Assembly (NCBI GenBank): GCA_021791495.1
Contig: JAJYWN010000040.1
Coordinates: forward strand, 1 to 39,012
Origin: Bacillota bacterium
GTDB taxonomy: Bacteria > Bacillota > Sulfobacillia > JAJYWN01
Length of the DNA: 39,012 bases
Reading direction: 5' to 3'
This document shows positions 1 through 39,012 of the stretch, one piece after another. Position 1 is the first letter of the stretch. Each line of letters opens with the position of its first letter. A program made the translations under genes and the position numbers. The notes below the pieces were generated by a model. That model was not told the origin of the DNA, did not search any database, and saw only the letters and a program-made list of their open reading frames with translations.

Positions 1-208
1 CCCCGGCCCGCCCCCTCCCCGCGACCCAGGTGGGGAAATATCACGTGCCGCTGGACGGCACCACCCATCAGACCACCAAGCCATTTAGGAACCGCTCTAC
101 TAGTGGATGGGGGCTACAATCCAAAATGAGTCAGCCTTGGGTCTATCTTACCATTTTGGGACGATGTCTAGGTAACACGGCCGGCCATCGTAATCAGCCA
201 CCTTCTTG
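1..208. other. gene-free left edge of the window
   Basis: No credible coding region, RNA gene or promoter is recognised here. The stretch starts very C-rich and then becomes mixed. It contains CAAAAT/ATTTTG words facing each other around positions 121-159, which could form a weak hairpin, but no function can be assigned. Confidence 0.5.
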
Positions 209-254
209 CCATCCAAAATCGAACGGGCTGCCCGAATACAGCCGGACAGCCCGC
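209..254 (-). terminator. probable intrinsic terminator of the tRNA-Pro gene
   Basis: Read on the minus strand, the stem CGGGCTG (247-253) pairs with CAGCCCG (224-230), extended by further C/G pairs, and is followed by TTCGATTTT. It lies about 30 bp past the tRNA 3' end. The U tract is interrupted, so the call is moderate. Confidence 0.55.
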
Positions 255-281
255 TTATCATGATTCCGTTGACTGCAACTG

Positions 282-355
<74 letters not shown>

Positions 356-411
356 AAACTTCCTGAACGCGCGTCGCCGCTCGCGTCGGCAAGCGAGCGA
401 ATCGCTCATTC

Positions 412-441
412 ATTATAGCATCGAGCGTTCACCGGCGGCAA
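412..441 (-). promoter_or_regulatory. sigma-70-type promoter of tRNA-Pro
   Basis: On the minus strand, -35 TTGCCG (441-436) and -10 TATAAT (417-412) are separated by 18 bp. The start point would lie about 50 bp before the mature tRNA 5' end, implying a processed leader. Confidence 0.75.
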
Positions 442-751
442 TTTGCGCTCAATCTACGCGGCCATGCTTTCTAGAATCGTTCGTCTGGCAATGACAACGA
501 GTGTCTCCACCGGCTGCACGCAAGCTGCGGCTCCGGGGGGATTGGGTGGGGGTCCGCTGGGTTTTGCCCGGCGGTGCTTGCCCATGATTGAAATCACCGT
601 GCCTCCGCGCCTTTCGGTCGTGGTCATTCGCGATCTCCCGCCTTCTGAAACTGCCTTCAGAACCTTGCGCTATTTGGTTCTTCGGGCTCTCTCGTCTCGC
701 CCAATTCATCGGGAGAACGCCGTTCACATTTTACGGGTTTGGCGCGGAAAT
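442..751. other. intergenic stretch without a recognisable gene
   Basis: The short reading frames on both strands have no recognisable motif, and none has a convincing ribosome binding site. Two sequences at 445-461 and 742-758 loosely resemble the 17-bp palindromic units of the repeat elements at 27.8 and 38.9 kb, but too weakly to call. Confidence 0.4.
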
Positions 752-1408
752 CTAGCGGTGAGACCGCAATTTGCTCCGGTAGTAACTCTGGCAATAGAGG
801 GCGCCGATGGGGTTGTGCGCCAGCACCCTGTCTTTTGCGACGAGTACCGTGGCCGGCGCCTTGCTGTGACCAAGGAAAAGCGAGTCGTGCCCGACACACA
901 GACCGACCACCACGTTGAACTCGGTGCCGGCCGCCGCCAGCAGGGCCGCCTGTCCGATGGGGTTGCACATAGCCTCGAACCCGCCGGGCCTCACCTTTTC
1001 CGCGTCGGCCAGTCCCAGCGTTTCCTTGGGCATCGAACCGAACTTGCAGATAGCCGTGGACACCTGGAAGCCGCTCTCCTCTAAGGTCTGCAGCAGGAGC
1101 TTCGCCTCCGCTTTCAGCCCGCTGCAGAAGGCGATGCCCAGGTGGTGAAAACCGCACAGGCGCGCGAACTCGATCGTCTCCTCCAGACGCGTCCAGCGGC
1201 AGTACCCGCGGGCTTCGATGCGGGCGGCGGCGGCGGCCAGTTTCATGTTCTCGGGCCGCTCCAGTTCGCGGCGCGCCTCGGCCAGTACCTCCGCCGTGGC
1301 GGCATCGGGGGTCGGGCAGTTCTCGGGGAATCCAGCTCCGCGGCTGCAGGCGTAGACCTGACAGCCGGCGCAGGGAGCAGAGACAGTCGTGGACAAGGCC
1401 TTCACCAT
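752..1408 (-). CDS. DUF1847 family cysteine-rich, putative metal-binding protein
   Basis: The 218-residue product matches the DUF1847 family, small cytoplasmic proteins of anaerobes with no established reaction. Visible marks are an N-terminal cysteine cluster (CAGCQVYACSRG, then NCPTP), a central FCSGLKAEA segment, FGSMPKETLGL, the block EAMCNPIGQAALL, and the signature GLCVGHDSLF followed by AKDRVLAHNPIGALY. The many conserved cysteines suggest metal or Fe-S binding; this is family inference. The start is uncertain: the ATG at 1408 has an SD-like AGAAGG directly abutting it, and a TTG five codons in sits at better spacing from that purine-rich run. The upstream region is separated from rdgB by the poly-G tract, so whether the two genes are truly adjacent is unproven. 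Confidence 0.88.
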   Translation of the reverse strand: MVKALSTTVSAPCAGCQVYACSRGAGFPENCPTPDAATAEVLAEARRELERPENMKLAAAAARIEARGYCRWTRLEETIEFARLCGFHHLGIAFCSGLKAEAKLLLQTLEESGFQVSTAICKFGSMPKETLGLADAEKVRPGGFEAMCNPIGQAALLAAAGTEFNVVVGLCVGHDSLFLGHSKAPATVLVAKDRVLAHNPIGALYCQSYYRSKLRSHR

Positions 1409-1473
1409 CCTTCTGGAGGCTCTTTTCGACGTGGGGCCGGAAACTCCCCTCAGCTCACGGCGCAGCTTGGCCT

Positions 1474-1542
<69 letters not shown>

Positions 1543-1548
1543 GGGCAG

Positions 1549-2181
1549 CTAGCGGACCCGGGTCAGTTCGGTCTCAAGCATGTCTCGCAGGGCGCGCATG
1601 GCGCGGGCCCGGTGGCTGACGCGGTTCTTCTGGTCGTCGCTCATCTCAGCGTACGTCAGTCCGTTGGCTCCGGCCGCGCGGGCCTCGGGCTCGGGGTCCT
1701 GGCACACGAAGAGGGGGTCGTACCCGAATCCGCCGCTCCCCCGCGGCGCGCGCCCGATGATGCCTTGGCAGACCCCTTCGGCCACCCGCGTGGGCCGGCC
1801 CGGCCAGGCCAGAGCGACGGCGCTCACAAACCGCCCCCCGCGTTGCCCGTCGGGAACGGTGTCCATCAAGGCCAGCAGCTTGACGTTGTTTTCGGCGTCG
1901 GTGGCGGCTTCCCCAGCGAAACGGGCCGACCGCACGCCGGGACGGCCGGCCAAAGCGCCCACTTCCAGGCCCGAATCATCGGCCACCGCCGGCAGCCCTG
2001 CCGCGCGGCACAGGGCTTCCGCCTTGATGGTCGCGTTTTCAGCGAAGGTGTCGCCTGTCTCCTCGGCCGTGTACTCCACTCCGGCTTCGGCAGCCGACAT
2101 CACTTCCAGGGGAAGGCCGGCCAGCAGCGCGCGCAGCTCGCGGACCTTGCCTTGGTTACGAGTAGCCAGAAGAAGCTTCAT
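1549..2181 (-). CDS. rdgB: XTP/dITP diphosphatase (RdgB/HAM1 family)
   Basis: The 210-residue protein is full length for RdgB/HAM1 enzymes, which hydrolyse dITP and XTP to monophosphates and keep deaminated purines out of DNA and RNA. Recognisable parts are the N-terminal [11 protein letters not shown] nucleotide-binding motif, [13 protein letters not shown], the catalytic DDSGLEV (Asp69), GGFGYDPLF at 150-158, and the terminal SHRARA. The ATG at 2181 overlaps the rph stop in ATGA, so translation is probably coupled. The rph-rdgB pair is a widespread arrangement in Bacillota (rph-ysnA in Bacillus). The gene ends 7 bp before the poly-G tract but its C-terminus looks complete. Confidence 0.96.
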
Positions 2182-3047
2182 CGTGACGGAGGCATTCGGG
2201 CGGCGCCTGTCGTGCCGCCGGCGGAGCCCGCTGAACCGCCGCCCGCCGCTGCCGCCGCTAGGCCCACCTCCGCCGCCAGGGGGCCTAAGACATCCTTCTG
2301 AATGGCGATGAGCCGGCCGATGCCACGCAGGGCCAAGTCCATCAGCCCTTCCATCTCCTGACGGCTGAACGTGGAATGCTCGCCGGTCCCCTGCACCTCA
2401 ATGAGCTGACCGGCACCTGTGGCCACCAGATTCATATCGACTCCCGCCCGTGAGTCCTCGGAATAAGCTAGGTCCAGCATGGCCACGCCGTCGATGATGC
2501 CCACGCTGGTGGCCGCCACGAAATCCCTGACAGGAAGGCCGCCCCCACCCCCGCTGCCACCGGCGCCGCCACCGGTGATGAGCCCCCGCTCTCGCGCCTT
2601 GGCCAGAGCCAGAACCAGCGCGACGAAGGCCCCGGTGATGCCCGCGGTCCGCGTTCCTCCGTCGGCCTGAATGACATCGCAGTCCAGCCATACAGTACGC
2701 TCGCCCAGAGCCTTCATATCCGTCACCGCCCGCAAGGAACGGCCGATGAGCCGCTGGATCTCATGGGTGCGACCACCGATCTTCCCCTGGGAGACCTCGC
2801 GGGGCTGCCTTCCTAGGGTCGAACCGGGCAGCATGGAGTATTCGCCCGTCACCCACCCCTGGCCGGTGCCGGCCAGGAACGGAGGGACCTTCTCGTCGAT
2901 GGAGGCCGCGCAGATAACTTTGGTATCGCCGCATTCGATAAGGGCCGAGCCCGCCGGAAACTTCAGGTACCCAGGTGTGATCCGCACCGGTCGGAGATCG
3001 GTGGGCTGCCGGCCGTCGGTCCGCCGTGGTCTTGGTTCAGTCGTCAT
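2178..3047 (-). CDS. rph: ribonuclease PH
   Basis: The 289-residue protein is a phosphorolytic 3'-5' exoribonuclease that trims tRNA 3' ends. Core motifs are intact: [32 protein letters not shown], the phosphate-binding region around Arg83-Arg93 ([20 protein letters not shown]), [14 protein letters not shown], and [15 protein letters not shown]. The start at 3047 has AGGAGG at good spacing, and the 47 codons upstream in frame overlap the preceding gene. Two oddities: a pure Gly/Ala/Ser stretch at residues 158-170 in an internal loop, and an Ala/Gly/Ser/Thr-rich C-terminal tail from about residue 264. Typical RNase PH is about 240-250 residues, so the extra length is these additions. Confidence 0.96.
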
Positions 3048-3069
3048 CGAGTCTTCCTCCTCGGGGCAC

Positions 3070-3984
3070 CTAATAGACCAGTTCCACGACGGCCGCTGGA
3101 GCCACGTCCTCACCCAGGAGTTTCGCGGCCGAGGCCGCGAACCGTTCCGCGTCACCGTGACGGCCGGCGGCGGACTCTGCACCGGCACCGGTCTCTCTGC
3201 CGGCGGCGGCGTTCTTTACGAGCAGCATTCTGGCGGTGCGGCCCCTGTCCCCCGGGTTAGGGGTGCCGGCCGCCGCCAGCCGCTCCGCGACCTCCAGAGC
3301 CAACTCGCCGGCCGGATCTATGAGCATCGTGTCCTCCCCCATCATTCCCTCGAAAACGCGGTTCAGATGTGCCGCGTAGGTGGATGCCACCAAAAGCCCG
3401 TCCAAGTCCGGCGGGGTCCCCTGCAGAATCTTTGCCACTTCGGCCTCGGCTTTCCCGCCTTCCAGCTCACCCGACTCCACCAGACTGTCCAGGTTCCCAC
3501 ACGGGAAGACGCTGATGGGACCGTGGTAGCCTTCTTCGACCAGAGCCTGGACGTAGACGCCGCCGGCCAGGGTCTCCTCCGCCGCCACCAACCCCAGTTT
3601 CATCTTGTGAATGTAGGGCTTGGGTCTGGCTTTCGCCGGACAACCGCAGGACGGGGACCGGCTGTCCTTCAAGTTCCGGAGAGCCGCCACGGTGGCGCGC
3701 GCGCCCGCGCCGATTATGCCGAAAACGGGGACCGGCAGGCCGGAGGTGGCCGTCAGCTGAGACTGAGGTCCATCCGGGGCGCCCCCTAGGAAGGATGCCG
3801 AGAGGCGGTTGGAGGCCACTACCACGAGTTTGGGGCCTTCGGAGGATAGCGCCTCCAGGGCACGCCGCACTGCCGGTGCTGCCGCGGATACCGGCGCCGC
3901 ACCTTCGACCGCGGCGTACACCAGACTTTCCCCGGGCAACTGCCGCCGGAGCTGCCGGACCACGCTCAGCCCGCCCACTCCCAA
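3070..3984 (-). CDS. glutamate racemase homologue lacking catalytic residues
   Basis: The protein aligns with the MurI/RacE fold: [11 protein letters not shown] with PGESLVY at the start, KLVVVASN at 52-59, [20 protein letters not shown] at 131-150, and [15 protein letters not shown] followed by [17 protein letters not shown] near the end. The family's essential residues are replaced. The first cysteine motif ACNTAS reads ASNRLS (Ser58), the second GCTHYP reads ASTYAA (Ser201), the N-terminal DSGVGG reads GLGVGG, and the PYG motif reads PVS. It is therefore unlikely to racemise glutamate by the known two-cysteine mechanism. The N-terminus is odd too: the only in-frame start is TTG at 3984, inside the first strand; an ATG at 4009 is one base out of frame. 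Position before rph-rdgB and next to a MarR gene matches the Bacillus racE-ysmB-gerM-rph region. The C-terminus carries an Ala/Gly-rich insertion. Confidence 0.75.
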
Positions 3985-4129
3985 GCCGATGACGCCGATA
4001 GGCCCATACCTGTCTGCTTCCGCCGTGGAATTTCGCCTCCCAAACGAGAAAAGGCCGGAAGGCGAATGTCCTGCCTTTCGGCCTCCTGCTCTACATTGTC
4101 CCCGGATTCGCGTCGCGGAGCAATACCCC

Positions 4130-4594
4130 CTAATCCGCCGGCACGGTCTCCAGTTTCTTCGTCATCAGTTCGTTGAGCCGCTTCAAAGAAACAATGAGCT
4201 GCTCTTTCTCCTGGTCCCCCACGTGGTTGAGAATGCACGCCAGATACCGGCAGCGGGCCTGCATCACCTGGTCGATGACGGCAAAGCCCTTTTCCGTCAC
4301 CTTCAGGCGGATGACCCGGCGGTCGTTGGCGTCGCGCTCTCGCTCGATGAGGCCGTTACGCTCCATGCGGTCGATGAGGTCGGTGGCAGTACTGCAAGCA
4401 AGGTAGAGACGGTCGCAAAGTTCGCCCATGGTGAGGCCGCTGGCCTCGGATAGCACCAGGAGAGCGTTGAACTGAGGCGGAGTGATGTCGAAATCGGCCA
4501 GGATATCACGCCCGCGTTTGCGGATGATCACACTGGCCTGCCGGATGTTCTTCTCCAATTCACGGATGGAATCGTCAAACTCCGGACCTGCCAC
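4130..4594 (-). CDS. MarR family transcriptional regulator
   Basis: The product has the MarR layout: an N-terminal dimerisation helix, then a winged helix with ITPPQFNALLVLSEASGLTM, the recognition region CSTATDLIDRMERNGLIERE, and the wing DRRVIRLKVTEKG. The GTG at 4594 is preferred over the GTG at 4624 because GGGGGGAG lies 7-8 bases before it and the longer form would begin almost at the predicted transcription start. A TTGACA-N17-TACTAT promoter lies directly upstream, after five degenerate 16-19 bp repeats; these could be an operator for autoregulation. A MarR gene (ysmB) sits at the equivalent place in Bacillus. The ligand and targets are unknown. Confidence 0.9.
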   Translation of the reverse strand: MAGPEFDDSIRELEKNIRQASVIIRKRGRDILADFDITPPQFNALLVLSEASGLTMGELCDRLYLACSTATDLIDRMERNGLIERERDANDRRVIRLKVTEKGFAVIDQVMQARCRYLACILNHVGDQEKEQLIVSLKRLNELMTKKLETVPAD

Positions 4595-4635
4595 CTGCGC
4601 CTCTCCCCCCTTCTCTCGGAACACTCTCCGCAGGT

Positions 4636-4664
4636 ATAGTAGCAGGCCTGTCTTACCCTGTCAA
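4636..4664 (-). promoter_or_regulatory. promoter of the MarR gene
   Basis: On the minus strand, a perfect -35 TTGACA (4664-4659), 17 bp spacer and -10 TACTAT (4641-4636). The -10 overlaps another CAGGTA word of the adjacent repeat family, consistent with repressor binding over the promoter. Confidence 0.85.
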
Positions 4665-4665
4665 T

Positions 4666-4752
4666 CTTTACCTACCTGCGACTTTATCTACCGGTGACGC
4701 CTTACCTGCCGGCAAACTTCATCAGCCGGCGCGTCTTTACCTGCCGGCGAAG
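4666..4752. repeat. five degenerate 16-19 bp tandem repeats upstream of the MarR promoter
   Basis: Plus-strand copies begin at 4666, 4682, 4701, 4717 and 4735 and share CTTtAcCTgCCGGC. The last copy overlaps the final codons and TAA stop of the amidase gene. The array fills the whole gap between the amidase stop and the MarR -35 box, so it may be a MarR operator array; this is inferred from position only. Confidence 0.75.
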
Positions 4753-6701
4753 GAGAAGAGAGCGTTGTAGAGAGCGACGGCTGTTTTCTGGCGTGTCGCC
4801 GGGTCGCGGAGCATTTGCTCATCCACCGTGTTGGACATGAACAGGCATTCTACCAAAGCTGACGGCATCAGGGTATCCTTGATGACCGCGAAGTCGGCGG
4901 TCTTCACTCCGCGGTTGGGGCGACCGAGGGCGGCGACCATGGCCGCCTGGATGTAGGTGGCCAGGGTTTTCGAGGACTGGTCTGCCGCTCCGGTATACCA
5001 GTAAGTCTCCGTTCCGGCCTCTCTTGACAAGTAGCTGTTATTATGGACCGACAGGAAGATGTCCGCGTTCCTGGAATTCGCGATCTCCACGCGCCGCTGC
5101 AACGAGGGGTTCTCGCCCGCCGTCTCCCGGGTCATGTAGACCTTGGCGCCGGCCTTCACCAGGAGGTCCCGCAGTCTCAGAGAGATGTCAAGGTTGACCG
5201 CTTTCTCATCGATGGTCCCGCTCGCGCCGCCCGAACCGGGGTCGTCACCACCGTGACCGGGGTCCAAAACGACCACTTTCCCCAGAAGAGTGGACCCGGT
5301 CACGTCGATGGTGTAGGTCTTCTTGTCGGCCGAGAGCGTCGCCTTGTGCCCCACATAGTAGGGCAGTTCCACGGTGACTCTGGTGGTGTTGGGGACGCCC
5401 GTCACCGGGCTGTAGGTGATCTGGTTGACTACACCGTCGAAAACGGGGCGGCTGACCACGCTCGTGCCCGGCACCAGTCCGGCGACATCGAAAACGAGTT
5501 TCCCAGGTAGCTGGTGCTTCTCGGTGACCGTCAGCGGGCCACTCCCCGCCAGAGTCAGGCGACCATTCAGGCCGGTCTTGGTGTAATTGATGGCCGCCGC
5601 CGTCCGCTGGGGGGCCACGAAGACCGTGAGGCCATCGTCACCAGCCTTCACGCCATAGGCGGCCGGTGTCTTCAGATCCACTACCATCCGCACCACATCA
5701 GGGTCCGAGCTGTACTGGGCGACGCGTACCTGCGAGACCAAGGGATTGTCGGCCGGCGCCGGGTTAACCTGGACCAAGTTGGCGCCGAGGGTTGCCTTAT
5801 TCACGTCCACCACGACACGGTCGGGACCCGTCAGAGTCATGGTCTTGAAAGTCACCGGGCCGGTGGTAGCCAGCCTAACGGCCTGTTCGGCTCCGGCTCC
5901 GTCCACGGGGGCCATCGTGACGCCACTGGCCTTGTAGCCGATATCCACAACCACCTGGTTCCGGGTATCGGTGCGATAGGCCTTGTAGTCGGTGGCCTGA
6001 ACCAAGTCGACGACCACCCGGGCGGTGTTGGGATTGGTCGATAGCATGCCGGCCCGGATGCGGACGATATTGCCGTCATTCACCGGCTGATCGGGCCAGT
6101 TGGCCGGGATGACGACATCAGGGATGTCGACCACGATCCGTGGGGGAGAGGATAGCGTCAGCACCTTGGGTTGACCGATAATTCCTTGAGAGAAAACGTA
6201 TAGTTCGCCCTGACCATTCTGGCGGAGCCATTCGATCTTCGTCACAGGGTAGTCGCGCTTCTCGATCGCCACGATTCGGTTGGCGGCATCCCAAGTCACC
6301 TTGCAGCCGATGTTCTCGCTTATGAATCGAACGGGGACCATAGTCCGGCCGCTGACGATGGTCGGCGGAGCGTCCAGGGCCACCTTCTTTGCGTTCACAG
6401 TGGCCGTTTTCGAACCGACCGTCAGCCACATGTCGTTATCGCCCAGACGAACGTACACTTGGCGGGAACCTTCATACCAGGCCACGCGCGCCCCCAGCCC
6501 CTCGCTGATGGCACGGAGGGGGACCATCGTACGCCCGCTGACCGCTTCGATGTAAGGCGGAACGTCGGTGGGGACGGTCTCACCATTAATGCGGATGGTG
6601 ATGGGAGCCGCCGCGGCTTCGGGGCGCGTCGGGGTTACGACCAGCGTCGCCAGGGCTACTAGCAACGCTGTGACTATGGCAATGGCGCGTCGGTAGAACA
6701 A
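4737..6701 (-). CDS. secreted N-acetylmuramoyl-L-alanine amidase with copper-amine-oxidase-N and AMIN domains
   Basis: The 654-residue protein is an exported cell-wall hydrolase cleaving the MurNAc-L-Ala bond of peptidoglycan. Read from the TTG at 6701, residues 5-31 form a signal peptide. Residues about 33-148 are a copper-amine-oxidase-N-like domain with two SGRTMVP repeats. Residues about 155-465 hold repeated AMIN-type beta domains (RVVVDLVQA, RMVVDLKTP, KLVFDVAG). Residues 476-654 are amidase_3, with zinc ligands His483 in DPGHGG, Glu499 in DEKAVNLD and His553 in SVHNN, and Glu618 in ALVECLFMSN. The TTG at 6701 is preferred because CAGGAG abuts the TTG at 6710 directly but is nine bases from this one. 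It occupies the place of gerM in the equivalent Bacillus region. A role in growth, division or sporulation wall remodelling is plausible. Confidence 0.95.
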   Translation of the reverse strand: MFYRRAIAIVTALLVALATLVVTPTRPEAAAAPITIRINGETVPTDVPPYIEAVSGRTMVPLRAISEGLGARVAWYEGSRQVYVRLGDNDMWLTVGSKTATVNAKKVALDAPPTIVSGRTMVPVRFISENIGCKVTWDAANRIVAIEKRDYPVTKIEWLRQNGQGELYVFSQGIIGQPKVLTLSSPPRIVVDIPDVVIPANWPDQPVNDGNIVRIRAGMLSTNPNTARVVVDLVQATDYKAYRTDTRNQVVVDIGYKASGVTMAPVDGAGAEQAVRLATTGPVTFKTMTLTGPDRVVVDVNKATLGANLVQVNPAPADNPLVSQVRVAQYSSDPDVVRMVVDLKTPAAYGVKAGDDGLTVFVAPQRTAAAINYTKTGLNGRLTLAGSGPLTVTEKHQLPGKLVFDVAGLVPGTSVVSRPVFDGVVNQITYSPVTGVPNTTRVTVELPYYVGHKATLSADKKTYTIDVTGSTLLGKVVVLDPGHGGDDPGSGGASGTIDEKAVNLDISLRLRDLLVKAGAKVYMTRETAGENPSLQRRVEIANSRNADIFLSVHNNSYLSREAGTETYWYTGAADQSSKTLATYIQAAMVAALGRPNRGVKTADFAVIKDTLMPSALVECLFMSNTVDEQMLRDPATRQKTAVALYNALFSFAGR

Positions 6702-6941
6702 GAAAAGCAACTCCTGATGTCTTCCTTCGACTAGGTTCGACGATGTCCTGCCGAAAGGTAGACCGTAGTTTAGCTGGGATTATTGGGGATAGCGAAAGCT
6801 GGTCGGCCCGGTGGGGTAAGGCGCAAACTGCCGAACCGGCGCGAAAGAGCGCTCCCCTTAGCTGTCACGATTGCTTTGACGATTGTCTCAAGGACAAAGT
6901 TCGCACGAATTGCCTGCTCTGCGAGGGTACCCGACGAAAGT

Positions 6942-7937
6942 CTAAGTCAGATGCAGTAGCCGCGAGGCGTTACCGCCGAAGATCAGGGCGAGGTCTTCAT
7001 CTTTCATCCCAAGCCACCGGCAGACGCGGACCTGTTCCTCCAGGTAGCGGAAAGAGAAGCCCCGCGGGAACCAGCTGGAGTCGGTCCCGAAGATCACGCG
7101 GCGCGGCCCGATGGTCTCGTAGGCCTTCCGGAAAAGGTCCTCCAGGGTGAGGCTATAGGGCATCCACCGGATCCATTGGTTGGAGCCGGAGGTGTCGGCA
7201 TAGACGTTTTCGCAACTCCAGCAGAGCTGAAGCAGGTCGCCCCAGTAGCCGCACCCGAAGTGGGCCACCACGAAGGGGATGCCCGGATGGGCGCGGGCCA
7301 CGGGGTAGATGGAAAGCGGGCTGATGAGCGGGTGGGCGACGATGCCTCCGCCGGTGCCCAGCCAGCCGAAGTGAATGAGGAACGGCAGTTGCTTATTCTC
7401 GGCGTAACTCCACAGTGGCTCCAGGGAAGGATCGTCCCAGCGCTGCAGGGACACTCGGGGAGCGAGAAGCTTGTAGCCGGAAAGCCCCAGCTCCTCTACG
7501 CCCTTCTTCAGACGGTCCAGCGCGTCGGGAGCGGCCAGGTCGTGGTGGCAGAAGCCCACGAACTTGTCGGGATGGGACCGGACCAGGCGGGCCAGGGTCT
7601 CGTTGCCCCCGCCGGTGACCAGTACGGCGCGTTTCAGACCGTATTTCTCGACTTCGCCGGCCCAGCGGGCGGCCACTTCCTCAGCCGTCAGGTGCGAGAT
7701 GTCTTCCGGGTCCGGGAGGTTCCACTCCAGTCGCCAAGCCTCGCGGCGGCGGCGGCCGTAATCCTGGTTCGCGGCGTCCACGGCGGAGCGGGAGGACGCG
7801 CCTGGACGGGAGGCTCCGCCGGAACGAGAACCACCGCCGGATGCCTGCCACGGTACGGGAAGGTGGACGTGGAAGTCGACGACGTCAAAACCTTGGTACG
7901 GCAAGGTAGTCAGCGCTCCTCCGTGGGCGGCGGTCAT
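6942..7937 (-). CDS. amidohydrolase family protein (metal-dependent TIM-barrel hydrolase)
   Basis: The product resembles COG2159-type amidohydrolases, which include decarboxylases and hydrolases of unknown substrates. Metal ligands are visible in DFHVHLP (His23, His25), with later conserved histidines in FLIHFGW and FVVAHFGCGYW and the terminal aspartate in VIFGTDSSWFPRG. A Gly/Ser/Ala/Arg-rich segment at residues 31-58 interrupts the region after the first motif. The start is uncertain: the ATG at 7937 lacks a clear ribosome binding site, while a TTG at 7904 has GGAGGAG eleven bases before it and would begin only nine residues before the metal motif. It follows the winged-helix gene and argS on the same strand, with a palindrome-rich 98-bp gap. 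Confidence 0.83.
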   Translation of the reverse strand: MTAAHGGALTTLPYQGFDVVDFHVHLPVPWQASGGGSRSGGASRPGASSRSAVDAANQDYGRRRREAWRLEWNLPDPEDISHLTAEEVAARWAGEVEKYGLKRAVLVTGGGNETLARLVRSHPDKFVGFCHHDLAAPDALDRLKKGVEELGLSGYKLLAPRVSLQRWDDPSLEPLWSYAENKQLPFLIHFGWLGTGGGIVAHPLISPLSIYPVARAHPGIPFVVAHFGCGYWGDLLQLCWSCENVYADTSGSNQWIRWMPYSLTLEDLFRKAYETIGPRRVIFGTDSSWFPRGFSFRYLEEQVRVCRWLGMKDEDLALIFGGNASRLLHLT

Positions 7938-7980
7938 GGCAGGTTTCGTTTCGGCCGAGACTGCCGCCGGTTTCACACGG

Positions 7981-8012
7981 CCCGAATATTTCGGGTACCG
8001 AGGTGTCAGTAC
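7981..8012 (-). promoter_or_regulatory. two short palindromes between the winged-helix and amidohydrolase genes
   Basis: CCCGAA-TAT-TTCGGG (7981-7995) is a near-perfect palindrome, partly overlapped by GGTAC...GTACC (7994-8012). They lie between the stop of the regulator-like gene and the amidohydrolase start. They could be an operator for the neighbouring winged-helix protein or a transcript hairpin; there is no U tract. Confidence 0.4.
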
Positions 8013-8035
8013 CTGCAAAGATTCGACCTTTCGAC

Positions 8036-8761
8036 CTATTGAGGGGGCGGCACCGTGCCCCCACCCGCATCGTGCGAGAAGTCGAGACCGCGTTGCCCAC
8101 GCAGCAAGGCGCAGAGGGATGCCACCACGGTCACGGCGCGGCGCCCCCCTTCGGACAGCCGGTATTCGTCGCGGCCACGCTTCACAGCCAGCCCGGCCTT
8201 GAGGACTTCCTTCAGATGATGGTAGAACTGCCCCGCGGAGAGGCCACTCTCTTCCATGATCTCGGTGGACGTGCGGTACCCGGGGCGGCTGATGCTGCGG
8301 AGGATCAGAGCCTTGGAGGCCGAGGAAAAGGGGGCGGCGATGTGGGCGACCAGGTCGGGGGCACATTCGGAGCGGGCGTTCTCCGGCACGATCAGAATGG
8401 GTCCTCCTTCGGTGATCTCGGCTCTCTCGCCCTTGGCCAGGTTATAGAAGGCGCCCGGCGTGATGACCAGGGCTGGACCCTGGGTGGTCACGACGGTCCC
8501 GCCCGCCTGACCGGCGGTGCCGGCGCCGGCCAACACACCAGCTCCGACCACACCCACCGCCCCGGCCGGGCCGGCCGCGGGCACCAAGGCGAATGGGGCA
8601 CCAGCCGGACCGGCCCCGCTCCCGGTTCTGCCGGCTCCGCCCGCCGTCAGAGGGATCGCCGTCTCGCCCCCGCCGGCCAGCCGGCCCGTGATCTCCGCCG
8701 CTTCAGCCAAGAGGGCCGCCAGCCGGCGCATGTCCTGACGGCCGGTCGAATTTTCAGCCAT
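8036..8761 (-). CDS. winged-helix (ArsR-like) DNA-binding protein with low-complexity insertion
   Basis: The C-terminal part is a winged helix: SSASKALILRSISRPGYRT, then EIMEESGLSAGQFYHHLKEVL as the recognition region, and RGRDEYRLSEGGRRA as the wing. Residues about 10-30 form a helix that reappears in several ArsR-like regulators. Between them, from about residue 33 to 93, lies an almost pure Ala/Gly/Pro/Thr/Val stretch. A middle segment (ALVITPGAFYNLAKGERAEITEGGPILIV) may be a small sensory domain; its ligand is unknown. The gene begins 27 bp after the argS stop with GGGGAGGAAG before the ATG, so it is probably co-transcribed with argS and the amidohydrolase. The ArsR-like label rests on the fold only. 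Confidence 0.75.
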   Translation of the reverse strand: MAENSTGRQDMRRLAALLAEAAEITGRLAGGGETAIPLTAGGAGRTGSGAGPAGAPFALVPAAGPAGAVGVVGAGVLAGAGTAGQAGGTVVTTQGPALVITPGAFYNLAKGERAEITEGGPILIVPENARSECAPDLVAHIAAPFSSASKALILRSISRPGYRTSTEIMEESGLSAGQFYHHLKEVLKAGLAVKRGRDEYRLSEGGRRAVTVVASLCALLRGQRGLDFSHDAGGGTVPPPQ

Positions 8762-8788
8762 TCTGCTTCCTCCCCATGTCTACCCCGG

Positions 8789-10801
8789 CTACATCACGGC
8801 CGGCGCCGGCAGACCCAGCGCCGCCAAGGCGCCACGCATGGCGACGGCGAAGGCCGCCACCAGGGCGACCCGGAAAGCCCGTTCGGGTTCAGCGGCCGAC
8901 AGGACCTTCACTTTTTCATAGAAGTCGGTGAAAGTCGAAGCTAGCGAGTAGACGTAGTCGGCAAAGAGCGATGGCACGTTGTTCTCGGCCGCGTCGTCCA
9001 GGATCTTCGAGAACTCGGCCATTTTTAGCACCAGGGCCTTCTCGGCCGGCTCAAGGTAAGCCGGCACTTCGACCTTCTCCCAGTCGATGGCGGCTTGCGG
9101 CCCGGATGAGGACGTCGCACCGTCCAATAGCCCCGCCTTCCGTAGGATGCTGTTGGCCCGCGCGTGGGCGTACTGCAGATAGGGCCCGGTGTTGCCTTGC
9201 ATACTCAGGGCTTCGGCGAAGTCGAAGACAATGAGTGAGTTGATATTATACTTCACCATGTAATAGCGGATGGCGCCCACGGCGATCTGGGTGGCCAAGT
9301 CCTCCAGCTCAGTCGGGGAGAACTCGGGGTGGCGGCGGGCCACTTCTTCCTTGGCCTTGTCGACGGCCCGCCAGATGAGGTCGTCGGCCTTGACGCCGAT
9401 ACCCTTGCGGCCGGACATGGCATAGACGGTCTTCTCGTTAGCCTCGACGTCCACGCCCAGTTCACGGGCGGTGTCGGGTGAGAGAGAGACTACCTCATAG
9501 CCGAAATGGATGGAATGGGCGGCCTCGTTCGGGAAACCCAACTTCTGCAGAGAGTAGCGAAGGATGTCCTGCAGGTACTTCTGGCGGATGTCAATCACGT
9601 TGATGACTACGTTGGCCTTGCCGAAGGTGGGGTGTTCGCCGTCCGGTGAGCCCTGGGCCGGGTCGGAGATGGAGGTCCACAGGGTCTGGCCGTTGGGCTG
9701 CCGCGGGGTGTGGACAGTGTAGCAAAAGTCCTTTCCCAGCACGCCGAACTTCCACATCTGGTAGGCGATATCTTTTGCGACGTAGGTGGCCGTCCCGTTC
9801 GAGCGGACCAAAACCTTATCCGGGTTTTCCAGGCCGGCGAATTCGGGCAGGTCTCCCAGCTTCACCACCCAGCAGCCGGCATTTGGGCCTTCGGTCTCGT
9901 GGATTAGCGAGCCGCCTTCTTTCAGCCGCTCGAAGCCGTGCCGCCAGAAACCCATGTTGATGATGTCGCTTTCCCAGGTCAGGACGTCGTAGAAGATGCC
10001 CAGGCCCCACATGGTGCGCAGGTGGCCCTTGACCACGCGGCGGGCGATATCTTTCGCCATGGGCGCCACGGAGGGGTCGCCGTCCTCGATGCGCTTCAGG
10101 ATGGCCTTCTGCTCTTCTTTTAGAGCGGGGTTATGGGTGTACTCCTCGTTTATGTCGGTGTATAGGTCCCAGCAGAAGTGGTCGAACAGTTCGTCGGGGC
10201 GCGGCCGGCGACCCAACTTCTCCAGGCCGAGGACGATGTCGGCCACGGTGGTGCCGGTATCGTCAATGTAGTTTTGGACCTCGACCTGGTAGCCGGCCCG
10301 GCGCTTCAGGCGCACCAGGACGTCGCCCAGGCAGGCGTTACGCAGGTGGCCGATGTGGGCCGCCTTGTTGGGGTTGATGTTGGTGTGCTCGATGACCACT
10401 TTGGCGTGGTCGGGCCGGGCCGGCATGGAGCCGAAACCCTCATCCTCGCCTGGACCGCTGGTTCGGACAGTCTTCGCCGCCAGGCTCAGGACCTCGCGGG
10501 CCAGACCTGGGGAATCGAAAATCACGTTCAAGAAACCAGCGCCCGTTACGGTATAGTCCTTCACACCGGGAATGTCCGCCGCGCGCAGGTGATCTATGAG
10601 GCGCTGGGCGATGGCCGATGGCCGGTCCCGGAGTACTTTCGCCGCCGAGAGGCAGATGGGCGTGGAAAGGTCACCGAAATCCAGGTTGGGCGGCGGCGCC
10701 AGAGGGATGTCCCCTGACCATGGGCCGCCGGAACTTTGGGTGAAGAAGGAGCGTATCTCTTCCCGGAGCTTCCGCTCCAAGGCATACGTGGGAGAAGTCA
10801 T
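8789..10801 (-). CDS. argS: arginyl-tRNA synthetase
   Basis: The 670-residue class I synthetase charges tRNA-Arg with arginine. It has the N-terminal tRNA D-loop-binding domain (LDFGDLSTPICLSAAKVL, GAGFLNVIF), the HIGH signature as NPNKAAHIGHLRNACLGD (His149-His152), the catalytic Rossmann domain with NYIDDTGTTVADI, the KMSKS equivalent MSGRKGIGVKA, and the helical anticodon-binding domain with LQYAHARANSILRKAG. It is longer than the roughly 560-residue Bacillus enzyme, mainly in the catalytic insertion region. The start at 10801 (MTSPTYALERKL) has GGAGGA upstream; an in-frame extension to 10852 has no site. A promoter is visible at 10870-10898. Confidence 0.97.
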   Translation of the reverse strand: MTSPTYALERKLREEIRSFFTQSSGGPWSGDIPLAPPPNLDFGDLSTPICLSAAKVLRDRPSAIAQRLIDHLRAADIPGVKDYTVTGAGFLNVIFDSPGLAREVLSLAAKTVRTSGPGEDEGFGSMPARPDHAKVVIEHTNINPNKAAHIGHLRNACLGDVLVRLKRRAGYQVEVQNYIDDTGTTVADIVLGLEKLGRRPRPDELFDHFCWDLYTDINEEYTHNPALKEEQKAILKRIEDGDPSVAPMAKDIARRVVKGHLRTMWGLGIFYDVLTWESDIINMGFWRHGFERLKEGGSLIHETEGPNAGCWVVKLGDLPEFAGLENPDKVLVRSNGTATYVAKDIAYQMWKFGVLGKDFCYTVHTPRQPNGQTLWTSISDPAQGSPDGEHPTFGKANVVINVIDIRQKYLQDILRYSLQKLGFPNEAAHSIHFGYEVVSLSPDTARELGVDVEANEKTVYAMSGRKGIGVKADDLIWRAVDKAKEEVARRHPEFSPTELEDLATQIAVGAIRYYMVKYNINSLIVFDFAEALSMQGNTGPYLQYAHARANSILRKAGLLDGATSSSGPQAAIDWEKVEVPAYLEPAEKALVLKMAEFSKILDDAAENNVPSLFADYVYSLASTFTDFYEKVKVLSAAEPERAFRVALVAAFAVAMRGALAALGLPAPAVM

Positions 10802-10869
10802 TAGCGTCAGAGTCCTCCGTGGCTTGGTGGCCCCGTTTATTGTTAAGCCCATAACTCTTGTACCTACCT

Positions 10870-10898
10870 ATTTTATCCACCCGCCGTGGGCTTGGCAA
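10870..10898 (-). promoter_or_regulatory. promoter of argS
   Basis: On the minus strand, -35 TTGCCA (10898-10893), 17 bp spacer and -10 TAAAAT (10875-10870), leaving a leader of about 60 nt. No T-box motif is seen in it. Confidence 0.75.
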
Positions 10899-10946
10899 CG
10901 TTTTGGGCGATGGTGTAGGAGGCGCGCGGTAAAGGCGCCGATGGAC

Positions 10947-10987
10947 AAGAAAAGATCCCGCACCATCAAGGCGCGGGATCTTTTCTT
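10947..10987. terminator. strong intrinsic terminator after tmRNA
   Basis: AAGAAAAGATCCCGC (10947-10961) and its exact complement (10973-10987) form a 15-bp stem with an 11-nt loop. A-rich and T-rich flanks make it usable on either strand. On the minus strand it ends the ssrA transcript just after the mature 3' end and before the argS promoter. Confidence 0.92.
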
Positions 10988-10991
10988 TTTG

Positions 10992-11340
10992 TGGAGGCGA
11001 GCGGAGTTGCACCGCTGTCCGCAGGCGTCTCGACAAGGGCTTCTACGAGCGTATTCGGTGCTTTGATCTCCCGCTACGGGCTCCCACCGACAGGATCCCG
11101 CTTTGGCAGCCCTATCTTATTTCCCGGACCAGTAGCCGGGCCGGCCCCAGTCGCGGTAGCCTGCTCTATGACGCCGCAGGTTCTCCACGCAGGCGAGGAT
11201 CACCGGGCGTTAACCGCCTTGTTAGGCGGCTAAAGCGTAGCTATTGTTGGCAGTTCTCTTTTTCCCGCGGATTAACGAGGTACGGGTGCTCGGCTCGCTG
11301 CTCTTGCCCCAACTACCCCCGTCGAAACTGATTCGCCCCC
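10992..11340 (-). ncRNA. ssrA: transfer-messenger RNA (tmRNA)
   Basis: The 349-nt RNA rescues stalled ribosomes together with SmpB, whose gene lies just upstream. The 5' end GGGGGCG (11340-11334) pairs with the 3' strand CGCCTCC to form the tRNA-like acceptor, followed by discriminator A at 10992; CCA is not encoded. The 5' region has TTTCGACGGGGG, and the 3' T arm contains GGTGCAACTCC. The tag frame ends AAC AAT AGC TAC GCT TTA GCC GCC TAA, giving a tag ending NNSYALAA. With resumption near GTTAATCC the tag would be (A)RGKKRTANNSYALAA, or one residue shorter; the resume codon is inferred. Confidence 0.96.
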
Positions 11341-11408
11341 GAGGTTTTCGCCCTGCCAAGCGAAGCGTTGTGGCTTTTTTCTGTCAACCCTTGAAAAGGG
11401 GTAGTACC

Positions 11409-11437
11409 ATTATATAAGACCACCCTATGTTTGGCAA
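11409..11437 (-). promoter_or_regulatory. promoter of ssrA
   Basis: On the minus strand, -35 TTGCCA (11437-11432), 17 bp spacer and perfect -10 TATAAT (11414-11409). Transcription would start about 60 nt before the mature 5' end. A TTGACA further downstream lacks a matching -10. Confidence 0.8.
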
Positions 11438-11504
11438 CGGCGGCCGTCAACATTAGTGCAGTAAATACCTGGGCTTTCATTCACCGGCGTGCCACCGAGC
11501 GATG

Positions 11505-11978
11505 CTAGTATCTGTCAATCTTACCCCGCACGGCCCGTTCGATCTCTCGTTCGGTGTCGCGGCGGGCGATCTCATCCCTCTTATCGTAAAGATGCTTGCC
11601 CTTCGCCAGACCCAGCTCGACCTTGGCCTTGCCCCGCCGGAAGTAGAGCCGCAGCGGGACCAAGGTGTATCCCTTTTCCCTGGTCTTCTGATGCAGCTTC
11701 AAGATCTCGCTCTTATGCATCAAGAGGCGCCTAATACGGACGGGATCCACATTGAAACGGTTCCCTTGTTCGTAAGCTGAAATGTGCACGTTATACAGGA
11801 ATATCTCGCCGTCCTGGACGGCGGCGTAGGAATCCCGGAGGTTGGCGCGACCCAAGCGGAGCGACTTGACTTCGGTGCCCGTGAGGGCCAGGCCGGCCTC
11901 GTATGTTTCCTCGATGAAATAGTCGTGCCTGGCCTTTCGGTTATCGGCCACGACCTTGATCCCATCTTCCTTGGGCAC
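11505..11978 (-). CDS. smpB: SsrA-binding protein SmpB
   Basis: The 157-residue protein binds the tRNA-like end of tmRNA and delivers it to stalled ribosomes. Family motifs are [49 protein letters not shown], the HKSEI segment, and the basic C-terminal tail with [19 protein letters not shown]. The GTG start at 11978 has GGAGG seven bases before it. It is followed by ssrA on the same strand, so the protein and its RNA partner are adjacent, and it lies downstream of rnr, the RNase that degrades tmRNA-tagged messages. An extended -10 promoter at 12110 may drive it separately. Confidence 0.97.
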
Positions 11979-12109
11979 CGCCGTCCCTCCTCTCCGGACC
12001 TGGTACTTTCGGTTGCTCCGGTTCTACTGGGCGCTTTGCTGTAATGCACCAACTTTCAGTATTGCCAACCGGTAACCAGATATTGCCTATCCGCGACGGT
12101 CACCGAGCC

Positions 12110-12118
12110 ATTATACCA
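12110..12118 (-). promoter_or_regulatory. extended -10 promoter ahead of smpB
   Basis: On the minus strand, TGGTATAAT (12118-12110) has a perfect -10 and the TGn extension, just past the rnr stop. No good -35 is seen. The leader to smpB would be about 125 nt. Confidence 0.55.
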
Positions 12119-12129
12119 CAAGCCGGATA

Positions 12130-14187
12130 TCAAGAAGGGACAAGCTCAAGGTCTATCAGGCGGTCCTCGACGTTGACGCGGACCAGGCGTACGCGCACCG
12201 TTTGTCCGACGCGGAACGTCCGCTTGGTAAGCTCTCCGACCAGACGATGGCGCGGCGCGTCGTATAGGTAATAGTCATCGTGGAGCGCCGAGACGTGGAC
12301 CAATCCCTCCACGAGATTCTCCATCTCTACGAAGAGGCCGAAGGGTTCCACACCGGTAACGACACCGCCGAACTCCTCTCCAAGGAAAGGCTCGATGAAC
12401 TCCACTTTCTTGACGTCCACCGACTCCAGTTCCGCTTCGTCGGCCGTCCGCTCTCCCGCCGAGCAATGGTCGGCCAGGTCGGGGAAGGTTTCCTGCCAGC
12501 GCGTCAACTTCTTAGGGTGCGGCCTCCCCACCGTCAGCACCTCGGTGAGGACACGGTGGACCAAGAGGTCCGGATAGCGGCGGATGGGAGACGTGAAGTG
12601 ACAGTAGTGGCGGGCCGCCAGCGCGAAATGGCCCAGGGGCCTGGCGGCGTAGCGGGCCTTTTGGAGTGAGCGGAGCAGCATGTTCTGCACCAGGCGGCCG
12701 TCCCTTGTCCCCCTGACCTGCTCCAGGATGTTCTGGATGACCGAAGGGTGCACCCTCTCCGGAGGGATGCGGACCTTGGCGAAACCCAGCTCGCGCAGGG
12801 ACGCCTGAAGCTCCTTCATCTTCGCCGGGGTCGGCTGCTCGTGCACCCGGTACACCGCAGGCACCTCGGCCCATTGTAGATACTCCGCCACCGTCTCATT
12901 GGCGGCCAGCATGAACTCCTCGATGATCTGGTCGGCGATGGTGCGCTCATAGCGGCGAATGGCGGTGGGACGGCCGGCGGCATCGAGCAGGACCTTGTCC
13001 TCCGGGAAATCGAAGTCGATGGCGCCGCGCTCCAGGCGGCGGGACCGCAGCTTCGTAGCCAAGTCCCTGGCCCGCTCCAAGTCAGTCTGGAGGCCGGACT
13101 TGCCGGCGCCGCCAGGGGTGCCGATGGCGGCCGGGCCGATGTCCGGCAATGGTGGCGGCGTGTCTTCGGGCCGGGGCGGCGTCCAAGCGCCGAGGGATGC
13201 GGCCACCTGCTTGTATGTCAGACGGGCGGCGCTCTGGATCACTGAACGAGCGAAGGTGTACCGCTCGCGGCGGCCCTGGGCGTCGAACTCCATGAAAACG
13301 CTGACGGTGAGCCGGTCCACGGACGGGTTCAGACTGCAGATGCCATTGGAGAGCGCCGGGGGAAGCATCGGCAGGACGCGGTCGACGAGGTAGACGCTGG
13401 TGGTACGGTGCGCGGCCTCCTTGTCCAGTACCGTCCCCTCCGTCACGTAGTGAGAGACGTCGGCAATGTGCACCCCCAGGCGGGTTCGGCCGTCACCCAA
13501 GTCCTCCACCGACACCGCATCGTCTAAGTCCTTGGCGTCCTCGCCATCGATGGTGAAAACCGTGACTTCCGAGGCACCCCCTCTCAAGTCGAGCCGGCCG
13601 GCCAGTTGCTCGGCCATCACTTCCTGGGGGGCGGAGGCAGCCGCGGCCAGCACCGCGGGAGGGAAGCTGAGGGGTAGCCCGTGGGAGCGGGCCACCACGG
13701 CGATGTCCAGGCCGGGCGTGCCCTGGCGGCCCAGCACTTCCACCACCTGACCGTGGACTGGCCCGAGGGGTTTCTGGGGATAGGCCGAGACGGCGGCCAC
13801 CACCGTCTGCCCTGACAGAGGCTCCAAAGCGAGGGACGGGACGGTGCGCCCGGCGGCCCCCGGTTGGGAGCCATCCAGGAGCATCAGCGGGAAGCGCTTA
13901 TCGTTGGGCTCAAGGAAAAACCCGTCCCCGCGCCGGACCACGCCGACCCATTGGCGGTTAGTCCGCTCCACCACCTTCTCAATGGTGGCGTAGGGAACCC
14001 CACCCGCCCCGTGCCGGCGCCGTGCCCGCGCCAAAACGCGGTCTTCGTGGACGGCGCCACCGGTACCGTGCTCGTCTACCAGGTACGGGCGCAGGTCGGG
14101 GTCGTCGGGGAGGAATTGAAACTGCCCGGCCCGCCTGACGATCAGGCGGCCGGGCATCAAAGGAGAGACGTGGGACGCGCGGGCCAC
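12130..14187 (-). CDS. rnr: ribonuclease R
   Basis: The 685-residue RNB-family exoribonuclease degrades structured RNA 3'-5' and works with tmRNA-SmpB in removing defective messages. It has N-terminal cold-shock domains (MPGRLIVRRAGQFQFLPDD, then GQVVEVLG), the catalytic RNB core with TIDGEDAKDLDDAVSVE (metal-binding aspartates), HIADVSHYV, ERTIADQIIEEFMLAANETVA, HFTSPIRRYPDLLVHR, and a C-terminal S1 domain (EEFGGVVTGVEPFGLFVEM). It lacks the helix-turn-helix N-terminus of some RNase R proteins and is shorter than the 779-residue Bacillus protein. A Pro/Gly-rich stretch (about residues 340-368) interrupts the core. The GTG at 14187 starts 4 bp after the HD gene stop with no clear ribosome binding site; an ATG ten codons on is an alternative. 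Confidence 0.96.
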   Translation of the reverse strand: MARASHVSPLMPGRLIVRRAGQFQFLPDDPDLRPYLVDEHGTGGAVHEDRVLARARRRHGAGGVPYATIEKVVERTNRQWVGVVRRGDGFFLEPNDKRFPLMLLDGSQPGAAGRTVPSLALEPLSGQTVVAAVSAYPQKPLGPVHGQVVEVLGRQGTPGLDIAVVARSHGLPLSFPPAVLAAAASAPQEVMAEQLAGRLDLRGGASEVTVFTIDGEDAKDLDDAVSVEDLGDGRTRLGVHIADVSHYVTEGTVLDKEAAHRTTSVYLVDRVLPMLPPALSNGICSLNPSVDRLTVSVFMEFDAQGRRERYTFARSVIQSAARLTYKQVAASLGAWTPPRPEDTPPPLPDIGPAAIGTPGGAGKSGLQTDLERARDLATKLRSRRLERGAIDFDFPEDKVLLDAAGRPTAIRRYERTIADQIIEEFMLAANETVAEYLQWAEVPAVYRVHEQPTPAKMKELQASLRELGFAKVRIPPERVHPSVIQNILEQVRGTRDGRLVQNMLLRSLQKARYAARPLGHFALAARHYCHFTSPIRRYPDLLVHRVLTEVLTVGRPHPKKLTRWQETFPDLADHCSAGERTADEAELESVDVKKVEFIEPFLGEEFGGVVTGVEPFGLFVEMENLVEGLVHVSALHDDYYLYDAPRHRLVGELTKRTFRVGQTVRVRLVRVNVEDRLIDLELVPS
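14124..14155 (-). other. stable GC-rich hairpin in the first codons of rnr
   Basis: Bases 14124-14138 and 14142-14155 pair almost completely (14 bp, one bulged base, 3-nt loop). It covers codons 11-21, just after the alternative ATG. It could modulate translation of rnr; coding constraint alone could also explain it. Confidence 0.6.
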
Positions 14188-14191
14188 TCGC

Positions 14192-14743
14192 TTACAGACC
14201 TAACTGGTCGGAAATGCCCTGCATGGCCTCGAGGGACAGGCCGATGAAGTCCTCCAGACCCAGGTTCAGTTCGGAGCAGCGCTTAATGACCTCGCGGTTG
14301 GCTCCGCGGGCGAAGGCCTTCTCGCCGAAGCGCTTCATGATGAACTCGGTGTCGATGGCCGACAGCTTCTTGGCCGGGTTGATCAGGGCGGCGGCCACGA
14401 TGAGGCCGGTGACCGGGTCCGAGAAGTGCAGCGCCTTATCCAGGGCCGTGTTGCGGGGCAGGCCATGAAACTCGTTATGGACCTTGACGGCGTAGACGAT
14501 GTCGGGGTCCACGCCCAGCTTCTCCAGCATCTCCGCACCGACGATGGAGTGGCTGGCGGCGTCGCCCTTGGTCTGCTCGTAGTCGATATCGTGCAGGAGG
14601 CCGGCCACACCCCACCGCTCCTCGTCCTCACCGAAGTGGCGGGCCAGGCGGCGCATGACGGCCTCCACGGCCAGGATGTGCTTGCGCAGGTTGGCGTTCT
14701 GGATGTTCTCCTCCATCAGGCGGAGGGCTTCACTTCTGTCCAT
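14192..14743 (-). CDS. HD domain phosphohydrolase-like protein
   Basis: The 183-residue cytoplasmic protein has the metal-binding HD signature: KHILAVEAVMRRLA, then GLLHDIDYEQTKGDAASHSIVGAEML, and YAVKVHNEFHG, followed by LHFSDPVTGLIVAAALINP. This matches small HDIG-type proteins acting on nucleotides or phosphoesters; the substrate is unknown. AAAGGAG lies upstream of the ATG at 14743. It sits 4 bp before rnr and 22 bp after the thioesterase gene, so the three are probably one transcript, although their functions do not obviously connect. Confidence 0.9.
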   Translation of the reverse strand: MDRSEALRLMEENIQNANLRKHILAVEAVMRRLARHFGEDEERWGVAGLLHDIDYEQTKGDAASHSIVGAEMLEKLGVDPDIVYAVKVHNEFHGLPRNTALDKALHFSDPVTGLIVAAALINPAKKLSAIDTEFIMKRFGEKAFARGANREVIKRCSELNLGLEDFIGLSLEAMQGISDQLGL

Positions 14744-14765
14744 TCAACTGGCTCCTTTCCGCTAA

Positions 14766-15332
14766 TCACTTCTGCTTCTGTTCGGAGGCAGTTTGTCCGA
14801 ACATGCTGGGGAGGTGGTCGACGCCTATCTTGGAGGCCGGCACGCGCATGAAGGTGGCCCGGCCTTCGGCCAGCACCTTCCCGCTCTCGTCCTCAAGCTG
14901 GGACTCCATCTCGAAAAGGCGACCGCCGCGCTCCTCCGACAGACGGGCGGAGGCGGTGACGGGGCGGCCAAGGCCGATGGGCGCCTTGAACTTCACTTCC
15001 ATCCGGGCGGTGACCACGGGCAGCCCACGCAGGTACAGGAAGTTTGCCATGACGTCGTCCAGGATAGTGCTGATGAGACCGCCGTGCATGTGGCCAGGGT
15101 AGCCCTGATGCTCGGGCCCAGGGACGAAGGTGGTGCGGACTGTGTCATCACTCACCAGGAACTGCAGGTGCAGGCCGATGGGATTGGTGGGCCCGCAGGC
15201 GAAACACGGGTTGTCGGGGCGGTTGGGCGCCACGCGCCACCCTTGGATGGCGACCGTCGCCTCCCCGGCGGCGTCACCTTTCATGTTCAGCACTGTCTTT
15301 TCCGTTGTCTGTTCCGGCTCTATGCTAGCCAT
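14766..15332 (-). CDS. hotdog-fold thioesterase (PaaI-like)
   Basis: The 188-residue protein has the hotdog acyl-CoA thioesterase pattern: CFACGPTNPIGLHLQF, then GHMHGGLISTILDDVMANF with the typical HGG-x-aspartate active-site helix, followed by strands containing ARMEVKFKAPIGLGRPV. The substrate is not predictable. The ATG at 15332 has AAAGGAAAG before it; an upstream in-frame start at 15362 runs back into the terminator of secG. A leading 40-residue polar segment precedes the domain. It lies immediately after that terminator, so it needs its own promoter or read-through. Confidence 0.88.
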   Translation of the reverse strand: MASIEPEQTTEKTVLNMKGDAAGEATVAIQGWRVAPNRPDNPCFACGPTNPIGLHLQFLVSDDTVRTTFVPGPEHQGYPGHMHGGLISTILDDVMANFLYLRGLPVVTARMEVKFKAPIGLGRPVTASARLSEERGGRLFEMESQLEDESGKVLAEGRATFMRVPASKIGVDHLPSMFGQTASEQKQK

Positions 15333-15360
15333 CTTCTTTCCTTTTTCCCCAAAACAAACC

Positions 15361-15388
15361 AAAAAACCTCAACCTTTCGGTTGAGGTT
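15361..15388 (-). terminator. intrinsic terminator of secG
   Basis: On the minus strand, AACCTCAACC and GGTTGAGGTT form a perfect 10-bp stem with a 4-nt loop, followed by TTTTTT. It lies 25 bp past the secG stop. Confidence 0.92.
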
Positions 15389-15412
15389 GGCTATGCGGTT
15401 CGAAATCCCCTG

Positions 15413-15637
15413 CTACCGAATAAGGGTCAGGGCGATGGATGAGAACATGAAAGCGATGGCGAACCCCGTGGTGATACGGGCTAAGACGTCGTCCAACCCC
15501 TTCTTCTTCCCAAACAACGTGGTGGCGCCGCCGGCGATGGCGCCCGACAGACCGGCGCTGCGCCCGGATTGGAGCAAGACACCGGCGATGATGCCGATCG
15601 AGAAGATAATGTGGAGAACAAGGACCACGGTGTGCAT
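15413..15637 (-). CDS. secG: preprotein translocase subunit SecG
   Basis: The 74-residue membrane protein is a SecYEG translocon subunit. It has two hydrophobic helices (about residues 3-22 and 52-72) joined by the conserved cytoplasmic loop LLQSGRSAGLSGAIAGGATTLFGKKKGLDDVLARIT. Length and loop are typical. A promoter with an extended -10 lies upstream and a strong terminator follows, so it is a single-gene unit here, although it sits between eno and rnr as in many Firmicutes. Confidence 0.95.
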   Translation of the reverse strand: MHTVVLVLHIIFSIGIIAGVLLQSGRSAGLSGAIAGGATTLFGKKKGLDDVLARITTGFAIAFMFSSIALTLIR

Positions 15638-15690
15638 TCTGTAATCCCCCGCAAAATCGTTGAAGTCAGGACGGCCAATCGAGCACGTTC

Positions 15691-15720
15691 ATTCTAGCAT
15701 AGGCCATGGCCCGACCGCAA
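15691..15720 (-). promoter_or_regulatory. promoter of secG
   Basis: On the minus strand, -35 TTGCGG (15720-15715), 18 bp spacer and -10 TAGAAT (15696-15691), preceded by TGC, an extended -10. Confidence 0.65.
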
Positions 15721-15722
15721 CG

Positions 15723-15754
15723 CCTTGACTATTGACAGCCTTGACTATTGACAG
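15723..15754. repeat. two exact tandem copies of a 16-bp sequence
   Basis: CCTTGACTATTGACAG occurs at 15723-15738 and again at 15739-15754. It lies just past the stop codon of the next minus-strand gene. No function is apparent. Confidence 0.9.
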
Positions 15755-15760
15755 CCGCGG

Positions 15761-16420
15761 CTATTTGCCCGCGTTGATGAAAGCCGACTTGTCGAGCCGC
15801 CTGGTCTTGGCGTTTCCGCCGACGACAGGCTGAAGCGTGATCTGATAGGTGGAGTATTCAAGCGAAGTTGCTTTGGGAGTCTCGAGAAACACCAGCGACT
15901 GCTCGAATTCCGAATAACTGTCATCCACCTGGAACTGGCCGGTCGTGGGGTCAAGGTCCTTTCCCGTGCTGAAGAAGATCCGGTAGTAACCGGTCGAAAC
16001 GTTGCTCATGGTCGCCTTTTCCTTTGATCTGACGTACATCGACCGCTGGGTCCGGGAGTCCCTAACCAACTTGACGATAGCATCGTACTCCGTACCGTTG
16101 TCGACCGTCAGACTGCCGAGTCCTCCCGTGGCGCGGGCTACGCCCATTTCGGTGCCACTGGCGGGACGCACCTTTGCTCCCGAGTCTCCGGGTGTGACAG
16201 GAGGGGACGTCGCCGACGCTGACCCGGTTTGTGCGGCGGACGGACTGCCGGTCTCGGGACCCGTCGGGAGTCCGGACGGACTGTGCCTGCCCTGGGTGGC
16301 GATAACCAGAACCGCGATCAGGATGATCTGCCAAAGAGGTGGAAGGCAGCCCAACCGTCGGACCCGATTAGGCGCGGGCCGACCACTTCCGTTGGGGTCT
16401 TGGAAATTCTCCATACTCAT
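15761..16420 (-). CDS. membrane-anchored hypothetical protein
   Basis: A short cytoplasmic N-terminus with basic residues (RVRRLGCLPP) is followed by one membrane helix (LWQIILIAVLVIA), a Gly/Ser/Pro/Thr-rich linker of about 55 residues, and a C-terminal extracytoplasmic domain of about 115 residues. The domain begins LTVDNGTEYDAIVKLV, contains MYVRSKEKATMSNVSTGYYRIFFSTGKDLD, and ends ITLQPVVGGNAKTRRLD. This pattern looks like a compact beta domain of unknown role; no enzymatic motif is visible. The start is uncertain: ATG at 16420, ATG at 16414 and GTG codons at 16423 and 16426 are all in frame, and none has a good ribosome binding site. Confidence 0.75.
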   Translation of the reverse strand: MSMENFQDPNGSGRPAPNRVRRLGCLPPLWQIILIAVLVIATQGRHSPSGLPTGPETGSPSAAQTGSASATSPPVTPGDSGAKVRPASGTEMGVARATGGLGSLTVDNGTEYDAIVKLVRDSRTQRSMYVRSKEKATMSNVSTGYYRIFFSTGKDLDPTTGQFQVDDSYSEFEQSLVFLETPKATSLEYSTYQITLQPVVGGNAKTRRLDKSAFINAGK

Positions 16421-16502
16421 CACCACTGTGGTTCATTGGCCGCTGGTGCTTTCCTCCTATCTCTGGAAAATCACAGCCGAATGTCCGGTCGGAAACGCAC
16501 AA

Positions 16503-16526
16503 GGACCGGCCATCCGTGGCCGGTCC
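16503..16526. other. orphan perfect hairpin in a divergent intergenic region
   Basis: GGACCGGCCA (16503-16512) and TGGCCGGTCC (16517-16526) form a perfect 10-bp stem with a 4-nt loop. It lies between a minus-strand gene and the plus-strand spore-protein gene, so no annotated gene ends here. It may be an operator or mark the end of a small RNA; no U tract follows. Confidence 0.6.
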
Positions 16527-16662
16527 AGCCTGTGTTCGAGACGCCGACAAGAGGAGGAAACACGCTTATTCTCCGCATTTCGCGCCCTCGGCAAACGGGG
16601 AAAAAACCCCAGCATGAAGTGGATTTCCGGGGAAAACCTAGCTACCAGAGGAGGTGATAAAG

Positions 16663-16989
16663 ATGGCACAAGGAAGTCAGACTTCGAACAAGGCTTTGGT
16701 CCGGGGCGCGGAAACGGCCCTCGACCGGTTCAAGTATGACATTGCCAATGAGGTTGGCATCGGTCAGCAGGTGCGTGACGGATACTGGGGCGACGTCCCG
16801 GCCCGGCAGTGCGGAGCCGTGGGCGGCCACATGGTCAAGCGGATGATTGCCTTGGCCGAGCAGAGCCTGGCTCAGGGCGGCACCCTCCCGCAGGTAGGCG
16901 GCGTAGGTGGCGTCGGCGGAGCTGGTGGAGTCGGCACCGCGGGCGGTGGGTTCACCCGCGCCGGCGGCACCACTGGAACCACCAGGTAG
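16663..16989 (+). CDS. alpha/beta-type small acid-soluble spore protein with Gly-rich tail
   Basis: Residues 9-71 match the alpha/beta SASP family, which coats and protects DNA in dormant spores: NKALVRGAETALDRFKYDIANEVGI, then GAVGGHMVKRMIALAEQSLA. The germination protease site corresponds to the NEVGI segment. The start at 16663 follows AGGAGGTGAT, close to the ideal ribosome binding site. A possible forespore sigma-G-like promoter is GCATG (16612) with AAACCTA (16634) at 17 bp, a weak match. Residues 78-108 form a Gly/Val/Ala/Thr tail (GGVGGVGGAGGVG) unusual for the family, and the central loop holds an extra YWGDVPARQC. A hairpin follows the gene. It shows that the organism is, or descends from, a spore former. 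Confidence 0.92.
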   Translation: MAQGSQTSNKALVRGAETALDRFKYDIANEVGIGQQVRDGYWGDVPARQCGAVGGHMVKRMIALAEQSLAQGGTLPQVGGVGGVGGAGGVGTAGGGFTRAGGTTGTTR

Positions 16990-17016
16990 CAGTAGGAGAC
17001 CGCAATCGGATGAAGA

Positions 17017-17045
17017 CAAGGGGGAAGCCCAGTGCTTCCCCCTTG
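17017..17045 (+). terminator. hairpin after the spore-protein gene
   Basis: CAAGGGGGAAGC (17017-17028) pairs perfectly with GCTTCCCCCTTG (17034-17045) around a 5-nt loop. There is no clear U run after it, so it may terminate weakly or mainly protect the transcript end. Confidence 0.7.
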
Positions 17046-17132
17046 TGCAGCTTGTCGTGCCGGGAGATAGTGCTGATTCCGACCATCTTGTATCTCGGGA
17101 CACTCCTTGGAGGGAGAGAGCGTGTCCTTCAG

Positions 17133-17161
17133 TTGACGTGTTTCGACTGCCGTACTATGCT
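17133..17161 (+). promoter_or_regulatory. probable promoter of the MFS gene
   Basis: TTGACG (17133-17138), 17 bp spacer and TATGCT (17156-17161), about 70 bp before the start codon. Confidence 0.55.
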
Positions 17162-17234
17162 TGTTTCGCCATGTTCTCCCATGAGTCGTCCAGGGTCTGG
17201 CAGTCCATGATCTGTGGTTTAGGAGGCCCTCCGG

Positions 17235-18428
17235 ATGTATAACGTCTTTTGGCTGGGATTGGTCAGTTTCTTCACTGATACTGGCTCGGAAATGGTCTAC
17301 CCGTTGATCCCTTTGTACCTGGCCTTCCTCGGTGCCGGCCCGACCGTCCTGGGCGCCATCGAAGGGGTGGCCGAAAGCATCGCCAGCCTCCTGAAGGTCT
17401 GGTCCGGCGCCCGCTCAGACCGCCTCCATCAGCGCAAAGGGCTGGCCGTAAGCGGTTATGGCATGTCCTCGGTCGGCAAGGCCTTCCTGGTGATGGCCGC
17501 GGCTTGGCCCCTGATCTTCCTGGCCCGCGTTCTGGACCGCATCGGCAAGGGGCTGCGCGGGGCCCCGCGCGACGCCCTTCTGGCCGAATCGGTAGACGCC
17601 GGCCAGCGCGGGCGTGCTTTCGGCTTCCACCGGATGATGGACACTGCCGGGGCCGTGGTAGGCGTGGCCGCCGCCTACCTAATCATCAGCCGCGGCGAGA
17701 CCCACTTTAAGACCGTTTTCTGGTTCGCTCTCATTCCGGCCGTCCTGGCTATCGTGAGTTTCATTCCCGTACGGGAGAAAGGCGAAAAGGCTAGGGCCGC
17801 CGGCGCGGCCACTACCGCTGCTCCATTGGAGCGTGCCAACTGGTCGACGCTGTCGCCCCAGATTAGGGCGTTCCTGGTGGCCGCCGGCCTGTTCACCATC
17901 GGAAACTCTTCGAACCAATTCCTCCTACTGCGGGCGTCGTCGGTCGGTTTCAAGACGTCCCAGGCACTTCTGCTCTACTTGCTCTACAATGTCGTCTACA
18001 CGGTAGTTTCCTACCCCCTGGGCCGCCTTTCCGACAAGATCGGCCGTAAGCCGGTGTTGGTGGGCGGGTATATGATGTACGCCCTGGTCTACCTTGGCTT
18101 TGCGCTGGTCCCGCATCCGGGATGGCTGTGGCTGCTGTTCGCGGCCTACGGCCTGTACTCGGGCGCCACCGACGGCGTCGAGAAAGCGGTCTTGGCCGAC
18201 TATGCCCCCAAGACGCGCAAGGCCACCATCATGGGCCTCCACGCCACCGTGGTGGGATTGGGTTTGCTACCGGCTTCTCTGCTGGCGGGCTTGCTCTGGC
18301 AGGCGATAAGCCCGGCGGCACCCTTCTACTTCGGCGCCGCTTCGGCGGCGGCCGCAGCCATCGTGCTCTGGGTCAGGTTAGGCGAAGCCAGATCACCGGC
18401 GACTGCTTTACCGGGCGCGCAAGACTAG
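17235..18428 (+). CDS. major facilitator superfamily transporter
   Basis: The 397-residue integral membrane protein has about 12 hydrophobic segments. Family marks include the loop 2-3 motif (KVWSGARSDRLHQRKGLAVSGYGMS), DRIGKGLRGAPRDALLAES, and, in the second half, GRLSDKIGRKPVLVGGYMMYALVY, repeating the loop motif. The segment FFTDTGSEMVYPLIPLYL is typical of a Firmicutes/archaeal MFS group with unassigned substrate. The ATG at 17235 has AGGAGG eight bases before it. It is transcribed convergently with eno and separated from the spore-protein gene by a hairpin and its own promoter. Confidence 0.93.
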   Translation: MYNVFWLGLVSFFTDTGSEMVYPLIPLYLAFLGAGPTVLGAIEGVAESIASLLKVWSGARSDRLHQRKGLAVSGYGMSSVGKAFLVMAAAWPLIFLARVLDRIGKGLRGAPRDALLAESVDAGQRGRAFGFHRMMDTAGAVVGVAAAYLIISRGETHFKTVFWFALIPAVLAIVSFIPVREKGEKARAAGAATTAAPLERANWSTLSPQIRAFLVAAGLFTIGNSSNQFLLLRASSVGFKTSQALLLYLLYNVVYTVVSYPLGRLSDKIGRKPVLVGGYMMYALVYLGFALVPHPGWLWLLFAAYGLYSGATDGVEKAVLADYAPKTRKATIMGLHATVVGLGLLPASLLAGLLWQAISPAAPFYFGAASAAAAAIVLWVRLGEARSPATALPGAQD

Positions 18429-18490
18429 CACCAAACAGGTCCAAGGCTCAACGAATGTCGCGGATCAGCCTGGGTCTGGGCTGGAAGGAC

Positions 18491-21507
<3,017 letters not shown>

Positions 21508-21512
21508 GGAAC

Positions 21513-22367
21513 TCAGGCCTCCCGGGCCGCCGCGATGATGGCCAGGAACGATGCGGCGACCAGACTGGCCCCACCCACCAGGGCTCCGTCCACGTCGGGC
21601 TGCCGGAAGTAGTCGCGCGCGTTCTCGGGCTTGACGCTGCCACCGTAGAGAAGGCGCATGCCGGCGCCGGCGGCCGGCCCGAACTTGGAGGCAAAGACCC
21701 GCCGGATCAGGGCGGCCACTTCCTGCGCGTCGGCGGAGGAAGCCGCCTTGCCGGTGCCAATGGCCCAGACGGGTTCGTAAGCGATGATGGCGCCGGCGGC
21801 CTTATCGGCGGGCAGAGTGGCCAGGGAACCATTTAGCTGACGGGTCACCACTTCGCCCGTCTGGCCGGCTTCGCGCTGCGCCAAGGTCTCCCCGACGCAG
21901 ACGATAGGGACCAGCCCCGTGCGGAGGGCGCCGGCCAGGCGTTTCGACACACCTTCGTCGGTCTCGCCGAAGTACTGGCGGCGCTCGGAGTGGCCCAGAA
22001 TGGCATACCGGCAGCCCACGTCGGCCAGCATTTCGGGGGCGATTTCACCGGTGAAGGCGCCTTCTTTTTCCCAGTGAGCGTTCTGTGCACCCAACGCCGG
22101 CCAGGGCCGGCCGCCCAGGGCGGCGGCCACCGTTTCCAGGGCGGTAAAAGGCGGGCAGAGGACGACCTCTGGCTCCAAGGTATCCACATGGGCACCGGTT
22201 CCGGGCCGCAACCCGGCTTCCCCCAGCCCATCGGCAATGGCCCGGGCCAGGGCTCCGGCCCCCGCCCGGTCCTTATACATCTTCCAGTTGCCGGCGACGA
22301 CCGGACGTCTCTTCGCTCCCGCCGCGCCGCCGCTGGCGCTCGCTGCTCCACTCATCGCTGCACTCAT
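21513..22367 (-). CDS. tpiA: triosephosphate isomerase
   Basis: The 284-residue TIM-barrel enzyme interconverts dihydroxyacetone phosphate and glyceraldehyde 3-phosphate. Catalytic residues are visible: Asn27 and Lys29 in AGNWKMYK, the histidine in ILGHSERRQYFGE, Glu198 in AYEPVWAIGTG, plus the phosphate-binding LLYGGSVKPEN and GALVGGASL. A leader of about 19 residues made mostly of Ala, Gly and Ser precedes the normal start of the fold. The ATG at 22367 overlaps the pgk stop in ATGA, so the leader could be avoided only by a non-ATG start. It lies in the glycolytic operon. Confidence 0.97.
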   Translation of the reverse strand: MSAAMSGAASASGGAAGAKRRPVVAGNWKMYKDRAGAGALARAIADGLGEAGLRPGTGAHVDTLEPEVVLCPPFTALETVAAALGGRPWPALGAQNAHWEKEGAFTGEIAPEMLADVGCRYAILGHSERRQYFGETDEGVSKRLAGALRTGLVPIVCVGETLAQREAGQTGEVVTRQLNGSLATLPADKAAGAIIAYEPVWAIGTGKAASSADAQEVAALIRRVFASKFGPAAGAGMRLLYGGSVKPENARDYFRQPDVDGALVGGASLVAASFLAIIAAAREA

Positions 22368-23647
22368 TGCGCCGCGCCTCCCCTATCGGCCAGGCAAGCC
22401 ACGCCCGGCAGTTCGCGCCCTTCTAAGAACTCCAGGGACGCGCCGCCACCCGTCGAGATGTGCGAGATGCTACCGGCCACGCCGCTCTTCTCCAACGCCG
22501 CGATGGAATCGCCGCCACCCACCACGCTGAAGGCTTTGGAGGAGGCGATGGCCTTGGCCACGGCGGTGCTGCCGCGGTCGAAAGGTTCGATTTCGAATAG
22601 ACCCAATGGTCCGTTCCAGAACACCGTCCCGGCGCCGGCCACCGCTTGGGCGAAGGCGTCCGCCGTGCGCGGTCCGACGTCCAGGGCGGTCCAACCGTCG
22701 GGCACGCCGTCGGGCGGAACCACCTTGGTCTGGGCGCCGGCTTTCGCTTCCGCGGCCGCCACCACGTCCACCGGCAGTTGCAGACGCCCACGCGCCGCCG
22801 CCAGTAGCCGTCGCGCCTCATCCAGCTTGTCCTGCTCGACCAGGGACTTCTTCAGGTCGTGCCCCTGCGCCGCCAGGAAAGTGTTGGCCATGCCGCCCCC
22901 GATGAGGAGGCGGTCGACAAGGCCGAGGAGGTTCTCGATGACGCCGATCTTGTCCGATACCTTCGCCCCGCCCAGGATAGCCACGAAGGGCCTGGCCGGC
23001 GCCTCCAGCAACTTCCCGAGAGAACGGACCTCTTGCTCCATCAGGAAACCGGCGACGGCGGGCAGGAAGGAGGCCATGCCGGTGGTGGAAGCGTGGGCGC
23101 GGTGGGCGGCCCCGAAGGCGTCGTTGACGTACAGGTCGGCCAGCGCCGCCAGTTGCTTGGCGAAGGCCGGGTCGTTGGCTTCCTCGCCGGGGTAAAAGCG
23201 CAGGTTGTCGAGGAGCAGGATTTCCCCCGGTTTCAGGGCCGCCGCGGCTGCTTCCACTTCCGGCCCAACGCAATCGCGCACGTACGTGACTGGATGGTCG
23301 TGGCCGCGGCCGTGGCCGCCATCGTGGCCGCCGCTCTTGCCGGCAGCGGCGCTGCCCCCGGCGCCTCCCCCGGCGCCGCCGAGCACTTCGGGTAGCACCT
23401 TGGCCACGGGGGCCAAGCGCATACTCTCGACCACCTTGCCTTTGGGGCGCCCGAAGTGGGATGCCAGGATGACTTTCGCCCCGTGCTCGGCCAGATACTT
23501 GATGGTCGGGGCGGCGGCAGTGAGCCGCGTCCGGTCGGCCACCTCGCCGGCAGGGGTGAGCGGTACGTTGAAGTCTACGCGAACAAAGACGCGCCGGCCT
23601 TCCACCGGCACGTCCTTGACAGTCTGCTTATTGTATTTGCTAGGCAT
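22364..23647 (-). CDS. pgk: phosphoglycerate kinase
   Basis: The 427-residue enzyme makes ATP from 1,3-bisphosphoglycerate. Motifs: FVRVDFNVPL, ASHFGRPKG, LLLDNLRFYPGEE, DAFGAAHRAHAST, AILGGAKVSDKIGVIENLL, NGPLGLFEIEPFDRGS and the C-terminal GGGDSIAAL. Between MRLAPVAKVLPEVL and VTYVRDCVG there is an insertion of about 29 residues rich in Gly, Ala and His (90-118, ending GGHDGGHGRGHDH), absent from ordinary Pgk of about 395 residues. The His-rich end looks able to bind metal, but this is inference. It follows gap by 22 bp. Confidence 0.97.
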   Translation of the reverse strand: MPSKYNKQTVKDVPVEGRRVFVRVDFNVPLTPAGEVADRTRLTAAAPTIKYLAEHGAKVILASHFGRPKGKVVESMRLAPVAKVLPEVLGGAGGGAGGSAAAGKSGGHDGGHGRGHDHPVTYVRDCVGPEVEAAAAALKPGEILLLDNLRFYPGEEANDPAFAKQLAALADLYVNDAFGAAHRAHASTTGMASFLPAVAGFLMEQEVRSLGKLLEAPARPFVAILGGAKVSDKIGVIENLLGLVDRLLIGGGMANTFLAAQGHDLKKSLVEQDKLDEARRLLAAARGRLQLPVDVVAAAEAKAGAQTKVVPPDGVPDGWTALDVGPRTADAFAQAVAGAGTVFWNGPLGLFEIEPFDRGSTAVAKAIASSKAFSVVGGGDSIAALEKSGVAGSISHISTGGGASLEFLEGRELPGVACLADRGGAAQ

Positions 23648-23669
23648 GTAATCCCTTGCCCTCCGCGCC

Positions 23670-24680
23670 CTACAGGCCCTTCTTCGCGATGAAGTCGACC
23701 AGGTCCACCAGGCGGCAAGAGTAGCCGTATTCGTTATCGTACCAGGCCACCACGCGGACCAGGTTCCCGCCGATGACCATGGTGGAGAGGAGATCGACGA
23801 TGGACGATTTCTGGCAGCCCTTGAAGTCCGAGGAGACCAGCGGCTCTTCGGTCACGGCCAGGTAGCGGCCCAGCGGGCCGGCGGCGGCCTTCCGGAAGGC
23901 GTCGTTAACTTCTTCGGCGGTGGTGTCGCGCTTCAGGACGGCCACCAGGTCGACCACCGATACTACCGGCACGGGGACGCGCAGGGAAAGCCCGTTCAGC
24001 TTGCCCTTCATCTGCGGGAGGACCAGGCCGACGGCTTTGGCGGCGCCGGTCGTGGTCGGGATGATGTTCGAGGCGCCGGCGCGCGCGCGCCGCATATCCT
24101 TGTGGAGCTGGTCGAGGAGGACCTGGTCGTTCGTGTAGGCGTGGACCGTGTTCATCAGGCCCTTTTCGATCCCGAAGACCTCGTCCAGGACTTTCGCCGC
24201 CGGGGCCAGGCAGTTGGTGGTGCAGGAAGCGTTGCTGATGACGTTGTGCGTCGCCGGATCGTACTTGTCCTCGTTCACGCCCATGACGATGGTGATGTCC
24301 TCGTCCTTACCGGGGGCGGAGATGATGACCTTCTTGGCGCCGCCCTTGGTGATGTGCACCTCGGACTTCGCCTTTTCGGTGAAACGACCGGTGGACTCAA
24401 TGACGATCTCGGCCCCGACTTCCTTCCAAGGGATGGCGCCGGGGTCGCGCTCCGCGAAGATGCGGAGACGCTTGCCGTCGACCACGATGGCGTTCTCTTC
24501 CGCCTTCACATCGGCGTCGAGGTTGCCGTAGTTGCTGTCGTACTTCAGGAGCAGGGCCAGGCTCTTGGGGTCGCCTAGGTCGTTGACGGCCACAACTTCG
24601 ATGTTTGGATTGACCCGTGACAGGCGGTAAAAACGCCGACCGATGCTGCCGAAACCGTTGATCCCAACCTTCACCGACAT
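23670..24680 (-). CDS. gap: glyceraldehyde-3-phosphate dehydrogenase
   Basis: The 336-residue enzyme oxidises glyceraldehyde 3-phosphate to 1,3-bisphosphoglycerate. It has the N-terminal dinucleotide fold GINGFGSIGRRFYRL, an NAD-favouring aspartate in AVNDLGD, catalytic Cys153 in SNASCTTNCLAP, the later AYTNDQVLLD and RRARAGASNIIPTTTGAAKAVGLVLP, and WYDNEYGYSCRLVDLV. Unlike most neighbours it has no low-complexity insertion. GGGGAGGAAGG precedes the ATG. It is the first gene of the glycolytic operon and follows rpoN by 121 bp; no cggR repressor gene is present. Confidence 0.98.
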   Translation of the reverse strand: MSVKVGINGFGSIGRRFYRLSRVNPNIEVVAVNDLGDPKSLALLLKYDSNYGNLDADVKAEENAIVVDGKRLRIFAERDPGAIPWKEVGAEIVIESTGRFTEKAKSEVHITKGGAKKVIISAPGKDEDITIVMGVNEDKYDPATHNVISNASCTTNCLAPAAKVLDEVFGIEKGLMNTVHAYTNDQVLLDQLHKDMRRARAGASNIIPTTTGAAKAVGLVLPQMKGKLNGLSLRVPVPVVSVVDLVAVLKRDTTAEEVNDAFRKAAAGPLGRYLAVTEEPLVSSDFKGCQKSSIVDLLSTMVIGGNLVRVVAWYDNEYGYSCRLVDLVDFIAKKGL

Positions 24681-24724
24681 GACTTACCCTTCCTCCCCTT
24701 ACTGTTTACTGTTCATGCCGCTAT

Positions 24725-24735
24725 CTGTATTACAG
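24725..24735. promoter_or_regulatory. 11-bp palindrome upstream of gap
   Basis: CTGTATTACAG is a perfect palindrome around one base, in a direct repeat of GCTATCTG, within the 121-bp leader of the gap operon. It may be an operator; no protein can be named. Confidence 0.35.
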
Positions 24736-24801
24736 GCTATCTGGTCGGCCCTGGTGGGCGCGTTCCCGCGTTCGCCCCCGGAAAAAGAAAAAAGGGCCTA
24801 C

Positions 24802-26586
24802 CTAATAACGTTTCCGGCGGCTGGACGAAGGTATCCCGGCCTCTTCCCGGTATTTGGCGACCGTGCGGCGCGAAATCACCACGCCCGAGCCGGAGAGGAG
24901 TTCCGCCAGCCGCTGGTCGCTCAAAGGGTCGCCCGGATCTTCCTTCGACACCAAATCACCAATGAGTTTCTTCACGCTCTCGGAAGCGATTCCCTGCCCG
25001 CCGAGGCGGTCGACTCCGCTGGAGAAGAAGAATTTGAGTTCGAACACCCCGTGCGGAGTCTGGACATACTTGTTGGCCACGGCGCGCGAAACTGTCGATT
25101 CGTGGACCCCGATGGCCTCCGCCACGTCCTTCATGGTCAGGGGGCGGAGATAGCGAATGCCACGATCGAGGAAATCGGATTGCAGGGAGGCCACGGCCTC
25201 CACCACCCGGTAGAGGGTCAGGCGGCGCTGTTCGATGCTCCTGATGAACCAGACCGCGGAAGTCAGGCGGTCGTGGAGAAAGCGGGCGGCTTCGGCCGTC
25301 GCGCCATCGGGGGTGGCCGAGCCCGAGCCGGGTGTGGCCGCGCCGGTGGCGGTGCCGGCGGCGGTGCCGGCGGCGGTGCCGGACGTGCCTGGGCGCGAAG
25401 ACCTTGAAACGGCCCCCAGCGTCTTACGGAGCAGCTGGCGGTAGAACTGGTTGACTCCAAGGCGAGGCAGCGCTGAATCGTTCATCACTACGATGTACCG
25501 GTCGCCCGTGTCGCCGACGCCGTCCGCGAAACCCGGACTGCCGGCCAGTTTCTCTACGATAGCATCCGGGATGATGTACCGGTTGGCTTCGGCCTGGCCG
25601 GCGAAAGCGCGGGCCGGTTTAGGCTCCAGCGAGCGAATGAGGTCCACCGCCGATTGGATTTGAGGGAGTTCGACTTTCAGGGCGGCGGAAATGCGCGATA
25701 GGCGGCCGGCCGCCAGGTCCTCGAGGTGGTCTTGGATGATGGCCAGCGCCAGGTGGCGCGAAGACGTTTCGCCACCACCCTGGCCGTCCCGGCCGCTTTG
25801 ATCGTCCCGGCGACCTTGATCGTCCCGGCGACCTTGATCGTCCCGGCCACCTTGATCGCCCGGTCCGCCTCGATCGCCCTGGTCGGTCGGCCCCACCAAC
25901 TGGAGGGACAGGCACTCGCGCAGGTTCCGGGCACCGATGCCCCGCGGATCAAAGGACTGGAGCAGGGTGATCCCTTCCTCGATGCGGCGGGTCTCCACCC
26001 CAAGGAAGGTCGCGGCGTCATCCGGGTCGCACACCAAATAGCCGCGCTCATCCAGGCACCCGATGAGGTACTCCACTACCCGCGGCTGAACGTCGCCCTG
26101 ATCCGCATCCCCGTCCCGGATGGTCAGCCTGAGCTGCTGGAGCAGGTGCTCCTGTAAGGTCAGGGGTTGGGTGATGGGCGGATCGAGGGGACGCGCGTAG
26201 TCGGAGGGGTCGCGGCGCGGCGCCGGTGGCACGCCCAAATCGCTACCATCGAGAAAATAGTCCAAGATGCGATCGTTCTCGCGGGCGGCGTCGTTGTCGG
26301 CGGCAGGCGTTTCGTGGATGGGCACGGGCTCACCAAGGGCTTGGGCTTCGGGCTCTTCGCGCACTTCCAGGACGGGGTTCGCCAGGAGTTCCTCCTGAAT
26401 CCGTTCGGCCAGGTCTGCGGTGGAAAACTGCAGGACTTGGAGGGCCAGGCGGAGTTCCGGGGTCATCACCAGTTTCTGCGTCTGGCGCATGGACAATCCG
26501 AGCCCGAGTCCCAGCCCAGGGCCCAGGCCCGGGCCGGGGCCCTGGGCTGGGCCGTGGCCGGACGGGTGGCGCATGTCGCCGCTCAT
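24802..26586 (-). CDS. rpoN: RNA polymerase sigma-54 factor
   Basis: The product directs RNA polymerase to -12/-24 promoters opened by AAA+ activators. Region I is MRQTQKLVMTPELRLALQVLQFSTADL (from residue 33), preceded by a Gly/Pro/Leu leader. The core-binding part contains SFDPRGIGARNLRECL. The helix-turn-helix is about 486-508 (KDVAEAIGVHESTVSRAV), and the RpoN box reads SRRTVAKYRE at 572-581. Two low-complexity blocks interrupt it: residues 234-272 (Asp/Gln/Gly/Arg repeats, encoded by four 18-bp tandem units) and 393-432 (Gly/Thr/Ala, with three 12-bp units). At 594 residues it is well above the usual 430-480. The ATG overlaps the stop of the preceding gene in ATGA. It is followed by gap. 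Confidence 0.96.
   Translation of the reverse strand: MSGDMRHPSGHGPAQGPGPGLGPGLGLGLGLSMRQTQKLVMTPELRLALQVLQFSTADLAERIQEELLANPVLEVREEPEAQALGEPVPIHETPAADNDAARENDRILDYFLDGSDLGVPPAPRRDPSDYARPLDPPITQPLTLQEHLLQQLRLTIRDGDADQGDVQPRVVEYLIGCLDERGYLVCDPDDAATFLGVETRRIEEGITLLQSFDPRGIGARNLRECLSLQLVGPTDQGDRGGPGDQGGRDDQGRRDDQGRRDDQSGRDGQGGGETSSRHLALAIIQDHLEDLAAGRLSRISAALKVELPQIQSAVDLIRSLEPKPARAFAGQAEANRYIIPDAIVEKLAGSPGFADGVGDTGDRYIVVMNDSALPRLGVNQFYRQLLRKTLGAVSRSSRPGTSGTAAGTAAGTATGAATPGSGSATPDGATAEAARFLHDRLTSAVWFIRSIEQRRLTLYRVVEAVASLQSDFLDRGIRYLRPLTMKDVAEAIGVHESTVSRAVANKYVQTPHGVFELKFFFSSGVDRLGGQGIASESVKKLIGDLVSKEDPGDPLSDQRLAELLSGSGVVISRRTVAKYREEAGIPSSSRRKRY
25348..25383 (+). repeat. three 12-bp tandem repeats inside rpoN
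   Basis: Unit GGCGGTGCCGGC at 25348, 25360 and 25372 (last base differs). On the coding strand it gives the Gly/Thr/Ala repeat in the second insertion of sigma-54. Confidence 0.9.
25798..25869 (+). repeat. four 18-bp tandem repeats inside rpoN
   Basis: Units start at 25798, 25816, 25834 and 25852. The first two are identical (TTGATCGTCCCGGCGACC) and the others diverge. They encode the DDQGRR-type repeats in sigma-54. The period keeps the reading frame. Confidence 0.92.
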
Positions 26587-27407
26587 GGCCGGTCGAGGGT
26601 GACGCCGCGCGCGGCCACGTCCACGCTCAGCACGTTCAGGGCCGTCATGTATTCGACCGTTTCCTTGACCGTCTTCTGTCCCTCAGTCAGTGTCTCAATG
26701 ACGTTCAACCCGTATCGGACCCCCACGTCCATGTATATGCGGACGCCATCGCGGTCCTCCTGGGTTCGCACGCGATACACCTTGGTTAGTCCTTCCACCT
26801 GCCGGGCGGCGCGGGCGGCAATGGAGAGCAGCACCACGTCGTCGATGTAGAAGCGCCCGAGGGAGCTGTAGGTGGGGCGGACCACGGATTTCTCGATGGC
26901 GACCTCCTCGTCGGCGTCGGGGCGGGCGCGCACGAACAGCTTTAAGGGGTCGATCAGGTAGCCGGAAAAGGTCTTTTTTACTTCAACGGTGGGCGCCGGG
27001 ATGACGTGTTTGCCGTAGTTGCGGCGGGTGCGGCGGGCGCGCATGATCTGGGACGGGGTCGCCACGTCCTGGATGGTGATGTAGTTCGACGGGAAGGGCA
27101 GGTCGAGGCGCTCTGAGATGCGTTCCACCATGGCGCGGGACGTGCCCAGGATCAAGACACGCTGGGGAGTGAGGGAAGCCAGGGCTTCACGGGCGGCGCG
27201 AGCTTCCTCGTCGTCGGAGAAGATGGCTCTTTTTACGGCGCCGATGCGTGTCAGTTCCCGCTTGGCCGATTCGCCGGCCACGATGCGACCGTCCTGGATA
27301 AGCAGGCCGTCGTCAATGATGAGGTCGATATTGTGTTGGAGGGCGATGAGCGAGGCACGGTGGCTCTTACCGGTGCCGCTTTCGCCGATGAAGGCGATGA
27401 CCTCCAT
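26583..27407 (-). CDS. P-loop protein fused to an Asp23/Gls24-like domain
   Basis: The 274-residue protein begins with a Walker A loop (FIGESGTGKSHRAS) and a P-loop NTPase-like segment containing LIIDDGLLIQDGRI and VLILGTSRAMVERI. The final 110 residues resemble Asp23/Gls24 alkaline-shock domains: a Gly-Arg-x-Tyr-Ile strand, IDDVVLLSIAARAARQVEGLTKVYRV, then DVGVRYGLNVIETLTEGQKTVKETVEYMT and LNVLSVDVAARGV. The ATG at 27407 is preferred over upstream starts because AAGGAGACCACC precedes it. Its stop overlaps the rpoN start, so the two are coupled. A regulatory or envelope-stress role is possible, but the function is not established. Confidence 0.87.
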   Translation of the reverse strand: MEVIAFIGESGTGKSHRASLIALQHNIDLIIDDGLLIQDGRIVAGESAKRELTRIGAVKRAIFSDDEEARAAREALASLTPQRVLILGTSRAMVERISERLDLPFPSNYITIQDVATPSQIMRARRTRRNYGKHVIPAPTVEVKKTFSGYLIDPLKLFVRARPDADEEVAIEKSVVRPTYSSLGRFYIDDVVLLSIAARAARQVEGLTKVYRVRTQEDRDGVRIYMDVGVRYGLNVIETLTEGQKTVKETVEYMTALNVLSVDVAARGVTLDRP

Positions 27408-27483
27408 GGTGGTCTCCTTGGCCAATCCCACTTCTGCCGGCGCGACGACGCGGCGCCTGTCGTCGAGGGCCAGCCTCGGCGCC

Positions 27484-27561
27484 GGCCCAGCTCGCCAGTC
27501 CAATCCGCCATTCTGATCGGCCAGCCTAGTCCGCCGGCCCGTTCCGCCAGTCTAGTCCGCC
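27484..27561. repeat. three degenerate 26-bp tandem repeats
   Basis: Plus-strand units at 27484, 27510 and 27536 share CGCCAG-C-TAGTCCGCC. They lie upstream of the P-loop gene, just before the palindrome element. Their CCGCCA half-site is like that of the 17-bp units downstream. Confidence 0.8.
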
Positions 27562-27772
27562 GCCACGTTTGGCTTGCAGCTTGAGGTATTCTGCCCGCGA
27601 GGCCGCCATCCTGCGCGGCGGTGCGGCCTCAGGAGATGGCGGTGCTTCGCCCGGGACTTGGCGGCGCGGGGTGCCCTGCAGGAGTGGTTCGGGCGGGCTC
27701 CGAAGGCGGGCCCGGAGGCCGGGCCCCAAGGCCGGACTTGGGGCGGCGGCGCGAAACCGAACCGGTCCGCAA
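27562..27772. other. GC-rich stretch without a recognisable gene
   Basis: Part of a roughly 700-bp gap between the divergent genes starting at 27407 (minus) and 28108 (plus). Reading frames exist on both strands, but they are Gly/Pro/Arg-rich, match no family and lack ribosome binding sites. Confidence 0.5.
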
Positions 27773-27976
27773 CCGCCAATTCCTAGCACCCCAACGTTGT
27801 CGAAAAGCTACATTTTGTCGTTGTCAGAATTTGGGGCGCTGATTTCCGCTAATAATTGGCAGATTGCCACGGTGGGTCGCTAGAAACTGGCGAAAATCGG
27901 GTTTCCGCAAGGGCGCGGGAGCCCCGATCGCCAAAACCTGGCGATTCCCACCGTGCCGACCGCCAAGAATTATCAT
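27773..27976 (+). repeat. phased palindrome element, copy A
   Basis: Six 17-bp units of the form YCGCYA-N5-TRGCGR, more or less degenerate, start at 27773, 27805, 27846, 27877, 27928 and 27960. Examples are TCGCTAGAAACTGGCGA (27877) and TCGCCAAAACCTGGCGA (27928). Intervals are 32, 41, 31, 51 and 32 bp, all near whole helical turns. A second, inverted copy with the same spacing lies at the right edge of the window. The block 27807-27849 matches it at 34 of 43 positions. It is AT-richer than its surroundings and lies upstream of the helix-turn-helix/nuclease-like gene at 28108. Confidence 0.85.
27866..27957. repeat. 36-bp inverted repeat inside element A
   Basis: The arm 27866-27901 is largely the reverse complement of 27922-27957, sharing CACGGTGGG, TCGC-AG and GGCGA. 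The loop is 20 nt. The arms contain the fourth and fifth palindromic units. An RNA copy would form a long hairpin; as DNA it is a large dyad. Confidence 0.8.
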
Positions 27977-28107
27977 TTTCCAGTGGCAGGATGTGTGATG
28001 AACTCTGTGAAGGCGGTGAATAGCGGGGAAACCGTTCGACCGGCGACGGTTCGCCGGGCAAGACCTACCCACGGCCGCGCTTGCGCCCGGAATTGTTGGA
28101 GGTGTGG

Positions 28108-28866
28108 ATGTTGGTCAGAACCAGCGTGGAGTTACCTTCCGAGATCGTCCTGAGTGCCGATGTCCCGGCTGGAGCTCTGAGGTTATATGCAATCATGCTG
28201 GTCCATAGTGATGACAAGCACTGTTGCCGCTTTCGGAGGAGTGTTCTGGCTGAGATAGCCGGGCTCTCGGAGATGACCTGTCGGAAGTACATTGAAATCC
28301 TGAAGAACCAAGGTTACATAACTTCGATGGGTTCTGGTCAGTTCTCCATCTTGGACGCGGCGGAGACCTTTTGGCTCGGCCGGTTAGAGCAGGTAAAAAG
28401 GCGGCTTGCACGGTCTCAGTTTCTGGGAGAGGCCATAATGCGCGAATGGCTCAACCTCCTGGTGGCGACGGATCGATTTGAGGATAACGCCAGGCCCGGG
28501 TTTAATGTAAATCCCCTGACTGACGAAAGGTTCGAGTATGACAGGTACTACCCGGAGCTTGGCGTTGCCTTCGAGTTCAACGGGCCGCAACACTATGCGG
28601 CTACCGTAAGGTTCCCCAACTCCGAAGAGGCCCGCAAGACCCGGGCCTACGATGCCATGAAGCAGGGCATCGCCAAAGCTAATAACGTGACTCTGATTAT
28701 CATAGAGGCCAAGGATCTGAGCCTCAAAGGGATGTTGGCGAAGATCGGAAACCTTCTACCTCTGACGCCAGGGGCTGAGAAGAGTCCGGTCGCGGCGTAC
28801 CTCGAAAAAGAAAGCACCGCCTACCGAAACAGGGCACGCAGCTTCACCGATAGTTTGAGCAGGTGA
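28108..28866 (+). CDS. helix-turn-helix protein with a nuclease-like C-terminal domain
   Basis: The 252-residue protein has an N-terminal winged-helix region (about 20-85): GALRLYAIMLVHSDD, then FRRSVLAEIAGLSEMTCRKYIEILKNQGYI. Residues about 130-215 resemble Vsr/DUF559-type restriction-endonuclease-fold nucleases: FEYDRYYPELGVAFEFNGPQHY gives Asp145, Glu156, Asn158 and Gln161-His162 in the place of the family's D...E-x-D/N-G-x-x-H pattern, followed by Asp182 and LIIIEAKDL. Nuclease activity is inferred. The ATG at 28108 follows GGAGGTGTGG. Its GC content is visibly lower than its neighbours', suggesting transfer. It sits behind palindrome element A, and 14-bp repeats begin at its stop codon. 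A role in binding or moving that element is possible but unproven. Confidence 0.72.
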   Translation: MLVRTSVELPSEIVLSADVPAGALRLYAIMLVHSDDKHCCRFRRSVLAEIAGLSEMTCRKYIEILKNQGYITSMGSGQFSILDAAETFWLGRLEQVKRRLARSQFLGEAIMREWLNLLVATDRFEDNARPGFNVNPLTDERFEYDRYYPELGVAFEFNGPQHYAATVRFPNSEEARKTRAYDAMKQGIAKANNVTLIIIEAKDLSLKGMLAKIGNLLPLTPGAEKSPVAAYLEKESTAYRNRARSFTDSLSR

Positions 28867-28912
28867 CCGGTGGCAGGTGACCGGTGGCAGGTGACGGTGG
28901 CAGGTGACAGCC
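28861..28912. repeat. tandem 14-bp repeats at the end of the helix-turn-helix gene
   Basis: AGGTGACCGGTGGC at 28861 and 28875, a 13-bp version at 28889 and a partial copy at 28902. The first copy contains the TGA stop. They fill the gap to the convergent neighbour. Confidence 0.93.
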
Positions 28913-28930
28913 AGACACGGTCTGCCGGCC

Positions 28931-29815
28931 TCAGTAGATCTGTTTCGTGTCGCGCGGCAGAGCCTTCACATGGTGGAGGTGGGTGCTGACGCGCTGGTCG
29001 TCTCCAAGGGGATAGACGAAACCAAAATGGTCTGCCACCGGACGGGCCACCCGCCGGAACAGGTCACCCATGGTGAAGAGGGCCTGCCAGATGTCTTCCG
29101 GGACGGCGTCGGGGTAGGTGGCGATAAGCATATCCCAGAGTTCGGGCTCAAGGCACCGGCGAAAGTACTTTCCCAGCTTACCTGGGCTGACTGAGAAACC
29201 GGTACGCATCCCAATGTACCAGGTAAGCATCTTCGTCAACTGTTCTCTGACGTAATGCTCGAACATCTCCTTGGCATACGGGAGCTCGTCCCGCCAGAGC
29301 CCCTTGGCTACGTACGGGCTCACCCACCAAAACTCGTTGCAGCAGTCGGCGAAGGCCTTGGCGCTGGGCGGCTTGGGCAGGTAGCCGGCATCACTGGACG
29401 GCGGGAAGGGTGCGAACATGCCGTCCTTATCCAGAAGGAGGACCCTCAAGGTGTCTTCCTCGATTTCCTGTGCCCTTTCTACGGAAAACAAGCTCAAGTC
29501 GATTCTGTTTCCATCGACAAACTGCATCAGGTAGGCGAAATGCGTGCTGGTGTCGGCCGCCGCCGCCTCCGGCGGCGGGTCTTCCATTTCATCCGGCATT
29601 TGCATAATCATGCGTTCGCCGAACCGGTCCACCCAGCTGTGGTCAGCCGTGAATGACCGCACGTCCGTCACCACATATACGATATCGAAGTCCTGGAACA
29701 TATCCTTCGGCACGTTGGGGTTCACCCGGGAGCCATTCATGACGACCGCCCGGATGCGGTCGTCCCCCCGTGCTGTGCCTAGTATCAGGTCCAACATCTC
29801 CCGTTCGCTTCTCAT
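28931..29815 (-). CDS. aminoglycoside 6-adenylyltransferase (ANT(6)/AadK-like)
   Basis: The 294-residue protein matches streptomycin adenylyltransferases, which inactivate streptomycin by transferring AMP from ATP. The nucleotidyltransferase core is MRSEREMLDLILG, AVVMNGSRVNPN and DMFQDFDIVYVV (Asp42 and Asp44 as metal ligands), followed by WVDRFGERMIMQMP, MQFVDGNRIDLSL, and C-terminal YVAKGLWRDELPYAKEMFEH with LTWYIGMRTGFSVSPGKLGKYF. Length is typical. AGGAGG lies eleven bases before the ATG. A short Pro/Ala-rich insert (EDPPPEAAAADTS) follows the core. It is convergent with the helix-turn-helix gene, in the accessory part of the window. Actual resistance cannot be deduced. Confidence 0.93.
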   Translation of the reverse strand: MRSEREMLDLILGTARGDDRIRAVVMNGSRVNPNVPKDMFQDFDIVYVVTDVRSFTADHSWVDRFGERMIMQMPDEMEDPPPEAAAADTSTHFAYLMQFVDGNRIDLSLFSVERAQEIEEDTLRVLLLDKDGMFAPFPPSSDAGYLPKPPSAKAFADCCNEFWWVSPYVAKGLWRDELPYAKEMFEHYVREQLTKMLTWYIGMRTGFSVSPGKLGKYFRRCLEPELWDMLIATYPDAVPEDIWQALFTMGDLFRRVARPVADHFGFVYPLGDDQRVSTHLHHVKALPRDTKQIY

Positions 29816-29858
29816 CGGCCGCCGAGCCTCCTATGCGTTAGAGAATGGTGGCGCACGG

Positions 29859-31253
29859 TCACAAGGTCACCCGTTCCCCCTGCCGCGGCACGGTCACATC
29901 CGGCGCGCCCACCTCCCGAAGCCGCGCCGCCAGCGCCTGACTGGCCTCGGCTTCGCCGTGCACCAGGAAAGTCCGCCGCGGTGGCTTCGGGACGGCCCTA
30001 AACCAGTCCACCAGATCGGCCTGATCGCCGTGGGCAGAGAAACCACCCAGCTTGATGACCTTCGCCCGCACCGCGATCTCCTCACCGAAGAGCCTCACCC
30101 GCGGCGCGCCGTCGACCAACTGCCGCCCCAGCGTACCCTCGGCCTGGTAGCCAATGATGAGCACCGTGGACTCCGGCCGCCACAGATTGTGCTTGAGATG
30201 GTGCTTGATCCTGCCGCTGTCGCACATCCCGCTGGCCGAAATGATGATGGCTCCACCCCGGATCTCGTTTAGGCCCCTGGACTCCTCCATGCTCCGGCTG
30301 AACCTCAAGCCACGGAAGGCGAGTGGGTCGTCACCCGACCGCAGCAGCGCCAAGGTCTCAGCGTCAAAGCAGTCGCTGTGTCGCAAGAAAATCTCGGTCG
30401 CGCCCACGGCCAGCGGGCTGTCGACGTACACCGGCCACTTTGGCACCAGCCCTTCGGCCCTCAGCCCGTCCAAGACATAGAGAAATTCCTGCGTGCGCTC
30501 CACCGCAAAGGCCGGCACGATGAGGTTTCCGCCGCGCCGCGCGGTATCGTTCACCGCCTCCGCCAAAAGCCGGCGCAGTTCGGCCTTGCCCTCATGCAGT
30601 CGAGAGCCGTAAGTGCTCTCCATGACAAGGTAGTCGGCGACCGGCACCGGCTCCGGATCGCGGATGATCGGCGTACCCTTGCTTCCCAAGTCGCCGGAGA
30701 AGACCAGTGTACACCGTCCGTGGTCCACCTCCAGGCTCACCGACGCCGAACCCAGAATGTGGCCGGCGTCCCGGAACGTGGCCACCGCCCCGCCCGGAAG
30801 CCCTACCCCCTCCCCATAGGCCACCGGTCGCATCATGGACGTCGCACGGTATGCGTCTTCAAGAGTGTAGAGGGGCGGCTCCTCGGCACGTCCGGCGCGC
30901 CGCGCCTTGCGGTTCACCCACTCTTGCTCCGTTAACTGAATGTGAGCCGCGTCCGCCAGCATAATGGTGGCCAGGTCCGCTGTGGCGGAAGTCGCATAGA
31001 TCGGGCCGTTATACCCCCGCGCCGCCAAGAGCGGCAGCAGACCGGAGTGGTCGATATGCGCGTGTGTCAGGAGCACGGCGCCGATAGAACTCAGGTCGAA
31101 GGGAAAGGGGGCCCGGTTGGCCGCTTCCGCCCCGCGCCCCTGATGCAACCCGCAGTCCACCAGGACCCGCGCGCCTCCGTACCGGACCAAGAAGCACGAA
31201 CCGGTCACCGTCCCGGCCGCCCCATAGAACCCGATTTCCAGCGGTTCTGCCAT
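29859..31253 (-). CDS. metallo-beta-lactamase/beta-CASP RNA-processing family protein
   Basis: The 464-residue protein resembles bacterial CPSF/YSH1-like nucleases (COG1236). The zinc motif is THAHIDHSG (His64, His66, Asp68, His69), with DAGHILGSASVSLE, SGDLG and the beta-CASP motifs ESTYGSRLHEGKAEL, NLIVPAFAVERTQEFLYVL, YVDSPLA, IIISASGMCDSGRIKHHLKHNL and GFSAHGDQADLVDW, followed by the closing histidine in FLVHGEAEA. Endo- or exoribonuclease activity is likely by family. The ATG at 31253 has GGGGGCGG upstream; the in-frame extension to 31388 is charged and low-complexity and has no comparable site. It could act in RNA turnover alongside RNase R. Confidence 0.93.
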   Translation of the reverse strand: MAEPLEIGFYGAAGTVTGSCFLVRYGGARVLVDCGLHQGRGAEAANRAPFPFDLSSIGAVLLTHAHIDHSGLLPLLAARGYNGPIYATSATADLATIMLADAAHIQLTEQEWVNRKARRAGRAEEPPLYTLEDAYRATSMMRPVAYGEGVGLPGGAVATFRDAGHILGSASVSLEVDHGRCTLVFSGDLGSKGTPIIRDPEPVPVADYLVMESTYGSRLHEGKAELRRLLAEAVNDTARRGGNLIVPAFAVERTQEFLYVLDGLRAEGLVPKWPVYVDSPLAVGATEIFLRHSDCFDAETLALLRSGDDPLAFRGLRFSRSMEESRGLNEIRGGAIIISASGMCDSGRIKHHLKHNLWRPESTVLIIGYQAEGTLGRQLVDGAPRVRLFGEEIAVRAKVIKLGGFSAHGDQADLVDWFRAVPKPPRRTFLVHGEAEASQALAARLREVGAPDVTVPRQGERVTL

Positions 31254-31413
31254 CGCCGCACCGCCCCCTAGTAGCGTGCCGGATTCCATCCCATTGCCGT
31301 CTGTACCTGACGGTTGTCCGGCCCTCGATTCTGACCCACGATTCTCCTCGTCGGACTCATCATCCTTTTCGCCGTTCCGACCATCCACCCTGGCAGGCGG
31401 CGTGGGGCAAATG

Positions 31414-31449
31414 GAACCGGGGCGGACTCTTTTCTGTCCGCCCCGGTTC
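31414..31449 (-). terminator. strong hairpin after the small hydrophilic protein gene
   Basis: GAACCGGGGCGGAC (31414-31427) pairs perfectly over 14 bp with 31436-31449 around an 8-nt loop. On the minus strand a partial T run follows. It separates the small gene from the MBL gene. Confidence 0.8.
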
Positions 31450-31469
31450 GGCCTGCTAGATCACAGCAA

Positions 31470-31754
31470 TCAGTGTTTTTCGGGCCCGGTCTTGTTGGGG
31501 GAGTCTTTCCCTGAAGCCTGCTTGCTGAAAGACGACGTGCCGCTCTCGAACTTGTCCTGGTCGCCCTTGGGGTTCACGCTGCTCGCAGTCTTGGTGCCAT
31601 AGACCTCAGCGCTAGTCGGTTTGCCCTTCTCGGGCTTGTTGCGGTCGGCCGCGATCTCATCGGCCACTTCCTGCTCGAAGCGCTGCTGGTTGAGGCTGCC
31701 CAGGAAGTCTCCGGCTCCACTGTCGCCACCGCTGTATTGTCTTTTGTTCGCCAT
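31470..31754 (-). CDS. small hydrophilic protein of unknown function
   Basis: The 94-residue product is rich in Gly, Ser, Lys, Asp and Gln, with no hydrophobic segment, so it is probably disordered. It begins MANKRQYSGGDSG, contains SLNQQRFEQEVADEIAADRNK, and has two loosely similar motifs, VYGTKTASS and FESGTSSFSKQ. These recall gamma-type spore proteins (FGTEFAS repeats), but the similarity is slight and the assignment is only a suggestion. The ATG at 31754 has GGAGGTGAAACC upstream, a strong site that supports a real gene. A strong hairpin follows. It sits downstream of the polyprenyl synthase gene. Confidence 0.75.
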   Translation of the reverse strand: MANKRQYSGGDSGAGDFLGSLNQQRFEQEVADEIAADRNKPEKGKPTSAEVYGTKTASSVNPKGDQDKFESGTSSFSKQASGKDSPNKTGPEKH

Positions 31755-31843
31755 GGTTTCACCTCCAACCAAGTGTGACCCTATTGTTCCCACTGTGGAG
31801 GAGGTCGGCCATAGCAAAACAGCCCAGCTACGGGCCGAAAAGG

Positions 31844-32812
31844 TTACCAGGTCCGCGACACTACGAAATCGGCCAGGCCTTCCAGCGCCTTGCGTCCGCG
31901 CGACTCCGGCACCACCGTCAAAGCAGCCTTGGCTTCATCGACGTAGCGGATGGCTTGGCGTCGCGTGTAATCCACACCACCGCTGGCCTTAATGATCTCC
32001 AAGGCCTCACCGATGGCGCTGTCGTCGGCGTCTCCCGACAGAATTTCGCGGAGCCGGTCGGCCCTAGGTGAATGCTTCAAGGCGTACAATAACGGCAACG
32101 TGTAGACCCCGCTGCGCATGTCGCCGCCCGCCACCGGCTTCCCCGTCTCAGCGGCGCTTCCCAGGATGTCCAACAAGTCGTCGGCCATCTGGAACGCGAT
32201 GCCGACAGAGTCACCATACCGGCGCAAGGCATCCACCTGCTCCGGACTGGCACCACATAAAAGCGCGCCCAGCCGCGTGCAAACCCCAAAGAAGCTGGCG
32301 GTTTTCTCTTGGATACGCTGCAAGTAACCATCCTCGGTCAGGTCCAGGTCGTACCCGTGCCTCGTCTGGAGCATCTCGCCATGGCAGATTTCGACCACCA
32401 GATCAGCCAAGATGCGCACGACCTCGGACGAATAGCGGCTGGCGATAGAAGCGACGGCGCTGGCAAACAGGTAGTCGCCCACCAGAACGGCGACCTTGGA
32501 ACTCCACGCCGCGTTCACGGTGGGCCGCCCGCGCCGCAACGACGAGTTATCGATGACATCATCGTGCACCAGGGTCGCCATGTGCATCAATTCGGCCCCG
32601 GCCGCCAGTGGTTTCAGGGTCTCCAGGTCATAGTCGAACAAACGCCCGGCCATGAGGAGCATGGCGGGACGTAACCGCTTGCCACCCGCCTCCAGAGGAT
32701 GGAGGGAGGCCTGGTTAAGAAGGGGATCGCGCGAAGAGACTGTCTCCTTCAGATGCTCTTCGACTTTGGCTAGATCGCCAGCTATATCCCCTAAGAAGTC
32801 AAGACTTTTCAT
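31844..32812 (-). CDS. polyprenyl (heptaprenyl-type) diphosphate synthase
   Basis: The 322-residue trans-prenyltransferase condenses isopentenyl diphosphate to a long-chain prenyl diphosphate, used for menaquinone side chains. Motifs: EAGGKRLRPAM, the first aspartate-rich motif HDDVIDNSSLRRGRPT (Asp84, Asp85, Asp88), GDYLFASA, EKTASFFGVCTRLGA, and the second aspartate-rich motif FQMADDLLDILG (Asp211, Asp212, Asp215). The chain length cannot be read with confidence. A promoter lies upstream at 32848-32876. No hepS or menaquinone gene is adjacent. Confidence 0.94.
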   Translation of the reverse strand: MKSLDFLGDIAGDLAKVEEHLKETVSSRDPLLNQASLHPLEAGGKRLRPAMLLMAGRLFDYDLETLKPLAAGAELMHMATLVHDDVIDNSSLRRGRPTVNAAWSSKVAVLVGDYLFASAVASIASRYSSEVVRILADLVVEICHGEMLQTRHGYDLDLTEDGYLQRIQEKTASFFGVCTRLGALLCGASPEQVDALRRYGDSVGIAFQMADDLLDILGSAAETGKPVAGGDMRSGVYTLPLLYALKHSPRADRLREILSGDADDSAIGEALEIIKASGGVDYTRRQAIRYVDEAKAALTVVPESRGRKALEGLADFVVSRTW

Positions 32813-32847
32813 GTTTCACCCCGAGCACACCCCGACCGGACGCTATT

Positions 32848-32876
32848 ATCCTATCACAAACAGGTTTGCTGTCCAA
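32848..32876 (-). promoter_or_regulatory. promoter of the polyprenyl synthase gene
   Basis: On the minus strand, -35 TTGGAC (32876-32871), 17 bp spacer and -10 TAGGAT (32853-32848). Confidence 0.7.
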
Positions 32877-32899
32877 GTCTTTCGGAACCCATGACCCAG

Positions 32900-34000
32900 C
32901 TAGCCCCCTGTGGGCAGTTGCCCGTCGGTTTCCCCGCGTTCCAGGGCCCGGGCCAGTTGCCTGAGGCGGCGAATCCGGTGGTTTACGGCCGACTTCGAGG
33001 CGCGCGGCTTCAAACGTGACCCGATCTCCGTGAGACTGGCTTGAGGAAAAGCCAGGCGCAACCTGGCCACTTCCTGAAGAGGCAGCGGCAGATGCTGCAG
33101 CCCGACGGTCTTCTGGATCAGCTTGATATCGTTGATTTGCTCCACGGACGCCCTGACCGTCTTGTCGAGATTGGCGGTCTCGGCATTGACCCGCCGGTTC
33201 ACGTCATTTCGCACATCTTTCAGCACCCGCACCTGTTCCATGGCCAGACTGCCGGCGCTGGCACCCAATGCCTTGAGGAAGTTGTTGATGAGATCGGCGT
33301 CCTTGAGATAGACCGAGAAGGTGCCGCCGCGCTGCCGCATGCCCACTCCGGCCCCGGCCCCAGCTCGACCTCCGGTTCCGGACCCGGCTCCAGGCTCCCC
33401 CCGGCTTCTCGCCCCGGGGACGCTCCGGCTGATCAGGCCGGCCACGGCCCGCGCCAACCTTTCGGTAGCCACTACAAACTCCAGGTGGTACTCGTGCCCG
33501 GGGTCAGTCACCCATCCTGAACCGAGGAAGAGGCCCCGCAAGTAGGCCCGGCGACAGCAGGCGTGTTTGGCCATGCCGGGCGGCAGAACGTCCGAAAACT
33601 GCCCGCGCCCGTCCATGAGTCCAAGGGTTTCCAGAGCGTGGCGCCCATGCGCTCCATCGGTGCCGGCTCCCACGGCGAGGGCGCCGCCCGGCGTCTCGCC
33701 GGCCCTCTCCTCCACCGCATCCAGCGGGGACTCAACCTGAAACGTGTTGTGCCGTTGCAGCCGGAGGCCGCGAAACACCGACATGCGCACCGGTCCGGCC
33801 GCGACCTCTTTCATTAGGAGGAAAGCCCGGCGCGCCACCGGAGCTTGTCCGACACGGACGACCAAAGACACCTGGCCGCCGGCCGCAATACGGATGGTGC
33901 CGGCGGCGCGGACCAAGCCGGCCAGCTCCGACAGCTTGCAGCAAGGGTTATCCGGCGCCACCCGCGCCAGTTCGTTCTTGACAGTTTCAGAGTAGGACAC
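32900..34000 (-). CDS. whiA: WhiA sporulation/cell-division regulator (DUF199)
   Basis: The 366-residue protein has the WhiA layout: an N-terminal degenerate LAGLIDADG-homing-endonuclease fold (SYSETVKNELARV, AHACCRRAYLRGLFLGSGWVTDPGHEYHLEF) and a C-terminal helix-turn-helix (LPLPLQEVARLRLAFPQASLTEIGSRL with KPRASKSAVNHRIRRL). In spore formers it affects division and, in actinomycetes, sporulation. Residues 194-226 are a Gly/Ala/Arg/Ser-rich insertion, and 99-119 are also glycine-rich. The GTG start at 34000 lies within the end of yvcK (14-bp overlap), as is typical of the rapZ-yvcK-whiA operon. Confidence 0.96.
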   Translation of the reverse strand: MSYSETVKNELARVAPDNPCCKLSELAGLVRAAGTIRIAAGGQVSLVVRVGQAPVARRAFLLMKEVAAGPVRMSVFRGLRLQRHNTFQVESPLDAVEERAGETPGGALAVGAGTDGAHGRHALETLGLMDGRGQFSDVLPPGMAKHACCRRAYLRGLFLGSGWVTDPGHEYHLEFVVATERLARAVAGLISRSVPGARSRGEPGAGSGTGGRAGAGAGVGMRQRGGTFSVYLKDADLINNFLKALGASAGSLAMEQVRVLKDVRNDVNRRVNAETANLDKTVRASVEQINDIKLIQKTVGLQHLPLPLQEVARLRLAFPQASLTEIGSRLKPRASKSAVNHRIRRLRQLARALERGETDGQLPTGG

Positions 34001-35276
34001 TGTGCATCAGCGCCTCCGCCAGCCGGTGAGGGTCGTGCCGGATCAAGCCCTCGACGGTCATCATGGGCGCTTCGACCATCCGCACGCCACGTGCCTTGAA
34101 GGCGACTGCAGCGGCGGCATCGACTTCCACCGGGAAAGCCTGCTGCTTCTCGTACTCCAGGCGCCTCGTTTCAGGGATAGGGGAATTGCTGTAGAGACAG
34201 ACGTCGACCAGGCCCGGCCCTCCGTGCTCCTCCACTGCCTGAAGATGGTCGAGCGCGGAGAAACCCTCTGTCTCCCCGGGCTGGGTCATGATGTTCATGA
34301 CCAAGACCACCGGCGCCCTGGTCTGGCGCAGAGCCTCGGCGATGGGAGTTACCAAGAGATTCGGGATGATGCTGGTGAACAGGCTCCCCGGCCCCAGCAC
34401 CACTATGTCGGCGGAGGCGATCGCCGCCAGGGCTTCCGCCGGCGGACGGCAGTCGGACGGTCGGAGGAACACCCGGCGGATCCGGCCGTGCGCCGCCGAG
34501 GTAGCCGTTTGGGCGATGGTGCTTTCCCCTTCCACCACTTCACCGTCTTCCATCTCGGCGCCCAGCAAGACCGAGTCCACCGACGACGGTAACACCTGGC
34601 CGCGGATGGCCAGCACCTTGCTGGACTCGCGCACGGCCTCTTCAAAGTCACCCAAGAGCTCGCTTAAGGCGGCAATGAAGAGATTGCCCAGGCTGTGGCC
34701 GCGCAGGGTGCCCGAAGTAAAACGGTGCTGGAAGAGACGTTCCATCAAGGGTTCGGTGTCCGCCAGGGCTACCAGGCAGTTACGTATGTCCCCCGGCGGC
34801 GGCACGCCCAATTCGTCCCGGAGCCGGCCGGAACTGCCTCCGTCGTCTGAGACGGTAACGATGGCGGTGATGTTGCTGGTGTAGTGTTTCAACCCCCGGA
34901 GCAGTATGGAAAGCCCCGTCCCACCCCCCAGCACCACCACCCGCGGGCCCTTTTCCAGTTGGAGTTTCTCGTATAAGACCTTCCCCAGGTCCTGCGTGCC
35001 CGGCGCGACTGACCGGACGATGGAAGTCGTCAGACGCTGCACCGAATAGAAGGCTAAGGCCAGACCGGCCACGGCCAGGATGATCCCGCGGGCCACGGGT
35101 GGCAGAGATCCCTCGGTTACCATGGCGCTGTGCCACAAAACATCTTCCGCCGACGCCAGCAGACGGGCATTGGCGGCCACCGCCACGCCGACCACGGCCA
35201 AGAGGAAGCCGACCAGGAACAGGGCCAGCCAGCGCTTGACCCCCATCCCGGGGTAGAGCCACCGCCGGAGTTTCAT
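33987..35276 (-). CDS. yvcK: YvcK/GlmR family protein with N-terminal membrane anchor
   Basis: The 429-residue protein belongs to the CofD-like UDP-sugar-binding family, which in Bacillus stimulates GlmS and supports cell-wall synthesis on gluconeogenic carbon. The core starts with RVVVLGGGTGLSILLRGLK and DDGGSSGRLRDELGVPPPGDIRNCL, followed by HRFTSGTLRGHSLGNLFIAAL and LGPGSLFTSIIPNLLV. Unlike the soluble Bacillus protein, it has two hydrophobic helices at about 16-36 and 60-78, so it is probably membrane-anchored. The ATG overlaps the rapZ stop by four bases. Confidence 0.96.
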   Translation of the reverse strand: MKLRRWLYPGMGVKRWLALFLVGFLLAVVGVAVAANARLLASAEDVLWHSAMVTEGSLPPVARGIILAVAGLALAFYSVQRLTTSIVRSVAPGTQDLGKVLYEKLQLEKGPRVVVLGGGTGLSILLRGLKHYTSNITAIVTVSDDGGSSGRLRDELGVPPPGDIRNCLVALADTEPLMERLFQHRFTSGTLRGHSLGNLFIAALSELLGDFEEAVRESSKVLAIRGQVLPSSVDSVLLGAEMEDGEVVEGESTIAQTATSAAHGRIRRVFLRPSDCRPPAEALAAIASADIVVLGPGSLFTSIIPNLLVTPIAEALRQTRAPVVLVMNIMTQPGETEGFSALDHLQAVEEHGGPGLVDVCLYSNSPIPETRRLEYEKQQAFPVEVDAAAAVAFKARGVRMVEAPMMTVEGLIRHDPHRLAEALMHSVLL

Positions 35277-36151
35277 GAAGCGCCCGTCCCCGCCTTGCCC
35301 ACGTCACGGTGCTCGACGATCACCGTGTGGCCACCTTCACGCAAGCGCGATGCCAGCCGGTTCGCCACCACCACCGACCGGTGGAGGCCACCGGTACAAC
35401 CAATAGCGATGGTGAGCTGGCTTTTCCCTTCCGTCAGGAAGTTTGGCAGGATGAACTCTATGAAGCCGATGAACCGGCGCATGAACCGCTGCGACAAGGG
35501 CCACTTCATGATGTACTGCTCCACCTCAGCCTCGGTGCCGGGCTTCTCACGCAACGAATCCACGTAGAAAGGGTTCGGCAGAAACCGGACGTCGAAGACC
35601 AGGTCGGCGTCGAGCGGCAGCCCGTGCTTGTAGCCAAAAGAGACTATGCCGATGATGAGTCGGGCTAGCCCTTCGTCACTGTCAAAAACCTGCTGCAACT
35701 CTTCCCGCAGCCTCTGGGGGGAGATGTCGGAGGTGTCGATGATGCGGTGGGCACGGCCGCGCAGTTCATCCAGCATCTTGCGCTCTTCACGGATACCTTC
35801 GAGGATGCGGCCGTGCGGCGCCAAGGGATGGCGGCGCCGCGTTTCTTTGAAACGGCGTACCAGAGTCTCTTCGCTGGCCTCGAGAAACAGGATATGGTAA
35901 ATGAACCCCATTTCCTCGAGGGTCCGCAGCGCGGTGGAGATCTCGTCGAAGAACTCCCCGCCCCGGATGTCCATGACCAAGGCCACGCGCCGGAGTTGGT
36001 CGGACTGGGAGCACATCTCGGCGAACTGCGGTAGGAGGCTGGGCGGGAGGTTATCCACGCAGAAGAAGCCCATGTCCTCCAGGCTCTGAATGGCCCGGCT
36101 CTTGCCCGCGCCCGAAAGCCCGGTAATGATCACGAAATTGGTGTTTGCCAA
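35273..36151 (-). CDS. rapZ: RapZ/YvcJ family nucleotide-binding protein
   Basis: The 292-residue protein has a Walker A (ITGLSGAGKSRAIQSLEDMGFFCVDNLPP), a central DTSDISPQRLREEL region, and the conserved C-terminal domain with DVRFLPNPFYV, then TIAIGCTGGLHRSVVVANRLA. In E. coli RapZ controls glmS through small RNAs; in Bacillus YvcJ hydrolyses nucleotides. Lying with yvcK and whiA, it fits the conserved operon linking amino-sugar supply and division. The TTG at 36151 has AGGTGAGGACC upstream and follows the PHP gene by 20 bp. Confidence 0.96.
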   Translation of the reverse strand: MANTNFVIITGLSGAGKSRAIQSLEDMGFFCVDNLPPSLLPQFAEMCSQSDQLRRVALVMDIRGGEFFDEISTALRTLEEMGFIYHILFLEASEETLVRRFKETRRRHPLAPHGRILEGIREERKMLDELRGRAHRIIDTSDISPQRLREELQQVFDSDEGLARLIIGIVSFGYKHGLPLDADLVFDVRFLPNPFYVDSLREKPGTEAEVEQYIMKWPLSQRFMRRFIGFIEFILPNFLTEGKSQLTIAIGCTGGLHRSVVVANRLASRLREGGHTVIVEHRDVGKAGTGAS

Positions 36152-36170
36152 AGGTCCTCACCTGCCGGGG

Positions 36171-37001
36171 TCAGCCCGGCGGTCTCCGGCCTCTCCAGGC
36201 CGGGACCGGGGGAATGGTGGGGCCACGCCAGGTCTGTGAGATTCGCCGGCCGGTCCGGGAATCCCTGTCCCACACGTTCACGATGCGTCCCGCCGGCGCC
36301 CCCGCCGCCTCCACCAGACGTACCGCCACATCCAGGTTACCGACCATTTCGGGGCGGTGGGCGTCGCTGGAAAGGACCAGGTCCGCCCCTTCCCGTAGAC
36401 AGATGCGCACATATTCGGGGGTCACGTACCGGTGCCCGGCGGAGACCTCCATGGCGGTCCCCCGGGCCGCGCAGGCCCGCGCCAGCTCCGCCGTGTCGAT
36501 GTCCGCCTGCAGCCCAGGGTGGGTCAGGATATCAAGGTCGAAACGGCGGACGGCTTCCACCGTCGCCTTGGTGTTTGTGTTGCGGAGGCGGCGCCGGTAG
36601 GCGCGGGTGCCGTGCCGCCGCAGGAGGATGTTCCCCAAGAGCATGCCGGCCCCCTCCCAGGAGCGGGGGCGGACCTGCCAGTGGAGGCCCGCCAGGCGGA
36701 TGTCCAGGCGGCCCAAGTCTTTCGCCGGCACGTCCAGGGTACCGTCCACGTCCACGATATTCGCCTCCACACCGGCCAGCACCTTGATGGGCAGTTCGTG
36801 GGAATATTGCTCGGTCTGGGCTTTGATCAGACTGAGGGAGCCCAGTTCGGCGATGCCGATGCCGATGTGCGCCGGGCCGTGGTCAGTGATGGCCACCGCC
36901 GCAAGGCCGCGGTCGAGAGCAGCGAGGACGTTGTCCTCGACCGTCCCCGTCCCGTGGCTGTGCACCGTGTGCGTGTGGAAGTCGGCGAATGGTCGCAGTA
37001 T
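36171..37001 (-). CDS. PHP-domain phosphoesterase-like protein without a standard start codon
   Basis: The product matches PHP metal-dependent phosphoesterases of the YcdX/COG1387 type: ADFHTHTVHSHGTGTVEDNV (metal-binding histidines), VAITDHGPAHIGIG, VLAGVEANIVDVDG, LDILTHPGLQADI and LVLSSDAHRPEMVGNLDVAV. The substrate is unknown. No ATG, GTG or TTG lies in frame between the last upstream neighbour codon and the first metal motif. The best-placed codons are ATA (37001) or CTG (36998), nine and twelve bases after AGGGGG, six to seven residues before ADFHTHT. Either a rare start or a base error is implied. It lies 20 bp before rapZ, a frequent arrangement. The longer upstream frame is Arg/Gly-rich antisense-like sequence across the next gene. 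Confidence 0.8.
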   Translation of the reverse strand: MLRPFADFHTHTVHSHGTGTVEDNVLAALDRGLAAVAITDHGPAHIGIGIAELGSLSLIKAQTEQYSHELPIKVLAGVEANIVDVDGTLDVPAKDLGRLDIRLAGLHWQVRPRSWEGAGMLLGNILLRRHGTRAYRRRLRNTNTKATVEAVRRFDLDILTHPGLQADIDTAELARACAARGTAMEVSAGHRYVTPEYVRICLREGADLVLSSDAHRPEMVGNLDVAVRLVEAAGAPAGRIVNVWDRDSRTGRRISQTWRGPTIPPVPAWRGRRPPG

Positions 37002-37099
37002 CGGCGATATCCCCCTTGGTCGAACGGAAGTCGCGCTTTCGGACGCGCCGGAGTCCTGAACCAGGTGTCTTGGCTGCCTTAGTATTCCCGCTATTAAGG

Positions 37100-38113
37100 C
37101 TAGCGGGCAGCATCCGCGGCGGCGATGTCGGCGGTGGTTGTCACGTCGGCGCTGGCCGGCGTTCCCGGGTAGTGAGCCAGGTCCAATGCCAGATCGGCGA
37201 CCACGGCCCAGTGATCGGAGGCATCGGTCTTGACGACTTGGGAGTCCAGGACGGCCAGGCCGGTCGAAGCCCATATGTAGTCGATGCGCTCGCCGTGGCC
37301 GCCGCCGGCCGCGCCGAAGGTGGCCGCCGGCCCTTGTCCCGCCGCCCCGAAAGCGTCCTGCCAGGTCGCGGTCCAGCCGGGAATGGAAGTGAACTCGGAG
37401 GCGGAAGAGGTGTTGAAGTCGCCGCCGAGGATGGACGGTCCGGCCGACCGGCCTTCGGGGGCCAGATGCTCCATAATGGCGGTCAACTGGCTGTGGCGCG
37501 CTCCTTCCGAAAGGCCCAAGTGCGTGCCACCGACCTCGATGACGCGACCGTCTCCCAAGTCCAGGGTAGCAGTCAACAGCCCGCGAGGCTCGCCCGCGCC
37601 CGGGAGGGCGTAGTTTTGCCAAGTAGTGATGGGCAGCCGCGTCAGGATCAGTGTGCCGTAATCGCCGGGGAAGAGGCGCAGGTTCGGTCCGAAAGTGTAG
37701 TTCATGCCAAGGCGCTGCGCCAGCCAGGCGGCTTCGTCCTTGAAACCGGTACGGATGAGGTGGCGGTCGACTTCCTGAACGAAAACCACGTCGGGGCGCC
37801 GGCCCTCAATGACGGCGGCGATGCGGGCGAGGTTCACGCGGCCGTCCAGCCCCTCGCCGTGGCGGATGTTGAAGGTCATAACACGAAGGCGGCTGCCGTC
37901 GCTTGTGGCAGGAGCCTTCGGGGCCGGAGGGAGGGTCGAGGCGGACCCGCCCGGCGGAGAGCCGGCCGCGGCGGACACGGGGCCGGCCAAACGGAGTCCC
38001 GCCAAAGCAAGCGCGGCCGCCAGCACGGCGACCACGGCAAAGGCCCAAGCCCTCTTGTGGGCCTTGTGGGCGTTGAATTCGTGCTGAGAACGCCAAAAGC
38101 GCCAAGAAATCAT
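37100..38113 (-). CDS. secreted endonuclease/exonuclease/phosphatase family protein
   Basis: The 337-residue protein starts with a basic N-terminus and a membrane segment (RAWAFAVVAVLAAALALAGLRLAG), then an Ala/Pro/Gly/Ser linker, so it is exported or anchored. The domain follows: VMTFNIRHGEG, VDVVFVQEV-type (RRPDVVFVQEVDR), LPITTWQNY, GGTHLGLSEGARHSQL, LGGDFNT and DASDHWAVVADL, covering the metal-binding Asn, Glu and Asp/His residues. Targets could be phosphodiesters such as DNA or lipid head groups. The ATG at 38113 lies just six bases past a TATAAT, so the transcript may be leaderless; no ribosome binding site is seen. Confidence 0.9.
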   Translation of the reverse strand: MISWRFWRSQHEFNAHKAHKRAWAFAVVAVLAAALALAGLRLAGPVSAAAGSPPGGSASTLPPAPKAPATSDGSRLRVMTFNIRHGEGLDGRVNLARIAAVIEGRRPDVVFVQEVDRHLIRTGFKDEAAWLAQRLGMNYTFGPNLRLFPGDYGTLILTRLPITTWQNYALPGAGEPRGLLTATLDLGDGRVIEVGGTHLGLSEGARHSQLTAIMEHLAPEGRSAGPSILGGDFNTSSASEFTSIPGWTATWQDAFGAAGQGPAATFGAAGGGHGERIDYIWASTGLAVLDSQVVKTDASDHWAVVADLALDLAHYPGTPASADVTTTADIAAADAAR

Positions 38114-38119
38114 ACGCCA

Positions 38120-38125
38120 ATTATA
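38120..38125 (-). promoter_or_regulatory. -10 box just ahead of the EEP gene
   Basis: On the minus strand, TATAAT (38125-38120) ends six bases before the ATG at 38113, so the expected start point is the A of the ATG. No clear -35 box is seen. Confidence 0.45.
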
Positions 38126-38226
38126 CCGCCGCCCAACATTACATAACGCAACACAAATCCTTGGTAAGTTCCGGCTTTGTCACCAGTGCTCAAATGCCCT
38201 GCGGCGCGATCTTTCAGTTTACAGAA

Positions 38227-38607
38227 TCACAAGTAAACGCCCTCATCGTGGACGGCCACCTCCGTGATGCGGTTCTTTTCATCCACGAAGACGACCCGCG
38301 GCACCAGCGTCTTCAGCTCATTCTCGCCATAAATGCCCTCGGACAGGATGATAACCGTATCCCCGGGCTGGAAGTGCCGCGCCGGCGGACCGTTCAGGCA
38401 GATCACGCCCGAACCGCGCGGCGCCGGCAGGGCGTAGGTCTTCCAACGGGTCCCATTCTCCAGACTGGTGATCTGGACCACCTCGAAAGGCAGAATTCGG
38501 GCCTCTTCCATCAACTCGGCGTCAATGGTGATGCTCCCCACATAACCGAGATTGGCTTCCGTAACCCGCGCCCGATGGATTTTCCCCTTGCACATCAACC
38601 GATACAC
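38227..38607 (-). CDS. panD: aspartate 1-decarboxylase (proenzyme)
   Basis: The 126-residue protein makes beta-alanine for pantothenate and CoA. It is made as a proenzyme that cleaves itself at Gly24-Ser25 in GYVGSITID to give a pyruvoyl group. Flanking motifs are CKGKIHRARVTEANL, ENGTRWKTYALPAPRGSGVICLNG and PGDTVIILSEG. The GTG at 38607 is preferred: GGGGAGG lies six bases before it, while the ATG at 38613 abuts that site, and the product then starts MYRLMCKGKIHRA, matching family N-termini. panB and panC are not in the window. Confidence 0.96.
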   Translation of the reverse strand: MYRLMCKGKIHRARVTEANLGYVGSITIDAELMEEARILPFEVVQITSLENGTRWKTYALPAPRGSGVICLNGPPARHFQPGDTVIILSEGIYGENELKTLVPRVVFVDEKNRITEVAVHDEGVYL

Positions 38608-38837
38608 GGCCATCCTCCCCTGAATGTCCCGGTCCTCGCTCCTCGCCACTGGTGCCCATGGACAAGCAGAGCCTGGACTGGTCCTGTGCTTTCCCCGCGC
38701 CCCATGGTATGCGGCGGTCGGAATGGTTGCTGCTCTGGGAGTCGGGGCGGCGGTGGCGCTAGGAGCCTGTCGGGACAATGGGTGCGTGGTCGGGAGTTAG
38801 GCCACTTCCAGTTGTCTGAGTGTCCTCCGAACGAGAA
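38608..38837. other. intergenic stretch upstream of panD without a recognisable gene
   Basis: No family match or convincing promoter is seen between the panD start and element B. A long plus-strand reading frame crossing this region is the antisense of panD and has no support. Confidence 0.45.
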
Positions 38838-39012
38838 TCGCCAGAATCTGGCGGTGTCTCAGAAGCAAATCGCTAAGATTTATCGGTTGGTACTCCAGGA
38901 CGGTGAGTTTGGGGCGGTTTTCCGCCAAAATCTAATGGGTGTCTCGTGGCTACCGCTAGAATTTGGCGGAAATCGGCCTCCAATAGTCTGACAAAGACAA
39001 AACCTAGCGTTT
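38838..39012 (-). repeat. phased palindrome element, copy B (truncated by window end)
   Basis: Units at 38994-39010, 38953-38969, 38922-38938, 38870-38886 and 38838-38854, read on the minus strand, are 41, 31, 52 and 32 bp apart, the same order as in element A. Clear examples are TCGCCAGAATCTGGCGG (38838) and CCGCTAGAATTTGGCGG (38953). The block 39008-38966 matches element A at 34 of 43 positions. The element continues past the window. Confidence 0.85.

Follow-up and report, generated by a model that had tools for sequence, protein, structure and literature searches.

The window, by which we mean the whole 39,012-nucleotide stretch of DNA that was analysed, carries a gene for a protein in which a winged helix precedes a nuclease core of the Vsr/EDxHD type, and this gene belongs to a multicopy family. 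The fold, a conserved motif, a promoter-like box, and upstream repeat arrays at family members in one related genus are established here (Table 1). Tentatively, and with slightly less than even confidence, we read these data as a family of selfish nucleases that would be guided by their winged helices and transcribed from a sigma-H-type promoter, and whose sites may have become repeated beside their genes.

Table 1. Features at and around the nuclease gene, in window coordinates
Feature	Position	Strand	Basis or detail
26-bp direct repeat, 1.9 copies, after the upstream gene and before element A	27520..27569	.	
Element A, a diverged copy from a ~220-bp family of dispersed, palindromic intergenic repeats	27773..27992	+	Alignment and sequence model
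Sigma-H-like promoter	27977..28011	+	Box TTTCCAGTGGCAGGATGTG at 27977-27995, AGGA at 27988, GAA at 28009, spacing 17
wHTH plus Vsr/EDxHD-type endonuclease gene, 252 aa	28108..28866	+	ATG at 28108, GGAGG upstream; model pLDDT 90.6
Winged helix-turn-helix (wHTH) domain, residues 21-84	28168..28359	+	Pfam HTH_24, E 6e-4 (below gathering); VIA Z
Vsr/EDxHD nuclease core, residues 104-218	28417..28761	+	Conservation in 22 relatives; I-Bth0305I and Vsr folds
14-bp GC-rich tandem repeat, 3.6 copies, overlapping the stop codon	28859..28908	.	
Second member of the element A family, B type, near-identical to several others, cut by the contig end	38823..39012	-	

The preliminary description had noted a lower-GC gene encoding a winged helix plus a Vsr/DUF559-like domain. 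The gene indeed has a lower GC content than any other stretch of equal length in the window (54.7% versus 64.1% for the window; 0 of 192 windows of 759 bp were equally low), and the domain prediction was borne out by the fold, the invariant motif, and PHROG profiles. Structure prediction had been proposed as a check, and a full-length AlphaFold2 model made with 22 relatives (mean pLDDT 90.6, pTM 0.75) contains both the DNA-binding wing and the nuclease core. N-terminal Pfam matches were weak and under the gathering cutoff; the fold aligned in VIA-align to CRP-type wHTH domains (Z 9 to 10) and to the N-terminal domain of plasmid Rep initiators (Z 9.6). The winged helix dominated the matches when the whole model was compared with the PDB by Foldseek, and the C-terminal domain was also modeled alone (pLDDT 89). 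Its best solved match by VIA was the catalytic domain of I-Bth0305I (Z 8.6, 2.9 Å, 93 of 97 residues), followed by Vsr (Z 8.1), with TnsA below (Z 6.3). Since Foldseek alone returned no significant PDB match for this domain, its assignment rests on the VIA alignments, the conserved motif, PHROG matches to homing endonuclease and intron-encoded nuclease profiles, and matches to viral homing/VSR/DUF559 models. Pfam, NCBIfam, and PADLOC profiles missed the Vsr-like nuclease.

Across the 22 relatives, D145, E156, N158-G159-P160-Q161-H162, D182, and K185 are invariant and E108 is nearly so, giving the motif strings E156-F-N-G-P-Q-H162 and D182-xx-K185. By the order of this motif, E108, D145, E156, H162, and D182 are candidate catalytic residues of the putative nuclease. 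Directly downstream of the gene lies a full-length gene of the streptomycin (aminoglycoside) adenylyltransferase family (PF04439; 28931-29815, minus strand). Elsewhere in the window, a near-pure run of 72 G residues (1474-1545) may reflect an error of assembly or a homopolymer of an unusual kind.

A protein search of the 4.2-Mb genome to which the window belongs gave 10 matches at 9 loci, equivalent to about nine diverged paralogues, and 28 of the 101 genomes searched were positive, with up to 10 matches per genome. A contig search returned 31 loci, mostly in Bacillota metagenome-assembled genomes named Limnochordia, Thermaerobacter, or Fermentithermobacillaceae; three were from Lokiarchaeota and matched in the nuclease part only. 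The Lokiarchaeota loci (L032 to L034) share the nuclease core, and two bear treble-clef zinc fingers (DUF4379) in place of the winged helix. The own-genome paralogues are 31 to 44% identical across most of their length and stand as single genes amid ordinary chromosomal genes; one (C62) is frame-disrupted and another (C44) is truncated. Reading of their neighbor genes revealed no phage or defense context. The pattern looks like birth-and-death evolution of nuclease genes that are selfish or change fast. No empty site was found in a close relative, the nearest of the genomes searched being from another family of the same order.

Element A scored 140.9 bits (E = 4.6e-41) against a model built from six copies, element A among them, and its palindromes are 15 to 19 bp long with the form CGCYA-N5-TRGCG. 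The model places its family at ~19 distinct places in the genome. Several B-type copies lie at contig ends and are 91 to 99% identical, which indicates that the B branch spread recently. Element A does precede the nuclease gene, as had been described, but the gap from its end to the start codon is 116 bp rather than 130 bp; both sets of short repeats, of 26 bp before the element and of 14 bp at the stop codon, are present. A second dispersed palindromic family, of ~230 bp (GGTCGGAAAACCGGA...TCCGGAAAACCGACC), occurs about 7 times per 800 kb (L183 and L185-L199; G000 C8:49442-49672 and others), and some of its copies are nested in a longer element with the ends CCTAGGTGAGCGCTGCA.

Element A is the only copy of its family that adjoins a nuclease gene, the next-closest pair being 8 kb apart (C62), and the family was not found at any other nuclease locus that was searched, whether in this genome or elsewhere. 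A dedicated partnership between the protein and element A is thus unsupported by the homologues, which at the loci searched occur without this palindrome family nearby; this is the observation that the preliminary description had itself named as counting against its proposal that the protein serves these palindromes. As a general partner of the nucleases, element A was ruled out, as it adjoins 1 of 9 nuclease loci. A dedicated pairing of the window gene with its palindromes is possible.

An alternative that we regard as somewhat unlikely is that element A and the nuclease gene are accidental neighbors, in which case the element would be moved by something unrelated, such as an IS200/IS605 (Y1) transposase, and the nuclease would be an ordinary free-standing homing-type or Vsr-like enzyme with its target elsewhere. 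By a rough estimate, given 19 copies of the element and nine nuclease genes, chance alone would place one such pair within 2 kb ~16% of the time, which, with adjacency at a single one of nine loci, favors such an accident. Dispersed repeats are also common in intergenic gaps, Y1 transposase genes and fragments occur in the genome, and the near-identical B copies need an active mover. However, there was no A-family element within the three Y1 loci examined, and an accident at this locus leaves unexplained the repeats found at other nuclease genes, namely the upstream arrays of the related genus and the long inverted repeats that precede three other paralogues.

The arrays were found in the genus to which G025, G056, and G073 belong, where 9 of 11 nuclease genes had long tandem arrays within 1.6 kb upstream, compared with 9 of 103 control G025 genes with an upstream gap (P = 3.5e-7, an optimistic value in that this test, like the positive own-genome test below, was picked after inspecting the sequences). 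The control is conservative because its tiles were taken from blocks known to hold arrays. All five G025 nuclease genes examined had an upstream array, one of them beyond 1.6 kb. These five arrays are mutually dissimilar, with a different unit at each paralogue, and orphan arrays of these types were found elsewhere without a nuclease gene. Inverted 10- to 20-mers exceeded those of shuffled sequences in 6 of 9 array units. The closest cross-species pair (L128/L122, 70% protein identity) has the unit core TGCACATTC-GCC in common, and a paralogue at 67% identity has a different unit. The arrays reach 14 units over 1 kb, and in some genomes arrays also lie downstream. Cognate recognition of the adjacent repeats, with the winged helix binding them, is plausible. 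For several homologues, including both G047 genes tested, no dispersed copies were found upstream. Just upstream of the 75-bp array in G025, L221 (226-1578, minus strand) may, to judge by reading, encode the reverse transcriptase of a group II intron.

In the window's own genome, the upstream regions of several paralogues contain differing inverted repeats by reading. Long-loop inverted repeats were upstream of 3 of 8 paralogues, compared with 2 of 102 gaps (P = 0.0024, optimistic for the same reason). Perfect palindromes, repeated 14-mers, and palindrome clusters upstream showed no family-wide enrichment over the control. The element upstream of the C8 paralogue has over 15 copies in the genome. 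As a nuclease-specific trait, dispersal of upstream sequence failed its control in a 500-kb sample (27 of 102 gaps versus 1 of 8 nuclease upstreams), and a small whole-genome control gave 1 of 7. The analogy with REP elements and their RAYT transposases drawn in the preliminary description therefore finds partial support: the related genus, with its arrays, individual units, and orphans, agrees with it, and the own-genome signal is modest, whereas the palindrome counts do not support it.

The promoter-like box of the window gene overlaps the edge of element A. A TTTCCAG-yr-GAAGGA box, within two mismatches, lies upstream of 7 of 8 own-genome nuclease copies, and at 12 of 14 box sites with 0 to 2 mismatches NAA follows at exactly +17, the search pattern having contained no -10 element. 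This arrangement fits the sigma-H consensus, which reads RNAGGAWWW at -35 and RNNGAATWW at -10 (PMC8510167). The same box precedes genes for DprA, a ComEA-like protein, and SpoVG, whose identities were confirmed by Pfam; sigma-H is a strong inducer of comEA and dprA in Lactobacillus sakei (PMC3364868). In the related genus, AGGA-N17-GAA was upstream of 5 of 11 nuclease genes, compared with 3 of 107 controls. A sigma-H-type promoter thus probably drives the nuclease gene, which would be expressed along with the competence genes dprA and comEA and with spoVG. That the TTTCCAG box is part of a repeat element was rejected, since the promoter-like box also occurs at unrelated genes; at the C8 paralogue, a box match with four mismatches falls inside the repeat's own palindrome. 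The box was also seen at two small colicin-E3-like Cytotoxic-domain genes, L165 and L172 (G000 C55:9027 and C55:14089). PF09000 matches L165, a gene with an EVK-type motif is adjacent, and a separate 23-bp inverted repeat that belongs to L165 is found again in two other gaps.

The proximity of repeats and promoter raises the possibility that the palindromes are operators at which the winged helix would bind to regulate the promoter of its own gene, with dispersed copies placing other genes in its regulon. The repeats do sit immediately before the sigma-H-like box, and the 17-bp units, with 6-bp arms and a 5-bp spacer, resemble wHTH dimer sites; however, arrays of up to 14 units over 1 kb and orphan arrays are atypical for operators, and the nuclease core retains its conserved motif throughout, so that we consider this reading quite improbable. 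We likewise think it improbable that the protein is a competence- or stationary-phase nuclease that processes DNA or defends the cell by cutting incoming or phage DNA, with the repeats as marks or by-products. The promoter box common to dprA, comEA, and spoVG would fit such a role. In contrast, no PADLOC defense nuclease model matches the protein, the sole PADLOC similarity being to the wHTH portion of CasR regulators, and the paralogues are solitary, scattered amid ordinary chromosomal genes, and in several cases decayed.

According to the selfish-nuclease reading that we favor, the window gene would encode a free-standing endonuclease whose fold is of the Vsr/EDxHD (homing endonuclease) class and which is directed to DNA by its N-terminal winged helix, which most likely reads inverted or palindromic sites. 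The family, being multicopy, diverging, and partly decaying, would behave like selfish nuclease genes, and each paralogue's sites probably became repeated beside its gene and at scattered loci; cutting at the sites followed by recombinational repair would copy or expand the repeats. A RAYT-like manner of working may apply in the related genus. For the window nuclease, element A is a candidate site, and that the enzyme works there in a RAYT-like way is a guess. A more specific version, which we consider unlikely, is a REPtron-like system built on another enzyme, in which each wHTH-EDxHD paralogue would recognize its own palindromic repeat family, array and orphans alike, and act under sigma-H during DNA uptake.

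Our literature search turned up no publication about pairing of nucleases with repeats in this bacterial group. If the pairing is real, a nuclease that cuts both strands, instead of an HUH transposase, could be what breeds repeat families in bacteria, and the numerous pairs of paralogue and repeat within one genus would constitute a natural test of co-evolution between winged helix and site. Even without it, chromosomal multicopy EDxHD-type nucleases with a competence-type promoter would tie selfish nucleases to DNA uptake.

Among known systems, MITE-type miniature elements resemble the element A family in that its members are ~220 bp, noncoding, and dispersed and have inverted ends; they differ in that the family lacks an identified transposase and established target-site duplications. 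In REPIN/RAYT systems (REPtron, TnpA-REP), an enzyme gene stands beside a family of palindromic repeats whose copies are dispersed, and different enzyme copies adjoin different repeat families (PMC3116915, PMC8266576). The window nuclease gene also stands beside such a family. However, RAYTs are HUH/Y1 single-strand nucleases, whereas the window protein has a Vsr-fold nuclease; Pfam gave no Y1_Tnp match to it, and direct reading found no GTAG tag at the element A palindromes. Since both the HUH enzyme and the tag are absent, the window nuclease is not a RAYT. The relatives' arrays of long units also differ from REPINs, and the repeat beside the window gene does not accompany the paralogues. 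Candidate cognate repeats flank most enzyme genes in the related genus (9/11 versus 9/103), are modestly indicated in the own genome (3/8 versus 2/102, or no excess when scored by dispersal), and are not represented by element A.

The Vsr very-short-patch repair endonuclease, which nicks T:G mismatches and is linked to a cytosine methylase, shares the fold of the nuclease domain, but the window protein adds a wHTH domain and its gene has many copies. EDxHD homing endonucleases such as I-Bth0305I differ in that the window protein has an N-terminal winged helix and its gene is chromosomal, free-standing, and accompanied by many diverged paralogues; Rfam reported a tmRNA and tRNA only in the window, with no intron. 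They nonetheless provide the closest comparison among solved nuclease structures, and they share with the window protein the E-D-x-H-D motif order, PHROG profiles, a Vsr-like core whose fold and conserved residues supply the putative catalytic E, D, H, and D, and a separate DNA-binding region, here the wHTH domain.
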